From assembly GCF_000350165.1 (NCBI RefSeq), contig NZ_CAUI01000021.1, positions 62,001-126,000 on the forward strand: DNA of 64,000 nucleotides, given 5' to 3'. Below are positions 1 through 64,000 of the stretch, piece after piece (position 1 is the first letter of the stretch; each line of letters opens with the position of its first letter). The translations under genes were made by a program, and so were the position numbers. The stretch is from Halanaerobium saccharolyticum subsp. saccharolyticum DSM 6643 (GTDB taxonomy: Bacteria > Bacillota > Halanaerobiia > Halanaerobiales > Halanaerobiaceae). Under the pieces are notes generated by a model. That model worked only from the letters and a program-made list of their open reading frames with translations. It was not told where the DNA came from and did not search any database.

Positions 1-1046
1 CTACTTCCCATTCTCATTTCTGCTACACCCGAAATAGTCTCTATTTCTTTTTCGCTAGAATAAGGATAATTTTTTTCAGCCTGCACATCTATAAAAGTAG
101 TCCCCTGATAAATTATTTCATTTTTAAGCAGCCCTTCTATTTTACTATCAACTAGTAAATCAGAATTAAAGTTAGCTAAGTTATCTTTTATCGACCAGTT
201 TAAAAGTCGAGTATTTGAACTTGCGATTAGAAAATCATCAGATTTTTCAGTGAACAAATCATCAATATCTTCTGAAATATAGGCTAAATCAACGATGCTT
301 AATTCAACAGCTGGAGTTCTTTCGATAATTCTGTCCTTTTCGATTCCATTATAATTAATAAGATTTTGGTCTGTCAAAATAAACAGACTGATTTCGCTGA
401 CACCATGGTCTGATTTAGTTATTTCTAGAGGATAATAAAGTTTATCGGTTTTAAATGTATAAGAAATTGCTTCATTCATCTCAGGATCTGGACTGACTTC
501 AATAGTATCAAAAACAAAATAATTATAACCACGATTAATATAATTATTAATTGTTTCTTTTAATGTTTCAGGAATTTGAGGAGCTTTTTCTCCTTTTTCC
601 TTTAAGTAATTATTGACCCAGTTAACAAAATAATTCTGATTTAAAACTTCAACTACAAGGATATCATGAGATCCAATGACAACTTCTTCTTTAATTTCAG
701 CAGCAGGAGTTTCTGGCATATCGTTTCTGAGCACAGGCTGTCGTAAATCATCAAAAATTTTCTGCATAACAAATTCATTGGCCCTTCTTAGAACATCCCG
801 GCTTGATTTTTTAACCTCAGGTTCAGATGGTAGGGGTAGGACCTGTAAAATTTTGGTTTTTTCTGAAGCATATAATTCAGTTGCCAGGATTAGAATTTCC
901 TCTTCGCCATTCCAGGCGATTAAAGCATCCTGACTCGGTTCAAAAATTCTAACTCCTGGGATATAAGGTATGGATCCCCTGTCAGCAGAAGCAGCTGCTG
1001 GTAATAGTAATAAAAATATTAATAATAACAAAATGATTTTTTTCAA
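1..1046 (-). CDS. Exported DUF2330-like protein, C-terminus beyond window edge
   Basis: The reverse strand is open from a TTG at 1046 to the window edge, so about 348 codons are visible and the stop lies outside. The TTG follows a GGAGGG Shine-Dalgarno at about 1053-1059. The N-terminus is a clear signal peptide (Lys-Lys, a Leu/Ile-rich core, then Ala-Ala-Ala-Ser-Ala), so the protein is exported. The mature start (RGSIPYIPGVRIFEPSQDAL, then IAWNGEEEILILATE) resembles the DUF2330 family of uncharacterised exported proteins. That family assignment is from memory of the motif and is moderately secure. No catalytic motif is recognised and no function can be given. It is transcribed divergently from the methyltransferase at 1196. 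Confidence 0.75.
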   Translation of the reverse strand, partial: MKKIILLLLIFLLLLPAAASADRGSIPYIPGVRIFEPSQDALIAWNGEEEILILATELYASEKTKILQVLPLPSEPEVKKSSRDVLRRANEFVMQKIFDDLRQPVLRNDMPETPAAEIKEEVVIGSHDILVVEVLNQNYFVNWVNNYLKEKGEKAPQIPETLKETINNYINRGYNYFVFDTIEVSPDPEMNEAISYTFKTDKLYYPLEITKSDHGVSEISLFILTDQNLINYNGIEKDRIIERTPAVELSIVDLAYISEDIDDLFTEKSDDFLIASSNTRLLNWSIKDNLANFNSDLLVDSKIEGLLKNEIIYQGTTFIDVQAEKNYPYSSEKEIETISGVAEMRMGS

Positions 1047-1195
1047 TTCAATCCCTCCTGTATAAGTATAATTTGTTACTAATATAGTTCTGCACCGGTC
1101 CATTTTATTCCTGCTTAAAGGTAAAAACTTAACTTAAAAAAGCAAAATGTTAATATTTGAAATTTGTGATATAATGATTCTAAGAGGTGAGATAA

Positions 1196-1804
1196 ATGGA
1201 TTTATTTACATTGGCAGCCCCTTTCTTTGATTTAGCAATGAAAATATCCGGTCATCATAAAGTTTTAGTTGAACTTGGTGAAAGAATTAAAAAAGAAGAG
1301 CTAAAGTCAAACTTTGAAAAAAAGAATAAAAGTCTGCTTGATTTGGGTGGTGGAACTGGAGAATTGGTTAATCACCTGCCTCAAAATTTAGAGATTACAA
1401 TAGTTGATCCATCAAAGGCAATGTTAAAAAAGGGGCAGAAAAAAAGCTTTTCCCAACCAGTAAACCATATACTTGCTGATGCAGCAGATTTACCTTTTAA
1501 TGATGATCTTTTTGATTATCTTATTATTTCTGATGCTTTACATCATTTTAGACGTGTTGAGCCTGCTTTAAAAGAGGCAGCAAGAGTGCTCAAACCGGGA
1601 GCAAAAATTTACATTTTGGAATTCGATCCAAGTTCTTTTTTTACCAGATTAATTGTGTTTTTTGAAAAATTAGCAGGGGAACCGGTTAACTTTTATCAAC
1701 CGCAAAAATTAGTCTCTATGCTTGGCAAAAATGAATTAAAAACTGAGCATGAGTATCTAAATAAATCACTCTATATTATTCAAGGAAAAAAGTCTTTTGA
1801 ATAG
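1196..1804 (+). CDS. Class I SAM-dependent methyltransferase
   Basis: 202 residues. Motif I of the Rossmann-type SAM fold is LDLGGGTGE at about residues 49-57, followed by an acidic strand end (ITIVDPSKAML) and the post-motif DAADLPFNDDLFDYLIISDA, typical of the Methyltransf_11/UbiE-like group. The segment ALHHFRRVEPALKEAARVLKPG is the usual motif III region, which says small-molecule methylation but not which substrate. GAGGTG at about 1184-1189 supports the ATG. It is a single gene between a divergent exported protein and the nifJ promoter, so the context gives no substrate. It could be annotated as UbiE/menaquinone-like, but nothing nearby supports quinone synthesis. Confidence 0.85.
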   Translation: MDLFTLAAPFFDLAMKISGHHKVLVELGERIKKEELKSNFEKKNKSLLDLGGGTGELVNHLPQNLEITIVDPSKAMLKKGQKKSFSQPVNHILADAADLPFNDDLFDYLIISDALHHFRRVEPALKEAARVLKPGAKIYILEFDPSSFFTRLIVFFEKLAGEPVNFYQPQKLVSMLGKNELKTEHEYLNKSLYIIQGKKSFE

Positions 1805-1885
1805 AGAAATATCATGGCTTGGTGAATAGCTTTCTTATTTAAATAATTCTAACAATTCAGAAAGCGAAAAAGTTATAATAAAAGA

Positions 1886-1924
1886 TGTGAAAAATTTGAC
1901 AGTAGAATTGTAAAGTATTATACT
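1886..1924 (+). promoter_or_regulatory. nifJ promoter with overlapping Rex-like site
   Basis: TTGACA at 1896-1901 and TATACT at 1919-1924 are 17 bp apart, a near-consensus sigma-A promoter, with a 5' leader of about 45 nt to nifJ. Overlapping the -35 is TGTGA (1886-1890), AAAATT, TGACA (1897-1901), which matches the Rex operator form TGTGA-N6-TCACA in 9 of 10 fixed positions. Rex itself is encoded at 24279, so redox repression of nifJ is plausible but inferred. Confidence 0.6.
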
Positions 1925-1977
1925 TAAAGAGGAAATAATAATACAAATCTACCTTAATAATAGGAGGGAAAATTATA

Positions 1978-4900
1978 ATGGCAAAACAAATGAAAACAAT
2001 GGATGGAAACACTGCTGCAGCTCATGTGGCATATGCATTTACTGATGTGGCAGCAATCTATCCTATTACTCCTTCATCTCCAATGGCTGAATTAGTTGAC
2101 TCATGGAGTGCTAATGGTCGCAAAAACATTTTCGATCAAGAAGTGAAGTTAACTGAAATGCAGTCTGAGGGAGGAGCATCTGGTGCAGTACATGGTTCCT
2201 TAGCAGCTGGAGCTTTAACAACTACTTTCACAGCTTCTCAGGGATTATTACTAATGCTGCCTAATATGTATAAAATCGCCGGTGAACAGTTGCCTGGTGT
2301 ATTTCATGTTAGTGCACGTACTGTTGCTACACATGCTCTATCAATTTTTGGTGATCATTCCGATGTAATGGCTGCTCGACAAACTGGTACAGCTATGCTA
2401 GCTTCCGGTAGTGTTCAGGAAGTTATGGATTTAGCTGGTGTTGCTCATTTGGCATCAATTAAATCAAGTATACCTTTTGTGCATTTCTTTGATGGATTTA
2501 GAACATCTCATGAGTATCAAAAAATAGAAGTTTTAGATTATGATGATTTAGAAAAATTAGTTGATTACGGTAAAGTTAGTGAATTCAGACATAGAGGATT
2601 AAATCCTGAGCGTCCTACAACAATGGGGACAGCTCAAAACCCTGATATTTTCTTCCAGGCACGTGAGGCTTGCAATAGTTTCTATGAGCCAATACCGGAT
2701 ATCGTAGAAGATTATATGCAGGAAATTTCTGAACTTACAGGCAGAGAGTATCATCCATTCAATTATGTAGGGGCAGAAGATGCTAAGTATATTATTGTAG
2801 CAATGGGTTCTGCAACTGATACAATTGAAGAAACTGTTAAATACTTAGTTGATCAAGGAGAAAAAGTTGGTTTAATTAAAGTAAGATTATATCGTCCATT
2901 CTCCGAAAAATACTTCATGAAGGCTCTTCCAGAAACTGCTGAGAAGATTGCTGTATTAGATAGAACTAAAGAACCTGGTGCAGTAGGAGAACCACTTTAT
3001 GAAGATGTAAGATCTTTATTCTATGACCATGAAAATCGTCCTGTAATTGTTGGTGGACGTTACGGTTTAAGTTCTAAGGATACAACACCTACTCACTTTA
3101 AGGCAGTATTTGATAACCTTAAAGAAGACAATCCTAAAAATGGCTTTACACTTGCCATTAATGATGATGTTACACATACTAATCTTGAACCAAAAGAACA
3201 TATTAATACTTCTCCAGAGGGTACAGTTCGCTGCAAATTCTGGGGTCTTGGTTCTGACGGTACTGTCGGAGCGAATAAGAATGCAATTAAGATTATTGGT
3301 GATAAGACTGATAAGTATGCCCAGGCATATTTCTCTTATGATTCCAAAAAATCTGGTGGTGTAACAGTATCCCACTTAAGATTTGGAGAGCAGCCAATTA
3401 AGTCAACTTACTTAATTGACGAAGCAGATTATGTTGCTTGTCATAATGAATCTTATGTAGATAAATTTGAAATGGTACAGGATTTAAAAGATGGCGGAAA
3501 TTTTGTTCTTAACTGTACCTGGTCAAAAGATGAATTAACTGAGAATATTCCTGCGGAAATGAAAAAATATATCGCTGATCACGATATTAATTTCTACACA
3601 ATTAATGCTGTAGATATTGCTCAAGAAGTTGGTTTAGGACAGAGAATTAACATGGTTATGCAGACTGCATTCTTCAAAGTTGCAGATATTATTCCTGTTG
3701 ATGAAGCTGTTGAATATTTGAAAGAAGCTATTCAGAAATCTTATGGTCATAAAGGTGATAAGATTGTTGAGATGAACAATAAAGCTGTAGATAAAGCTCT
3801 GGATGCATTAGTTAAGATTGATGTTCCTGCAGAATGGTCTAATGCTGAAAGCGCAGAAGAGAAAGAGGAAGATGACGTGCCAGAATTTGTTAAAAATGTA
3901 CTCGAAGTTGTTAACGCACAAAAAGGTGATGAATTACCTGTAAGTACATTTGTTGGCCGTGAAGATGGACACTTCCCTCCAGGACTTTCTAAGTATGAAA
4001 AACGTGGTATTGCAATTAATGTACCTAACTGGTTAAGTGATAAGTGTATTCAGTGTAACCAGTGTTCACTCGCATGTCCACATGCTGTAATTAGACCTTT
4101 CTTACTCGATGAAGAGGAAGCAGCTAATGCTCCAGAAGGATTTGAAACTCTTGATGCACGCGGTAAGCAGTTAGAAGGTTTACAGTATAAGATTCAGGTA
4201 AGTCCTTATGATTGTACTGGCTGTGGTGTTTGTGCTGATGTATGTCCTGTTGATGCTTTAGAAATGACTTCATTTGCAGAAATGGCAGAAAAAGAAGCAG
4301 ATAATTGGGATTATGCTATTGATGAGATAACTCCTAAAGAAGATAAAATGGATCAGTTTAATATTAAAGGTAGCCAGTTCCAGCAGCCATTACTTGAGTT
4401 CCATGGTGCTTGTGCAGGTTGTGGAGAAACAGCTTATGCTAAGCTTGTAACTCAATTATTTGGTGATAGAATGATTATTGCTAACGCTACAGGTTGTTCT
4501 TCAATCTGGGGTGGATCTGCTCCTGTATCTGTATATACTACTAATGAAGAGGGACATGGACCTGCTTGGGGTAACTCTTTATTTGAGGATAACGCTGAGT
4601 ATGGTTATGGTATGTTCTTAGCAAATGTACAGATTAGAGCTAAAATTGCTGATCTGATGGAAGAAGCAATTGAACTTGATTTAGATGATAAATTAACTGA
4701 ATTAATGAAAGAAATGTTAGATAACTATAATGACGGCGAGAAAACTCAGGAAATCAAAAAAGAAATGATGCCTTTACTCGCTAAATATAGTGACAACGAA
4801 GTAATTGCGGAGATAGTTGACCGTAAAGAATTTATTACTAAGAAATCACAGTGGATCTTTGGTGGAGACGGCTGGGCTTATGACATCGGTTATGGAGGTT

Positions 4901-5511
4901 TAGATCATGTTCTTGCCTCTGGTGATGATGTAAACGTACTTGTATTTGATACAGAGGTTTATTCTAACACCGGTGGACAGTCTTCTAAAGCTAGTCCAAC
5001 TGCTGCAGCTGCTAAGTTTGCTGCTTCAGGTAAGAAGATTAAGAAGAAAGACTTAGGCCAGATGGCTATGACTTATGGCTATGTTTATGTTGCTCAGATT
5101 TCTCTGGGTGCTAACATGAATCAGGCTATTAAGGCTATCAAAGAAGCTGAAGCATTTGATGGTCCTTCCTTAGTAATTGCTTATGCTCCATGTATCTCAC
5201 ATGGACTTAAAAAAGGTATGGGCTGTAGTGTTAGTCAGGAAAAAGATGCTGTTAAGTCTGGATACTGGCACTTATTCCGCTTTAATCCAGAGCTTAAAGG
5301 TGAAGGAGAAAATCCATTCATTATGGATTCTAAAGAGCCTACCGAAAGCTTCAGAGAATTCTTGCTCAGTGAGGTACGTTTCTCTTCCTTACAGAAGACA
5401 TTCCCTGAGCTTGCAGAAGATCTCTTTGAAAAAGCAGAAGAAGATGCTGAAGAGCGTTATCAGTCTTACAAGAGACTAGAAACAGCTTATGCTCCAAAGG
5501 AAGATGAGTAA
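1978..5511 (+). CDS. nifJ: Pyruvate:ferredoxin (flavodoxin) oxidoreductase, single-chain
   Basis: 1177 residues, the normal length for the fused homodimeric enzyme that converts pyruvate and CoA to acetyl-CoA, CO2 and reduced ferredoxin. The order of domains is visible: N-terminal pyrimidine-binding domain (GNTAAAHVAYAFTDVAAIYP, then ITPSSPMAE), gamma/transketolase-C-like domain, an 8Fe ferredoxin insert (CIQCNQCSLACP and CTGCGVCADVCP near residues 695-760), then the TPP domain with CAGCGETAYAKL and GDGWAYDIGYGGLDH, ending in the conserved DTEVYSNTGGQ. The SD AGGAGGG stands before the ATG. It is monocistronic, with a strong promoter upstream and a strong terminator downstream, as expected for an abundant central enzyme of anaerobes. 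Confidence 0.98.
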   Translation: MAKQMKTMDGNTAAAHVAYAFTDVAAIYPITPSSPMAELVDSWSANGRKNIFDQEVKLTEMQSEGGASGAVHGSLAAGALTTTFTASQGLLLMLPNMYKIAGEQLPGVFHVSARTVATHALSIFGDHSDVMAARQTGTAMLASGSVQEVMDLAGVAHLASIKSSIPFVHFFDGFRTSHEYQKIEVLDYDDLEKLVDYGKVSEFRHRGLNPERPTTMGTAQNPDIFFQAREACNSFYEPIPDIVEDYMQEISELTGREYHPFNYVGAEDAKYIIVAMGSATDTIEETVKYLVDQGEKVGLIKVRLYRPFSEKYFMKALPETAEKIAVLDRTKEPGAVGEPLYEDVRSLFYDHENRPVIVGGRYGLSSKDTTPTHFKAVFDNLKEDNPKNGFTLAINDDVTHTNLEPKEHINTSPEGTVRCKFWGLGSDGTVGANKNAIKIIGDKTDKYAQAYFSYDSKKSGGVTVSHLRFGEQPIKSTYLIDEADYVACHNESYVDKFEMVQDLKDGGNFVLNCTWSKDELTENIPAEMKKYIADHDINFYTINAVDIAQEVGLGQRINMVMQTAFFKVADIIPVDEAVEYLKEAIQKSYGHKGDKIVEMNNKAVDKALDALVKIDVPAEWSNAESAEEKEEDDVPEFVKNVLEVVNAQKGDELPVSTFVGREDGHFPPGLSKYEKRGIAINVPNWLSDKCIQCNQCSLACPHAVIRPFLLDEEEAANAPEGFETLDARGKQLEGLQYKIQVSPYDCTGCGVCADVCPVDALEMTSFAEMAEKEADNWDYAIDEITPKEDKMDQFNIKGSQFQQPLLEFHGACAGCGETAYAKLVTQLFGDRMIIANATGCSSIWGGSAPVSVYTTNEEGHGPAWGNSLFEDNAEYGYGMFLANVQIRAKIADLMEEAIELDLDDKLTELMKEMLDNYNDGEKTQEIKKEMMPLLAKYSDNEVIAEIVDRKEFITKKSQWIFGGDGWAYDIGYGGLDHVLASGDDVNVLVFDTEVYSNTGGQSSKASPTAAAAKFAASGKKIKKKDLGQMAMTYGYVYVAQISLGANMNQAIKAIKEAEAFDGPSLVIAYAPCISHGLKKGMGCSVSQEKDAVKSGYWHLFRFNPELKGEGENPFIMDSKEPTESFREFLLSEVRFSSLQKTFPELAEDLFEKAEEDAEERYQSYKRLETAYAPKEDE

Positions 5512-5543
5512 ATTAGACTCAAAATAAATATAAGATTAAAGAT

Positions 5544-5574
5544 AAAAGACCAGCGGGACGCCGCTGGTCTTTTT
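5544..5574 (+). terminator. Rho-independent terminator of nifJ
   Basis: AAAAGACCAGCGG (5544-5556) pairs perfectly with CCGCTGGTCTTTT (5561-5573) around a four-base loop and ends in a T run. Confidence 0.95.
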
Positions 5575-5662
5575 ATATAGTGTAAAGGTGCAGGGTTAAA
5601 ATAAAGGATTTTAAATAAATTTGTATAAGTATATTATTATAGATTGAATGGAGGTGTCTATT

Positions 5663-6091
5663 TTGATTTTAGACTGGAATGGAATTATGAAGTTAATTAT
5701 AGCGGCTATATTAGCATCTTTGATTGGTTATGATAGAGAAAAGCAAAATAAGGCTGCAGGAATTAGAACAAATGTAATTGTTGCTGTTATTTCTTGTGTA
5801 ATTATGATTTTATCAGTTAAAGTTGCACAATCTAGCGGTTTAATTGACGGAGTTGAAGGTGATCCAGCTAGACTGGCGGCCCAGGTTGTCAGTGGGATTG
5901 GGTTTTTAGGTGCAGGAACTATTATTAAACAGGAAGATAAGATAGAAGGATTAACCACAGCAGCCAGTCTTTGGGGAGTTGCTGGTTTGGGTTTAGCAGT
6001 GGGTTATGGTTTATATGATATTTCAATTGCTGCAGCTTTAATTATTTTTATTAGTTTGCGAATAGCGCCTTCTGTAAAGAAGCGAATGTAA
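5663..6091 (+). CDS. MgtC/SapB family inner-membrane protein
   Basis: 142 residues from a TTG at 5663. An in-frame ATG at 5648 exists, but it overlaps the SD GGAGGTG (5650-5656), which sits correctly for the TTG, so the shorter form is preferred. Four hydrophobic segments and the family signature are present: ASLIGYDREKQNKAAGIRTN near the N-terminus, then GIGFLGAGTIIK and EGLTTAASLWGVAGLGLAVG. This is the MgtC N-terminal membrane domain. The C-terminal cytoplasmic ACT-like domain found in some members is absent. Family members are linked to magnesium homeostasis or to regulation of membrane ATPases, but the activity is not settled. It is followed 1 nt later by lnt, so they are probably co-transcribed. 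Confidence 0.85.
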   Translation: MILDWNGIMKLIIAAILASLIGYDREKQNKAAGIRTNVIVAVISCVIMILSVKVAQSSGLIDGVEGDPARLAAQVVSGIGFLGAGTIIKQEDKIEGLTTAASLWGVAGLGLAVGYGLYDISIAAALIIFISLRIAPSVKKRM

Positions 6092-6092
6092 C

Positions 6093-7505
6093 ATGGGGAT
6101 TATTTTAACATTTTTCGCAGCAGCATTACTAACGACGGCAAACTATTATCCTAATTTATATTTTTTAAGCTGGATTGGATTCCTACCATTTTTATATTAT
6201 CTTTATAATATTAAAGAAGGTGAACTAGACTATAAAAGTATATTTTTTAATGGTTGGAATCTTGGCTTTTGGATTTTAGTTTTTACTGCTAATTTTTTAT
6301 ATCATTCAATCAAGTTATATACAGGATCTTCATTTTTTTTAATAATATTAATTTTGCTTTTACTATTTTCATTAATGTCCTTAATATACCCAGTGTTTTT
6401 TCTGATATATTTTTATCTCCAGCGAAATCTATTTAATAATAATAAATTCAATCCTTTTCTTTTTGCACTCTGCTGGACTACAATGGAAATGATTCGTTAT
6501 TATTTGCTAAGCTTTTTTCCGCTTGGCAATTTATCTTATACTCAAGCAGAATTTTTAAGTTTTATTCAATTGGCCGAAATAGGTGGAATATGGATTGTAA
6601 GCTTTATTTTGGTCTTTGTTAATGGTCTGCTTTTTCAATTTATATTTCAAAAAAAATTTAAAGATGTGTTTTTTATAGTAATCTTATTTTTAATTATCTT
6701 TAGTTTTTCTAATTTTAAAGAACAGCAGTATTTGCAAAAGATCAAGGCTAAAAATGGATATCAAAATATTGAAGTTGGAATTATTACAACTAAGATTGAC
6801 CAGAATAAAAAATGGACCCTAAAACAATTAGATCAAAATATAGAACTAACCTTAGGTGCACTTTCAGATTTGAAACAGGCAGAATTAATTATCGCTCCAG
6901 AAACAAATATAACCTTTGATTTTTACGCTGATAAAAATTATAGAAAAAAATTTTTAAAGCAAATAGCAGCAGAAGCTGAAAGTCCTATTCAGATTGGTTC
7001 TTTAGCTGGAAGAGATTCAAGTAAGGGTCGCTATAATAGCTCTTTTTTAATTTCAGAGACTGGAGAAATAATTTCTCGTTATGATAAAAAACTTCTTCTT
7101 TATTTTGGTGAGACCTATCCATTTTTGGAACTGTTAAATAGATTTACTCCATATAATTTCTCTTCTCTCAATGCTGGTGAAAAAGAAGTTTTATTTAAAA
7201 CCAAAAACTTAAAGTGGAAAACAGTAATTTGTTCTGAAATACTTTATCCCTCATTTGTTAAAGCTAAAGCTGCAGAATTTGAATTTATAGTAAATCAAAC
7301 AAATGAAGCCTGGTTTAATAATAACCGATTATTAAAAAACATAATGTGGCAGGCAGCAGTATTTAGAGCTGTAGAAAATAGAGTACCTGTCATAAAAACA
7401 GGCAATTATTCTTATAATGGGATAATTTACCCTTCTGGGGAATATAAAAAAGTACTTTCGAATAAAAATTATCATTTATTTAATCTAAAAATTATGGAAA
7501 AGTGA
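6093..7505 (+). CDS. lnt: Apolipoprotein N-acyltransferase
   Basis: 470 residues. The N-terminal half has about six to seven hydrophobic segments and the C-terminal half is a nitrilase-like domain. The catalytic triad of the family is visible: Glu in LIIAPETNITF, Lys in the YDKKLLLYFGETYPF region and Cys in VICSEILYPS. Lnt adds the third acyl chain to the N-terminal cysteine of lipoproteins at the outer face of the inner membrane, a step tied to lipoprotein export to an outer membrane. Most monoderm Firmicutes lack canonical Lnt, so it supports a diderm cell plan here. It starts 1 nt after the MgtC-family gene, and cls follows by 10 nt, giving an envelope-lipid gene group. Confidence 0.9.
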   Translation: MGIILTFFAAALLTTANYYPNLYFLSWIGFLPFLYYLYNIKEGELDYKSIFFNGWNLGFWILVFTANFLYHSIKLYTGSSFFLIILILLLLFSLMSLIYPVFFLIYFYLQRNLFNNNKFNPFLFALCWTTMEMIRYYLLSFFPLGNLSYTQAEFLSFIQLAEIGGIWIVSFILVFVNGLLFQFIFQKKFKDVFFIVILFLIIFSFSNFKEQQYLQKIKAKNGYQNIEVGIITTKIDQNKKWTLKQLDQNIELTLGALSDLKQAELIIAPETNITFDFYADKNYRKKFLKQIAAEAESPIQIGSLAGRDSSKGRYNSSFLISETGEIISRYDKKLLLYFGETYPFLELLNRFTPYNFSSLNAGEKEVLFKTKNLKWKTVICSEILYPSFVKAKAAEFEFIVNQTNEAWFNNNRLLKNIMWQAAVFRAVENRVPVIKTGNYSYNGIIYPSGEYKKVLSNKNYHLFNLKIMEK

Positions 7506-7515
7506 GGATAAACTT

Positions 7516-8931
7516 ATGAATTTTTTATCATTTATACCTACAGGTATAATAATTTTAAATATAATTTTTATTATTTTATTGATCTTTTTTGAGAGAAAAG
7601 ATCCTACTGCAACTTGGGCCTGGCTTTTAATTTTAACTTTAATTCCTGTGCTTGGTTTTATTCTTTATTTGTTTTTTGGATTGACTCCGAAAAAACGAAA
7701 GGTTTTTCAGAGAAAGCAGCAGGCTGATACATTAAATAATAAAGTTCAATATGTTAATTTTTATTTAGATCAACAAAAACCTTTTTTTGACCATTTAGAA
7801 CAAAGTATAATGAGAATAGCTTTTAAGAATGAGCTGCCTTCAGAAATGGGATATAACAAGCTAAAAATTTATAGTAATGGGAAGGATAAATTTAAAGATC
7901 TTTTCCATGATTTAAAAAATGCAAAAAAATTTATTCATGCTAATTATTATATTATTAATGATGATCAGCTGGGAAATAAGTTTATGAGAATTCTGGCTAA
8001 AAAAGCAGAAGAAGGAGTAGAGGTAAGATTACTTTATGATAAAATGGGTTGTAGAGATCTATCTCGGTATACACTCTTTAATTTAGAAGACTCTGGAGTT
8101 GAGGTTGTTTCATTTGCGCCTTTTGTATTGGATATAAACTATAGAAATCATCGCAAAAACTTAATAATTGATGGAGAAATTGGGTATCTTGGCGGGATTA
8201 ATATTGGAGATGAATACCTTGGGTTTTCAGATCGTTTTGGAGAATGGAGAGATACACACCTTAAAATCATTGGAGAAAGTGTTAAAAGTCAGCAGTATCG
8301 TTTTTTATTAGATTGGAAGTTTGCTTCTGGTAAGGATCTTTTGGAAGAAGAAAAATTTTTTCCAGAAAGTAAAGTTAAGGGGGATTCTGCTATCCAGATT
8401 GTAAGTAGTGGTCCCGATTCTAGGGAGGCAGAAATTAAGGCTATGTTTTTGAAAATGATTTATGAGGCTGAAAAGACAATTTATATTCAGACACCATATT
8501 TTATCCCTGATCAATCAATGTTAGAAGCATTAATAATTGCTTCACGTTCTGGAGTTGATGTAAAAATAATGATTCCTGATCGTGGTGATCACCCATTTGT
8601 TTATGCCGCAAATAACTCTTTTGTAGGACAACTTTTAGATGCTGGAGCTCGCTGTTATCGCTATACTAAAGGTTTTCTACACAGCAAAACTATTTGTATT
8701 GATAGTCGGGTGCTTTCGATTGGTACAACAAATATGGATGTGCGTAGTTTTAAGCTTAATTTTGAAATTAATGCTTTTGTTTATGATAAAGAAAAAGCCA
8801 AATATCATGATAATTTATTTAAAGAAGACCTGGAATTTTCTAATGAAATAACTAAAGAGGAGTTTGAAAATAGAGGCTGGACAATGAAATTGAGAGAATC
8901 TGTATCTAGATTACTTTCACCAATATTATAA
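7516..8931 (+). CDS. cls: Cardiolipin synthase (PLD superfamily)
   Basis: 471 residues. Two N-terminal membrane segments (residues about 5-30 and 35-58) precede two phospholipase D repeats. The first HxK motif is NHRKNLIIDGEIGYLGG and the second is LHSKTICIDSRVLSIGTTN, both intact. The enzyme condenses two phosphatidylglycerol molecules into cardiolipin and glycerol at the membrane. GAGGAT lies upstream of the ATG. It is the last gene of the 5663-8931 group and is followed by a large palindrome before the convergent nitroreductase gene. Confidence 0.95.
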   Translation: MNFLSFIPTGIIILNIIFIILLIFFERKDPTATWAWLLILTLIPVLGFILYLFFGLTPKKRKVFQRKQQADTLNNKVQYVNFYLDQQKPFFDHLEQSIMRIAFKNELPSEMGYNKLKIYSNGKDKFKDLFHDLKNAKKFIHANYYIINDDQLGNKFMRILAKKAEEGVEVRLLYDKMGCRDLSRYTLFNLEDSGVEVVSFAPFVLDINYRNHRKNLIIDGEIGYLGGINIGDEYLGFSDRFGEWRDTHLKIIGESVKSQQYRFLLDWKFASGKDLLEEEKFFPESKVKGDSAIQIVSSGPDSREAEIKAMFLKMIYEAEKTIYIQTPYFIPDQSMLEALIIASRSGVDVKIMIPDRGDHPFVYAANNSFVGQLLDAGARCYRYTKGFLHSKTICIDSRVLSIGTTNMDVRSFKLNFEINAFVYDKEKAKYHDNLFKEDLEFSNEITKEEFENRGWTMKLRESVSRLLSPIL

Positions 8932-8953
8932 AAAATAGAGTCAATAACATTTA

Positions 8954-8985
8954 AGGGATAGCAATTTGATCAAATTGCTATCCCT
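8954..8985. terminator. Perfect 16-bp palindrome between convergent genes
   Basis: AGGGATAGCAATTTGA (8954-8969) is the exact reverse complement of TCAAATTGCTATCCCT (8970-8985). It lies between cls (+) and the nitroreductase (-). There is no long T run on either strand, so termination is likely from position but not proven. Confidence 0.55.
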
Positions 8986-9008
8986 GTAACTTTGTTATAA
9001 AAATAAAA

Positions 9009-9830
9009 TTATTTCCAATTGATATCAGCTTCTTTTCTTGGGACAGTTCTAAAGTACTTTACATCCGGATAGCCGATAACCATTGCTGTTACTATTTCTT
9101 TATTACTTTTAATTCCGAGAAATTTTCTAACTTCTTCTTTGTCTTTTGCTCCTCTTAAGGTGAAACCACTAAATAATACACCTAGATTTAAAGCATTTGC
9201 CATTAATTCCATATTAGAGGAGGCTAAAGAGCCATTAATACTAGAATTAGCTGAAATAACAATTACAATTGGAGCGTTAAAAAATAAACGGTCGTTATGT
9301 ACAGATTCATTTTGATAATCTTGATACATTTGCATCCACATTTCAGCATACTTTTTAAATTTCATTGTCTCTGGTCTTAGGTTATTAAGTATTGATTTTC
9401 CTTTTTTATTTAAATTTTTTAATATTAGTTCTCTAAATTTATCAATTTCATCTTTAACTACTGTAAAAGAGACGTCTTGTTGGTTGCTGCCAGTTGGGGT
9501 AAAGCGGCCGGCTTCTATTATTTTGATTATTTTATTTTCTTCCACATCTTTTTCTTTAAATTGTCTAATAGACCTTCTAAATTTAATAAAATTTAAGAGA
9601 TTATCTGCAGATATTGAAAATTCTTTTTCCTTATATTCTTTTACTTCGTCCATATTGTATTCCGAAGTAGTGACTGCATTTACAGGGCAGATAGCAATAC
9701 AGTGCCCACACTTAAAACAATTTTCATTTTTGATTTGAGCTTTTCCTTCGACCATTATAATATCATTTACTAAACAATCATCAAGACATTTAGAACAGCC
9801 AATACATTTTTCTTTATCTACTTTCATCAT
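9009..9830 (-). CDS. Ferredoxin-nitroreductase fusion protein
   Basis: 273 residues from an ATG at 9830 (a second ATG follows at 9827). A longer reading from 9875 is possible, but the SD AGGAGTGG at about 9839-9847 fits the inner start. The N-terminus carries two 4Fe-4S motifs (CIGCSKCLDDC and CFKCGHCIAICP, residues about 8-50), followed by a nitroreductase-family FMN domain beginning RRSIRQFKEKDV. Such fusions are common in anaerobes. They are presumed to pass electrons from the clusters to FMN to reduce an unknown substrate. It is a single gene with its own strong promoter at 9897-9925. Confidence 0.88.
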   Translation of the reverse strand: MMKVDKEKCIGCSKCLDDCLVNDIIMVEGKAQIKNENCFKCGHCIAICPVNAVTTSEYNMDEVKEYKEKEFSISADNLLNFIKFRRSIRQFKEKDVEENKIIKIIEAGRFTPTGSNQQDVSFTVVKDEIDKFRELILKNLNKKGKSILNNLRPETMKFKKYAEMWMQMYQDYQNESVHNDRLFFNAPIVIVISANSSINGSLASSNMELMANALNLGVLFSGFTLRGAKDKEEVRKFLGIKSNKEIVTAMVIGYPDVKYFRTVPRKEADINWK

Positions 9831-9896
9831 TTCAAATACCACTCCTACTATTTTTATTTCTCCAAAAATGAGCATTTATGTAATTATGTGATTTTT

Positions 9897-9925
9897 AGTA
9901 TACTAATGTTTACAGATTCTGTCAA
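9897..9925 (-). promoter_or_regulatory. Promoter of the ferredoxin-nitroreductase gene
   Basis: On the minus strand, TTGACA (9925-9920) and TATACT (9902-9897) are separated by 17 bp. Confidence 0.7.
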
Positions 9926-10047
9926 TGAATATTAACTAAGTAATAGCGAAAATTAGCGTGAGACTAGATACTGCAGCTGGTCTCAAAAAACCCGAGCATT
10001 ACATTTTGCAAATCTCCTAATTCGAGATGAGAAATTAAAAAAAGTCC
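9926..10047. other. Intergenic stretch without a gene
   Basis: Between the divergent nitroreductase and tRNA promoters I see no ORF. The only structure is an 8-bp hairpin, GAGACTAG (9960-9967) with CTGGTCTC (9977-9984), which lacks a T run in the needed orientation. Confidence 0.5.
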
Positions 10048-10076
10048 TTGACGAAATAAGCTTATACTGTTATAAT
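10048..10076 (+). promoter_or_regulatory. Promoter for the tRNA-Arg/tadA/tRNA-Ser cluster
   Basis: TTGACG (10048-10053), a 17-bp spacer and TATAAT (10071-10076), about 100 bp upstream of tRNA-Arg. Confidence 0.7.
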
Positions 10077-10177
10077 AATAATCGTCGTCTGAAACAATCA
10101 GCCGTTCACTTGCTGTTGTTTTAAGGTTTTAAACCCCAAAAAGGGAAAGATCCTCGACATAATAAATTTTACAGCGT

Positions 10178-10254
<77 letters not shown>

Positions 10255-10294
10255 TTTTAAATTTTTTTAACTTTTTATTTTCAGGAGATATTCT

Positions 10295-10759
10295 ATGGAA
10301 GATGATATAAAATATATGAAAATGGCCCTGGCAGAAGCCAGGAAAGCTTATCAAAGAGCTGAAGTTCCAATTGGTGCAGTTGTTATCTGTGATGATAAAG
10401 TTGTTGGCCGTGGGTTTAATCTCCGGGAGCAAACTCAGGATCCAACTTCTCATGCCGAAATGATTGCTCTGAGAGAAGCAGCTAAAAATGAGGCTAGCTG
10501 GCGCTTGGAAAATTGCCAGCTTTATGTGACTTTAGAGCCCTGCCCAATGTGTGCAGGAGCAATTTTACAGTCAAGAATAAAACGTCTTGTTTATGGAGCC
10601 AGTGATCCCAAAGCAGGAGCTGTTAATAGCCTTTATCAACTATTAAATGATGAGCGTTTTAACCATCAGGTTGAAGTTGAGGCAGGTGTAATGAAGAAAG
10701 AAGCAGCTCAGCTTTTAAAAGATTTTTTCCGTGATTTAAGAGAACGGAAGGATGGGTGA
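10295..10759 (+). CDS. tadA: tRNA(adenine34) deaminase
   Basis: 154 residues, the normal size. The zinc-dependent deaminase signature is intact: HAEMIAL with His53 and the proton-shuttling Glu55, and PCPMCAGAI with Cys83 and Cys86. TadA converts A34 of tRNA-Arg(ACG) to inosine. Its substrate tRNA lies directly upstream. An SD (CAGGAGAT) precedes the ATG. The last codons (Lys-Asp-Gly-stop) run 14 nt into the 5' end of the tRNA-Ser(CGA) gene, so coding sequence and tRNA acceptor stem are the same DNA. Free-base or cytidine deaminases share the fold, but the length and the tRNA context favour TadA. Confidence 0.95.
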   Translation: MEDDIKYMKMALAEARKAYQRAEVPIGAVVICDDKVVGRGFNLREQTQDPTSHAEMIALREAAKNEASWRLENCQLYVTLEPCPMCAGAILQSRIKRLVYGASDPKAGAVNSLYQLLNDERFNHQVEVEAGVMKKEAAQLLKDFFRDLRERKDG

Positions 10760-10838
10760 GTCTGGCTGAAACCGCTTGACTCGAAATCAAGTAGGCAGTT
10801 TTACTGTCTCGAGGGTTCGAATCCCTCTCCTTCCGCCA
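10746..10838 (+). tRNA. tRNA-Ser, anticodon CGA
   Basis: 93 nt with the long variable arm of class II tRNAs and encoded CCA. Acceptor GGAAGGA (10746-10752) pairs with TCCTTCC. The anticodon stem CTTGA/TCAAG encloses CTCGAAA, anticodon CGA, reading UCG. The first 14 nt overlap the tadA stop region, so RNase P cleavage of a shared transcript would cut the tadA mRNA just before its stop codon. Confidence 0.96.
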
Positions 10839-10897
10839 TTATATTTTATCCATATCATTCATAGATTATATATATAAATTTTCAAAGTATAGATTAC

Positions 10898-10991
<94 letters not shown>

Positions 10992-11018
10992 AAAAATTTT
11001 ATAATTTTTTACTAATGT

Positions 11019-11293
11019 TTGGCCGTACTAAATGGGGCGGTAGCGGTGCCCTATAACCTGCAAACCGCTATAGCAGGATTGAAGCCGTGGCTGAGGATTT
11101 TTTCTTTCAGGGTCTGGCCCTGATAAGTAGTGTTGACAATTGGGTCTCGCGCAATGAAGTCTTGTGAACCCCGTCAGATCCGGGAGGAAGCAGCGGTAAA
11201 CAAGTCGCTTCATGTGCCGCGAGGGTGCCTGGTTCGAGCCAACTGTCAGGGTAACGCCTGGGAGAAAATCTTCGAAACACGGTGTGCGGCCAA
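11019..11293 (+). ncRNA. ffs: Signal recognition particle RNA, large Alu-containing type
   Basis: About 275 nt with closing ends TTGGCCGTAC (11019-11028) and GTGCGGCCAA (11284-11293). The conserved SRP54/Ffh-binding region reads GTCAGATCCGGGAGGAAGCA near 11175-11194, and the 5' part holds the Alu-like hairpins (GGGCGGTAGC and CCTGCAAACCGC). This is the long Bacillus/Clostridium form, which scaffolds Ffh for co-translational membrane targeting. Small ORFs read across it are spurious. It lies just upstream of dnaX, as scr does in B. subtilis. Exact ends are judged from the closing helix. Confidence 0.92.
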
Positions 11294-11301
11294 TTTTTTT
11301 T

Positions 11302-11326
11302 AAACACCCGGAATAGGGTGTTTTTG
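11302..11326 (+). terminator. Terminator of SRP RNA
   Basis: AAACACCC (11302-11309) pairs with GGGTGTTT (11316-11323) and runs into T residues, placed directly after the SRP RNA. Confidence 0.85.
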
Positions 11327-11356
11327 TTATATAATACTATTTTAGAGGTGAAAAAA

Positions 11357-13276
11357 ATGTCCTTTCTCTCTCTGTATCGAAAATATAGGCCAGAAAATTT
11401 TAATGATCTGATTGGACAGGATCAGGTTAAACAGACTTTAAAAAATGCTTTAAAAAATGACAGAGTAGCGCATGCCTATCTTTTTGCTGGGCCTCGCGGA
11501 ACTGGTAAAACTTCCACAGCAAAAGTTTTTGCTAAATCACTTAATTGTGCTAATCCAAATGCAGACCATGAACCTTGTGGTGAGTGTAATTCCTGTCAGC
11601 GAATTGAAAAGGGTAACTCTCTTGATGTAATTGAGATTGATGCTGCTTCCAATCGGGGTATTGATGAAATTAGAGAATTGAGAGAAAAGGTAAAATTTTA
11701 TCCTGGTGAAGGCAAATATAAAGTATATATTATCGATGAAGTTCATATGTTAACTAAAGGGGCTTTTAATGCTCTTTTAAAAACTTTAGAAGAGCCTCCA
11801 GAAAGTGTAGTTTTTATTTTGGCAACAACTGAGCCTCATGAAGTTATTACAACAATTATGTCCCGCTGTCAGCGTTTTGATTTTACATTATTAACTTTAA
11901 CTAATCTTAAAAAACGTTTAAAATATATTTCCGATTCAGAGGGTTATGAAATTGATAAAGAGGCGCTTGATATTTTAGCTCGCAGTGCTCGAGGAGGGAT
12001 GCGAGATGCAATTAGCCTTTTAGATCAAGCCATTTCCTTTAGTGATGGTCAGCTAAGTGCTGCAGAAGTTACTAGAATGTTGGGGAGAATTAACAAATCA
12101 GATTTAAAGCAATTTTTAGTTCATTTAAGTAAAAAAGAAAGTCAAAAGGCTTTAGAATTATTGAATAAGCAGTTGGAGTCTGGACTTGGAATAGAAAGAT
12201 TTAGTGATGAATTAATAGAATACTGTAGGGAATTACTTTTGATTAAAGAATGTGGGATTGATTCTGGTATTCTCGAATATTCACGCAGTTATTTAGAAGA
12301 AATTGCTTCTATAGCTGCAAATTTAAGTACTAAAGAAATTACAAATATTATTGACGAATTTGCATCCTTAAAAGAAAAATTACGTTCCAGTGCAAGACCC
12401 CGTTTACAATTGGAGATAAGTGTTATAAAATTAAGTAGTAGAGAAAGTAGTAATAGTTTAGAAGCGAGGCTTTCAGAGCTTGAGTTTAAATTAGATAATA
12501 TATTAAACAGCAGAGATGATTCTAGTTTTAAAAAAGAGCTTAATCTTAAAAAAACGGAAGCTGTAGCTAACAGTGATCGAGGTAAACAATCAAAAATAAA
12601 AGAAGAAAAAATAGAATCTAAGAACGAAAAAGTTGAAAATGAAAAAGATATTAAAACAGATAAAAAAGCAAAATCAGCAAAAATAGAGAAGCCAGTCAAA
12701 ACAGCAAATAATGCTGGTCTTAGTCTTAAACATGTTAAAGAAAACTGGGCTAAAATTTTAAATGAAACCAAACAGCTAGATATTTCTGTACAGGCCCTTT
12801 TAAGAGAAGGAGCACCAACAGCTGTAGACAATAAAACAGTTATTGTTTCTTTTCCTGAAAGTAAGAAATTTCATTATAAAGGAGCTGCTTCTAATAAAGC
12901 TTTAATTTCTAGAGTTTTAAGGAATGTTTTAAATGAGGCGGTAGAATTAGAGCTTCAACTTGGAACTAAAAAAAAAGAGTTAAATGACAAAATAGACGAT
13001 AAGCAAAAAGATGATCTTGATTTAGTTGAAGATAGCAGTTCTAAAAAAAATCAAAAAATTGATAAGATGGATAGAGATAATAATGAGCAAAAAAATATTT
13101 TAGATGATGCTCATACAGCTAAAAATAGTTTAGAAACTAAAACACCAGCTTCTCAAATTACTGAAAATCAAAATGAGCTTGCCGGTGATTTAGATATAGA
13201 AAATTTGGCCAGAGTTTTTTCTGGTGAGATCATTGAAGTTGATCAATCAATTTTGGAAAATAGAGGAGGAAATTAA
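11357..13276 (+). CDS. dnaX: DNA polymerase III gamma/tau subunit
   Basis: 639 residues from an ATG at 11357 with SD GAGGTG (11345-11350). A longer in-frame opening from 11282 would lie inside the SRP RNA and its terminator and is rejected. The clamp-loader ATPase domain begins [16 protein letters not shown], with Walker [11 protein letters not shown], a zinc-binding Cys cluster ([17 protein letters not shown]) and Walker B IDEVHML. After about residue 370 the sequence becomes Lys/Glu-rich and low in complexity (tau-like linker), followed by a folded C-terminal part starting near [11 protein letters not shown]. DnaX loads the sliding clamp. The gene order dnaX-ebfC-recR is the conserved bacterial one. 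Confidence 0.97.
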
Positions 13277-13277
13277 T

Positions 13278-13586
13278 ATGAATATGCAAAAAATGATGAA
13301 ACAAGCACAAAAGATGCAGGCTAAAATGGCTAAAGTACAGGAAGAATTGGAAGAAAAGACACTTGAGGCGACTGCAGGTGGTGGCGCTGTTAAGGTAGTA
13401 GTTAATGGAAAGCAGGAAGTCGTTGATCTTCAGATTGATCCTGAAGTAGTTGATCCAGATGATGTAGAAATGTTAGAAGATTTAGTTCTGGCAGCTGTTA
13501 ATCAGGGTATGCGCGAAATTCAGGAAATGGTAAATGATGAAATGGGTAAAGTAACTGGTGGAATGAATCTGCCAGGAATGCCTTAA
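13278..13586 (+). CDS. ebfC: Nucleoid-associated protein YbaB/EbfC
   Basis: 102 residues from an ATG at 13278 with SD AGGAGGA inside the dnaX stop region. Only 1 nt separates it from the dnaX stop. The Met/Lys/Gln-rich N-terminal helix ([20 protein letters not shown]) and the core [20 protein letters not shown] are diagnostic of the small dimeric YbaB/EbfC DNA-binding family. An upstream in-frame start at 13224 would overlap dnaX by 53 nt and lacks an SD. It is almost always found between dnaX and recR, where it is thought to affect nucleoid structure or recombination. Confidence 0.95.
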
Positions 13587-14185
13587 TGAATCCATATCCT
13601 AAACCAATGGGGAAATTGATCGGCGAGCTGAGTAAACTGCCTGGAATAGGGCCTAAAACTGCTCGTCGTCTTTCTTTTTATATATTGGGGCAGCCTAAAA
13701 ATGATGTGAAAAATTTAGCAGATGCATTAATTGAAGCGCGCGAAAAAATCAATTACTGTTCAAACTGTAATCACTTAACTGAGGGTGATACCTGTACTTT
13801 CTGTCAATCTGAAGAGAGGGATAGAACATCAATTTGTGTTGTTGAAAGCCCCCGAGATGTTGTAGCCATGGAAAAGACAGGTGAGTATAATGGTCTTTAT
13901 CATGTGCTGCATGGTGCTATTTCACCGATGGATGGAATCGGACCAGATGAAATAAAAATTCGTTCTTTGATTCCTCGTTTAGAAAAAGATAAAGTTACAG
14001 AAATTATAGTAGCAACTGATCCTAATGCAGAAGGTGATGCTACTGCAATGTATCTTGCTAAACTGATTAAGCCTTTAGGAGTAAAGGTAACTCGTATAGC
14101 ACATGGAATTCCTGTTGGGGGAGATTTAGAATATGCAGATGAAGTTACTCTTTCTAAAGCCTTAGAAGGAAGAAGAGAATTATAA
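13586..14185 (+). CDS. recR: Recombination mediator protein RecR
   Basis: 199 residues, the standard length. A helix-hairpin-helix ([20 protein letters not shown]), a C4 zinc finger ([16 protein letters not shown]) and a Toprim domain ([20 protein letters not shown]) occur in the family order, ending in the [17 protein letters not shown] region typical of RecR. Its ATG overlaps the ebfC stop by one base, indicating translational coupling. With RecF and RecO it loads RecA on SSB-coated gaps. The operon ends at the hairpin at 14236-14272. Confidence 0.97.
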
Positions 14186-14235
14186 AGTTCAGCTGCCGGT
14201 TTCCGAACTAATTAATAGTAAATAATTAAGCGATC

Positions 14236-14273
14236 ACCCGTCATTTCAAATTTGAGATGGTGGGTATTTTTTA
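14236..14273 (+). terminator. Terminator after recR
   Basis: ACCCGTCATTTC pairs, with some G-U pairs, with GAGATGGTGGGT around a short loop, followed by ATTTTTT. Confidence 0.75.
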
Positions 14274-14334
14274 ATAGCTAAATGATTAATATTTGGAAAT
14301 TAATGGTTCCTCAAACAGTAGGTGTAAGCTGCGC

Positions 14335-14363
14335 TTGACATTTATTCAGTACTTTGTTAAAAT
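14335..14363 (+). promoter_or_regulatory. guaB promoter
   Basis: TTGACA (14335-14340), a 17-bp spacer and TAAAAT (14358-14363). The following leader of about 125 nt is AT-rich. I see neither a purine-riboswitch core nor a strong hairpin in it. Confidence 0.65.
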
Positions 14364-14468
14364 ACTTAAAATATTAGATTGTTATTTCATATAATAATTA
14401 TCCATCTATTTCATTTTATTACATATAAATATATTAAGTAGTTCTTAGTTCATAATTTTAAGTATTAA

Positions 14469-15959
<1,491 letters not shown>

Positions 15960-15985
15960 AGAATTAAATTAAAGATTTTGTTTTT

Positions 15986-16019
15986 AACTCTCTGTTTTTT
16001 ATTGGCAGAGAGTTTTTTA
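15986..16019 (+). terminator. Terminator of guaB
   Basis: AACTCTCTG (15986-15994) and CAGAGAGTT (16006-16014) form a perfect stem followed by a T run. Confidence 0.93.
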
Positions 16020-16176
16020 ATACTTCTTATTTTTTTTAGATTAAAAAGTTTTGTTGTAAGTTTAACAGAAAAATAAGGGCAATAGTATTAAGATTATATT
16101 TGTAAATTGGAATATAAATTCAAGTTATAATAAAATTCTAAATTGTTATCAAAGTTCATAACAGGGGGAATTAATA

Positions 16177-17232
16177 ATGAACGATAAAAATAGACAGGAA
16201 GAAAATTTGATTATTATTGGTGGTGGCCCGGGTGGTTTATCTGCTTCAATTTATGCTGCGAGAAATGGAGTTGCACCACTAGTATTAAATGGTCCAGAGC
16301 CAGGAGGACAAATAACAACAACATCTGAATTAGAAAACTATCCAGGTTTTCCAGAACCAATTGGTGGTTTTGAGTTAACTCAGCAAATGACAGAACAAGC
16401 AGAAAATTTTGGTGTTCGCTTAAAATATGAAAGTGCAGAAGAGGTTGATTTCTCGGGAGATAAATTTACTGTTAAAACAGAAGGTGGAGAATATATAGCT
16501 GATTCTATTATCATTGCAACTGGAGCCGAACCTAGAACTTTGGGGCTAGAAAAGGAAGACAGTATGAGAGGTAATGGAGTTTCCTACTGTGCAACTTGTG
16601 ATGCAGCATTCTTTAGAAATAAGGAAGTAGCAATTGTAGGTGGTGGAGACACTGCTTTATGGGAAGCAACTTTTCTGGCTAAGTTTGCAGCTAAAGTTTA
16701 TATTATTCACCGCCGCGATAAATTTAGAGGCGCTAAAATTTTAGGTGACAGAGTTAAAGATAAAGAAAACATTGAAATTCTCTGGGATACAGAGGTTGAA
16801 AATATTAAAGGCGAAAAGAAATTTGAAGGAATTCGTATCTTCAATAATAAAACAGATGAGGAAAGAGACCTTGATGTAAAAGGACTTTTTATTGCCATTG
16901 GACATAAGCCGCGAACTGAATGTCTTAAAGGCCAGATTGAGCTTGATGACCATGGTTATATTTTAACAGATAAAAAACAGCACACTAATATTTCAGGAGT
17001 TTTTGCCTGTGGTGATGTTCAAGATCCAGATTATAGGCAGGTTGTTATTGCTGCTGGTTCGGGAGCTAAAGCAGCAATTGAAGCCTCGGAATATATTGAA
17101 GAAAAAGAAAATTCTTTCCCTGCAAAAGAAGTTAAGATGAAAAATCATGCTGCAGGAGATGAAGCTAAAGATTCTTCAGATACAGCAAAAAAAGAAGAAG
17201 GCGGATTGAGTCTTAGTCTCAGTTTAGATTAA
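16177..17232 (+). CDS. trxB: Thioredoxin-disulfide reductase
   Basis: 351 residues. The FAD-binding GGGPGGLSASIYAARNG, redox-active CATC (Cys138/Cys141), NADPH-domain GGGDTALWEA and HRRDKFRG, and the second FAD motif FACGDVQDPDYRQVVIAAG are all in place. HRRxxxR favours NADPH over NADH. The core would end near residue 310. The last 40 or so residues are an extra hydrophilic tail rich in Lys, Glu, Ala and Ser that closes with alternating Leu-Ser, which is not normal for TrxB. It reduces thioredoxin, and trxA and a protein disulfide oxidoreductase are encoded at 45.6-46.7 kb. It is a single gene, with a complex hairpin downstream. Confidence 0.93.
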   Translation: MNDKNRQEENLIIIGGGPGGLSASIYAARNGVAPLVLNGPEPGGQITTTSELENYPGFPEPIGGFELTQQMTEQAENFGVRLKYESAEEVDFSGDKFTVKTEGGEYIADSIIIATGAEPRTLGLEKEDSMRGNGVSYCATCDAAFFRNKEVAIVGGGDTALWEATFLAKFAAKVYIIHRRDKFRGAKILGDRVKDKENIEILWDTEVENIKGEKKFEGIRIFNNKTDEERDLDVKGLFIAIGHKPRTECLKGQIELDDHGYILTDKKQHTNISGVFACGDVQDPDYRQVVIAAGSGAKAAIEASEYIEEKENSFPAKEVKMKNHAAGDEAKDSSDTAKKEEGGLSLSLSLD

Positions 17233-17318
17233 ATTAATCTTTATTGAAAAATTAAATTTTTAAAGTTATTTAAAACAAAAATCTAGAATATAATATATAA
17301 TGAGATTATTAATTTGTG

Positions 17319-17372
17319 AGTCGACAGAACATCCTAAGCGACTATAAGAGGATGTTTTAGTCGACTTTTCTT
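17319..17372 (+). terminator. Branched hairpin terminator after trxB
   Basis: AGTCGAC (17319-17325) pairs with GTCGACT (17360-17366), and inside it ACATCCT (17329-17335) pairs with AGGATGT (17349-17355). A T-rich run follows. Confidence 0.75.
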
Positions 17373-17375
17373 TTA

Positions 17376-17404
17376 TTGCATTAGTGGGATGATTATTGTA
17401 TAAT
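17376..17404 (+). promoter_or_regulatory. Promoter of the tmk-darA-holB operon
   Basis: TTGCAT (17376-17381), a 17-bp spacer and TATAAT (17399-17404), about 50 bp before tmk. Confidence 0.65.
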
Positions 17405-17454
17405 TAGAATATAATTAAGATTATTTTAACAAAGTTTTGAGGAGGCTGGCAGTT

Positions 17455-18081
17455 TTGACAGAAGGCTTTTTTATTACATTCGAAGGTATTGAGGGTTCAG
17501 GTAAAACGACACAGATTAATTTACTGGCAGAATTTTTAAAGAATAAAGGTTATGATGTTTTAGTCAGTAGAGAACCTGGAGGAACTCCCTTAGGTGAAAA
17601 AATCAGACATTTGCTTTTAGATCCTCAATATGAATCGATGGATTACAGAACAGAAATTCTTCTTTATGCTGCCGATAGAGCTCAGCATGTTAAAGAAAAG
17701 ATTAAACCTGCTATAGAACAGGGTAAAATAGTTATTTCTGATAGATTTGCAGATTCTAATTTAGCCTATCAAGCTGCTGGTCGTGGTCTAGATTATGAGA
17801 TAGTATATCAAATTAATGATTGGGTAATTGATTCCACCTGGCCTGATTTAACATTTATTTTAGATATTGATATTAAAGAAGGATTAAAAAGGGCAAGGGC
17901 ACAAAGTTTTGATGCTGAAGGTGACAGATTAGAAAGAGAAGTAGATGAATTTCATCAGCGAGTAAGAGAAGCATATTTAAAGATGGCAGAAAAAGACCGT
18001 TTTGCACTGGTAAATGCAGGAGAGAGCATAGAAAATGTCCAAAAAAATATAGAAAACATTATTAGCAGGAGGTTATTCTAA
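17455..18081 (+). CDS. tmk: Thymidylate kinase
   Basis: 208 residues from a TTG at 17455. The in-frame TTG at 17437 overlaps the SD AGGAGG (17440-17445), so the inner TTG is chosen. The P-loop is FEGIEGSGKTTQ, the DRX motif is in ISDRFADSNLAYQ, and the substrate-binding SREPGGTPLGEKIR segment is intact. It phosphorylates dTMP to dTDP. It heads the compact operon tmk-darA-holB-ricT-yabA-trmN6-rsmI-metG, the same order as in the B. subtilis tmk-yaaQ-holB-yaaT-yabA region, with a one-base overlap to darA. Confidence 0.97.
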   Translation: MTEGFFITFEGIEGSGKTTQINLLAEFLKNKGYDVLVSREPGGTPLGEKIRHLLLDPQYESMDYRTEILLYAADRAQHVKEKIKPAIEQGKIVISDRFADSNLAYQAAGRGLDYEIVYQINDWVIDSTWPDLTFILDIDIKEGLKRARAQSFDAEGDRLEREVDEFHQRVREAYLKMAEKDRFALVNAGESIENVQKNIENIISRRLF

Positions 18082-18440
18082 TGGAAAAAAGAGCAGAAAC
18101 AGGTAAAACAGTTAAAATGGTAGTTGCCATTGTCCATGACCATGATGCGGCTGATCTTTTAGAATCACTTACTACTTCTGGTTTTCAGGCAACAAAAATG
18201 GCATCTACAGGTGGTTTTTTGCGAGAGGGTAATACTACTTTTATGATTGGATCAGATGAAGGTCATGTTGATGAGGTATTAGAAATAATTAGAGAAAATT
18301 GTGAGTCGCGAAAAAAAACAGTGGCACCGATGTCACCTGTTGCCAATTCTTTAGAAGGATATTATTCTTTTCCAATGGAAATTAAAATTGGTGGAGCAAC
18401 AGTATTTATTATAGATGTAGAACAATTTATTAAACTTTAA
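18081..18440 (+). CDS. darA: Cyclic-di-AMP receptor, PII-like DarA/PstA
   Basis: 119 residues, overlapping the tmk stop by one base, with SD AGGAGG inside tmk. MVVAIVHDHDAADLLESLTT, GFQATKMASTGGFLREGNTT and the closing YSFPMEIKIGGATVFIIDV are the recognisable core of the Firmicute YaaQ/DarA family, a PII-like trimer that binds c-di-AMP. Its downstream target is not settled. Its place between tmk and holB is the family's usual one. The N-terminus carries about 10 extra residues (MEKRAETGKT) compared with typical members. Confidence 0.93.
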   Translation: MEKRAETGKTVKMVVAIVHDHDAADLLESLTTSGFQATKMASTGGFLREGNTTFMIGSDEGHVDEVLEIIRENCESRKKTVAPMSPVANSLEGYYSFPMEIKIGGATVFIIDVEQFIKL

Positions 18441-18458
18441 GCTAAGAGGAGTTTTTAA

Positions 18459-19448
18459 ATGAGTTTCAACTCAATTATTGGTCAAGAAGAAGCTATCGAA
18501 ATTTTACAGGATGAAATAGAAAAAGATCGAATAAGCCACGCCTATCTCTTTTCGGCTAAAGAAGGTAGCGGCAAATCAAAACTGGCTTTTGAATTTGCAA
18601 AGGCCAGTTTTTGTGAGGAAGTTCGATTAGACAGCTGTGGGAGTTGTATTAACTGCCGCAAAATGGATCATCATAATCACCCTGATTTTAAAACTATTTC
18701 TGTACTTGAAGATAAAACTGCTATTTCTATTGATCAAATTAGAGAATTGAAAAAAGAAATTGCGTATAAGCCTTATGATAGTGATCATAAGATATATATC
18801 ATAGAATCAGCAGAAAAATTAACAAAAGAAGCAGCTAATTCACTTTTAAAAACTTTAGAAGAACCTCCATCTTTTGCAACCATTGTTTTGCTTGTAGAAG
18901 ATAGCGGTAAACTTTTGCCAACACTTGTGTCTCGCTGTCAACAGATTAAATTAAGTAGTGTAAGTCAACAAAAAATTAAAGATCTGCTTTTAGAAGAAGG
19001 TTTAAATAATGAACAGGCAGAGATAGTTAGTAGTGCTGCTGCTGGCAGTCCTGGTAAAGCACTTGATATTACTAAAATAGATAACTATTTTGAACATCGT
19101 CAAGAAATTTATGACTTTTTAAAAAAGATTAAATCTAAAAACACAATTGAAATTTTCAAAATTACAGATAAATTATGCTCACTGCTTAAAAATGATTTCC
19201 CCTGTTTTGATTTGCTATCAGACTGGTATCGCGATATAATGATGATTAAACAGGATTATCTGGATGCAGTGATTAATCAAGACTATTTAGAGGAGTTAAG
19301 AGAACTTGCTGCAGAGTTAAATCTGCAGAATATAATTAAAAATTTAGAATTGATTGCTCAAAGTCAAGAATATATAGAACGCAATATTCGTGAGAAACTT
19401 AGTCTGGAAGTTTTATTTTTCAAACTGCGCCAGCCTGATCAAGAATAG
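18459..19448 (+). CDS. holB: DNA polymerase III delta' subunit
   Basis: 329 residues, with SD AGAGGAG before the ATG. The AAA+ clamp-loader fold begins SIIGQEEAIEILQDEIEK and has a P-loop-like AKEGSGKSKLA, the DnaX/HolB zinc module (CEEVRLDSCGSCINC) and SRC sensor (LVSRCQQIKL). It resembles DnaX over the first 230 residues but lacks the tau extension, and its Walker B is the weakened IIESAEKL expected of delta'. It works in the clamp-loader complex with the dnaX product. Confidence 0.95.
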   Translation: MSFNSIIGQEEAIEILQDEIEKDRISHAYLFSAKEGSGKSKLAFEFAKASFCEEVRLDSCGSCINCRKMDHHNHPDFKTISVLEDKTAISIDQIRELKKEIAYKPYDSDHKIYIIESAEKLTKEAANSLLKTLEEPPSFATIVLLVEDSGKLLPTLVSRCQQIKLSSVSQQKIKDLLLEEGLNNEQAEIVSSAAAGSPGKALDITKIDNYFEHRQEIYDFLKKIKSKNTIEIFKITDKLCSLLKNDFPCFDLLSDWYRDIMMIKQDYLDAVINQDYLEELRELAAELNLQNIIKNLELIAQSQEYIERNIREKLSLEVLFFKLRQPDQE

Positions 19449-19469
19449 ATAAATGAGGTGTGTATTTTA

Positions 19470-20276
19470 ATGAATACGGTAGTTGGAGTTAGTTTTAAAA
19501 AAGCCGGAAAAATCTATTATTTTGATCCTGGTGAACTTGAAATAAAAACCGGTGATTATGTAATAGTGGAAACTGCCCGGGGTATAGAATATGCCGAAGT
19601 AGTTGTTGGTAAAAAAGAAATATCAGATGAAGAGATAGTTGCGCCTTTAAAGGATGTAATTAGAAAGGCAACTTTAAAAGATAGAGATAAATATGAAAAA
19701 AACCTAGAATTAGAAGAAGAGGCATATGACATTTGTTTAAAGAAGATTGAAAAACATAATCTGCCAATGAAATTAATAGATGTAGAATATACTTTTGATC
19801 ATAATAAAATTATATTCTATTTTACTGCAGATGGAAGAGTTGATTTTAGAGAGCTTGTTAAGGATTTAGCATCTGTATTTAAAACTAGAATTGAATTGAG
19901 ACAGATTGGAGTCCGAGATGAAGCCAAAATGTTGGGAGGACTGGGTCCTTGCGGCTTACCTGTTTGCTGTGCTACTTTTTTAAGAGATTTTCAACCAATT
20001 TCAATTAAAATGGCAAAAAAACAGAATCTTTCACTCAACCCTTCCAAAATATCAGGTCTTTGTGGACGTTTGATGTGCTGTCTACGGTATGAAGCTCAAA
20101 CCTATAAAACTCTAAAGAAATTAATGCCAAATGTAGGCGAAAAAATCGAGTTAGAGATGGGTAAGGGAAAAGTAGTGGATAGAAATCTTGTTAAACATAC
20201 TGTAGAAGTTGATATTGGAACTGATGAAAATTTAGAAGTAGATGTAGATGACCTAGATGAATATGATTTAAATTGA
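19470..20276 (+). CDS. ricT: RicT/YaaT, PSP1-domain protein of the Y-complex
   Basis: 268 residues from an ATG at 19470 with SD GAGGTG. An upstream in-frame ATG at 19458 overlaps that SD. The PSP1 C-terminal domain is clear, with the cysteine pattern GPCGLPVCC and GLCGRLMCCLRYE that binds Fe-S in the RicAFT complex. In B. subtilis this complex assists RNase Y-dependent mRNA maturation and affects phosphorelay. Position between holB and yabA is conserved. No ricA or ricF is visible in the window. Confidence 0.93.
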   Translation: MNTVVGVSFKKAGKIYYFDPGELEIKTGDYVIVETARGIEYAEVVVGKKEISDEEIVAPLKDVIRKATLKDRDKYEKNLELEEEAYDICLKKIEKHNLPMKLIDVEYTFDHNKIIFYFTADGRVDFRELVKDLASVFKTRIELRQIGVRDEAKMLGGLGPCGLPVCCATFLRDFQPISIKMAKKQNLSLNPSKISGLCGRLMCCLRYEAQTYKTLKKLMPNVGEKIELEMGKGKVVDRNLVKHTVEVDIGTDENLEVDVDDLDEYDLN

Positions 20277-20296
20277 TTTGAAAGGAAGGAAATTTA

Positions 20297-20623
20297 ATGG
20301 ATCAAGAAATATTAAGCAGCCTTGCCCATTTTCAGGAGCAAATAGAGGCACTTTCCCTCCGATTTCACAAACTTAAAGATATTACCTATCAGCTTTATAA
20401 AGAAAATGAAGAATTAGAGCGAGAAAATGAAGAGTTGAGATCTCTGCTTTTTAAAGATCAAGAAGAAGCAGAAGACGCTGTGGTTGAAAAAGAAGGTTAC
20501 AGTAATTTAATTCATATCTATGATGAAGGTTATCATGTTTGTCCTTTAAGTTTTGGAGAAAAAAGAAAAGGGGATTGCCTTTTCTGTTTAAATCTGCTAG
20601 AAAATCAGGGTAAGGAGAAATAA
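20297..20623 (+). CDS. yabA: Replication initiation control protein YabA
   Basis: 108 residues. An N-terminal coiled coil (leucine- and glutamate-rich to about residue 55) is followed by a variable linker and the C-terminal zinc-binding module HIYDEGYHVCPLSFGEKRKG with CLFC. This layout, and the place after ricT, identify YabA, which binds DnaA and DnaN to restrain re-initiation in Firmicutes. SD AAGGAAGG precedes the ATG. Confidence 0.94.
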   Translation: MDQEILSSLAHFQEQIEALSLRFHKLKDITYQLYKENEELERENEELRSLLFKDQEEAEDAVVEKEGYSNLIHIYDEGYHVCPLSFGEKRKGDCLFCLNLLENQGKEK

Positions 20624-20626
20624 GTT

Positions 20627-21349
20627 ATGGAAGAGATTCATTATTTAATTGAAGAAGAACTTGAGATTATACAGGATGATAGATTTTTCAAATTTGGAAC
20701 TGATTCTGTACTTTTAGCAAATTTTGTGGAACTCCGAAACGGAGATAAAGTAATTGATCTTGGTACAGGCAGTGGTGTGATTCCACTGCTTTTAGCATAT
20801 AAAAATAATAATGTAAAAGTTACTGGAGTTGAAATTCAGGTTGAAGCTGCTGATTTAGCAAAACGTAATGTAGAATTTAATAATCTAGAAAAAGATATTA
20901 AAATTATAAATGCTGATCTCTGCAGTTTAGAATCTGAGCTGGAAGCAGGGAGCTTTGATGTAGTAGTATCTAATCCTCCTTATCTACCGGTTGAAGGTGG
21001 TAAAATGAAGGAAAATGATTATATAGCAATTGCAAGACATGAAATTCATGCAAAATTAGAGGATGTGGTAGCTGCAGCTGCACGTCTTTTAAAATATGGA
21101 GGACATTTTTTTCTTGTTCATAGAGCTGAAAGATTAACAGAGGTTATTGAAACTCTAGCTCAATATAATTGTCAGGCGAAAGAACTGCGGTTGGTCCAGG
21201 CTCGTCGAGATAAAGAAGCAGATATTTTTATGCTTAAGGCAAAAAAAGGAGCAAATCCAGGTTTAAGGATAAAACCAGTTTTAATTATTTATCAAGATAA
21301 CAGTAGTGAATATACTGCCGAACTAAAAGAAATCTATGGTCAAAAATAA
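20627..21349 (+). CDS. trmN6: tRNA1(Val) (adenine37-N6)-methyltransferase family
   Basis: 240 residues. SAM motif I is VIDLGTGSGVIPLLLA and the adenine-N6 catalytic motif is NPPY (in VVSNPPYLPVEGG). This is the COG4123/YabB family next to yabA and rsmI in Firmicutes. The usual GIY-YIG protein gene (yazA) between them is missing here. It follows yabA by 3 nt. The E. coli homologue methylates A37 of tRNA-Val. The specificity here is inferred from family only. Confidence 0.88.
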   Translation: MEEIHYLIEEELEIIQDDRFFKFGTDSVLLANFVELRNGDKVIDLGTGSGVIPLLLAYKNNNVKVTGVEIQVEAADLAKRNVEFNNLEKDIKIINADLCSLESELEAGSFDVVVSNPPYLPVEGGKMKENDYIAIARHEIHAKLEDVVAAAARLLKYGGHFFLVHRAERLTEVIETLAQYNCQAKELRLVQARRDKEADIFMLKAKKGANPGLRIKPVLIIYQDNSSEYTAELKEIYGQK

Positions 21350-21396
21350 CAGTTAACATGCTGTTTTAATATTATTATTTTACAGGGGGTTATTTT

Positions 21397-22266
21397 TTGC
21401 AAGCAGCAAATCTTTATTTATGCGGAACTCCTATTGGCAATTTAGATGATGTGAGCCAGAGGTTGCTGGATACATTAAAAAATGTTGATCTTATTGCCTG
21501 TGAAGATACCCGCAGAACCCAGAAACTTTTAAATTATTTTTCTATCAAAACAAAAATGATTAGTTATCATGAGCACAATGAAAGAGAAAGAAGCAGGGAG
21601 TTAATTGAGCTTTTAAAAGAAGGGAAAGAAATTGCTTTAGTCAGTGATGCAGGAATGCCTGGAGTATCAGACCCAGGAGAGATTTTAGTCAAAAAAGCTG
21701 TAAAAGCAGGAATTGAAGTTATACCGATTCCGGGCCCGAGCGCCTTTCTGGCAGCTCTAGTAGTTTCTGGACTTGACATTTCTTCTTTTTCATTTAAAGC
21801 ATTTATTCCTCGCTCCGGCAAAAAAAGGCAGGAGTTCTTGGAAGAATTAGCTTTTGCTAAAGATACAACAGCTTTTTACGAATCTCCTTATAGACTTAAA
21901 GAAACACTTAAAGATCTCAGTCAGTTTAGCTCAGAATTAAGCACCCGGCAGGCGGTTGTTGCCCGTGAGATTACCAAAATGCACGAAGAAAAATATTACG
22001 GAACAGTGGCCGAGTTAGAACATAAACTTAAAGAACAGGAAATTAAAGGGGAAATTGTTGTAGTTGTTGCTGGACGCAGTCAAGTTGAAGCAGAAAGTGA
22101 AGGCTGGGAAGAATTAAGCATTTTGGAACATCTTAAGCTTTTAATTGAGAGTGGAATGACAAAAAAACAGGCTATAAAACAGGTAGCAAAATTGAGGGAA
22201 CTTCCCAAAAGTGATGTTTATAAAGAAGCAGTTGTTATTTCAGTCGATAAGAATAAATTTGAGTAA
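21397..22266 (+). CDS. rsmI: 16S rRNA (cytidine1402-2'-O)-methyltransferase
   Basis: 289 residues from a TTG at 21397 with an AGGGGG SD. It opens LYLCGTPIGNLDDVSQRLLD, followed by CEDTRRTQKLLNYF, the invariant SDAGMPGVSDPG and IPGPSAFLAALVVSG, all hallmark sequences of the RsmI tetrapyrrole-methylase-like fold. It modifies C1402 at the ribosomal P site. It is part of the tmk-to-rlmH run of informational genes. Confidence 0.96.
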   Translation: MQAANLYLCGTPIGNLDDVSQRLLDTLKNVDLIACEDTRRTQKLLNYFSIKTKMISYHEHNERERSRELIELLKEGKEIALVSDAGMPGVSDPGEILVKKAVKAGIEVIPIPGPSAFLAALVVSGLDISSFSFKAFIPRSGKKRQEFLEELAFAKDTTAFYESPYRLKETLKDLSQFSSELSTRQAVVAREITKMHEEKYYGTVAELEHKLKEQEIKGEIVVVVAGRSQVEAESEGWEELSILEHLKLLIESGMTKKQAIKQVAKLRELPKSDVYKEAVVISVDKNKFE

Positions 22267-22290
22267 ATAAATTTCGAAAGGATGATAATT

Positions 22291-24255
22291 TTGAGCAGAG
22301 ATACTTACTATGTAACTACACCAATTTACTATCCAAGTGACAAACTACATATCGGTCATGCTTATACAACAGTGGCTGCTGATACCATTGCTCGTTATAA
22401 GAAAATGCGTGGTTTTGATACTATGTTTTTGACTGGTTCTGATGAACATGGTCAGAAAATAGAGCGTAAGGCTGAAGCAGCTGGTAAGGAAACTAAAGAA
22501 TATGTTGATCAGATAGTTGAAACTTTTAAAGAATTATGGGATAAACTTGATATTGACTATGACTATTTTATTAGAACCACTGAAGAGCGTCATGAAAAAG
22601 TAGTTCAAAAAATATTTAAAAAGCTTTATGATAAAGGTGATATTTACAAAGGTAATTATGAAGGTTGGTATTGCACCCCTTGTGAGTCTTTTTGGGCTGA
22701 AAGGCAGCTAGAAGAAGAGAATGAAGAAAAGGTATGTCCTGACTGTCACCGACCGGTAGAATGGGTTGAAGAACAAAGTTATTTCTTCAAAATGGGTAAA
22801 TATGCAGATCGACTTTTAGAACATATAAAAAGTCATCCAGAGTTTATTGAGCCAGAATCACGCCGTAATGAGATGGTTAATTTTATCGAAAATGGTCTTG
22901 ATGATTTAAGTGTATCTAGAACTACCTTTGACTGGGGAATTCCAGTTCCAATTGATGAAGATCATGTTATTTATGTTTGGATTGATGCCTTAAGTAACTA
23001 TATTACTGCAATTGGTTATGAAACAGATCCAGAAAATTTTGAACATTACTGGCCGGCAGATTTACATCTTGTAGGGAAAGATATTTTGCGTTTCCATACA
23101 GTAATCTGGCCTATAATTTTAATGGCTTTAGATTTAGAGCTGCCAGATCAAGTTTTTGGACATGGTTGGCTTTTAAGTGATACTGGAAAAATGTCAAAAT
23201 CTAAAGGGAATGTCGTTGATCCAGTTGTTTTAATAAATGACTTTGGCAAAGATGCTATTCGTTACTATCTGCTGCGTGAAGTAGCTTTTGGTACAGATGG
23301 AACTTACTCTACAGAAGCCTTAATTCAGCGAATTAATTCTGATTTAGCAAATGATCTTGGCAATCTTTTAAATAGAACTGTGTCAATGGTTGAACAGTAT
23401 TTTGACAGTGAAATTCCTGAGCCCTCAATTAAAGAAGCAGTAGATAAGGAATTGATTGATCTTGCGGATGAGACAAAAATAGTGGTCGAAGAACAGATGG
23501 AAAAGTTAAAATATACTGTTGCTTTAGAGAAGATTTGGAATTTTGTTCGCCGTACAAATAAATATATTGATCAGACTGCTCCTTGGGTTCTGGCCCGAGA
23601 AGAAGAAAATCGTGAAAGATTAAAAACTGTACTTTATAATTTATTAGAATCCTTAAGGATTATTGCTGTAATGTTAAAACCTTTCCTAACTGAGGCTCCT
23701 TATAAAATGGGAGAGCAGCTTGGTCAGTTAGAAGCTATAAAAAATGCTACCTGGAATGATACAGAGTGGGGAGCATTAAAAACAGGTGTTAAAGTGTATA
23801 ATGGAGACCCAATGTTTCCAAGAATAGATTTAGAAGAATATTTTGAGAAAGTTGAGGCTCGCAAAAAAGAGTCTACATCAGAAAAGAAAGAGAAGGAGGG
23901 AACTGATTTGGAATTAGCAGAAATTAAAGATAGAATTACTTTCGAAGAATTTATGGACACTGATATTAGAGTTGCTGAAATTATAGAGGCTGAAAAAATT
24001 GAAGGCAGTAACAAATTACTTAAATTAAAGGTTGATATTGGTTTAGAAAAAAGACAATTGGTTGCAGGAATTGCAAAACATTTCAGCGCCGAAGAAGTTA
24101 TTGGACGCAAGATTTTAATTGTCGCTAATTTAGAACCAGCTACAATTTTTGGAGTTAAGTCAGAAGGAATGATTTTAGCTGCAACTGATCCAGAAGAAAA
24201 TATGGTTTTATCAACAGTTAGTGCTGATATAGCAAATGGAAGTCAGGTAAAATAA
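22291..24255 (+). CDS. metG: Methionyl-tRNA synthetase
   Basis: About 654 residues. A TTG at 22291 fits the SD GAAAGGATGAT. The in-frame ATG at 22282 lies inside that SD. The class I signatures are HIGH (KLHIGHAYTT) and KMSKS (GKMSKSKGNVVDP). A zinc knuckle CTPCESFWAERQLEEENE and CPDC marks the single-Zn form. After an anticodon domain and a Lys/Glu linker (about residues 530-545), an OB-fold tRNA-binding domain ends the protein (EFMDTDIRVAEIIEAEKIEG). It charges tRNA-Met. The C-terminal domain supports dimerisation and tRNA affinity. Confidence 0.97.
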   Translation: MSRDTYYVTTPIYYPSDKLHIGHAYTTVAADTIARYKKMRGFDTMFLTGSDEHGQKIERKAEAAGKETKEYVDQIVETFKELWDKLDIDYDYFIRTTEERHEKVVQKIFKKLYDKGDIYKGNYEGWYCTPCESFWAERQLEEENEEKVCPDCHRPVEWVEEQSYFFKMGKYADRLLEHIKSHPEFIEPESRRNEMVNFIENGLDDLSVSRTTFDWGIPVPIDEDHVIYVWIDALSNYITAIGYETDPENFEHYWPADLHLVGKDILRFHTVIWPIILMALDLELPDQVFGHGWLLSDTGKMSKSKGNVVDPVVLINDFGKDAIRYYLLREVAFGTDGTYSTEALIQRINSDLANDLGNLLNRTVSMVEQYFDSEIPEPSIKEAVDKELIDLADETKIVVEEQMEKLKYTVALEKIWNFVRRTNKYIDQTAPWVLAREEENRERLKTVLYNLLESLRIIAVMLKPFLTEAPYKMGEQLGQLEAIKNATWNDTEWGALKTGVKVYNGDPMFPRIDLEEYFEKVEARKKESTSEKKEKEGTDLELAEIKDRITFEEFMDTDIRVAEIIEAEKIEGSNKLLKLKVDIGLEKRQLVAGIAKHFSAEEVIGRKILIVANLEPATIFGVKSEGMILAATDPEENMVLSTVSADIANGSQVK

Positions 24256-24278
24256 ATTTCAATTAGGGGGAATTAACA

Positions 24279-24935
24279 ATGAAAGATAGAGAGAATATAC
24301 CTAAAGCAACAATTGAAAGACTCCCTTTATATTACAGATGTCTTGATAAGATGGATACTTTTGAAGATGTTGATGTAGTTTCTTCTAAAGATTTGGGGGG
24401 GAAACTGGATATTCCATCAACCCAGGTACGTAAAGATCTTTCTTATTATGGAGAGTTTGGTCGTCGTGGGGTTGGATATAATGTTAATGAATTAAGGAAG
24501 TCAGTAGGTAAAATTTTAGGTGTCGATAGAATTTGGCCAGCAGTATTAGTTGGGGCTGGTAACTTAGGTCATGCTTTAGTCAATTATAAAAGTTTTTCCA
24601 TGATGGGTTTTGAAATCACTCATGTTTTCGATAGTGATTCAGCTAAAATTGGGAATTTAATTAACGGGCGTGAAGTTGTAAGTGTTAATGATTTAGGCAG
24701 GATAGTACAGGAAAATAATATTAAATTAGGAGTAATTGCTGTTCCGACAGATGATGCTCAGGCTGTAGCTGAAGAGATGGTTGAATCAGGAATTAAAGCA
24801 ATTTGGAATTTTGCTCCGACTCGACTTCGGGTTCCAGAGGAAATTGAAGTTAAAAATGAGGACTTAGCAGTAGGTATAGTTTCTCTGATATATCATTTAA
24901 GTTGGCAGGAAGAAATTGAAGCAAAGGGTGAATAA
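24279..24935 (+). CDS. rex: Redox-sensing transcriptional repressor Rex
   Basis: 218 residues. An N-terminal winged helix (IPKATIERLPLYYRCL and STQVRKDLSYYGEFGRRGVG) precedes a Rossmann NADH-binding domain (VLVGAGNLGHALVNY) and the C-terminal FAPTRLRVPEE helix that contacts the partner subunit. Rex releases DNA when NADH is high. A Rex-like box overlaps the nifJ promoter at 1886-1901. It follows metG by 23 nt and so is probably co-transcribed. Confidence 0.96.
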   Translation: MKDRENIPKATIERLPLYYRCLDKMDTFEDVDVVSSKDLGGKLDIPSTQVRKDLSYYGEFGRRGVGYNVNELRKSVGKILGVDRIWPAVLVGAGNLGHALVNYKSFSMMGFEITHVFDSDSAKIGNLINGREVVSVNDLGRIVQENNIKLGVIAVPTDDAQAVAEEMVESGIKAIWNFAPTRLRVPEEIEVKNEDLAVGIVSLIYHLSWQEEIEAKGE

Positions 24936-24939
24936 AGAA

Positions 24940-25758
24940 GTGAGAATAGAAACAGCAGTTTTATCCAGCGGCAGTAAAGGTAATTCTACTTATATTCGCG
25001 CTGGTGAATATTCTGTTTTAATTGATGCTGGTTTAAGTGGCAAAGCTTTAGAAAAAAGAATGGCAGCTTTAGATTTAAAACCAGAAGACTTAAATGCTTT
25101 ATTAATTACACATGAACATAAGGATCACATAAAAGGGGTAGGAATACTTTCTCGCCGTTATGATCTTCCCATTTATGCCAATGATGGTACCTGGGCGGAG
25201 GCGGAGTCTGATTTAGGTAAAATAAAAACTAAAAACCGTAGGGTCTTTACAGGGGACTTTATAGTTGGTGATCTAAAATTTTCACCATACTCGATTTCAC
25301 ATGATGCTGCTCAACCAGTCGGATATGTTTGTCGGGTGGGAGATAAAAAAATTGTACTGGCCACTGATACTGGTGTCACAAATGAAGATATAATTACTAA
25401 AATAAAAGGAGCAGATTTTTTTGTTCTTGAATCAAATCATGATTTAGAAATGTTGATGACTGGGAAATATCCTTATTTTTTAAAAAATAGGATTAAAGGT
25501 AAAGAAGGACACTTATCGAATGATGATACTGCAGCTTTATTACCTTCTTTACTTAAAGATAATTTTCCTACAGTTGTTTTAGCTCATTTAAGTGAAGAAA
25601 ACAATAATCCTAAAGTAGCTTATATCACTGTTAATAATGCTCTTAAAGAAGCTGGGTTTAAAGTTGGTAAAGATTTAAGGATGGGTTGTGCTTCACAGTC
25701 TAAAACAACACCGCTTTTTAGACTTGATAAAAAAGAGAAGAATAAGGAATTATTTTAA
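24940..25758 (+). CDS. walJ: MBL-fold hydrolase WalJ/YycJ family
   Basis: 272 residues from a GTG at 24940, 9 nt after the SD AAAGGGTG. A TTG at 24916 would overlap rex. The opening SSGSKGNSTYIRAGEYSVLI and the metal motif THEHKDHIKGVG (HxHxDH) are the family's, as is VLATDTGVTNEDI. WalJ is an exonuclease-like metallo-beta-lactamase linked to cell-wall and DNA processes. In Bacillus it sits in walRK-HIJ and near rlmH. Here rlmH is retained 2 nt downstream, but walRK are not adjacent. Confidence 0.9.
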   Translation: MRIETAVLSSGSKGNSTYIRAGEYSVLIDAGLSGKALEKRMAALDLKPEDLNALLITHEHKDHIKGVGILSRRYDLPIYANDGTWAEAESDLGKIKTKNRRVFTGDFIVGDLKFSPYSISHDAAQPVGYVCRVGDKKIVLATDTGVTNEDIITKIKGADFFVLESNHDLEMLMTGKYPYFLKNRIKGKEGHLSNDDTAALLPSLLKDNFPTVVLAHLSEENNNPKVAYITVNNALKEAGFKVGKDLRMGCASQSKTTPLFRLDKKEKNKELF

Positions 25759-25760
25759 TT

Positions 25761-26240
25761 ATGGATATTAACCTTATAACAGTTGGTAGTTTAAAATCTT
25801 CATTTTTAGAACCAGGCATTCAGGAATTCAAAAAACGTTTAAGTCGTTACTGCAATTTAAATATTATTGAAATTAGCGATGAAACTGTTCCAAAAAATTA
25901 TTCAGATAAAGATATTGAAGCACTGCAGGCATTAGAAGGTGAGCGAATAATAAAAAAGATTCCTGAACGAACATATATTTTCGCTCTTGATGTTAATGGA
26001 AAACCAATGACTTCAACTGGTTTTGCTAAATCACTTAATAATCTTCAGGTTAGAGGATACAGTTCCTTTACTTTTATAATTGGTGGGGCAACAGGTTTAA
26101 GTGACTTTGTAATCCAGAAAGCAGATTATAGATTTTCTTTATCGCATATGACGTTTACTCACCAGATGATTCGTTTAATTTTATTAGAACAGATATATAG
26201 AGCTTTTAAAATTAATAATAATGAACCATATCATTTGTAA
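25761..26240 (+). CDS. rlmH: 23S rRNA (pseudouridine1915-N3)-methyltransferase
   Basis: 159 residues, the usual size for this trefoil-knot SPOUT enzyme. INLITVGSLKSSFLEPGIQE at the start, FIIGGATGLSDFVIQKA (SAM loop) and SLSHMTFTHQMIRLILLEQI YRA at the C-terminus are diagnostic. It acts on pseudouridine 1915 of 23S rRNA in the whole ribosome. It is the last gene of the long plus-strand group and ends at a bidirectional terminator. Confidence 0.96.
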   Translation: MDINLITVGSLKSSFLEPGIQEFKKRLSRYCNLNIIEISDETVPKNYSDKDIEALQALEGERIIKKIPERTYIFALDVNGKPMTSTGFAKSLNNLQVRGYSSFTFIIGGATGLSDFVIQKADYRFSLSHMTFTHQMIRLILLEQIYRAFKINNNEPYHL

Positions 26241-26288
26241 AATGACTTCCTGTTTGCGGAGCCATTTTTAAAAAATTAAATAGATAAT

Positions 26289-26338
26289 AAAAAAGTGCCC
26301 TTAATCCAAAAATTAATTTAGATTATGGGCACTTTTTT
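26289..26338. terminator. Bidirectional terminator between rlmH and rpsD
   Basis: AAAAAGTGCCC with TTAATC on the left pairs with GATTA and GGGCACTTTTTT on the right. T runs occur on both strands, so it can end both convergent transcripts. Confidence 0.93.
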
Positions 26339-26345
26339 TCATATT

Positions 26346-26942
26346 TTATTTTCTGGAATAAAACTCTATTACAAGCTGATCATTTATTTCAATTGGTATT
26401 TCATTAATTTCAACTTCTGAAATTAATTTTGAAGTAAAATTATCATAATCTCTTTCTAGATAGCTAATTGGAGTTAAATGTCGATCTAAATAATTTTCTT
26501 TAAATAAATTGTTTTTTCTGTATTTATCTCTAAGAGAAATTTGATCTCCAATCTCGATTTGATAAGATGGGATATCTATTTTTTCTCCATTAACTAAAAT
26601 GTGTCCATGGACAACCATTTGTCTAGCCTGCCTGATTGAACGAGCAAAACCAGCTCTATAAACTAAATTATCGAGTCGTTTCTCCAATTTTTTAATCAAA
26701 TTATTAGCGGTTACACCAGCTTCTTTTGTAGACTGTTGTACATAACGACTAAATTTTTTCTCCATCAAGCCGTAGTAAGCACGTAAGCGCTGTTTTTCCA
26801 AAAGCTGCTGACCATAATTTGATAATTTTTTGTTGGCACGATTAAAAGTACCATCTGCTTTTTTCATTGCCTTAGGATGTCCATAAATATTAACACCCAA
26901 TCTTCTTGATTCTTTAAATCTTGGACCTCTTTTTCTGGCCAA
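26346..26942 (-). CDS. rpsD: Small ribosomal subunit protein S4 (uS4), cysteine-free form
   Basis: 198 residues from a TTG at 26942 with SD AGGAGG at about 26953-26958. The S4 core is clear: [20 protein letters not shown], then [20 protein letters not shown] and [18 protein letters not shown] (the S4 RNA-binding fold). The N-terminus lacks the CxxC...C zinc site found in many Firmicute S4 proteins, so this is the C-minus type. It is a single gene on the minus strand, away from the usual rpsM-rpsK-rpoA operon. It may be the only S4 or a second paralog; the window cannot decide. A 9-bp hairpin just upstream of the SD could serve autoregulation. Confidence 0.94.
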
Positions 26943-26959
26943 TTTTAAATTTCCTCCTT

Positions 26960-26988
26960 ATTAATAACTATTAGCCGCGGTTATTAAT
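26960..26988 (-). promoter_or_regulatory. Leader hairpin upstream of rpsD
   Basis: ATTAATAAC and GTTATTAAT (9 bp, perfect) enclose an 11-nt loop, with the stem base 2-3 nt from the rpsD SD. S4 leaders of Firmicutes are autoregulatory. Whether this one is of that type is inferred from position only. Confidence 0.4.
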
Positions 26989-27055
26989 CCATAGTTATCT
27001 TATCAAGATTTATGAATTGTTTATAGTTCTTGTTTAACAATTTTAAAATAAAATT

Positions 27056-27107
27056 ATAATAATTTTAGCCAAATTCATTTACAAAGTAAAGAGTAATATA
27101 ATATAAT
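27056..27107. promoter_or_regulatory. Overlapping divergent promoters for rpsD and the methyltransferase
   Basis: Minus strand: TTGTAA (27084-27079), 17 bp, TATTAT (27061-27056) toward rpsD. Plus strand: TTTACA (27078-27083), 18 bp, TATAAT (27102-27107) toward 27152. The two -35 boxes share the same bases. Confidence 0.45.
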
Positions 27108-27151
27108 ATAAAATAGAGTAGTTAATAATTTAAGATTTAAGGAGTGGAAAT

Positions 27152-27787
27152 TTGAATTGTAAAGTATGTGGAAGTGATAATTTAGAAAAAATAAACATTG
27201 AAGATAATTATTATCACTGTAATGATTGTGAAGTGATTTTTATTTCTCCAAAAAATATTGTAGATCAAACCGAAGAAAAAGAGAGATATGAAGGTCATGA
27301 TAATAATCATCAGAATGAAGGTTATGTTACAATGTTTAAAGATTTTATAGAGGAATTGCTGGAAGAACATCTCAATTTAGAACAAATGGATGATGTACTA
27401 GAGTTTGGCTGTGGCCCAGGTCCAGTGTTGGCTGATCTTTTAAAAGAAAAGGGTCTCAATGTCGACATATATGATCCCTATTTTTTTCCAGAAAAAGTTT
27501 TTGAAAAAAATAAATATGACCTAATTACCTCGACAGAAGTATTTGAACATTTTTCTGATCCTATCAAAGAAATGAAACTATTAACTTCACATTTAAAAGA
27601 AGATTCTTATCTGGCAGTAATGACTTCTTTTCATCCTGGACCAGAAGAATTTGAAGATTGGTGGTATAAGTGGGATCCTACCCATATAGTTTTTTTTAAT
27701 GAAAAAACTTTTAATAAAATTGCTTCAATATTTGATTTGGAAATAATTTATACTGATCAAGAAAAATATATTCTTTTTAAAGTTTAG
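27152..27787 (+). CDS. Zinc-ribbon plus SAM methyltransferase protein
   Basis: 211 residues from a TTG at 27152, with SD AAGGAGTGG. The first 35 residues hold a C4 zinc ribbon (CKVCGSDN and CNDCEVIF). The rest is a class I methyltransferase with motif I LEFGCGPGPVLADLL, an acidic residue at VDIYDPYFFP and the segment LITSTEVFEHFSDPIKEMKL, as in the Methyltransf_23 type. The ribbon may recognise RNA or a protein target, but no substrate can be named. It is followed 14 nt later by an exported protein gene. Confidence 0.8.
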   Translation: MNCKVCGSDNLEKINIEDNYYHCNDCEVIFISPKNIVDQTEEKERYEGHDNNHQNEGYVTMFKDFIEELLEEHLNLEQMDDVLEFGCGPGPVLADLLKEKGLNVDIYDPYFFPEKVFEKNKYDLITSTEVFEHFSDPIKEMKLLTSHLKEDSYLAVMTSFHPGPEEFEDWWYKWDPTHIVFFNEKTFNKIASIFDLEIIYTDQEKYILFKV

Positions 27788-27801
27788 AGGGGGAGAGACT
27801 C

Positions 27802-28224
27802 TTGAAAAAAATTTTAGTGTTAATGACAGCTTTTTTTGCATTAACTTTTCTTTTAACAGCAGTAGTAAGTGCTGAAGATGTTGATGTTTGGGAAAAAGCA
27901 AAAGAAGAAGGAGTTCATTTTCGAGCAGTTGGTAATGAACCAGGTTGGTTAGTTGAGGTTAAAGATGATAAAAGAATAAAGTTTGTTAATGATTATGGTG
28001 ATTTAGAGATTAAAGCACCTGTAGACGATTTATGGCTTGGACCAGCTGGAGAAGATAAGATTTATTATGTCGAGAATGAAGCTATTCAATTCCAGGTCAT
28101 CATAATGAAAAAGAGCTATCAAGATACAATGAGTGGGGAATATTTCCCTTATCAGGTAAGAGTGGTTTTTCCAAATAAAAGCTATGTTGGTGGCGGAAGG
28201 CTATTAATTCAGACTGAAAAGTAA
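27802..28224 (+). CDS. Exported protein of the COG3650-like type
   Basis: 140 residues from a TTG at 27802. An N-terminal signal peptide (MKKILVLMTAFFALTFLLTA, cleavage likely after VVSA) shows export, and there is no lipobox cysteine. The mature part begins with the conserved phrase FRAVGNEPGWLVEV, which I recognise from uncharacterised COG3650/HslJ-associated envelope proteins, and continues as a small beta-rich domain. No catalytic residues are apparent. It lies downstream of the methyltransferase and ends at a strong terminator. Confidence 0.7.
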   Translation: MKKILVLMTAFFALTFLLTAVVSAEDVDVWEKAKEEGVHFRAVGNEPGWLVEVKDDKRIKFVNDYGDLEIKAPVDDLWLGPAGEDKIYYVENEAIQFQVIIMKKSYQDTMSGEYFPYQVRVVFPNKSYVGGGRLLIQTEK

Positions 28225-28235
28225 ATTTAATATTA

Positions 28236-28269
28236 AAATCCCTGCATAATTTTCTGCAGGGATTTTTAT
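28236..28269. terminator. Terminator between the exported protein and the OsmC gene
   Basis: AAATCCCTGCA (28236-28246) pairs perfectly with TGCAGGGATTT (28255-28265). T runs on both sides make it bidirectional for the convergent genes. Confidence 0.9.
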
Positions 28270-28271
28270 TA

Positions 28272-28715
28272 TTAAGCCATTTTAATTTTAACTGGTGTTT
28301 GATTAGCAATATTATCACTAACTGGACATCGTTCTTTAACTTTTTTTAGCCATTTATTTAAAGTTTCTTCATTTGCATCTGTTTTAACATCAATTGATAC
28401 ATCTATTTCTTGATATCCAGCTCTTTTGTTTTCAGATTTCCCTCTAAATTTTGCAGGGTCAAGCTTACCTTTAATATCAATTTTTAAATCATCTAATTCA
28501 AAACCCATTTCACCGGCAACAAGATATCCTACAATATTTAAACATCCTGCTAAAGATGCTAATAGATATTCGACTGGATTAGGACCTTCTCCGCCACCTC
28601 CAAGTCTTTCTGGTTCATCAATAGTTATTTTTAAACCTCCAGTTGTTTCAACAACTGTTTTAGTATCATTTTTACCTTGTGCCTGAATAGAATATTTTGC
28701 TATAATTATAATCAC
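28272..28715 (-). CDS. OsmC/Ohr-family protein
   Basis: About 144-147 residues. PNPVEYLLASLAGCLNIVGY and KERCPVSDNIANQTPV carry the two conserved cysteines of the OsmC fold, which reduces hydroperoxides in characterised members. The only canonical start is a GTG at 28715, but that GTG is the end of the SD itself (GGAAGGTGAT). Spaced 8 nt from AAGG, as for other genes here, is an ATT at 28706, which I consider the more likely initiator. Convergent with the exported protein gene and divergent from niaR. Confidence 0.88.
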   Translation of the reverse strand: MIIIIAKYSIQAQGKNDTKTVVETTGGLKITIDEPERLGGGGEGPNPVEYLLASLAGCLNIVGYLVAGEMGFELDDLKIDIKGKLDPAKFRGKSENKRAGYQEIDVSIDVKTDANEETLNKWLKKVKERCPVSDNIANQTPVKIKMA

Positions 28716-28800
28716 CTTCCATTAAAAATTTTTTTAATTACTCTATTTTTATTTATTCTATAATTTAAATCAAATTCCTTCTTTTTAAATAGCTTAATAT

Positions 28801-28830
28801 CTTTACAGATGTAAAGACAGGTGATAGAAT
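28801..28830 (+). promoter_or_regulatory. niaR promoter with overlapping palindromic operator
   Basis: TTTACA (28802-28807), 17 bp, TAGAAT (28825-28830). The perfect inverted repeat CTTTACA-GA-TGTAAAG (28801-28816) covers the -35, and ACAGGTG follows in the spacer. A related sequence recurs before the transporter at 29405-29425. Likely the NiaR autoregulatory site (inference). Confidence 0.6.
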
Positions 28831-28857
28831 AGATAACATAGCAATTAAATTATTGAG

Positions 28858-29388
28858 GTGATAATAATTAAAACTAAAGTAAGAAGAGATAAATTACTGC
28901 AGAGATTAAAAAAATCAAAAGAGGCGTTAATTGGTTCTCAATTGGCAGAGGAATTTGGAGTTAGTCGTCAGGTTATTGTCCAGGATGTTGCTCTTTTAAG
29001 GGCAGAAGGAGAGAAAATAGTTGCTACTTCTCAGGGCTATTTTTATGAAGAGAACTTAGGAATGACAACTGTTAAAACTTCTATTGCCTGTTCTCATGGA
29101 GATCAGGAAGAATTAAAAGATGAACTTTTAACTGTGGTTAATTATGGAGGCAGAGTTATCGATGTTAAGGTTGAACATCCTATTTATGGAGACCTTAGTG
29201 GGAATTTAATGATCAGCAATATAGAAGAGGTCGATAATTTTATCAAAAATTATCAAAATAATGAGGCTCAATTACTTTCAAAATTAACTGAGGGAGTTCA
29301 CTTACACACAATTGAAGCTGTTAATATGCAGGTTTTAAAAAAAATTAAAGAAGAATTAAAAGAAAAGGGATACTTGATGGAAGAATAA
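28858..29388 (+). CDS. niaR: Nicotinate-responsive repressor NiaR
   Basis: About 173-176 residues. An N-terminal HTH_11 winged helix (LKKSKEALIGSQLAEEFGVS, then RQVIVQDVALLRAEG) is followed by a 3H domain with its three conserved histidine regions: IACSHGDQEEL, KVEHPIYGDLSGNL and EGVHLHTIEA. This pair defines NiaR/YrxA, which represses NAD synthesis or niacin uptake genes when nicotinate is present. The GTG at 28858 is the tail of the SD GAGGTG. An ATT at 28867, 8 nt after GAGG, is the likelier start. A palindrome lies over its own promoter. Confidence 0.92.
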   Translation: MIIIKTKVRRDKLLQRLKKSKEALIGSQLAEEFGVSRQVIVQDVALLRAEGEKIVATSQGYFYEENLGMTTVKTSIACSHGDQEELKDELLTVVNYGGRVIDVKVEHPIYGDLSGNLMISNIEEVDNFIKNYQNNEAQLLSKLTEGVHLHTIEAVNMQVLKKIKEELKEKGYLMEE

Positions 29389-29404
29389 TTTTTTGCTTTT
29401 ACTG

Positions 29405-29435
29405 TCAAGACACCTGTAAACTTGAGCTGTAATAT
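29405..29435 (+). promoter_or_regulatory. Candidate NiaR operator and promoter of the symporter operon
   Basis: AAGACA (29407-29412), 17 bp, TAATAT (29430-29435) is a plausible promoter. The sequence TCAAGACACCTGTAAACTTGA spans 29405-29425 with TCAAG/CTTGA ends. Its reverse strand contains TTTACAGGTGT, which matches TTTACAGATGT of the niaR operator at 28802 in 10 of 11 positions. Confidence 0.55.
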
Positions 29436-29450
29436 TTGGAGGTTATAAAT

Positions 29451-29651
29451 TTGAAAAATGATAAATTAAAAAAGTTGCGTTGGCTTTATACATTATTAAT
29501 TTTACTGCTGATAATTACCGCTTTTGCCATACCTTATCTAATGCTTAATTCAATTAATCTTTTTAGAGGAGCCTTTTTATTTTGGATTCTTTTTGCTTTA
29601 ATTGTTATTTTTATAACTATAAAAATTACAACTTACTGGAGGAGTAATTAA
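29451..29651 (+). CDS. Small two-helix membrane protein, symporter partner
   Basis: 66 residues from a TTG at 29451. A TTG at 29436 overlaps the SD GGAGG (29438-29442). Two transmembrane helices (about residues 10-33 and 38-60) lie between a Lys-rich N-terminus and a short basic tail. Its stop overlaps the symporter ATG by one base. Small proteins of this size (DUF3311 or YhdT-like) commonly precede sodium:solute symporter genes, PanF being one example. The exact family here is inferred from size and position, not from a motif. Confidence 0.75.
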   Translation: MKNDKLKKLRWLYTLLILLLIITAFAIPYLMLNSINLFRGAFLFWILFALIVIFITIKITTYWRSN

Positions 29652-31138
29652 TGTCAATCACATATTTATATACAGCAGTGATTTTATACATAATAATTGG
29701 TTCGATAGTTGCCTTAATGGCCAGAAAAGAAATGAATGAGGGGGTTGTCGAATATTTTTTAAGTGGCAGAAATACAGGTGGTTTTGTGGCTGCTCTTTCT
29801 TATAGTGCAACCACCTATAGTGCTTTTATGATGATTGGCCTGGCAGGCTTTACATATTCAGGTGGGGTAGGAGCTCTTGGCTTTGAGTTAGTTTATTTAT
29901 CTGGATTGTCTTTGGTAGCATTTTTTGGACCCCGCTTTTGGTTGATTGGTAAAAAAAACAACTACGTCTCTCCCTATGAAATGCTGGGTGACCGCTATCA
30001 AAATCAATGGATAGCTTTTGCAGCTTCACTTTCAGCTTTTGTTTTTTTAATTCCATATCTTGCTGTACAGCTAATGGGAGTTGGTTACCTATTAAATGGA
30101 CTTTCTAGAGGCGAAATTCCATTTATATTTGGGGTTGGAATTGCTGTTGTTTTAGCTATTGCCTGGGCTTTAATTGCTGGGATGAAATCTGTCACCTGGA
30201 CTGATTCTCTGCAATCATTGATTATGATTTTAATCAGTATTATAATTTTGTTTTATGTAGTTTATCAGCATTTGGGTGGCTTTAAAGCTTTTTTTGATTC
30301 GTTGGCAGCCCTGGAAGGAAATGTACTGACTGTCCCGGGACCGGGTTTTTTCAAATTCAAAACTTTTCTTAGCTTAAGTTTGCCCTGGTTTTTCTTTTCT
30401 ATTTCTAATCCTCAAGTCAGTCAGCGCCTTTTCATTCCGAGGGATTTAAAAGCGATGAAAACAATGATTAAGGGTTTTCTGCTTTTTGGATTTATCTATA
30501 CCCTAGTTTCAGTTTTTTGGGGTTTTTCAGCTAGGCTTTTAATTCCTGGACTGAGTAATGCTGACCTGGCAACACCGGAGCTCTTGGCATCTCAATATGT
30601 GCCAGATATTTTAGCATTGGTAGCTATGATTGGAATTACAGCAGCAGCTATTTCTACTATTGACTCAATTATGCTAACTTTATCGTCACTGGCAGTAAGA
30701 GATATTTTTAAAAATATGGAAGATAATCTGGAGAAAGATCAGAATCTAAGACAGCTGAGGACTGCTAAAATTGCTATTTTAATTATTGCACTTTTAGGAT
30801 TTTTATTTGCAATTCAGGAGTTAGATTTAATTGCTGCTCTCTCAGTAGCAGCTTCAATTGGACTACTGGTAGTGGTTCCTTCTATGTTTGGTGCTTTTTT
30901 CTGGAAAAAAGCTACAGCAGCAGCTTCTTTGAGCAGTATCATTATTGGTTCAATTACTGCTTTGTATCTACAGTTAAGCAGTTGGAGTCCGTTCGGTTAT
31001 GGGGCTGGAGTCTGGACTCTGATAGTTTCGACCTTTATTTTTATTATTTTAAGTTTGTTTACAAAAGCTCCCAAAAAGAAGGCCGACGAGTTTATTGATT
31101 ATATCAATAAAGAGTGTAACAAAAGAAACATAATTTAA
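29651..31138 (+). CDS. Sodium:solute symporter (SSS family), candidate niacin transporter
   Basis: 495 residues with about 13 hydrophobic segments. The family signatures near the N-terminus are EYFLSGRNTGGFVAALSYSA and TTYSAFMMIGLAGFTYSGGV, and ISTIDSIMLTLSSLAVRD later on is the conserved TM8-region Ser-rich motif. Closest in feel to the PanF-like branch. Solute specificity cannot be read from the sequence, but it follows niaR and a NiaR-like operator precedes its operon, so nicotinate or nicotinamide is the working guess. Known NiaR-controlled carriers are of other families, so this assignment is a hypothesis. Confidence 0.85.
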   Translation: MSITYLYTAVILYIIIGSIVALMARKEMNEGVVEYFLSGRNTGGFVAALSYSATTYSAFMMIGLAGFTYSGGVGALGFELVYLSGLSLVAFFGPRFWLIGKKNNYVSPYEMLGDRYQNQWIAFAASLSAFVFLIPYLAVQLMGVGYLLNGLSRGEIPFIFGVGIAVVLAIAWALIAGMKSVTWTDSLQSLIMILISIIILFYVVYQHLGGFKAFFDSLAALEGNVLTVPGPGFFKFKTFLSLSLPWFFFSISNPQVSQRLFIPRDLKAMKTMIKGFLLFGFIYTLVSVFWGFSARLLIPGLSNADLATPELLASQYVPDILALVAMIGITAAAISTIDSIMLTLSSLAVRDIFKNMEDNLEKDQNLRQLRTAKIAILIIALLGFLFAIQELDLIAALSVAASIGLLVVVPSMFGAFFWKKATAAASLSSIIIGSITALYLQLSSWSPFGYGAGVWTLIVSTFIFIILSLFTKAPKKKADEFIDYINKECNKRNII

Positions 31139-31189
31139 TGTTTTTACTTAAAATTAAACTAAAATAAAATTTATAATGATAAATTCTGC

Positions 31190-31218
31190 TTGACAAAATA
31201 TTTTTTATAAGGTAAAAT
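31190..31218 (+). promoter_or_regulatory. Promoter of the pheA T-box transcript
   Basis: TTGACA (31190-31195), a 17-bp spacer and TAAAAT (31213-31218), about 55 bp before Stem I of the T-box. Confidence 0.75.
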
Positions 31219-31269
31219 TAAAAAAACTTGAGTTAAAGTTAAAAAAACAACAAATAATATTAAAAAACT

Positions 31270-31532
31270 TTGATCAGGGAAAGTAACTGGAATAATTTAT
31301 CTCAGCGAAGCAGGGTTAGTGAGAGCCTGCCGGTAAGTGTTTTAGTGAAGTTCCCCTGTGAGTTGTTAGCTGAACAAAAAAGTAAGCTTATACCGGCTGT
31401 CTACCGTTATCCTGACAGATTATTGGAACTAACTAAGTTTCTGTAATTGTTGAGTGGGCTTTTTATCAGCCAAAAAGATTGGTACCACGAGAATTCAAAC
31501 CCTCGTTCTTTAATTAGAACGGGGGTTTTTTG
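31270..31532 (+). promoter_or_regulatory. T-box leader, Phe specifier, controlling pheA
   Basis: Stem I closes with CAGGG (31275-31279) and CCCTG (31354-31358). It has the AGTA bulge on the 5' side and GAA on the 3' side, followed by the specifier TTC (31351-31353), a Phe codon. The distal arm (about 31300-31335) is the normal long form. The T-box motif TTGGTACCACGAG (31479-31491) offers UGGU to pair with an ACCA end, which fits tRNA-Phe with discriminator A. A strong terminator (31498-31532) competes with the antiterminator. Uncharged tRNA-Phe should allow readthrough into pheA. Confidence 0.93.
31498..31532 (+). terminator. Attenuator terminator of the Phe T-box
   Basis: AACCCTCGTTCT (31498-31509) pairs with AGAACGGGGGTT (31516-31527), followed by T residues. 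Confidence 0.92.
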
Positions 31533-31577
31533 ATTTTCTGAACCGATTAGATAAAATACCAGAATAGGAGTGAGTAG

Positions 31578-32444
31578 ATGAGTAGTTTAGAATATGGATA
31601 TTTAGGACCACCTGGAACTTTTAGTGAACAGGCAATTTCAATTTATTGTAAAAAGCATGGGGGTAAAACAAAGGGTTTCTCATCAATTAGGGATATCGTT
31701 AAGGCAGTAATAAATGATCAGGTTCAGCTGGGACTGTTGCCTTTAGAAAATTCACTTGAGGGATCAGTTAATTTAAGTCTTGATCTTTTATATCAGCATT
31801 CGGAATTGAAGCTCTATAGAGAAATTATACTGCCAATTTCTCATTATTTGTTGGCTCAGAAAGGAGTGACTAAAGCAGAGATTAAAGAGATTTACAGTCA
31901 CCCTCAGGCAATTGCTCAATCTGGAAATTATTTAGCGAAAGAATTTGAAAATGCGAAAATTGTTTATACAGATAGCACAGCAGCAGCAGCAAAAAAAGCA
32001 ATGGAAGCTAAGAATAGGGCGGCGGTTGGATCAATAAGATTAGCTGATATTTATGATCTTGAAATTCTAGAAAATAATTTGCAGGGAGATTTGCCAAACT
32101 CAACTCGCTTTGTGTTAGCGGCCAAAAAAAATAAAGATTTTTCCGGGAATAATCATCTTGGAGAATCGGCAGCAAGTGATTTTAAAACATCTATAATTTG
32201 TGCTCCAGAGGTCAATGAAGCGGGAATACTTTATAAAATGCTTGGTAAATTTGCTGAAGAGAATATAGATCTAACAAGAATTGAGTCTCGCCCCAGCCGG
32301 CAGCAGCTTGGAGAATATATTTTCTACATTGATTTAAAAGGGTGTATTAGTGATAAAAATCTAAGTTCAGCCCTAGCAAAAGTGGAAAAAATGTCATCTT
32401 ATTTTAGACTTTTAGGTTCTTATACAAAGACAGTAATGGAATAA
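31578..32444 (+). CDS. pheA: Prephenate dehydratase
   Basis: 288 residues, a monofunctional dehydratase without a chorismate mutase domain. The catalytic PDT domain starts YGYLGPPGTFSEQA and contains PLENSLEGSVNLSLDLL and the conserved STRFVLAAKK near residue 178. The C-terminal ACT domain carries ESRPSRQQLGEYIFYIDLKG, the phenylalanine-binding region that gives allosteric feedback. It converts prephenate to phenylpyruvate. A Phe T-box upstream adds transcriptional feedback by the same end product. SD GGAGTG precedes the ATG. Confidence 0.97.
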   Translation: MSSLEYGYLGPPGTFSEQAISIYCKKHGGKTKGFSSIRDIVKAVINDQVQLGLLPLENSLEGSVNLSLDLLYQHSELKLYREIILPISHYLLAQKGVTKAEIKEIYSHPQAIAQSGNYLAKEFENAKIVYTDSTAAAAKKAMEAKNRAAVGSIRLADIYDLEILENNLQGDLPNSTRFVLAAKKNKDFSGNNHLGESAASDFKTSIICAPEVNEAGILYKMLGKFAEENIDLTRIESRPSRQQLGEYIFYIDLKGCISDKNLSSALAKVEKMSSYFRLLGSYTKTVME

Positions 32445-32494
32445 TTTTTGAATTTTAAAAACTAAATATTTGGGCGAAAAAGCAGTATTTTTAT

Positions 32495-32523
32495 TTGACA
32501 GAAGTAAAATTGCCTGCTATAAT
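32495..32523 (+). promoter_or_regulatory. Promoter of the aro operon T-box transcript
   Basis: TTGACA (32495-32500), 17 bp, TATAAT (32518-32523): a consensus promoter. Confidence 0.8.
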
Positions 32524-32555
32524 ACTCATTAAATAAATAAATTCACTTAAAAACT

Positions 32556-32756
32556 TTGAAAGAGGACCTAGTAAGCTATAGCTGAAATACACCTCTTGAG
32601 TTGCCAGCTGAAAGTTAAACGAGTAAGCTTAAAGGCCGTCAACCGTCGTTACCCGGTGCGGAAGTGTTAGCTTCCAGAGAGATAATCTGTTATTTAATGA
32701 GATTAAAACAGGTGGTACCGCGATATCAATCGCCCTGACTAAGGGGCGATTTTTTG
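32556..32756 (+). promoter_or_regulatory. T-box leader, Tyr specifier, with very short Stem I
   Basis: AAGAGG (32560-32565) pairs with CCTCTT (32592-32597). Inside are the AGTA bulge, a 3-bp cap AGC/GCT with TATA loop, GAA, and the specifier TAC (32588-32590), a Tyr codon. Stem I is only 38 nt, against about 84 nt in the neighbouring Phe T-box. The Stem II region (GAGTTGCCAGCTGAA and GAGTAAGCTTA) matches that of the Phe leader. The T-box motif AGGTGGTACCGCG is at 32710-32722, and the terminator AATCGCCC/GGGCGATT (32728-32751) with T run ends the leader. It controls aroF-tyrA-aroA-hisC-aroF-aroC. Confidence 0.9.
32728..32756 (+). terminator. Attenuator terminator of the Tyr T-box
   Basis: AATCGCCC (32728-32735) pairs with GGGCGATT (32744-32751), followed by T residues. 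Confidence 0.92.
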
Positions 32757-32811
32757 CATTTTTATAGTATTTTAATAAAACGGTAGTTAAAAGTAGAGAG
32801 GAGAATTAATT

Positions 32812-33861
32812 ATGATAGCAGTATTAAAAAGAAATGCAAGTCAAGAAGATAAGAATCAAGTCATTGAGGTAATTAGAGGAGAAAATTTTGAGGTCCATCC
32901 AATTCAGGGAGTTGAAAAAACAGTAGTAGGTGTTTTAGGAGATCCAGCCAGAAAATCAAATTTGAAAGAAAAGTTACAGACGATGGGGGCAGTAGAAAAA
33001 GTTGTTTTAATCTCTGATCCCTATAAACTGACCAGCTGGAATTTCAAACAGCAGAAAACTGTGATTGATTTAGGTGATGGAGTTAAAGTTGGAGGCCCAG
33101 AACTGACAGTAATGGCCGGACCGTGCTCTGTAGAAAGTAGAGAACAGATAATAGAAACTGCAAAGATTGTTAAAGCTGGAGGAGCTAAAATTTTACGTGG
33201 GGGAGCATTTAAGCCAAGAACTTCTCCCTATTCTTTTCAGGGTTTAGGAGAAGAAGGATTAAAGCTAATGGCAGAGGCTAGAGAGGAAACGGGTCTAAAA
33301 ATTGTAACTGAATTGATGGATATTGAACATATAGATGTTGTTTGCAAATATACAGATATTATTCAGATTGGGGCTCGAAACATGAAAAATTACTCCCTTT
33401 TAAAAGAAATTGGTAAATTAGATAAACCGGTTATGCTTAAAAGAGGTATGGCAGCTACTATAAAAGAATGGCTTTTAGCTGCAGAATATGTAATGAATAA
33501 TGGTAATCATAACGTTATTTTATGTGAAAGAGGAGTTAGAACTTTTGGGGAAGAGACCAGAAATACCATGGACCTAAGTTCAATTCCTTTAGTGCAGCAG
33601 TTAAGTCATTTACCAGTAATTGCTGATCCTAGTCATGGTACAGGGCGCTGGGAGTTAGTGACTCCAGTTGCAAGAGCTGCAGTGGCTGTTGGTGCAGATG
33701 GAATTATGGTTGAAGTTCACCCTGATCCTCAAAATGCACTTTCTGATGGCCCTCAGTCATTAAAGCCTAAAAACTTTCAGTTAATGATGGACGAAATAAA
33801 TGCTATTTCCGAATCTCTGCATAGTTTTGAGGCTAGAGAAAGAAAAATAGCATATGCCTAA
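32812..33861 (+). CDS. aroF: DAHP synthase, type I-beta, copy 1
   Basis: 349 residues. An N-terminal ferredoxin-like regulatory domain (about residues 1-70, MIAVLKRNASQEDKNQVIEV) precedes the TIM-barrel catalytic domain with MAGPCSVES, GGAFKPRTSPYSFQG, LKRGMAATIKEWLLAAEY and IADPSHGTGRWELV (metal and PEP ligands). It condenses phosphoenolpyruvate and erythrose-4-phosphate. This domain order is that of the Thermotoga-type enzyme, inhibited by Tyr or Phe. It overlaps tyrA by 8 nt. A second, very similar copy lies in the same operon at 37181. Confidence 0.96.
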   Translation: MIAVLKRNASQEDKNQVIEVIRGENFEVHPIQGVEKTVVGVLGDPARKSNLKEKLQTMGAVEKVVLISDPYKLTSWNFKQQKTVIDLGDGVKVGGPELTVMAGPCSVESREQIIETAKIVKAGGAKILRGGAFKPRTSPYSFQGLGEEGLKLMAEAREETGLKIVTELMDIEHIDVVCKYTDIIQIGARNMKNYSLLKEIGKLDKPVMLKRGMAATIKEWLLAAEYVMNNGNHNVILCERGVRTFGEETRNTMDLSSIPLVQQLSHLPVIADPSHGTGRWELVTPVARAAVAVGADGIMVEVHPDPQNALSDGPQSLKPKNFQLMMDEINAISESLHSFEARERKIAYA

Positions 33862-34768
33862 ATTTAAAAAAATTGCTGTTGTCGGGATAGGCTTGATAGG
33901 AGCCTCCCTGGCAGCAGCTTTAAAAAAATATGATCCTAATATTAAAATAACGGCAGTCGATAGATGTTTAGAAAGTATCAAAAAAGCAGAGAAATTGGAG
34001 ATTATTGATCAAGGATTTACGGAGCTTAAAGATAATTTAAGTGAGGCAGAGCTGATTTTTATCGCAGTACCGGTAGCGGCAATTCCTTCAGTAATTAGAA
34101 AAATTAAAGATGGAAGCAAGGGAAAACAGCTGCTGGTTGATGCGGGCAGCACCAAAAAAGAAATTATGCTGCAGGCCAAAGAAATTTTAGCAGGGACTAA
34201 AAAAATATTTGTGGGGGGGCATCCAATGGCCGGTTCTCATAAATCAGGTTTAGACTGGCATCAGGTTGATTTATTTAAAGATGCGCCTTTTATTCTAACT
34301 CCCTGGATTGAAGAAAGCAAAAGTTTGTTACCTACAGACGAAGCTTTAAAAAACTCAAATGTGGAGGAAGAACAGCTGCAGCAGCTTAAAGAATTAATTG
34401 AAAATCTAAAAGCTAAAGTCCATATTATTTCGGCGGAAGAGCACGACCGCTGTACAGCTTATTTAAGCCACCTTCCTCATCTGTTATCTTCAGCTTTAGT
34501 TAACTTAAGCTCGAAAAGGGATTTGGACAGCAGTTTTTTAGAACTTTCTGGAAGTGGCTATCGGGATATGACCAGAATCGCAGGAAGTTCACCAGAATTA
34601 TGGCAGGATATAATTATTTCGAATAGAAAGAATTTGTCAGAGTTGGTAACTGAATATATAGCTGAATTAAAAGAATTACAATTGAACTTAGAAAATAATG
34701 AAGAAAACAAAATTTATAATTTTTTGGCAAGTGCAGCAGAGATTAAAAATAAAAGTAGAGAGAAATGA
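33854..34768 (+). CDS. tyrA: Prephenate dehydrogenase
   Basis: 304 residues. An N-terminal Rossmann motif (IAVVGIGLIGASLAAALKKY) and the catalytic-histidine region GGHPMAGSHKSGLDW, followed by the helical domain with EEHDRCTAYLSHLPHLLSSA and SGSGYRDMTRIAGSSPELW, match TyrA. It oxidatively decarboxylates prephenate to 4-hydroxyphenylpyruvate. There is no ACT domain after residue 290, so allosteric control by Tyr may rest on other parts or on the Tyr T-box. The ATG lies inside the aroF end (8-nt overlap), suggesting coupled translation. Confidence 0.95.
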   Translation: MPKFKKIAVVGIGLIGASLAAALKKYDPNIKITAVDRCLESIKKAEKLEIIDQGFTELKDNLSEAELIFIAVPVAAIPSVIRKIKDGSKGKQLLVDAGSTKKEIMLQAKEILAGTKKIFVGGHPMAGSHKSGLDWHQVDLFKDAPFILTPWIEESKSLLPTDEALKNSNVEEEQLQQLKELIENLKAKVHIISAEEHDRCTAYLSHLPHLLSSALVNLSSKRDLDSSFLELSGSGYRDMTRIAGSSPELWQDIIISNRKNLSELVTEYIAELKELQLNLENNEENKIYNFLASAAEIKNKSREK

Positions 34769-34777
34769 GGAGAAAAG

Positions 34778-36070
34778 ATGGTATATCAAGTTAATCCAGC
34801 AAAAAAAATTAGTGGTGAAATAAAAGTTCCGGGGGATAAGTCAATTTCGCATCGATCATTAATTTTATCATCAATAGCAGAAGGAGAAAGTGAAATTGAG
34901 GGTCTATTAGAGGCCGAGGACTGTTTAAGTACAATGGGAATCATGCGTGATTTGGGTATAGAAATTGAAAAAAAAGCTAAAGAAAGATATACTGTTAAAG
35001 GTAAGGGTCTTGATGGACTCGAAGAAGCAGATGATGTTTTAGATTGCGGGAATTCAGGTACATCAATGAGACTATTAGCTGGACTTTTAGCATCTCAAGA
35101 TTTTTATTCAGTTTTAACAGGCGATCATTCACTGCGCAAACGGCCAATGCAGAGAATAATTGGACCTCTTTCAAAAATGGGTGCTGAAATCTGGTCCCGC
35201 CGGAATGGTTTAGCACCACTCAGTATTAACGGTCAGGAATTAAGCAGTATGGAATATAAACTTCCTGTTGCTAGTGCTCAGCTTAAATCTTCTATATTAT
35301 TGGCATCCTTAAAAACAAAAAGTGAAACTGTAATTATTGAGCCAGCAGTTTCCAGAGATCATACAGAAAGAATGCTCAAGGGTGCAGGTATAGATTTAGA
35401 AATTAAAGCAGATAGAATTATTTTAAAAGAAGCAGCTAAAAGGAAGCTGAATCCTTTTAAGATAAAGGTTCCTGGAGATATTTCTTCAGCAGCTTTTTTT
35501 ATTGCAGCTGGACTTTTAGCAGAAAGCGGAGAACTTTTAATTAAAAATGTTGGAATTAATGAAACACGAAGCGGTTTTTTGGAAGTTGTAGAAGCGATGA
35601 ATGGAAATCTTGAACTTCTAAATCGAAAAGAACAAGGTGGTGAGCCAACTGCAGATATTCTAGTTAAAGCATCTAAGCTAAAGGGATGCGAAGTCAGTGG
35701 AGAAATCATTCCTCGATTAATAGACGAAATCCCAATTATTTCTGTAATGGCAGTTATGGCTGAAGGTAAAACTATAATCAAAGATGCTGAAGAACTGAGA
35801 GTTAAAGAAACGGATCGGATAAAAGCTGTAGTAAATGAATTTGAAAAATTGGGTATAGAAATTAAAGAAAACAAAGATGGCATGGAAATTATTGGAATAC
35901 AAACAGTTGAAGGCGGAATTGAAGTTGATAGTTATCACGACCATCGGATCGCGATGTCACTGGCAGTTTTAGCTTTAAACACTGAAAAAGGAATTACTAT
36001 TAATGGTAGTGAAATCATTTCAACTTCTTTTCCGAATTTTAAAGAACTTTTATTAGAGGTGGTAAAGTGA
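34778..36070 (+). CDS. aroA: 3-phosphoshikimate 1-carboxyvinyltransferase (EPSP synthase)
   Basis: 430 residues. The PEP- and shikimate-binding signatures are GDKSISHRSLILSSIAEGES near the start, LDCGNSGTSMRLLAGLLA, LPVASAQLKSSILLAS and RVKETDRIKAVVNEFEKLG, with YHDHRIAMSLAVLAL at the end. Residue patterns around the NSGTSMR loop look like the class II-like (CP4-type) rather than the E. coli form, but this is a by-eye judgement. It lies 9 nt after tyrA and overlaps hisC by four bases. Confidence 0.96.
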   Translation: MVYQVNPAKKISGEIKVPGDKSISHRSLILSSIAEGESEIEGLLEAEDCLSTMGIMRDLGIEIEKKAKERYTVKGKGLDGLEEADDVLDCGNSGTSMRLLAGLLASQDFYSVLTGDHSLRKRPMQRIIGPLSKMGAEIWSRRNGLAPLSINGQELSSMEYKLPVASAQLKSSILLASLKTKSETVIIEPAVSRDHTERMLKGAGIDLEIKADRIILKEAAKRKLNPFKIKVPGDISSAAFFIAAGLLAESGELLIKNVGINETRSGFLEVVEAMNGNLELLNRKEQGGEPTADILVKASKLKGCEVSGEIIPRLIDEIPIISVMAVMAEGKTIIKDAEELRVKETDRIKAVVNEFEKLGIEIKENKDGMEIIGIQTVEGGIEVDSYHDHRIAMSLAVLALNTEKGITINGSEIISTSFPNFKELLLEVVK

Positions 36071-37179
36071 AAAAGATAATTGAATCTATTGCAAATGGAG
36101 TTAAGGAAATTAATCGTTATCAAGCAGGCAAAAGTATAGAAGAGGTAAGAGAGGAATATGGATTAGAAAAAATAGTTAAACTAGCGTCTAATGAAAACCC
36201 TTTGGGACCGGCAATTCAGGTGATTGACACAATACAATCTGAGGCTAAAAACATCTCTCTTTATCCAGATTCAGATAGCCGAGAGTTAAAATCTGCTCTT
36301 GCAGAAAAATATCAACTGGATCAGGAAAAAATATTTTTGGGTAATGGCTCAGATGAGATTTTAGATCTTTTAATGACTTTAATTTTAAAGTCAGGAGATG
36401 AGGTTATTCAGGGGGACCCCTCATTTATTAAATATGAACTATCAATAAAATCAAGAGGCGGTAACAATATAAAAGTTCCCTTAGACGAAAATTATAGACA
36501 CGATCTGAAAGCAATGGAATCTAAGATCACTGATCAGACTAAGGCAATTTTAATTTGCAATCCAAATAATCCAACCGGAACAATGCTAGAAAAAGAAGAG
36601 ATCGAATCATTTTTGGAGCGAATTTCAGATGAGATTTTAGTGATAGTTGATCAGGCATATCATGAGTATATAACTGCAGAAGATCATTTTGATGGAGTAG
36701 AACTTTTAGATAAACACTCTAATTTAATGTTAATGCGTACTTTCTCAAAAGTTTATGGACTAGCAGGGATGCGAATTGGCTATGCTCTAGCTGACTCAGA
36801 GTTAATAGATTATTTAAATAGAATTAGAGGACCCTTTAATGTGAACAGATTAGCTCAAAAAGCTGCAGTAACAGCTCTAAAATCAGAATCTCATTTAGAG
36901 ATCTGTCAGAACTTAAATGAAAAAGAAAAAAACTTTCTTTATCAGAAATTTGAAGAATTAGGCTTGGATTATATAAAAACTGAAGCTAATTTTGTGATGG
37001 TCAATACAGAAATGCCAGCTGAAGAAGTTTTTGAAAAGCTGCAGCAAGAGGGAGTAATAATTAGAGCGGGTAAACAATTTGGAATGGATACCTGGATTAG
37101 AGTAACTATTGGAACCAGAGCGGATAATGAATATTTCATTAGAAAGTTAAAAGCGTTATTACTAGAAGGGACTGAATAA
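36067..37179 (+). CDS. hisC: HisC-type aminotransferase, probably aromatic
   Basis: 370 residues from a GTG at 36067 overlapping the aroA stop (GTGA). It is a fold-type I PLP enzyme: KLASNENPLGPAIQVIDTIQ, CNPNNPTGTMLEKEE, DQAYHEYI, and the PLP lysine in MRTFSKVYGLAGMRIGYALA. By sequence it is the histidinol-phosphate aminotransferase family. Its place between aroA and aroF suggests it serves transamination of phenylpyruvate and hydroxyphenylpyruvate. Many HisC proteins do both, and no other his gene is in the window. Confidence 0.92.
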   Translation: MKKIIESIANGVKEINRYQAGKSIEEVREEYGLEKIVKLASNENPLGPAIQVIDTIQSEAKNISLYPDSDSRELKSALAEKYQLDQEKIFLGNGSDEILDLLMTLILKSGDEVIQGDPSFIKYELSIKSRGGNNIKVPLDENYRHDLKAMESKITDQTKAILICNPNNPTGTMLEKEEIESFLERISDEILVIVDQAYHEYITAEDHFDGVELLDKHSNLMLMRTFSKVYGLAGMRIGYALADSELIDYLNRIRGPFNVNRLAQKAAVTALKSESHLEICQNLNEKEKNFLYQKFEELGLDYIKTEANFVMVNTEMPAEEVFEKLQQEGVIIRAGKQFGMDTWIRVTIGTRADNEYFIRKLKALLLEGTE

Positions 37180-37180
37180 T

Positions 37181-38233
37181 ATGATAGCTGTACTTAAACG
37201 GGGATCAACTAAAGCTGATGAGCAAAAAGTAATTGAGTTGATAGAAGCGGAAGGATTTTCGGCTCATCCTGATACAGGAGCAGAAACTACAATTGTTGGT
37301 GTTGTTGGAGCTGCACCCGATAAAAAAGTTAATTTAAAAGAAAAACTGCAGGTTATGAGTGCTGTCGAAAAGGTAGTTGTTATTTCTGATCCCTATAAAC
37401 TAACAAGCTGGAATTTCAAACAGGAAAAAACAATCATTGATTTGGGTGATGGAGTTAAAGTTGGTGGAGCCGAACTGACTGTAATGGCTGGTCCCTGCTC
37501 GGTAGAAAGCGAAGAACAGATGCTGGAGACTGCCAGAATAGTTAAGGATGCAGGGGCAAAAATACTTCGTGGGGGTGCATTTAAGCCTAGAACATCACCT
37601 TATTCATTTCAGGGGCTTGGTGAAGAAGGACTTAAGCTATTAGCGATGGCCAGAGAAGAAACTGGTCTTAAAGTTATTACAGAACTAATGGATATTGAAC
37701 ATATAGATGTTGTTTGTAAGTATGCAGATATTATTCAGATCGGGGCTAGAAACATGCAGAACTATGCTTTGTTAAAAGAAATTGGGAAACTTAATAAACC
37801 AGTTATGTTAAAACGTGGTATGGCAGCAACAATTAAAGAATGGCTTTTGGCTGCAGAATATGTGATGAATGAAGGAAATCACCAGGTTATTTTATGTGAA
37901 AGAGGAGTTAGAACTTTTGGTGAAGAAACAAGAAATACAATGGACTTAAGTTCAATTCCTTTAGTCCAAAAAATAAGTCACCTGCCGGTAATTGCTGACC
38001 CAAGTCATGGTACTGGCCGCTGGGAACTAGTAACCCCAGTTGCTAGAGCAGCAGCAGCTGTTGGAGCAGATGGAATCATGGTAGAAGTTCATCCTCATCC
38101 AGAAAACGCTTTATCTGATGGACCTCAATCTTTAAAACCAGCTAATTTCAGACTGCTGATGGATGAATTAAATGCTATTATGACTTCTCTAAATTCATTT
38201 AAATCTCGAGAAAAGAAAATTGCCTATGAATAG
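37181..38233 (+). CDS. aroF: DAHP synthase, type I-beta, copy 2
   Basis: 350 residues, the same domain order as copy 1 at 32812: regulatory N-domain (MIAVLKRGSTKADEQKVIEL) then the barrel with MAGPCSVES, FKPRTSPYSFQG and IADPSHGTGRWE. By eye the catalytic domains agree in well over four fifths of positions while the first 70 residues diverge more. It begins 1 nt after hisC. All catalytic motifs are intact in both, so neither is a pseudogene. Different feedback sensitivity is the natural hypothesis. Confidence 0.96.
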   Translation: MIAVLKRGSTKADEQKVIELIEAEGFSAHPDTGAETTIVGVVGAAPDKKVNLKEKLQVMSAVEKVVVISDPYKLTSWNFKQEKTIIDLGDGVKVGGAELTVMAGPCSVESEEQMLETARIVKDAGAKILRGGAFKPRTSPYSFQGLGEEGLKLLAMAREETGLKVITELMDIEHIDVVCKYADIIQIGARNMQNYALLKEIGKLNKPVMLKRGMAATIKEWLLAAEYVMNEGNHQVILCERGVRTFGEETRNTMDLSSIPLVQKISHLPVIADPSHGTGRWELVTPVARAAAAVGADGIMVEVHPHPENALSDGPQSLKPANFRLLMDELNAIMTSLNSFKSREKKIAYE

Positions 38234-38298
38234 GTTTTAAATTAGAAATAAATAAGAATTGAGTAATCAAAGATAAGAAATTAATGAGGAGGCATTTA

Positions 38299-39498
38299 AT
38301 GTTTGAATATATTACAGCTGGAGAATCACATGGACCAAGATTGACTGCAGTAATTAAAAGTCTTCCTGCAGGCTTGAGAGTAGAAGTTGAGAAGATAAAT
38401 GAACAGCTATATAGAAGACAGCAGGGTTATGGTCGTGGAGGCCGGATGAAAATAGAAAGTGATCAGGCAATAATTAATTCTGGTCTTAGACATAAAGAGA
38501 GTCTTGGCACACCTTTAAGTATGACTATTGAAAACAGAGATTGGCAAAACTGGATAGAAGCCATGGCACCTGATAAAGAAAGAGGTGCTGAGATAGAAGC
38601 TTTGACTAATCCCCGCCCCGGACATGCTGATCTTCCGGGTGCTCTAAAATATAATCATCGTGACTTACGAAATGTACTCGAAAGAGCAAGTGCTCGAGAA
38701 ACTGCAGCTAGAACTGCAGTTGGTGCTGTAGCCAGACAATTTTTAGAACAATTTGGGGTTGAGGTATACAGTCATGTTGTTCAGATTGGCAGTTTAAAAA
38801 GTGAAACCTGGACTGACTTAAAAGCAAAAGATCCAGAAAGATTCGAGAGCAAAGAAGCTGTCAAAGAATATTTTTCTAGTTTAGATCAGACACCACTGCG
38901 CTGTGGAGACAGTATTAAAACTAAAGCAATGAAGGATTTAATTGATTCCTGGCGCGAAAATGGTGACTCTGTTGGGGGAGTTTTTGAAATTGTCGTGACC
39001 GGTTTGCCGGTTGGTTTGGGCAGCCATGTTCACTGGGATTTGAAACTTGAAAGTAAATTAGCAGCTCAGTTAATGGGGATTCAGGCAATAAAAGGTGTGG
39101 AAATTGGATCAGGTTTTAAAGGAGCTGGACTTCCAGGTTCTAAAGCTCATGATGAAATTTTTTATGATCTTAAACAGGGTTTTCACCGCAGTTCTAATCA
39201 GGCAGGCGGTATTGAAGGTGGAATGAGTAATGGAGAAGAATTGATTATTCGCCTGGCAATGAAGCCAATACCAACTTTAGCTCAAGCTTTACATTCAGCG
39301 GATATAATTTCTAAAAAAGAAACTACTGCTGCTAAAGAGCGCTCAGATGTTTGTGCAGTTCCAGCTGCCAGTATAGTTGGGGAGGCAGTTACTGCTATTG
39401 TCCTAGCTCAGAGTGCAGCTGATAAATTTGGGGGAGACAGTATGCTTGAAATCAAACGCAATTATAAGAATTATTTAGAACAGTTAAGAAAGTTTTAA
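38299..39498 (+). CDS. aroC: Chorismate synthase
   Basis: 399 residues from an ATG at 38299 with SD GAGGAGG (38286-38292). An in-frame upstream opening at 38284 overlaps the SD. FEYITAGESHGPRLTAVIKS, QQGYGRGGRMKIESDQ, RPGHADLPGALKYNHRDLRN and RASARETAARTAVGAVA are the family signatures, with FHRSSNQAGGIEGGMSNGE near the C-terminus. It makes chorismate with reduced FMN and is the last gene of the aro operon. aroB, aroD/Q, aroE and aroK are not in the window. Confidence 0.97.
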   Translation: MFEYITAGESHGPRLTAVIKSLPAGLRVEVEKINEQLYRRQQGYGRGGRMKIESDQAIINSGLRHKESLGTPLSMTIENRDWQNWIEAMAPDKERGAEIEALTNPRPGHADLPGALKYNHRDLRNVLERASARETAARTAVGAVARQFLEQFGVEVYSHVVQIGSLKSETWTDLKAKDPERFESKEAVKEYFSSLDQTPLRCGDSIKTKAMKDLIDSWRENGDSVGGVFEIVVTGLPVGLGSHVHWDLKLESKLAAQLMGIQAIKGVEIGSGFKGAGLPGSKAHDEIFYDLKQGFHRSSNQAGGIEGGMSNGEELIIRLAMKPIPTLAQALHSADIISKKETTAAKERSDVCAVPAASIVGEAVTAIVLAQSAADKFGGDSMLEIKRNYKNYLEQLRKF

Positions 39499-39522
39499 TC
39501 TAATTAATATACTTTTTTAATT

Positions 39523-39559
39523 TTTCTCTCACGTTTTTATCACATTCCTTGTTTATACT
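39523..39559 (+). promoter_or_regulatory. Direct-repeat activator site and -10 box, SurA-like gene 1
   Basis: TCTCAC (39527-39532) and TATCAC (39538-39543) are in direct repeat with an 11-bp period. A -10 box TATACT (39554-39559) follows after exactly 10 bp. No good -35 box is present: the repeat occupies it. The same arrangement precedes the second copy at 40489. Confidence 0.55.
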
Positions 39560-39635
39560 ACTAATTGAGAAATGAGAAATGAACAACAAATATTTAAAAA
39601 TTTCAAATCAAAATTCTCAAAGGAGTGTTTTAAAA

Positions 39636-40394
39636 ATGAAAAAGATTTTACTTTCGCTTTTATTGATAACTGTTCTGATGGTTCCGACAACTGTAATGGC
39701 TCAAGATATGGAAATCAATGGTGAACAGCCAGCTGATTCGGCACTTGCAGAAAACATAAACAGCAATTCTGCAGTAGCAGAGGTAAATGGTGAAAAAATT
39801 ACTCAGGCAGAATTAAAGAAGCAGGCAAATATAAATCAATTGTTACAGCAGTTAAGTCAGGTTGATCAACAGCTGGTTAAAATTTTAGCTGAGTCTAAAG
39901 CTGGTAATAATGTTTTAAAAGAATATCAGAAACAACAGCTGGATTCAATTATAGATAACATATTACTTGAACAAAAAGCCGAAGAAGAAGGAATCAGTCT
40001 TAGCTCTCAGGAAAAAGATGAGATCTATCAAAAACAGAAGCAGGCAATTTTAGATCAAAATAAGATGGACGAAGACCAGTTTCTATCAGTTTTAGAAAAA
40101 CAGGGCTATGAAAATGAAACAGAATATAAAAATGAGTTTTTAAATAATCCTCAACTTAAAGTAAATAAGCTAATTGAAGAAGAAATAGCAGCTGATATTG
40201 AAGTTAGTGAATCAGAACTTAAAGAAGCTTATGAATCAAATAAAGAAATTTTTGCTCAGGGTAAAGAAAATGTTTCATTTGAAAAGCTAAAACCACAGCT
40301 CAAGCAGATGTTAAAACAGCAAAAAAAGAGGAAAAAAATAGATAACTATTTGAGTGACTTAAGGAAAGATGCAGAAATAACTAAAAATATTTAA
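39636..40394 (+). CDS. Exported SurA-N-like chaperone, copy 1
   Basis: 252 residues from an ATG at 39636 with SD AAGGAGTG. An opening from 39579 lacks an SD. The signal peptide MKKILLSLLLITVLMVPTTV is cleaved after VMA. The mature protein carries AVAEVNGEKITQAELKKQAN, the start of a SurA/PrsA N-terminal chaperone domain, followed by helices rich in Gln, Glu and Lys. There is no parvulin PPIase domain, so it would be a holdase-like periplasmic chaperone rather than an isomerase. It is followed by a terminator and a second, similar gene. Confidence 0.82.
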   Translation: MKKILLSLLLITVLMVPTTVMAQDMEINGEQPADSALAENINSNSAVAEVNGEKITQAELKKQANINQLLQQLSQVDQQLVKILAESKAGNNVLKEYQKQQLDSIIDNILLEQKAEEEGISLSSQEKDEIYQKQKQAILDQNKMDEDQFLSVLEKQGYENETEYKNEFLNNPQLKVNKLIEEEIAADIEVSESELKEAYESNKEIFAQGKENVSFEKLKPQLKQMLKQQKKRKKIDNYLSDLRKDAEITKNI

Positions 40395-40417
40395 TCTCTC
40401 TTAAAATATATTTTCTA

Positions 40418-40445
40418 AAAACAGGCCCAAATGGGTCTGTTTTAA
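40418..40445 (+). terminator. Terminator after SurA-like copy 1
   Basis: AAAACAGGCCC pairs with GGGTCTGTTTT (one G-U) around AAAT, then T residues. Confidence 0.85.
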
Positions 40446-40488
40446 CTTTATATATAGATATTTAAAATAATTTTAAAGAGTTCTAATC

Positions 40489-40525
40489 TTTCTCTCACAT
40501 TTTTATCACATTTATAAAATATAAT
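40489..40525 (+). promoter_or_regulatory. Direct-repeat activator site and -10 box, SurA-like gene 2
   Basis: TCTCAC (40493-40498) and TATCAC (40504-40509), again with an 11-bp period, then exactly 10 bp to TATAAT (40520-40525). The sequence between the half sites is also shared with copy 1 (ATTTT here, GTTTT there). Confidence 0.55.
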
Positions 40526-40608
40526 TTTATTTAGATAATAAAAAGATTTCTTAACTAAAATATTTCTATAGTTAAGTAAATAGTAATTTAAAGGGAGTGC
40601 TTTATTTA

Positions 40609-41358
40609 ATGAAAAAGATTTTACTTTCACTTTTATTGATAACTGTTCTGATGGTTCCGACAACTGTAATGGCTCAAGATATGGAAATGAACGGTGAGCA
40701 ACCAGCTGATCAATCATTAAATACCAATAATCAGGTTGTAGCAACAGTTAATGGAGAAGAAATAACTTCGCAACAGTTAGCTCAGCAGGCAAATGTTAAT
40801 CAAATTTTACAGCAGGTAAGTCAGGTGGATCAACAATTAGCACAGATATTAGCAAGTTCTGAAGCTGGTAGTAAAGTGCTTGAAGAACTGCAGAATGCAA
40901 AATTAGATAGTATTATTGATAATGTCTTATTAAAGCAGGCTGCAGAAGAAGCTGATATTACTTTAAGTCAAGATGAAAAAGATGAAATTTATCAGCAGCA
41001 GAAAAATGCTATTTTACAGCAGCAGCAGATGGATGAAGAACAGTTCTTATCTATCTTAGAACAGCAGGGTTATGAAAACGAAGCTGCATATAAAGAAGAA
41101 TTTAGTAATAATCCACAAATTAAAATCAATAAATTAATTGAAGAAAAAGTTATTGCAAACATTGAAGTCAGTGAAGAAGAACTGCAGCAGGCTTATGATG
41201 AAAATAAAGATGCCTTAGCTCAGAGTGGTCAGGACACTTCTTTTGAAGAAATAAAACCTCGTTTAGAGCAGATGCTGAAACAGCAAAAGCAGGGTCAGGC
41301 AATAAACGATTATTTAGACGAATTAAGAGAAAATGCTGAAATAGAAAAAAATATTTAA
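40609..41358 (+). CDS. Exported SurA-N-like chaperone, copy 2
   Basis: 249 residues from an ATG at 40609 (SD GGGAGTG). The signal peptide and first mature residues are the same as in copy 1, and the DNA of the first 80 or so bases differs at a single position. After that the two genes diverge clearly although the protein pattern is kept (VVATVNGEEITSQQLAQQAN; ENEAAYKEEFSNNPQIKINK). Like copy 1 it has no PPIase domain. It is richer in Gln. A terminator separates it from the two-component genes. Confidence 0.82.
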   Translation: MKKILLSLLLITVLMVPTTVMAQDMEMNGEQPADQSLNTNNQVVATVNGEEITSQQLAQQANVNQILQQVSQVDQQLAQILASSEAGSKVLEELQNAKLDSIIDNVLLKQAAEEADITLSQDEKDEIYQQQKNAILQQQQMDEEQFLSILEQQGYENEAAYKEEFSNNPQIKINKLIEEKVIANIEVSEEELQQAYDENKDALAQSGQDTSFEEIKPRLEQMLKQQKQGQAINDYLDELRENAEIEKNI

Positions 41359-41405
41359 ATAATAATATTTAAATAATAGTGTTTAGATAAAAGTTAGATA
41401 AACTA

Positions 41406-41435
41406 AAGTCCTGCCATAAAAGCAGGGCTTTTTTC
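41406..41435 (+). terminator. Terminator after SurA-like copy 2
   Basis: AAGTCCTGC (41406-41414) pairs with GCAGGGCTT (41422-41430), followed by T residues. Confidence 0.88.
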
Positions 41436-41481
41436 TTTATGTTATAATAAAATTAAAATCAAACTGTGAGGATGTGGAATA

Positions 41482-42171
41482 ATGAATGAAAAAAAAGTTT
41501 TGATAATTGATGATGACCCACATATCAGAGAAATTTTAGAAGATTATCTTAAATTTGAGGGTTTTAGTGTTTATGCCGCCGAAGATACTGCCAAAGGATA
41601 TCAGCTTTTAAATGCAGATGATTTTGATGTTTTAATTTTAGATATTATGCTTCCAGATGAAGATGGTTGGGAATTTTGTCAGCGAATTAGACCTGAATTT
41701 GAACTACCAATCATTTTTTTAAGTGCTAAAGATGAGTCAACTGATAAAATAACAGGTTTAGAATTAGGAGCAGATGATTATATTACAAAACCATTTAGTC
41801 CTCGTGAAGTTGTAGCAAGAATCAAAGCAGTTTTGCGCAGATATCAAACTGACTCTGAGGCTGCTAATTCAATGAGTTTTGGAGAATTGATAATTAACAA
41901 AGAAGAACACTTTATAAAATACAAAGATGAGACTATTGAATTAACACCAAAAGAATTTTCTTTGCTCTGGCATCTGGCTAAAAACCCTAAAAAAGTTTTT
42001 CGGAGAGAAAACTTATTAAAAGCAGTTTGGGGTTATGATTATTTTGGTGATGTACGTACGGTTGATACTCATATTAAATCACTGCGCCAGAAGTTAGGAG
42101 AAGCAGCAGAAGCTATAGAGACAGTCTGGGGGGTAGGTTATAAATTTGAAGCTAAAAAATTGGAAGTCTGA
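41482..42171 (+). CDS. OmpR/PhoB-type response regulator
   Basis: 229 residues. The receiver domain has the acidic pocket LIIDDDPH, phospho-acceptor Asp54 in LILDIMLPDEDG, and the K in DYITKPFSPREV. The C-terminal winged helix includes LTPKEFSLLWHLAKNP and VWGYDYFGDVRTVDTHIKSL. It is near the WalR/PhoP/ResD branch but cannot be matched to one. Proteins of this class bind direct repeats with an 11-bp period, and two such sites lie just upstream of the preceding SurA-like genes. The next gene, its kinase, overlaps it by 26 nt. Confidence 0.94.
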   Translation: MNEKKVLIIDDDPHIREILEDYLKFEGFSVYAAEDTAKGYQLLNADDFDVLILDIMLPDEDGWEFCQRIRPEFELPIIFLSAKDESTDKITGLELGADDYITKPFSPREVVARIKAVLRRYQTDSEAANSMSFGELIINKEEHFIKYKDETIELTPKEFSLLWHLAKNPKKVFRRENLLKAVWGYDYFGDVRTVDTHIKSLRQKLGEAAEAIETVWGVGYKFEAKKLEV

Positions 42172-43921
42172 CAGTCTGTTTAGTAAATTATTTTTTAGAT
42201 TTATTATTCTTTCATTAATCATAATAATTATATTTGGTTTAACAGTTATTTACTATTTAGAAGATTTTCTCTACAACCGAAGAAAAAATGAAGTTTTATA
42301 TAATTTAAATCAGTTAAAAAGTGATCTCAAGCAGCCGCTGCTTGCTGGAGATGAAAAAAGAATTAATGAAATATTGAGTCTGACTGCCCGCCAGAACAGG
42401 GGCCAGATCTGGCTTACAGATCAGGAGGGTGCTATTATATATAGCTTTCCCGGCCGCAGTGATGAAAAAGTTGACTTTGAGGGATATACACAAATATTTG
42501 ATGATAAAATGCTGTCCAGTCGAGTTGAGTCAGATCAGTTTGATAAGCCAATGCTTTTAAATGCAGCTTCGATGGATGTTGGAACAAGTAAATATGGACT
42601 ATTATTTTTCACATCTGTTCAGGGAATAAATTCTACTGTGGCTCAAATTCAAAAAATAATGTTTTATTTAATTTTATTTTCTCTATTTCCAGCTTTAGTT
42701 CTTGCTTTTCTGTGGGCCCAAAATATTGCAAATCCTTTAAATGAGATCAGCAAGACAGCAAAAGAAATTAGTCGTGGTAATTTTATAGAGCAAAATGAAG
42801 ATCAAAAAACAAGGGAATTAAAAAACTTAGCTAAAAGTATTAATGAAATGTCAAAAACACTTTCTAAAAATATGAATAATTTAAAAGAAGAAAAAAATAA
42901 ATTAAACTATATACTTTCTGGAATGGAAGAGGGAGTACTGGCTTTAAATTCTGATAAAGAAATCATATTATTAAATAAATCATTTTCGGATATTTTCATC
43001 TCTCAATCAGATTTTAAGCTTGATCAAGAAGCAAAATTAGATTCTGAGCTGCCTGAGTTATTGAACAGCCAAAAATTAATTTCACTGATTGAAAAAAGTA
43101 TTGAAGAAGAAAAGAATAAAAGTTTAGAAATTAAAATACCAGATTCCGATAAATATTTACTTCTTCACAGCACCGCTATTTTTAAAGACGAAAAATTTTG
43201 GGGAGTTGTTGTCATTTTTCAGGATATTAGTGAGAGATGGCGTTTTGAAAAACTGCAGAATGATTTTGTGGCAAATGTTTCGCATGAGTTAAAGACACCA
43301 CTCTCATCTATCAGGGGAGCAGCTGAAATAGTTTATGATGGAGCAGTCAGTAGAAAAAAAGCTAAAGAAAAATATTTAAATATGATTATTGAAGAAAGCA
43401 ACCGCCTGGAAACAATGGTTAATAATATTTTGAGCATTTCTGAGTTGAAGTCAGATATTATTAGCAAAAATAGAGTTAATTTTTCAAAATTCCTTTATAA
43501 TATGCTGGAAGACTATCAGATTGTAAATGAGGTTGAGCAGAACTTTAGCTATCAAATTGAAGAAGATATTGAGCTTGAAATTGATGCTGATAAAATAAAA
43601 CGGGTGGTAATTAATCTGCTTGACAATGCAGTTAAATATTCTCCTGCTGAGGGAGAAATCAAAATTATTTTAAATAAAAATAATTCAGCTGTTAAATTTG
43701 CTGTTCAAGACCAGGGGCCCGGTGTGCCAGAAGCAGAAAGAAAAAATATCTGGGAAAGATTTTATAAGATAAATAAAAAGGCTTTTCAGAGTCAAAAAAG
43801 AGGTAGTGGACTTGGCCTGGCAATTGTTAAAGATATAATAGAATTACATGGAGGCAGTGTTTATCAGAAAAATCTTGAAAAAGGATCGGAATTTGCCTTT
43901 GTTTTAAATACAGAAATTTAA
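42146..43921 (+). CDS. Membrane sensor histidine kinase
   Basis: 591 residues from a TTG at 42146 within the regulator gene, since no better start is present. Order: TM1 (about residues 15-38), an extracytoplasmic sensor domain of about 130 residues, TM2 (about 170-192), HAMP, a PAS domain (about 255-365), HisKA with phospho-acceptor His380 in NVSHELKTPLSSIRG, and HATPase_c with N box NLLDNAVKYSP and G boxes DQGPGVPEAE and GSGLGLAIVKDI. This is the PhoR/WalK-like layout. The signal is unknown. The large external domain next to envelope chaperone genes suggests envelope sensing. Confidence 0.94.
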   Translation: MKLKNWKSDSLFSKLFFRFIILSLIIIIIFGLTVIYYLEDFLYNRRKNEVLYNLNQLKSDLKQPLLAGDEKRINEILSLTARQNRGQIWLTDQEGAIIYSFPGRSDEKVDFEGYTQIFDDKMLSSRVESDQFDKPMLLNAASMDVGTSKYGLLFFTSVQGINSTVAQIQKIMFYLILFSLFPALVLAFLWAQNIANPLNEISKTAKEISRGNFIEQNEDQKTRELKNLAKSINEMSKTLSKNMNNLKEEKNKLNYILSGMEEGVLALNSDKEIILLNKSFSDIFISQSDFKLDQEAKLDSELPELLNSQKLISLIEKSIEEEKNKSLEIKIPDSDKYLLLHSTAIFKDEKFWGVVVIFQDISERWRFEKLQNDFVANVSHELKTPLSSIRGAAEIVYDGAVSRKKAKEKYLNMIIEESNRLETMVNNILSISELKSDIISKNRVNFSKFLYNMLEDYQIVNEVEQNFSYQIEEDIELEIDADKIKRVVINLLDNAVKYSPAEGEIKIILNKNNSAVKFAVQDQGPGVPEAERKNIWERFYKINKKAFQSQKRGSGLGLAIVKDIIELHGGSVYQKNLEKGSEFAFVLNTEI

Positions 43922-44010
43922 TTTAACTATTGTAAATTGATTACTTACAATTAGCTATTTTTATTGATATAATTATTTAGAATAAACTAATAAAATAGGA
44001 GGCATTATAG

Positions 44011-45411
44011 ATGACTAAAGAAAAAAAGAATGATAATTCATATCAGGCCAAAAATGCCTGGACAGAAATGGGTAAAGCAGAGAGAGAAGAAGTCTTTGCT
44101 TTTAATAAAGATTATGCAGAATTTTTAACTAAAAATAAAACTGAAAGAGAATTTGCCAGTGCAGCAATTTCCGAGTTAGAAGCTGCTGGTTTTAAAAATA
44201 TTACTGAGTATGACAAATTGAAAAAAGGTGATAAAGTTTACGTAGAAAATCGATCTCGGGCTTTAATGGCAGCAGTGATTGGTGAAAAAGATTTAAAAGA
44301 AGGTTTGAAAATTGTAGGAAGTCATATTGATTCACCAAGGCTTGATTTAAAACCAAATCCATTATATGAAGATGGTGAAATGGCAATGTTTAAGACCCAT
44401 TATTATGGTGGAGTTAAAAAATATCAGTGGGTAACAATGCCGCTTGCACTACATGGAGTTGTTGTTAAAGATGACGGCAGTCAGATAGAAGTTAAAATTG
44501 GGGAAAAGGAAGATGATCCAATCTTTTTTATCAGTGATGTCTTACCACATCTTGGGAAAAAGCAGATGAAAAAATCCATGGATGAGGGAATTAGTGGTGA
44601 ACAGTTAAATGTAGTTGTTGGCAGTATTCCTGTTGATGATGAAGATGCGAAAGATAAAATTAAAACAGCTATTTTAAATCATTTAGAAGCTGAATATGAC
44701 TTTAAAGAAGAAGATTTCATCAGTGCTGATCTGCAGGTTGTACCTGCTTTTAAAACTCGTGATGCAGGTTTTGACAGAGCTCTACTGGCAGGATATGGTC
44801 ATGATGACCGTGTCTGCAGCTATACAGCTTTAGAGGCGATTTTAGATGTTAAAGATCCTGATTATACATCGATTTTGTTGCTAATGGATAGAGAAGAAGT
44901 AGGCAGCATGGGCTCAACTGGAATGCAGTCCCACTTTTTTGAAGATCAGGTAGCTAATTTAGTGGATCTGTATTATGAGAACTATAGTGAACTGATAGTA
45001 CGTAAAGTAATGCAAAACTCAAAAGTGCTTTCTGCTGATGTTAGTGCAGCTTACGATCCTGATTTTGCTGAAGTTTATGCTAAACATAATTCAGCCTATC
45101 TCGGCAAAGGAATTGTAATTTCTAAATATACTGGTGCAAGAGGTAAGGCCGGTGCTTCCGAAGCTAGTGCTGAATTTATGGGAGAAATCAGAGGTATTTT
45201 CAATAATGCTGGTGTGATCTGGCAGACTGCTGAACTGGGTAAAATTGATGAAGGTGGTGGCGGTACTATTGCTCAATTTTTAGCCAATTACAATATGGAT
45301 GTAGTTGACTGTGGTCCAGCTGTCCTTTCAATGCATTCCCCTTATGAAGTTGTTAGTAAAGCAGATGTTTACCATTCCTATTTAGCATATAATGTATTTT
45401 TAGAGAATTAA
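44011..45411 (+). CDS. M18-family aminopeptidase
   Basis: 466 residues with SD AGGAGG. Zinc ligands of the M18 fold are visible: His in VGSHIDSPRLDLKPNPLY, the second metal region GYGHDDRVCSYTALEAILD, the catalytic-site Glu pair DREEVGSMGSTGMQSHF, and a C-terminal His in VLSMHSPYEVVSKADVYHSY. The length is typical. It is a cytosolic dodecameric aminopeptidase in characterised relatives. Substrate preference (aspartyl or broader) is not visible. A single gene with no operon partner. Confidence 0.93.
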   Translation: MTKEKKNDNSYQAKNAWTEMGKAEREEVFAFNKDYAEFLTKNKTEREFASAAISELEAAGFKNITEYDKLKKGDKVYVENRSRALMAAVIGEKDLKEGLKIVGSHIDSPRLDLKPNPLYEDGEMAMFKTHYYGGVKKYQWVTMPLALHGVVVKDDGSQIEVKIGEKEDDPIFFISDVLPHLGKKQMKKSMDEGISGEQLNVVVGSIPVDDEDAKDKIKTAILNHLEAEYDFKEEDFISADLQVVPAFKTRDAGFDRALLAGYGHDDRVCSYTALEAILDVKDPDYTSILLLMDREEVGSMGSTGMQSHFFEDQVANLVDLYYENYSELIVRKVMQNSKVLSADVSAAYDPDFAEVYAKHNSAYLGKGIVISKYTGARGKAGASEASAEFMGEIRGIFNNAGVIWQTAELGKIDEGGGGTIAQFLANYNMDVVDCGPAVLSMHSPYEVVSKADVYHSYLAYNVFLEN

Positions 45412-45605
45412 ACTGAGCTTATAAAGATTTTAAATACAGATATAACACAAATATTATTTTTTGTATTATGTTTAAATTTTTCAAAATGTTAATTGCTTAA
45501 CTTTAATTAATTCTATATCGTATATAATAAATGTTGCAAGCTGAAATTATATTTTGATTTTTTTAAAATTAAAGTTAATAATTAATAAAACCCAGGGAGT
45601 GATAT

Positions 45606-46268
45606 ATGATGGCTAAAATAGATCAAGAAGAAAAAAATAAAATCAAAGAACTTTTTACTAAAAATTTAAAAGACGAAGTTAATTTACTTTTCTTTTCCAA
45701 AGAAGAAGATTGTCAGTATTGTGGTGATACTGAAGAAATTTTAGATGAAGTAACAGCACTTGATGAAAGAGTAAACTTTGAAACTTATTTATTAGGCAGT
45801 GATAAAGCAGAAGAATTTGGTGTAGATAGAGCACCAGCAATTATTTTCTTAAATAATGAAGGTCAGGATAGTGGAGTCCATTTTTATGGAATTCCATCAG
45901 GCTATGAATTTACTTCTTTAATAGAAGATATTTTAGATATGTCTGATAAGGATAGAATAGACCTGGCTGAAGATATTAAAAAAGAAATTATGGCAATTGA
46001 TACTGATGTTTTACTGCAGGTATTTATAACACCTACCTGTCCTTATTGTCCTCGTGCGGTTAGAGTTGCTCATCAAATGGCAATGATTAACCCTAAGGTC
46101 AGAGGAGAAATGGTAGAAGCTATGGAATTTGAAGAGCTTTCAGCAAGTTATGACGTATCAGGAGTACCAAAGACTGTAATTAATTCTGGTGCAGATGAGC
46201 AGGTTGGAGCGGTTCCAGCAAAAACTATCTTAAAGAAAATTAAAAATCTAGCTGTGGCAGCTAGCTAA
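45606..46268 (+). CDS. Protein disulfide oxidoreductase, two thioredoxin folds
   Basis: 220 residues starting Met-Met (ATG at 45606 or 45609, SD GGGAGTG). Two thioredoxin-like units, each with a CxxC site: CQYC in the N-terminal half (residue about 38) and CPYC in the C-terminal half (TPTCPYCPRAVRVAHQMA). Each unit also has the cis-Pro loop (DRAPAIIF and SGVPKTVI). This is the glutaredoxin-like PDO family, best known from thermophiles and anaerobes. It lies 100 nt before trxA, with two palindromic repeats between them. Confidence 0.92.
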   Translation: MMAKIDQEEKNKIKELFTKNLKDEVNLLFFSKEEDCQYCGDTEEILDEVTALDERVNFETYLLGSDKAEEFGVDRAPAIIFLNNEGQDSGVHFYGIPSGYEFTSLIEDILDMSDKDRIDLAEDIKKEIMAIDTDVLLQVFITPTCPYCPRAVRVAHQMAMINPKVRGEMVEAMEFEELSASYDVSGVPKTVINSGADEQVGAVPAKTILKKIKNLAVAAS

Positions 46269-46290
46269 AATAAAGACTTTGTATTTTGAT

Positions 46291-46342
46291 TCACTTGTAC
46301 CGGGTACAAATGAGATAATTCACTTGTACCGGGTACAAATAA
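46291..46342. repeat. Two direct copies of a 15-bp palindrome
   Basis: TTGTACCGGGTACAA occurs at 46297-46311 and 46326-46340, a 29-bp period, each within the phrase TTCACTTGTACCGGGTACAA. The two words CACTTGTA and ACCGGG also build the long inverted repeat at 53545-53625. It may be an operator pair for trxA or the remnant of an interspersed element. Confidence 0.7.
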
Positions 46343-46368
46343 ATAATTAATCAGGAGGAAATTTAATA

Positions 46369-46689
46369 ATGAGCGAACCAGTTAAAGTTACAGATGTGAA
46401 TTTTGAGGATGAGGTTTTAAGTTCTGATAAAAGAGTTTTAGTTGATTTTTGGGCAGAATGGTGTGGACCATGTAGAATGGTAGCTCCTGTAGTAAAAGAT
46501 ATTGCAAATGAATATAGTGATCAGATTAAGGTTGCAAAACTAAATGTTGATGAAAATCAAACTACTGCTTCTAGGTATGGTATTATGAGTATCCCAACAA
46601 TGTTAGTTATGGAAGATGGTAAGGTTAAAGATAAATTGGTTGGGTATATGCCTAAAAATAAGCTTGTAAATAAATTAGGATTAAAATAA
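46369..46689 (+). CDS. trxA: Thioredoxin
   Basis: 106 residues with the active site WCGPC in VDFWAEWCGPCRMVAPVVKD and the cis-Pro loop GIMSIPTMLVMEDG. Length and motifs are those of classic Trx1. It is the reductant for ribonucleotide reductase and other thiol enzymes and the substrate of TrxB (16177). SD AGGAGG precedes the ATG. A strong terminator follows. Confidence 0.97.
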   Translation: MSEPVKVTDVNFEDEVLSSDKRVLVDFWAEWCGPCRMVAPVVKDIANEYSDQIKVAKLNVDENQTTASRYGIMSIPTMLVMEDGKVKDKLVGYMPKNKLVNKLGLK

Positions 46690-46703
46690 ATTTTAATTTT
46701 TTT

Positions 46704-46747
46704 AAATCCTCTCTTTTTATTTTATAATAGGAAGAGAGGATTTTTAT
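46704..46747 (+). terminator. Terminator of trxA
   Basis: AAATCCTCTC (46704-46713) pairs with GAGAGGATTT (46734-46743), T run after. Confidence 0.88.
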
Positions 46748-46824
46748 ATTTTCTTTTAGATAACCCTGTAAAAATGGAAAGTTTTATGATAAAATTAAGA
46801 TTGATTAAAAAAGGAGGGTTATTA

Positions 46825-47232
46825 GTGCAGCGTTTATTAATAATACATACACCGGATGCTGATTTAAAAGATATTGCCGAAGGGATAAAAGAAGGAGCAG
46901 AAACACAAGGTTTTAGAGTAGATATGAAAAACACTAAAGATATTGGGAATGGTATTTCTTTTTATCCATATGATCTAATAGTGGCAGGCAGTCCTACTAA
47001 AGGCATCTTTAAAGGTAAAATAGATAAATCTTTAAATAAATTTTTATCAGAATCTAAGCGAACTGTTGGTTCTGATGCTGTAGCATATGTTAAACCCCGC
47101 CTTTTTGCAACGAATAAGGCCTTAAAAAAAGTAATGGCAGCTCTCGAATCACAGGGTTGTATAGTTAAGAATTTTAAAGCAATTAAGAACCACCAATCAG
47201 CAGTAGAATTTGGAAAAAATATCAAAATATAG
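46825..47232 (+). CDS. Flavodoxin-like protein
   Basis: 135 residues from a GTG at 46825, 6 nt after SD AGGAGGG. An upstream in-frame ATG at 46774 overlaps the region before the SD and is rejected. RLLIIHTPDADLKDIAEGIK at the start and DLIVAGSPTKGIFKGKIDKS in the middle fit the first strand and the FMN-phosphate and ring loops of a flavodoxin fold, though the usual T/S-x-T-G-x-T P-loop is not intact, so FMN binding is uncertain. No partner gene is evident. Confidence 0.7.
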   Translation: MQRLLIIHTPDADLKDIAEGIKEGAETQGFRVDMKNTKDIGNGISFYPYDLIVAGSPTKGIFKGKIDKSLNKFLSESKRTVGSDAVAYVKPRLFATNKALKKVMAALESQGCIVKNFKAIKNHQSAVEFGKNIKI

Positions 47233-47237
47233 AACTT

Positions 47238-47273
47238 AAAAACCGCAGTTAAAATTTGGGCTGTGGTTTTTTC
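47238..47273 (+). terminator. Terminator after the flavodoxin-like gene
   Basis: AAAACCGCAG (47239-47248) pairs with CTGTGGTTTT (47261-47270), T run after. Confidence 0.85.
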
Positions 47274-47306
47274 AAATTATAAAAATTTGGAGTGAGTTTA
47301 TAAAGT

Positions 47307-47747
47307 ATGAGTAAAAATGTTTCGATCAAATTAGAGAATATACAAGAAATTATCGATGATAATGAACCGCAGCAGATTAATAATAACTACCAGGGCGAAT
47401 TCTATATTAAGAATGAAAAATTATATTTAAGTTATGAAGATGACGCTGAAGGTATGGATGGAGCCCAAACGATTGTTAAAATTGATCCAGAGCAGGAGCG
47501 TGTTTTACTTCTGCGGCATGAACCTGCAGCAATGAAACAGGATTTTATTTGTGGAAAAAAGCAGGAAGGATATTTTAAAACTGTTTATGGGGAAATTAAA
47601 ATGGCAGTTAAAACAAAAAGATTAGAAATGGAGATTGGCGAAAATTCTGGTCTGATTAGAATAAATTATCAGGTTTATTTAGGTGGAGAGTTAAATGCTG
47701 AACACCATTTGAAAATAAATTATAAAATATTAAAAGGAAATTTATAG
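47307..47747 (+). CDS. DUF1934 protein (YwiB-like)
   Basis: 146 residues forming a predicted small beta-barrel: repeated short strands such as GEFYIKNEKLYLSYEDD, VLLLRHEPAAMKQDFICGKK and GLIRINYQVYLGGELNAEHH. This pattern, and its place directly before argS (13 nt), are those of the Firmicute DUF1934/YwiB family, whose function is unknown. Co-transcription with argS is likely. Confidence 0.85.
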   Translation: MSKNVSIKLENIQEIIDDNEPQQINNNYQGEFYIKNEKLYLSYEDDAEGMDGAQTIVKIDPEQERVLLLRHEPAAMKQDFICGKKQEGYFKTVYGEIKMAVKTKRLEMEIGENSGLIRINYQVYLGGELNAEHHLKINYKILKGNL

Positions 47748-47760
47748 GAGGTTTATTGTT

Positions 47761-49422
47761 TTGCAGAAAAATTTACAGGCCGCTGTAGAAGCTGAACTAA
47801 TCAGTTTTCTGGTCGAAAGTGTTAAAAAAGCTATTTTTGATGGAGATTTGGACTTGGAAAAGGTACCAGAAGTTTCAATTGAGGTACCCAGAGAAAAAGG
47901 TCATGGCGATTATGCAACCAATTTAGCAATGGTATTAGCAGGTCAGGCAGGAATGAACCCGCGCCAGATAGCAGAAATTATTGTTGAAAATTTTGAAAGT
48001 GAAATTGTCGAAGATGTTAGCATTGCTGGCCCTGGTTTTATTAATTTTAAGCTTAAAAATGCCTGGTTATGGAATAACTTAAAGATCATTACTAAAAGAG
48101 CAGAAGATTATGGTAAAATTGATGAGGGTAAAGGCAAAAGTGTACAGGTAGAATTTGTTTCTGCTAATCCAACTGGACCTTTACATGTTGGTCACAGTCG
48201 TGGGGCAGTAGTAGGAGATGTAATGGCTTCGATAATGGAAGCTGCTGGTTTCGATGTAGAAAGAGAATACTATATAAATGATGCAGGGAATCAGATGGAT
48301 ATTTTAGGCGAATCAACTCTTTTAAGATACCGGGAACTTTTGGGTGAAGAAATTGAAATGCCCGAAGATGTTTATGGTGGAGATTATATTAAAGAAATTG
48401 CTCAGGATTTATATGAAGAGTATGATTCAGATTTAATGGATAGAGAAGAGGCAGAAAGGCTTGAGATCTGTCGCGAATATGCATATCAAGAAATGCTTAA
48501 AAATATTGAAGCTGATTTAGAAGAATTTGGAATAGAATTTGATAGCTGGTTCAGCGAAAGGACCCTGCATCCTGATAAAATTCAGCATGCAATTGATCTG
48601 CTGCGAGAAAAAGGTTATATTTACGAAAAGGAAGGTGCAATCTGGTTTAAATCAACTGAATTTGGTGATGATAAAGATCGAGTAATTATTAAATCAGATG
48701 ATTCTCCAACTTATATGGCTGCAGATATGGCTTATCATTTAGATAAACTGGAGCGTGGCTTTGATAAATTGATTAATGTTTGGGGTGCTGATCATCACGG
48801 TTATATCCCAAGGATGAAGGCAGTAATTGAAGCTTTTGGTTATGAAGAAGACAAATTAGAGGTAATTGTAGTTCAAATGGTTAATTTGCTCCGCAATGGT
48901 GAAAAACTAAAAATGTCTAAAAGAGCAGGTAGTTTTGTTACTATGACTGAGGTAAATCAAGAAGTTGGTACAGATGCAGCCCGTTATTATTATGTAATGC
49001 GCAGCACTGACAGCCATCTTGACTTCGATTTAGAATTGGCTAAAGAAGAATCAAGCAATAATCCAGTTTATTATGTCCAGTACGCTCATGCTAGAATCCA
49101 CAGTATTTTAGATAATGCTGAACTTAAGGCTGATGATGAAAATCTGGATTTATTAACAAATGAGGCCGAAATCGACTTAATGAAAATGCTGGCTAAATTT
49201 CCTGAGGAAATTAAGATGATTGCAGAATCAAGACAGCCACATCATTTAACAACTTTTGCTTATGACCTTGCAACTGCTTTTCATTCATTCTATAATAATT
49301 GTCGGGTAAATACAGATAATGATAAATTAGCAGAAGCTAGGCTATATTTAGTAAATGCTGCTCGTCAGGTACTTAAAAACGTGTTAACACTGCTGGGGAT
49401 TAGTGCTCCAGAACAAATGTAA
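47761..49422 (+). CDS. argS: Arginyl-tRNA synthetase
   Basis: 553 residues from a TTG at 47761, 9 nt after the SD GGAGG. The N-terminal additional domain is followed by the HIGH motif variant HVGH (NPTGPLHVGHSRGAVVGD), the KMSKR loop (KLKMSKRAGSFVTM) and the C-terminal anticodon-binding helices (HSFYNNCRV). It charges tRNA-Arg, including the tRNA-Arg(ACG) at 10178. Preceded by the DUF1934 gene as in Bacillus. Confidence 0.97.
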   Translation: MQKNLQAAVEAELISFLVESVKKAIFDGDLDLEKVPEVSIEVPREKGHGDYATNLAMVLAGQAGMNPRQIAEIIVENFESEIVEDVSIAGPGFINFKLKNAWLWNNLKIITKRAEDYGKIDEGKGKSVQVEFVSANPTGPLHVGHSRGAVVGDVMASIMEAAGFDVEREYYINDAGNQMDILGESTLLRYRELLGEEIEMPEDVYGGDYIKEIAQDLYEEYDSDLMDREEAERLEICREYAYQEMLKNIEADLEEFGIEFDSWFSERTLHPDKIQHAIDLLREKGYIYEKEGAIWFKSTEFGDDKDRVIIKSDDSPTYMAADMAYHLDKLERGFDKLINVWGADHHGYIPRMKAVIEAFGYEEDKLEVIVVQMVNLLRNGEKLKMSKRAGSFVTMTEVNQEVGTDAARYYYVMRSTDSHLDFDLELAKEESSNNPVYYVQYAHARIHSILDNAELKADDENLDLLTNEAEIDLMKMLAKFPEEIKMIAESRQPHHLTTFAYDLATAFHSFYNNCRVNTDNDKLAEARLYLVNAARQVLKNVLTLLGISAPEQM

Positions 49423-49451
49423 ATGTTTTAAGATAAATATTTATTCATTAA

Positions 49452-51092
<1,641 letters not shown>

Positions 51093-51103
51093 GGGGGAAA
51101 AAC

Positions 51104-51877
51104 ATGGCAGGAGATTTAGTTAAATGTGATTTTGATTCTCCAGTAGCAACAGTCAGTATTAATCGTCCTGAAGTTTTAAATGCTTATAATGAAGAGTTAT
51201 TAGACGAGTTGTATCAAACTTTAGAAGAACTTTTTGCCGCGGAAAAAGTAGCAGCTGTAATTTTGACTTCAAAAGGAAATAGGGCCTTTTCTGTTGGTGG
51301 GGATATTGATTATCTAGAAAATTTAGATAGTGAGCAGGCAAAAAAACTTTCACAAAAAGGGCAAAGTTTATGTGAATTAATTGAAAATAGTGCGCCTGTT
51401 GTAATTGCAGCAATCGATGGTTATGCTCTTGGTGGTGGAATGGAAATAACATTAGCCTGTGATCTCCGTCTTGCTTCAACCCGTTCTCGTTTTGGTCAAC
51501 CAGAAGTTAAATTAGGAATCATCCCTGCTTTTGGTGGCACTCAGAGGCTGCCTCGATTAATTGGGGAAGCCGAAGCAAAAGAACTATTATATACAGGTGA
51601 TATAATTGATGCAGCTTTAGCTTACGAATTGGGCTTAATAAATAAAGTTGTTACACCTCGAAGTTTACTTGCAGAGACTCGTGATTTAGCTTTGGAAATA
51701 ACTGACCGTTCTACTAAAGCCGTTAAATTGATTAAAACAGCTGTAAATAAAAAATACGCGGATGCTTCTAAAGCCGGTTATGAATATGAAAGTGAAGCTT
51801 TTGCTGAATGTTTTAAAACAGAAGAGCATAGAGTTAGAATTAGAGAAATAAAAAAAATTATTAACGAAGATAATTAA
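51104..51877 (+). CDS. Enoyl-CoA hydratase/isomerase family (crotonase) protein
   Basis: 257 residues with SD AAGGGGG. The crotonase core is seen: INRPEVLNAYNEELLDELYQ, the oxyanion-hole strand AFSVGGDIDYLEN, AAIDGYALGGGMEITLACDL and GQPEVKLGIIPAFGGTQRLP, whose Glu is one of the two used by hydratases. The first catalytic Glu position (in the GGGMEI helix) is also acidic. It probably hydrates crotonyl-CoA-like esters, but no thiolase or acyl-CoA dehydrogenase gene is nearby, so the pathway is unknown. Confidence 0.88.
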   Translation: MAGDLVKCDFDSPVATVSINRPEVLNAYNEELLDELYQTLEELFAAEKVAAVILTSKGNRAFSVGGDIDYLENLDSEQAKKLSQKGQSLCELIENSAPVVIAAIDGYALGGGMEITLACDLRLASTRSRFGQPEVKLGIIPAFGGTQRLPRLIGEAEAKELLYTGDIIDAALAYELGLINKVVTPRSLLAETRDLALEITDRSTKAVKLIKTAVNKKYADASKAGYEYESEAFAECFKTEEHRVRIREIKKIINEDN

Positions 51878-51891
51878 ATTAAACATTTGAC

Positions 51892-51997
51892 TTAACCTAA
51901 TTTTTAAGATTCAAAAAAGGATTTTTAGAATCAATGAAGAATAATTAGGTTAAGGAGGTGAAGACCTGGCCTTGATAAATACAGGCCGGGATAAAAA
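51892..51997 (+). promoter_or_regulatory. Structured leader with hairpin between SD and start codon
   Basis: TTAACCTAATT (51892-51902) pairs perfectly with AATTAGGTTAA (51943-51953), with GATTC/GAATC nested inside. It ends at the SD AAGGAGGTG (51952-51960). Between this SD and the ATG at 51998 lies a second hairpin, CCTGGCC (51965-51971) with GGCCGGG (51984-51990). Folded, it brings the SD to 11 nt from the ATG; unfolded, the gap is 37 nt. Confidence 0.6.
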
Positions 51998-52630
51998 ATG
52001 TTAATTAAACTTTCAACAACAATTGCTTTAAGTTGTCCTGCCTGTGGTCGTCTGGAAAGAGAAGAAATTAATATTTTTGAGCTTCCGGTAGGCAAATTAA
52101 AGCAGTTAAGCTGCAGTTGTGGAGCAGAAAAAGCTTCGATTAAAAAAACAGATAATTCTCGGGTGCAGATTAATTATTTTTGTTTACACTGTAATAAAGC
52201 TCATAAAATCAATGTGTCAGCGCATAAGTTTTGGCATTCTAAAAAATTAATTCCCCTTTCCTGCAGGGAAACAGGTCTGAATCCAGGATTTTTTGGTAAA
52301 TCAACCTTGGTTAATGAAGAAATTATAAAAGAAAAACAAGATTTAGAATTAATGGCGGCTGAATTAGGCTTTGATGATTTTAAAAATCCAGATATAATGC
52401 TGCAGGCATTAGATTTTATTCATGATATTGCTGAAGAAGGTGCCTTGAGTTGTGAATGCAGCAGTGATAACATAAATATAGAGTTATTTTCTGATAAAAT
52501 TCAATTAATTTGTAATGATTGTGGTGCGCTCTTAAATATAGCTGCTGTCAATAAAAGTGATCTACAAAAGTTAAGGCAGTTAAACAAAGTGTGTATCCAC
52601 TCTATTCAGGGAAAACCAAATAATTTTTAA
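51998..52630 (+). CDS. Cysteine-rich multi-zinc-ribbon protein of unknown function
   Basis: 210 residues. I do not recognise the family. Five Cys pairs are spread through it: SCPACGR (residue about 13), SCSCGA, CLHCNKAH, CECSSD and CNDCGA, suggesting two or three zinc ribbons separated by a helical segment (residues about 105-145, GFDDFKNPDIMLQALDFIHD). No catalytic motif or signal peptide is visible. It lies between a crotonase gene and fba. The ATG has no SD in the normal place, but a strong SD lies beyond a hairpin. Confidence 0.75.
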   Translation: MLIKLSTTIALSCPACGRLEREEINIFELPVGKLKQLSCSCGAEKASIKKTDNSRVQINYFCLHCNKAHKINVSAHKFWHSKKLIPLSCRETGLNPGFFGKSTLVNEEIIKEKQDLELMAAELGFDDFKNPDIMLQALDFIHDIAEEGALSCECSSDNINIELFSDKIQLICNDCGALLNIAAVNKSDLQKLRQLNKVCIHSIQGKPNNF

Positions 52631-52665
52631 AAGACCCTGAATTACTATATAAGAGGAGGAAATAA

Positions 52666-53526
<861 letters not shown>

Positions 53527-53544
53527 TTTAGATTAAGTAATCAG

Positions 53545-53630
53545 GGTACCGGGCACTTGTAAAATATTTCCAGGATAACTCACTGATGGTTAATGAATGG
53601 AGATATTTTACAAGTGCCCGGTATCTTTTT
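53545..53630 (+). terminator. Long 23-bp inverted repeat, terminator-like
   Basis: The left arm (53545-53567, starting GGTACCGGGCACTTGT) and the right arm (53603-53625, ending CAAGTGCCCGGTATC) are complementary along 23 bp with one G-U pair. The loop is 35 nt and TTTTT follows. The stem is much longer than the other terminators here and shares words with the repeats at 46297-46340. Confidence 0.7.
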
Positions 53631-53646
53631 AAAAAGGAGGATACAG

Positions 53647-54666
53647 TTGACACAGCTCTGGTTAATGTTTGTTTTGATGGCAATTTTCATAATAATTTCT
53701 GGAACATATTTATCACGTTTTGGGGACATAATCGCTGATAAAAGTGGTTTGGGACAGGCTTTTATTGGTGGGATCTTAATTGCAATGGCAACCTCACTGC
53801 CTGAGCTGGTAACAAGTATCAGTTCAGCTTTGGTAGGTGCTCCAGATATTGCAGTTGGTAATGCTTTTGGCAGCAACACTTTTAATCTTGTTATTTTAGC
53901 TTTTGCAGATTTACTTCAGGGTAAAGGCCCTTTATTACTTCGAGTTAACTACAGTCACATCCTCTCCGGTCTTGTTGGTGTATTACTCTCAGCTTTAGTA
54001 GTTTTCAGTTTAATCTTATCCCATTTTATGAACTTTAATTTAAGTGTTTTTGGAGTCGGAGTAGATAGTATAATTCTGCTTTTAACTTACCTGGCCAGTG
54101 TCAGAATGATTTATCGTTATGATCGGAATAATCCACTTGATGCTGCGGATAAGAAAAAAGAAAATGATCTTAATCCAGACTATACTTTAAATAAAGCTCT
54201 GCTGGGTTTTGCTGCCTGTGCAGTAGTAATCGTATTCAGTGGGTATAGATTAACATTAACTGCAGATCAAATATCTGCTGTTACTGGGATCGATCAGAGT
54301 TTTATTGGTTCAATATTAGTGGCTGCAGCTACCTCATTACCGGAACTAGTTGCTACAATTTCAGCTATTAAAATTGGAGCATATAATATGGCAGTTGGGA
54401 ATGTATTTGGTAGTAATATTTTCAATATGACAGTAATCTTTTTTGCGGATGTTTTTTACCGGCAGGGAGTTTTATTGGAGGATGCCAAAATAGTTCATAT
54501 TTTAACAGCTACAGTTGGTATAGTTATGGCAACAATTATTTTAATTGGACTATTTTATCGCTCGCGGCGTTCATTTATGTGGATGGGTTGGGATGCGATT
54601 GCAGCGGCAGTTGTTTATTTTGCAGGGGTTTATCTGCTCTTTCAGCTGGGGCTGAACGTAATTTAG
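53647..54666 (+). CDS. Calcium/sodium antiporter, CaCA family
   Basis: 339 residues from a TTG at 53647 after SD AGGAGG (53635-53640). The two inverted alpha-repeats are clear: GGILIAMATSLPELVTSISS with AVGNAFGSNTFN, and GSILVAAATSLPELVATISA with AVGNVFGSNIFN, each holding the acidic ion-binding Glu in SLPEL. About ten transmembrane helices and a short central loop make it the YrbG-like type. It probably exchanges Ca2+ for Na+ or H+. The ion pair is not visible from the sequence. Confidence 0.92.
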   Translation: MTQLWLMFVLMAIFIIISGTYLSRFGDIIADKSGLGQAFIGGILIAMATSLPELVTSISSALVGAPDIAVGNAFGSNTFNLVILAFADLLQGKGPLLLRVNYSHILSGLVGVLLSALVVFSLILSHFMNFNLSVFGVGVDSIILLLTYLASVRMIYRYDRNNPLDAADKKKENDLNPDYTLNKALLGFAACAVVIVFSGYRLTLTADQISAVTGIDQSFIGSILVAAATSLPELVATISAIKIGAYNMAVGNVFGSNIFNMTVIFFADVFYRQGVLLEDAKIVHILTATVGIVMATIILIGLFYRSRRSFMWMGWDAIAAAVVYFAGVYLLFQLGLNVI

Positions 54667-54719
54667 TTTAAAATTATTTTATAATAAAACAGGAAAATTT
54701 TAAGAAAGGTGGACTTGAT

Positions 54720-55979
54720 GTGCTTAACATCAGTGAGTTAGAAAGAAAAACAATTACAGAGTTACATGAGATAGCAAAAAAAATGGGTGTTAGCGGTTAT
54801 TCGCAGATGCGAAAAAAAGATTTGATTTTTGCTATTTTAAAAAAAGGAACAGAAAAAGGGGGTAACATTTTTGCTGAAGGTGTTTTAGAGATTATACAAA
54901 ATGAAGGCTATGGTTTTTTAAGACCGTCTAAATACATTCCTTCAAGTGATGATATTTATATATCTGCTTCTCAGATCAGGCGTTTCGATTTAAGAACAGG
55001 TGATGTCGTTTCAGGTCAGGTAAGAGAGCCAAAGGATAGCGAAAAATATTTTGCTATTTTAAGGATTGAGGCTGTAAATTATCAGGATCCAGAAAAAGCC
55101 AGAGAACGATCACATTTTGAGGATTTAACCCCGCTTTATCCAGAAGAAAGATATAAATTAGAATATCATAAAAATGAAATATCATCACGTTTAATTGATC
55201 TGATTGCCCCGATCGGTAAAGGGCAGCGTGGTCTTTTAGTTTCTCCTCCTAAAGCTGGTAAGACAGTACTTTTAAAAAAGATAGCAAATAGTATTCGCTA
55301 TAATTATCCGGAAAGCAAAATGATGATTTTATTAATTGATGAAAGACCGGAAGAAGTTACAGATATGAGGCGTTCAGTTGATGCGGAAGTAATTGCTTCA
55401 ACATTTGATGAACCACCAGAAGAACATATACAGGTAGCCGAATTGGTTTTGGAAAAAGCTAAAAGGTTGGTTGAACATAAAAACGATGTAGTAATCCTGC
55501 TCGATAGTATTACCAGATTGGCCAGAGCCTCAAATGTGACTATTCCTCCCAGCGGCAGAACCCTTTCGGGTGGTCTAGATCCTACAGCTATGCATTTTCC
55601 TAAAAGATTTTTTGGAGCGGCTCGCAACATAGAAGAAGGAGGAAGTTTAACGATTATCTCGACTTCTTTAGTTGATACAGGTAGCCGAATGGATGATGTA
55701 ATTTACGAGGAATTTAAAGGTACAGGTAATATGGAACTGCATTTAAGCCGTCGTCTAGCAGAGAGAAGAATGTTCCCTGCAATTGACATTAATCGCTCTG
55801 GTACCAGGAAAGAAGAAATGCTTTTAGGTGAAAAAGAGCTAGAGATTATTTGGAAACTTCGTCAGCAGACAGAAAACATGACAGATTATGAACTGATGAA
55901 AACTTTCCTCAAACAGCTTAAAAACACTAAAGACAATGAGGAATTGCTGAAGATGCTGGATAAAGTTTTTAAAAGCTAA
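54720..55979 (+). CDS. rho: Transcription termination factor Rho
   Basis: 419 residues from a GTG at 54720 with SD GAAAGGTGG. The N-terminal Rho-N helix bundle ([20 protein letters not shown]), the RNA-binding cold-shock-like domain ([17 protein letters not shown]) and the hexameric ATPase with Walker [16 protein letters not shown] and Walker [15 protein letters not shown], the R loop and Q loop are in order. Single gene with a leader that is too short to carry a known control element. Confidence 0.97.
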
Positions 55980-55998
55980 GGTTCGAAATTTATTTAAG

Positions 55999-56042
55999 CA
56001 AAGGCGAGAAAATTCTTATTTTTTAAAATAGCTCGCTTTTCC
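55999..56042 (+). terminator. Possible terminator of rho
   Basis: AAGGCGAG (56001-56008) pairs with CTCGCTTTT (56032-56040) around an AT-rich loop. The stem is weak. Confidence 0.4.
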
Positions 56043-56071
56043 TTGCATAGCTAAAAGGGCTATGTTATAAT
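56043..56071 (+). promoter_or_regulatory. rpmE promoter
   Basis: TTGCAT (56043-56048), a 17-bp spacer and TATAAT (56066-56071). Confidence 0.7.
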
Positions 56072-56082
56072 AAATTTTAGCG

Positions 56083-56130
56083 TGAAGATTTATGTCTTCA
56101 GACCGATTTTTAAGACATAAAATAATCGGT
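56083..56130 (+). promoter_or_regulatory. rpmE leader with alternative helices, possible pseudoknot
   Basis: TGAAGA/TCTTCA (56083-56100) competes with TATGTCTT (56091-56098) pairing AAGACATA (56112-56119). ACCGATT (56102-56108) in that loop pairs with AATCGGT (56124-56130), an H-type pseudoknot. It lies 30 nt before the SD of the L31 gene, so L31 autoregulation is the natural hypothesis. Confidence 0.5.
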
Positions 56131-56166
56131 GTAACAATAATTATGCATGCAAGAGAGGTGATATAG

Positions 56167-56406
56167 ATGCGTGAAGGAATCCACCCAGACGTTAAAGAAA
56201 CTACAATAACCTGTGCCTGCGGCGAGGTTTATAAAACTAAGTCAACTAAAGATGATATTAGGGTTGAAGTTTGTTCTAGCTGTCATCCATTCTATACAGG
56301 AAAACAGCGCAAAGCCAAAAAAGGTGGTCGTGTTGAAAGATTTAATAAAAAATATGGGATTTCAGACGAAAGCTCAGAAGAAGAATCAGAAAAAGATTCT
56401 GAGTAG
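56167..56406 (+). CDS. rpmE: Large ribosomal subunit protein L31 (bL31), zinc form
   Basis: 79 residues with [50 protein letters not shown] and [12 protein letters not shown] are diagnostic of bL31. CACG and CSSCH supply the zinc ligands, so this is the C-plus paralog (RpmE rather than RpmE2). The C-terminus ends in an unusual run of Ser/Glu/Asp after residue 68. Confidence 0.96.
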
Positions 56407-56433
56407 AACGGATAAGAAATCCTTTTTTCTGCT

Positions 56434-56462
56434 GCAGGGCTTAATTGCTCTGCTTTTTTTTT
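56434..56462 (+). terminator. Terminator of rpmE
   Basis: GCAGGGC (56434-56440) pairs with GCTCTGC (56447-56453, one G-U), followed by eight or more T residues. Confidence 0.93.
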
Positions 56463-56585
56463 AGAAATTTTTTTAATAATTGGCTTTAAATTATAAATTT
56501 TAAGAGAGTAGATTAATTTTAAAATAGAAATTAATTTAATAATCTAATTAAAATAGATAAGCATTAAAATGACGAGGTGGAGTAA

Positions 56586-57164
56586 TTGTATAAAATAACA
56601 AAAAGTGGCTGGTTAGAAGTGATTACTGGTCCAATGTACTGTGGAAAAAGCGAAGAGCTTATTCGAAGATTGAGAAGAGTAAAAATAGCTAAACAGAAAG
56701 TTAAAGTTTTCAAACCAGTTTTAGATAATCGTTACAGTAAAAAAGATGTTGTTTCTCACAGTGGAAACAGTATAGAAGCAGTGCCTGTAGATCATCCAGA
56801 AGAAATTTTAAAGAGAATTGATGCCAGTGTAGATGTTGTAGGTATTGATGAAGCTCAATTTTTTCATGAAGATTTAATTGAAATTTGTGAAGATCTGGCT
56901 GATAGAGGGAAAAGAGTTATTTTAGCAGGTTTAGATAGAGATTTTCGCAATCAGCCCTTTGGGCCAATGCCGGAATTGATGGCTAGAGCTGAATATGTTG
57001 ATAAACTGCATGCTATTTGTATCCAGTGTGGAGAACCTGCAAGTAGAACTCAGCGATTAATTGATGGTGAGCCAGCTGCAGCAGATGATCCCGTCATTTT
57101 AGTTGGAGCAGCTGAGGTTTATGAAGCTCGCTGTAGAAGTTGTCATGCTATTAAAGAAGAATAA
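56586..57164 (+). CDS. tdk: Thymidine kinase
   Basis: 192 residues from a TTG at 56586, SD GAGGTGG. The P-loop is [19 protein letters not shown], the DE motif is [13 protein letters not shown], and a C4 zinc site is CIQC plus CRSC in the lasso domain. It salvages thymidine to dTMP, which Tmk (17455) phosphorylates further. It is placed before prfA as in many Firmicutes. Confidence 0.96.
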
Positions 57165-57202
57165 TTTTATCAATTTTTAAGATAATATGAGGTGGAATAT
57201 AA

Positions 57203-58285
57203 ATGTTTGACGTAAATGATTTAGAAGCAAAACTAGATAAACTTGTAAAAAAATACAAAAAACTAAATTCTAAATTAAGTGATCCAGAGGTAATTAATGA
57301 TAGCGCTAAATATCAAAAATTACTAAAAAAACATGCAAAATTAAAAAAAATTGTAGATAAATATAAGGAATATAAAGAAGCAAAAGCAGGAATCAAAGAA
57401 GCTGAAGAAATGATGGAGCTTGATGATGATCCAGAAATGCAGGCTTTATTTGAAGAAGAGATTGCAGAGTTAAAGCCTAAAAAAGAAAAAATACAAGAAC
57501 AGCTGCCAGTTATGCTGTTGCCTGATGATCCCAATGATGAGAAAAATGTTATTGTAGAAATCAGAGCCGGTGCTGGTGGGGATGAAGCTGCACTTTTTGC
57601 AGCAGATTTATACAGAATGTATTCTCGTTATGCAGAAGGTAAAGGTTGGAAAGTAGAAATAATGAGTGCTAATGAGTCTGGAACTGGTGGATTCAAAGAA
57701 ATTATTTTTACAATTGAAGGAACAGATATTTTTAAATATTTGAAATACGAAAGTGGAGTTCACCGGGTTCAGCGTGTCCCTTCAACTGAGTCTAGTGGTC
57801 GGATCCACACTTCAACAGCTACTGTGGCTGTTTTACCTGAGGCAGAAGAAGTAGATGTAGAAATAAATTCTAATGATTTAACAATTGATACTTTTAGATC
57901 CAGTGGGCCTGGTGGTCAGAGTGTAAATACAACTGACTCTGCTATTCGAATTACACATAATCCAACTGGTCTTACAGTTTCCTGTCAGGATGAAAAATCT
58001 CAGCATAAAAATAAATCAAAGGCAATGCGTATTTTGCGTGCCCGCCTGCAGGAGAAAAAAGAACAAGAAAAACAGAAGGAAAGAGCAGAAGCCCGCAAAT
58101 CACAGGTAGGTACTGGTGACCGAAGCGAAAAAATTAGAACCTATAATTTTCCTCAGGGAAGAGTTAGTGATCATCGAATTAATCTGACCTTACATCAGCT
58201 TGATAAGATTTTAGACGGAGATCTTGACCCTATAGTTGAAGCCTTAATTGAGGAGGACAATGTCAAGAGATTGGAGAAGATCTAA
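57203..58285 (+). CDS. prfA: Peptide chain release factor 1
   Basis: 360 residues. The stop-codon-reading PxT tripeptide is PST in [17 protein letters not shown], and the peptidyl-tRNA hydrolysis motif is GGQ in [16 protein letters not shown]. Together these identify RF1, reading UAA and UAG. The N-terminal helical domain and the C-terminal [20 protein letters not shown] are normal. prmC, which methylates the GGQ glutamine, begins directly after its stop. Confidence 0.97.
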
Positions 58286-59155
58286 ATGAATATTAAAGAA
58301 CTTCTTAACCGCAGTGACCAATTTCTGGCTGAAAGAGGGATCGAAAGTTCCCGGCTTGACGCAGAGGTTTTAATGGCGGATCTACTTGATATGGAAAGAA
58401 TCAATCTTTATGTAAAATATGATTATCCGTTAAAGAATAATGAGATTGATAGTTATAGAGAGATGATCAAAAAAAGAGCTCAACGAATCCCGGTTGCTTA
58501 TATTACTGAAAAAAAAGAATTTATGTCTTTAGAATTTAAAGTAAGAGAAGGGGTTTTAATTCCTCGTCCTGATACAGAAAATTTAGTAGAAGCAGTAATT
58601 GAATACTGCAGCCAGAATGAGATGGAGAGCCCCCAAATAATTGATGTTGGTACAGGGAGTGGAGCGATAGCAGTTAGCCTTGCTCATTATCTTGAGAATG
58701 CAAAAGTTGTGGGAGTAGATGTTTCTCCAACTGCTTTAAAAATTGCAAGCCATAATATGGAAAAACATGAATTAAGTGAAAGAATGAGTATTTTAAAAAG
58801 TGATTTATTAACTGAGTTTATAAAAAGAAAAATCACAGATATTGACATTATAGTCTCTAATCCACCTTATATTTCAAAGTCTGAAATGAAAGATTTGGAT
58901 CCAGAAGTAAAAAAAGAACCCAAAACTGCTTTAGAAGCAGGAGAAGATGGTTTAGATTTCTATAAAAGTTTAATACCTCAATCTGAAAAAATTATCAAAA
59001 ATGGTGGTAAAATATTTTTAGAAATAGGTTATCAGCAGGCAAAAGCTGTTAAAAATATTTTTGGGGATAATTGGACTGATGTTGAAGTTAAAAAAGATTA
59101 TTCGGAAAATGATCGGATTGTTTCTGCAACTTTTAATAAAAAAGATCCTGAATAA
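58286..59155 (+). CDS. prmC: Release factor glutamine N5-methyltransferase
   Basis: 289 residues starting at the base after the prfA stop. The N-terminal helical domain (SRLDAEVLMADLLDMERINL) binds the release factor. The catalytic domain has SAM motif IIDVGTGSGAIAVSLAHYL and the NPPY motif in VSNPPYISKSEM. It methylates the GGQ glutamine of RF1 and RF2. The adjacent tsaC/Sua5 gene is the usual neighbour. Confidence 0.96.
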   Translation: MNIKELLNRSDQFLAERGIESSRLDAEVLMADLLDMERINLYVKYDYPLKNNEIDSYREMIKKRAQRIPVAYITEKKEFMSLEFKVREGVLIPRPDTENLVEAVIEYCSQNEMESPQIIDVGTGSGAIAVSLAHYLENAKVVGVDVSPTALKIASHNMEKHELSERMSILKSDLLTEFIKRKITDIDIIVSNPPYISKSEMKDLDPEVKKEPKTALEAGEDGLDFYKSLIPQSEKIIKNGGKIFLEIGYQQAKAVKNIFGDNWTDVEVKKDYSENDRIVSATFNKKDPE

Positions 59156-59190
59156 AATATAACTGCAGCAGTTAAAATTGGGTGAAATAA

Positions 59191-60324
59191 ATGCAATTTC
59201 AAACTAAAATTAAAGAAACCGAATACCATCATGATCTTAAACTAAACTCGATGAGTGACTTGATTAATGATTTAGAATTCATGAAAAAATTACAAAAAGA
59301 TTCTGCAGTCATTGAGGCTGCAGAACTCTTAAAAAAAGGTGAAGTAGTAGGTCTGCCAACAGAAACAGTTTATGGCCTGGCAGCTGATGCTAAAAATCCA
59401 GCAGCTGTAAAAAAGATATTTAAGGCCAAAGGTCGACCGCAAGATAATCCTTTGATTGTACATATAGCAAAAAAATCACAACTTAAAGAATTAATCAGCC
59501 AAGATATTTCTGATAAAGCTGAGAAATTAATGTCTCAATTTTGGCCTGGACCCTTAACAATAATTTTCCCTAAAAATAGTAAGGTCCCTACTGAAACATC
59601 TGCTGGTTTAGATACTATTGCTGTTAGAATGCCCGCGCATCCTTTAATGCTGGCGGTGATAGAAAAATCAAAACTCGCCCTGGCAGCACCAAGTGCAAAT
59701 ACTTCGGGCTTTCCCAGTCCCACTAGAGCCCGTCATGTTTATAATGATTTAAAGGGGAAAATACCATTAATTCTTGATGGTGGATTCTGTCACTTTGGGG
59801 TAGAATCTACAGTTATTGATATTAGAGAAGATAAGGTTAAAGTTTTAAGGCCAGGCGGAATCAGCAGAGAAGAAATCGCTCAATTTTTAGGCGAAAAAGT
59901 AATTCTTGCCGCTGAATTAAAAGACAAAAAAGTGCTGTCTCCTGGAATGAAATATCGGCATTATGCTCCTCAAAAAAAAGTATTTATATTTAATTTTTCT
60001 GATAAACTTTCTGTTTTAAATCAAGCATTAAGCAAAGCTGATAGTAAAAAAATTGCTATTATAACTGCTAGAGAAAGTGAATTTAAAGTTGAAGATTTTT
60101 CTAATAAAAAAATAGAACTTTTAAAAGTGTTTAGTCACAAGCAACCAGAAGAGCTTGCTAAAAATCTTTTTGATTTGCTTAGAAAACTTGATAATGATGA
60201 AAGTATAGCTGAAATTTATATTGAAGAGCTTGACTCTGCAGGGATTGGTGAAGCAGTTATGAATAGAATTTATAAAGCAGCTACAGCGGAAAATTATTCT
60301 CAGCCGGGAGGTGGAAACAATTAA
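59191..60324 (+). CDS. tsaC: L-threonylcarbamoyladenylate synthase, Sua5 type
   Basis: 377 residues. The YrdC domain (EVVGLPTETVYGLAADAKNP, KGRPQDNPLIVHIA, PGPLTIIFP, RMPAHPLML, APSANTSGFPSPTRA) is followed by the C-terminal Sua5 domain beginning near SPGMKYRHYAPQKKVFIF. It makes threonylcarbamoyl-AMP for t6A37 on ANN-reading tRNAs. The first 35 residues are an extra N-terminal stretch with no recognised motif. Its end overlaps the ywlE reading frame by up to 14 nt. Confidence 0.95.
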   Translation: MQFQTKIKETEYHHDLKLNSMSDLINDLEFMKKLQKDSAVIEAAELLKKGEVVGLPTETVYGLAADAKNPAAVKKIFKAKGRPQDNPLIVHIAKKSQLKELISQDISDKAEKLMSQFWPGPLTIIFPKNSKVPTETSAGLDTIAVRMPAHPLMLAVIEKSKLALAAPSANTSGFPSPTRARHVYNDLKGKIPLILDGGFCHFGVESTVIDIREDKVKVLRPGGISREEIAQFLGEKVILAAELKDKKVLSPGMKYRHYAPQKKVFIFNFSDKLSVLNQALSKADSKKIAIITARESEFKVEDFSNKKIELLKVFSHKQPEELAKNLFDLLRKLDNDESIAEIYIEELDSAGIGEAVMNRIYKAATAENYSQPGGGNN

Positions 60325-60808
60325 GAAAATTTTATTTGTTTGCACAGGAAATACGTGCAGGAGTCCTATGGCGGAGTATTTATTTAGAGATTTAATTAAA
60401 AAAAATGATGAATTTGAGTTGAAAGAGTGGGAAGTCTGTTCAGCCGGTATTTCAGCTGTTAAGGGGGCTGAAGTTAATGAAAAGGCAAAATCTGTAATGA
60501 AAGAAATTAAGATAGACATCACAGATCACAGCTCCCGTAATATAGATGAGGTTGAATTGAATCAAGTAGACTTGATTATTACTATGACCCGCAAACACAG
60601 TCGGGCTTTAATTTTGAAATATCCTGGTTTAGCTGATAAGATATCTACCTTAAAAGAATTAAGTCAGTTTGAATCCAACTCTAAAGATATTCAAGATCCG
60701 TTTGGGCTTTCTGAAGAAGTATATAGGAATACAAGAGATGAAATAGAAGCTAATTTAAAGAAATTATTAAAAAAAATGAAGAACATTCCGCTGATAGAGG
60801 AGGATTAA
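60311..60808 (+). CDS. Low-molecular-weight phosphatase, YwlE-like
   Basis: About 162-165 residues. The P-loop FVCTGNTCRSPMAEYLF (CX4-5R form CTGNTCRS) and the C-terminal catalytic Asp in IQDPFGLSEEVY identify the LMW-PTP family, and CTGNTCRS with Thr after the Gly is typical of the protein-arginine phosphatase YwlE. The GTG at 60311 lies in the SD GGGAGGTGG. The ATT at 60320, 8 nt after GGAGG, is a likelier start, overlapping the tsaC stop. The McsB kinase that YwlE opposes is not in the window. Confidence 0.9.
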   Translation: METIKKILFVCTGNTCRSPMAEYLFRDLIKKNDEFELKEWEVCSAGISAVKGAEVNEKAKSVMKEIKIDITDHSSRNIDEVELNQVDLIITMTRKHSRALILKYPGLADKISTLKELSQFESNSKDIQDPFGLSEEVYRNTRDEIEANLKKLLKKMKNIPLIEED

Positions 60809-60851
60809 GCCTCTTTTGGTAGAATAATATAATATGAAGGGAGAAATAACT

Positions 60852-61481
60852 TTGAGTGAATTACATGTAATGGATCATCCGTTAATCAGACACAAAGTAG
60901 CAATAATGAGGGATAAAAATACTGGACCTAAAGAATTTAGAGAGCTTGCCGATGAGGTAGCAACTTTAATGGCTTATGAGGTAACAAGAGATCTGCCATT
61001 AGAAGATGTAGAAATTGAAACCCCGATCACCAAAGCTAAATTCAAAATGATTGCTGGTAAAAAAATGGGTATAGTACCTATTTTAAGAGCGGGACTAGGA
61101 ATGCTGGATGGCGTTTTAAAACTTATTCCGGCTGCTCGTGTTGGCCATATTGGTTTATATCGAGATCCCGAAACTTTAGAAGCAGTAGAATATTATTGTA
61201 AGCTGCCAACTGATGTTGAAGAGCGAGATTTGTTGGTTGTGGATCCAATGTTGGCTACTGGTAATACAGCTATGGAAGCAATAAAATTCATTAAAGAAAG
61301 AAATCCACGCAGTATTAAATTTATGGCTTTAGTTGCTGCTCCCGAAGGAATTAAAAAGATTCAGGATGCACATCCTGACATTGATATTTGGACAGCTGCT
61401 TTAGATGAGAAATTAAATGATCATGCTTATATTGTCCCTGGTCTTGGTGATGCAGGAGATCGATTATACGGTACTAAGTAA
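60852..61481 (+). CDS. upp: Uracil phosphoribosyltransferase
   Basis: 209 residues from a TTG at 60852. An in-frame ATG at 60834 overlaps the [29 protein letters not shown] is the family start, and [20 protein letters not shown] is the PRPP-binding loop, followed by [13 protein letters not shown]. It salvages uracil to UMP. It lies upstream of tagO and the ATP synthase genes, as in other Firmicutes. Confidence 0.96.
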
Positions 61482-61585
61482 ATGTTTTGCTGCCGAGGAC
61501 TTGCTAAATATTCAAAAATTATTGAACACAAATAAAGGGATTGTTTAAAAAACCGATATTATTAAACGTTAAGGAGGTGAGGTAA

Positions 61586-62626
61586 GTGTTCTATCTAGCT
61601 GCTTTTATAGTTGCTTTAATTTTATCTTTAATTATAACTCCAGTTATAATTAAGCTTGCGCATAAGCTGAATTTTGTTGATAAACCTGGAGATAGAAAAA
61701 TAAACAGAAAAATTATAGCAACGGCAGGTGGTACAGCAATTTATCTCGCCTTTATGATTCCGTTAAGATTTTTTATACCCGCTAATCAGACAATTAAAGG
61801 GATTATCATTGGCGGTAGTTTTATGTTAATTTTAGGACTGCTGGATGATAAATTTGAAATATCTGCTCCGCTAAAATTTGGAGGACAGATAATTGGTGCA
61901 TTGATTTTGATTTATTATGGTGTTAAAATTAACTTTATAACTAATCCATTTGGTGGTTTTATTTATTTAGGAATTTATACAATTCCTTTTACTGTTTTTT
62001 GGATTGTTAGTGTTATTAATACTATAAATTTAATTGATGGGCTTGATGGACTTGCGGCAGGGGTTTCAATAATTGCTGTTTTAACTCTTTTTGCAGTTGG
62101 CTTACAGGAAAATCAGATTGTGGCACCGATGCTTGCAATTTTGCTGGCGGGAAGCTGTTTGGGCTTTTTGAAATACAACTTTAATCCAGCTGAAATTTTT
62201 ATGGGAGATACGGGCTCTATGTTTATTGGTTATATAATTGCTGCTGTATCTATTACAGGTGCTTTAAAAAGTGCAACAGCAGTGACGATTTTTGTGCCGA
62301 TGCTGGCCCTGGCAATTCCTATTTTAGATACAACCTTTGCAATTGTTCGAAGAGTTTTTAATGACCGTCCAATTGGAGAGGCTGATCATGGTCATATTCA
62401 TCATCGACTTTTGGCAATAGGTATGAATCAAAAGCAGGCTGTTATTTCAGTCTACATTATTAGTGTAATTCTGGGTACAATTGCTTTTGTTATTAATGGT
62501 ATTAAATTTGACCATGCTTTAATTATTTTCATTGCTGTAATTTTAAGTGTTATTTATGGAGCTAAGAAGCTGGGCATCTTTTCTGTGGAACTGCCAAAAG
62601 AAGGTTGTTCACTGGAAGATAGTTAA
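61586..62626 (+). CDS. Undecaprenyl-phosphate sugar-1-phosphate transferase (TagO/WecA)
   Basis: 346 residues from a GTG at 61586, 8 nt after GGAGG. About eleven transmembrane helices. The catalytic motifs of the MraY/WecA superfamily are visible: LGLLDDKFEISAPLKF (Asp-Asp), INTINLIDGLDGLAAGVSII, FNPAEIFMGDTGSMFIGYII and the HIHH motif in EADHGHIHHRLL, which separates WecA/TagO from MraY. It links GlcNAc-1-P (probably) to undecaprenyl phosphate, starting envelope polysaccharide synthesis. Confidence 0.93.
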   Translation: MFYLAAFIVALILSLIITPVIIKLAHKLNFVDKPGDRKINRKIIATAGGTAIYLAFMIPLRFFIPANQTIKGIIIGGSFMLILGLLDDKFEISAPLKFGGQIIGALILIYYGVKINFITNPFGGFIYLGIYTIPFTVFWIVSVINTINLIDGLDGLAAGVSIIAVLTLFAVGLQENQIVAPMLAILLAGSCLGFLKYNFNPAEIFMGDTGSMFIGYIIAAVSITGALKSATAVTIFVPMLALAIPILDTTFAIVRRVFNDRPIGEADHGHIHHRLLAIGMNQKQAVISVYIISVILGTIAFVINGIKFDHALIIFIAVILSVIYGAKKLGIFSVELPKEGCSLEDS

Positions 62627-62723
62627 TTTTTTACAGAAAAATTATATTTTTAATAATTAAATAAATAATGTATTTTATTATTTGCTTTTTTAAAAAAGTT
62701 TGTTGTTAAATTCACAAATTTAC

Positions 62724-62752
62724 TTGCAACTTTGTTTTTTATATAATAAAAT
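62724..62752 (+). promoter_or_regulatory. Promoter of the ATP synthase operon
   Basis: TTGCAA (62724-62729), a 17-bp spacer and TAAAAT (62747-62752), about 20 bp before atpZ. Confidence 0.6.
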
Positions 62753-62772
62753 ATGAAAAGGATAAGGTAAAA

Positions 62773-62994
62773 ATGGATAACAAAGATTGGCGTCAGATTA
62801 TGCGAGGACTTTCTTTATTGACAGAAGTTGGTCTAATGATAGTTTCTGCTGCTGCAATTGGTTTTGGTTCTGGTTATTTAATAGACAATCTTTTAGGTTT
62901 TGATCTTTTATTTAAACTTAGTGGTTTAATTGTTGGTCTGGCAGCTGGTTTTTATTCAGTTTATAAGCTGCTTATCTCAACTTTTGATGATTAA
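62773..62994 (+). CDS. atpZ: AtpZ/AtpI-type ATP synthase accessory protein
   Basis: 73 residues with two transmembrane helices (about 13-35 and 45-67). LLTEVGLMIVSAAAIGFGSG, YLIDNLLG and LVGLAAGFYSVYKLL match the small AtpZ-like family at the head of F-type ATP synthase operons, which act with AtpI in c-ring assembly or Mg2+ supply. A separate, four-helix AtpI is not present between it and atpB. Confidence 0.85.
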   Translation: MDNKDWRQIMRGLSLLTEVGLMIVSAAAIGFGSGYLIDNLLGFDLLFKLSGLIVGLAAGFYSVYKLLISTFDD

Positions 62995-63094
62995 ATAAAA
63001 TCTATTTTCTGATTATTTTATTTATTTGAACTGTTATTTTTACAATCCATTTAAACTCTTATTTAAAAATTATTTTAAGAGAGGAGGAAATATT

Positions 63095-63754
63095 TTGAAT
63101 CCAGGTCCACAAATACAGTTTTATTTATTTGGCAATGAATTATTTCCAATAACCGATACCTTAATAGTTGGTTGGGTTTCTGTTGTTATTATTTTGCTTG
63201 GAGCTAAATATTTGACTTCACAATTAAGTGTTAGACCAAATGGCAAGCAAAATGTAGCAGAATTTATGGTAGAATTAATTTATAAACAGATAGAGCCAAT
63301 GCTTCCGGGTGAGGGATGGAGATTTCTTCCTTTTATTGCAACAATATTTATTTATGTTGGAATTGGAAACCTGATTGGAGTTGTACCTGGTGTGACTAAT
63401 CCGACTGGGGATTTGAACACAACACTTGGACTTGCGCTTGTAGTATTTTTAGTGGTTCAGTACGAAGGTATGAGAGAATACGGAGTTTGGGGTTATATTA
63501 AAGGCTTTGCGGAACCAGTAATTTTCTTGCTCCCTATTAATATAATTGGAGAACTAGCAAAACCGATTTCTCATTCATTCCGTCTTTTTGGAAATATTGT
63601 AGGTGGAGGTATTATTATTACTCTAATCTATCAGGCAGCACCTGCTTTAATACCAGTGCCATTACATGCTTGGTTTGGAGTTTTTGTAGGAGCAATTCAG
63701 GCTTTAATCTTTGGTATGGTTGCAATTGCCTATATTTCAGTTGCTAAGTCTTAA
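63095..63754 (+). CDS. atpB: F-type ATP synthase subunit a
   Basis: 219 residues from a TTG at 63095, 7 nt after GGAGG. The earlier in-frame opening at 63026 has no SD. About five to six hydrophobic helices. The essential Arg163 is in ISHSFRLFGNIVGGGIII, and the C-terminal half contains GVFVGAIQALIFGMVAIAYI. It forms the ion half-channels facing the c ring. It lies between atpZ and atpE in the normal operon order. Confidence 0.95.
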   Translation: MNPGPQIQFYLFGNELFPITDTLIVGWVSVVIILLGAKYLTSQLSVRPNGKQNVAEFMVELIYKQIEPMLPGEGWRFLPFIATIFIYVGIGNLIGVVPGVTNPTGDLNTTLGLALVVFLVVQYEGMREYGVWGYIKGFAEPVIFLLPINIIGELAKPISHSFRLFGNIVGGGIIITLIYQAAPALIPVPLHAWFGVFVGAIQALIFGMVAIAYISVAKS

Positions 63755-63760
63755 CATTAA

Positions 63761-64000
<240 letters not shown>

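What the first reader, a model, noticed from the sequence alone, without database searches (positions are those of the whole stretch)
32556..32756. Tyr T-box with a minimal Stem I
Stem I of this transcriptional T-box is only 38 nt: base helix, AGTA/GAA loop-E motif, the TAC specifier and a 3-bp cap. The distal arm that stacks on the tRNA elbow is absent, although Stem II, antiterminator and terminator match the complete Phe T-box 1.2 kb upstream. Ultrashort Stem I forms are known for translational ileS T-boxes in Actinobacteria. One in a Firmicute transcriptional T-box for an aro operon is unusual and offers a natural paired comparison within one genome.
Basis: partly seen in the sequence, partly recalled or inferred. 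Interest (0 to 1): 0.7.

Follow-up and report, generated by a model that had tools for sequence, protein, structure and literature searches.

The report
Tyrosine T-box with minimal Stem I
A tyrosine-sensing RNA switch in the salt-loving bacterium Halanaerobium has lost the arm that such switches use to grip the bend of the tRNA, yet it keeps a transcription terminator and the short form is conserved in related bacteria, so it offers a natural test of whether that grip is needed when RNA polymerase has little time to decide.

Summary
Confirmed and extended. At 32547-32756 (+) lies a genuine T-box leader (Rfam RF00230, 75.6 bits, E 9e-17; 51 model positions of distal Stem I deleted) controlling an aro operon. 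Stem I is 38 nt (32560-32597): base helix, AGTA/GAA loop E, TAC specifier in a side bulge, 3-bp cap. K-turn, Stem II, IIA/B, Stem III, antiterminator, terminator and a 12/12 sigma-70 promoter are present. The short form is no one-off: seventeen short copies occur in 15 of 38 order genomes (5 genera, 4 families), upstream of aro genes or an NhaC-like transporter; one has a Phe specifier. The cap's fourth pair covaries (14/17; U-A, C-G, A-U). Relatives carry the long form on a similar backbone upstream of the same gene, so distal-arm length changed within one order, perhaps repeatedly. No short copy was recognised in several hundred genomes outside the order, but that screen used a lineage-trained model. 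'Ultrashort' is imprecise: the specifier sits in a side bulge, so the architecture is class IV-like (intermediate, no elbow module), a type reported as mostly translational. Novelty: a conserved transcriptional class IV-like variant of a known riboswitch. Function is inferred; nothing was assayed.

The parts
32495..32523 (+). sigma-70 type promoter TTGACA-17-TATAAT with TG before the second hexamer
   Evidence: 12 of 12 consensus matches; visible upstream of the relatives' copies too
32557..32600 (+). K-turn strands (UGA 32557-59 and GAG 32598-600) flanking Stem I
   Evidence: sequence; the strands are conserved in most aligned short forms
32560..32597 (+). minimal Stem I, 38 nt: base helix AAGAGG/CCUCUU, loop E AGUA/GAA, 3-bp cap AGC(UAUA)GCU
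   Evidence: folds as the MFE and centroid, pair probabilities about 0.9 or more, covariation in relatives
32588..32590 (+). specifier codon UAC (Tyr), in a side bulge between the base helix and the cap
   Evidence: position relative to GAA and the following A; tRNA-Tyr GUA present in the genome
32601..32636 (+). Stem II with S-turn (GAA 32610-12 / AGUA 32622-25)
   Evidence: RF00230 alignment, conserved in relatives
32636..32659 (+). Stem IIA/B pseudoknot region (F-box CCGUCGUUA); ACCG 32642-45 can pair with CGGU 32654-57
   Evidence: RF00230 alignment for the 5' part; conserved in short and long relatives; the pseudoknot itself is inferred
32660..32675 (+). Stem III hairpin GGAAG...CUUCC
   Evidence: fold -6.5 kcal/mol; conserved in relatives
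32709..32737 (+). antiterminator CAGG[UGGUACC]GCGA-loop-UCGCCCUG with T-box bulge UGGU 32713-16
   Evidence: 8 pairs, -5.8 kcal/mol; UGGU complements A73-CCA of tRNA-Tyr
32728..32755 (+). intrinsic terminator whose 5' arm is the antiterminator's 3' arm
   Evidence: -14.5 kcal/mol; a hairpin plus T-run is present in all 17 short copies
32812..33861 (+). regulated gene 1: 3-deoxy-7-phosphoheptulonate (DAHP) synthase
   Evidence: NCBIfam PRK08673 500 bits
33854..39498 (+). rest of the aro operon: prephenate dehydrogenase, EPSP synthase, aminotransferase (HisC-like), second DAHP synthase, chorismate synthase
31261..31512 (+). comparison: Phe (TTC) T-box with complete Stem I, before prephenate dehydratase (31578-32444)
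   Evidence: RF00230 106.4 bits

Best explanation
It is a working tyrosine-responsive transcriptional T-box whose Stem I lacks the elbow-binding distal arm. Uncharged tRNA-Tyr is read by the UAC specifier and held between the short Stem I (loop E) and Stem II (S-turn), which dock with the help of the K-turn and IIA/B pseudoknot, as in IDTM-less ileS T-boxes. Its ACCA end then pairs with UGGU in the antiterminator bulge, which blocks the terminator and lets the aro operon be transcribed. Shown here: the elements, their conservation and covariation, and the mutually exclusive terminator and antiterminator. Inferred: tRNA binding, docking and readthrough.
For: All defining T-box elements other than distal Stem I align to RF00230. 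Terminator and antiterminator share one arm and a terminator follows all 17 short copies. Fifteen of 38 order genomes hold short copies. The cap's 4th pair is standard in 14 of 17 with U-A, C-G and A-U types (shuffle mean 8.3, p 0.0014); base helices change in a compensated way between AAGAGG/CCUCUU, AUGGGG/CCCCAU and AAGG/CCUU. tRNA-Tyr has GUA and A73. Aro genes and a transporter are regulated, as expected for a Tyr regulon.
Against: No experiment. The review literature holds that transcriptional T-boxes need the IDTM for fast binding (PMC7583486). The score is under the Rfam gathering cut-off. The 17 sequences are related, so the shuffle p value is optimistic. The three inner cap pairs are nearly invariant and say nothing by themselves; two copies break the first (A-C).
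Confidence: 0.85

Rival explanations
1. Decaying T-box: the distal arm was deleted and the element no longer responds to tRNA; terminator and promoter merely persist.
For: Loss of a module described as essential in transcriptional T-boxes (PMC7583486); score below the Rfam cut-off.
Against: Short form kept across four families with compensatory changes in the cap and base helix, and specifier, loop E, S-turn, T-box bulge and terminator conserved.
Confidence: 0.06
2. Full function needs a compensating partner: a K-turn-binding protein or the high intracellular salt of halophiles stabilises Stem I-Stem II docking in place of the elbow contact.
For: K-turn conserved; reviewers suggest L7Ae-type proteins may assist T-boxes (PMC7583486); high Mg2+ rescues docking defects in an ileS T-box (PMC10651847). 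That Halanaerobiales are salt-in halophiles is background knowledge, not tested here.
Against: Eleven other T-boxes in the same genome keep long arms, so cytoplasmic conditions alone do not explain it; no protein was sought.
Confidence: 0.25
3. The short form is an ancestral T-box type retained in Halanaerobiales, and long arms were added later in the sister genera.
For: The tree of backbones cannot tell gain from loss (at least 4 changes).
Against: No short copy was recognised outside the order, where all inspected hits are long; 11 of 13 own T-boxes are long.
Confidence: 0.1

Closest known systems
Class IV T-box (Actinomyces odontolyticus ileS; PMC10482949)
   Same: Intermediate Stem I without IDTM, specifier in a side bulge between two helices, Stem II present
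   Different: Class III and IV mostly regulate translation and the type example is Ile; here an intrinsic terminator, Tyr (once Phe) specifier, Bacillota aro genes and an NhaC-like transporter
Class III T-box (Nocardia farcinica ileS)
   Same: No IDTM; tRNA held by Stem I plus Stem II
   Different: There the specifier is in the apical loop of a short Stem I; here loop E and a separate capping helix are kept
Class I T-box (B. subtilis tyrS; long Tyr aro T-boxes of related Halanaerobiales, L048, L050, L051)
   Same: Stem II S-turn, IIA/B, Stem III, antiterminator, terminator, Tyr specifier, same regulated gene in relatives
   Different: Class I keeps the distal IDTM arm: 57-69 nt between AGTA and GAA in L048, L050 and L051 against 10-14 nt in the short copies
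TBDB class I hits flagged with truncated Stem I (PMC7778990)
   Same: That database already sets aside RF00230-type hits predicted to have truncated Stem I
   Different: No description of a conserved transcriptional group, its amino acid or its lineage was found in the main-text passages read; supplements were not readable

Membership tests
T-box riboswitch (RF00230) | T-box bulge UGGN within an antiterminator | tested here: met
   UGGUACC bulge 32713-19 in an 8-bp antiterminator
T-box riboswitch (RF00230) | Specifier codon matching a tRNA and the regulated pathway | tested here: met
   UAC; tRNA-Tyr GUA with A73; aro operon
T-box riboswitch (RF00230) | Score over the curated gathering cut-off (93 bits) | tested here: not met
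   75.6 bits, E 8.9e-17, with a 51-position deletion; the short NhaC copy passes at 104.4 bits. The cut-off is a curation threshold, not a structural feature
T-box riboswitch (RF00230) | Response to uncharged tRNA | not testable with these tools
   needs in vitro transcription or a reporter
Class I T-box | Long Stem I with distal double T-loop motif (IDTM) | tested here: not met
   51 distal model positions absent; cap is AGC-UAUA-GCU
Class III T-box | Specifier in the apical loop of a short Stem I | tested here: not met
   specifier lies 3' of GAA in a side bulge below a separate cap
Class IV T-box | Intermediate Stem I, no IDTM, specifier in a side bulge between two helices, Stem II present | tested here: met
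   definition from PMC10482949
Class IV T-box | Mostly translational (antisequestrator) output | tested here: not met
   terminator with T-run overlapping the antiterminator; the Shine-Dalgarno lies about 40-50 nt past the terminator. 'Mostly' does not exclude transcriptional members, so it is filed only as class IV-like

The most novel reading that the evidence does not exclude
In Halanaerobiales the tRNA-elbow module of transcriptional T-boxes was lost repeatedly, in Tyr and in Phe elements, without visible change in the rest of the leader, so that Stem II docking alone is fast and strong enough for a decision during transcription, against the view that the elbow contact is essential there.
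Probability: 0.45. Interest if true: 0.65.

Novelty: new variant of a known kind. Interest (0 to 1): 0.52.

Why it matters
Reviews explain the long Stem I of transcriptional T-boxes by kinetics: the elbow contact speeds tRNA capture before polymerase reaches the terminator. A conserved natural family that lacks it but keeps the terminator, with long-armed relatives upstream of the same gene on a similar backbone and a long-armed Phe T-box 1.2 kb away, makes that explanation directly testable with natural RNAs instead of engineered deletions. It also warns that Rfam's gathering cut-off can miss such elements.

Tried and rejected
Alternative full-length Stem I fold: rejected. Ultrashort (class III) reading: rejected, the specifier is not apical. 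Translational control: rejected, a terminator is present in all short copies. Short hits outside the order (L082, L085, L090-L092, L119-L121): on inspection all are long Stem I aligned partly. Single origin of short copies: the tree is weakly supported; AU test p 0.049, 4 changes by parsimony, so not settled. The automatic structure for model R1 was incomplete because base helices were misaligned, but it still separated short from long copies by match length together with reading. Listing every T-box of the order with RF00230 was cut at the best 150 rows, so short copies with an unusual Stem II could be missed. Sherwood 2015, Vitreschak 2008, Gutierrez-Preciado 2009 and Lehmann 2013 are not held, so earlier mention of truncated Firmicute T-boxes cannot be excluded.

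Full report
Observation. The leader before the aro operon is a T-box: cmscan aligns 32547-32740 to the whole RF00230 model with 51 distal Stem I positions missing, 75.6 bits, E 8.9e-17 in a 391-nt search. It is missed at the gathering cut-off in a full-window scan, which reports only the Phe T-box at 31261-31512. Read from the sequence, Stem I runs 32560-32597 (38 nt): AAGAGG / ACCU / AGUA / AGC-UAUA-GCU / GAA / A / UAC / A / CCUCUU. This fold is the MFE and centroid, with pair probabilities of about 0.9 or more locally and 0.94-0.97 at four spot-checked pairs in the whole leader. K-turn strands, Stem II with S-turn, the IIA/B F-box, Stem III and the antiterminator follow.

Transcriptional output. 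The antiterminator CAGG[UGGUACC]GCGA...UCGCCCUG (32709-32737, -5.8 kcal/mol) shares its 3' arm with a terminator (32728-32751, -14.5 kcal/mol) followed by a T-run. A 12-of-12 promoter lies at 32495-32523. All 17 short copies have a terminator hairpin and T-run. The genome has two tRNA-Tyr genes with GUA and A73-CCA, which match UAC and UGGU. Downstream genes are DAHP synthase, prephenate dehydrogenase, EPSP synthase, a HisC-like aminotransferase, a second DAHP synthase and chorismate synthase.

Same genome. Of 13 T-boxes found, two are short, both with TAC: this one and one before an NhaC-family gene (L010; NCBIfam antiport_nhaC 418.7 bits). The other eleven, including both Phe T-boxes (one before a pheS-like gene, one before prephenate dehydratase), have long Stem I by reading.

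Relatives. The window belongs to Halanaerobium; its nearest named relatives are H. congolense, H. saccharolyticum, H. kushneri and H. polyolivorans. A covariance model of the short form (R1) finds 17 short copies in 15 of 38 genomes of the order, in five genera and four families: aro operons in Halanaerobium and a sister genus, aroA-led operons in G020 and G026, NhaC-like genes in G000, G014 and G024, and in G020 a second short copy with specifier TTC (Phe) before a DAHP synthase. The named Halanaerobium loci show the pair 'long Phe, short Tyr' repeatedly. In genus g6 the Tyr T-box immediately upstream of the same DAHP synthase is long, with similar Stem II to terminator (L048, L050, L051); a long Tyr copy also lies about 1.4 kb upstream of DAHP synthase in two f6 genomes (L046, L047).

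Covariation. The cap's inner pairs are almost invariant, but the fourth pair is standard in 14 of 17 distinct sequences with three types (6 U-A, 5 C-G, 3 A-U; mean 8.3 in shuffles, p 0.0014; relatedness not removed). Base helices also change in a compensated way. This argues that the cap is a selected hairpin.

Distribution outside the order. The same model run over 398 phylum genomes, the class, and four further classes gave no recognised short copy; the short matches, when read, were long Stem I aligned partly. The model was trained on this lineage and needs a Stem II, so this shows rarity of this form, not absence of all short transcriptional T-boxes. It does pick up some long T-boxes with other specifiers.

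Evolution. A tree of the T-box backbone without the distal arm needs at least 4 changes between short and long; one clade of all short copies is borderline (AU p 0.049), and support is weak on 180 columns. Repeated loss is likely but not shown.

Mechanism. In IDTM-less ileS T-boxes Stem I and Stem II dock around the anticodon arm, and K-turn, S-turn and pseudoknot matter for this (PMC10482949, PMC10651847, PMC7583486). The sequence elements for all of these are present here. I infer the same docking, followed by the usual reading of the free 3' end and antitermination. What is unusual is the combination with a terminator: the review literature links transcriptional control with an essential, rate-enhancing elbow contact (PMC7583486).

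Classification. By the four-class scheme the architecture is class IV-like, not class III or 'ultrashort'. Class III and IV are described as 'mostly' translational, so exceptions are not excluded by the authors. TBDB set aside RF00230-type hits with truncated Stem I, so isolated cases have probably been seen; I found no description of this group, but key papers were not available. Verdict: new variant of a known kind.

Noticed in passing
L081, L074, L075, L082, L084, L085, L087, L089: Long Tyr-specifier T-boxes precede tryptophanase/tyrosine phenol-lyase family genes in several genera across the phylum, hinting at Tyr-starvation control of that enzyme.
   Followed up: partly
L077 (G020:C4:105194-105297): Short Stem I T-box with Phe specifier TTC before a DAHP synthase; related genus g6 has long Phe T-boxes there (L068, L070, L078).
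   Followed up: partly
L050, L051: About 540-590 nt separate the specifier from the T-box core (110-165 nt in the other copies), a large insertion between Stem III and the antiterminator of a long Tyr T-box.
   Followed up: no
L073 (G029:C18): Phe T-box with an intermediate Stem I (39 nt between AGTA and GAA) lacking an obvious canonical distal loop.
   Followed up: no
window 32812-33861 and 37181-38233: Two DAHP synthase genes about 82% identical sit in one aro operon; the pair is kept in other Halanaerobium.
   Followed up: partly
L010, L063, L066: Tyr T-box before NhaC-family genes suggests that these are tyrosine transporters, not plain Na+/H+ antiporters.
   Followed up: no
window 39579-40394 and 40597-41358: Two adjacent paralogous exported proteins with nearly identical signal peptides (SurA/PrsA-like by eye).
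   Followed up: no
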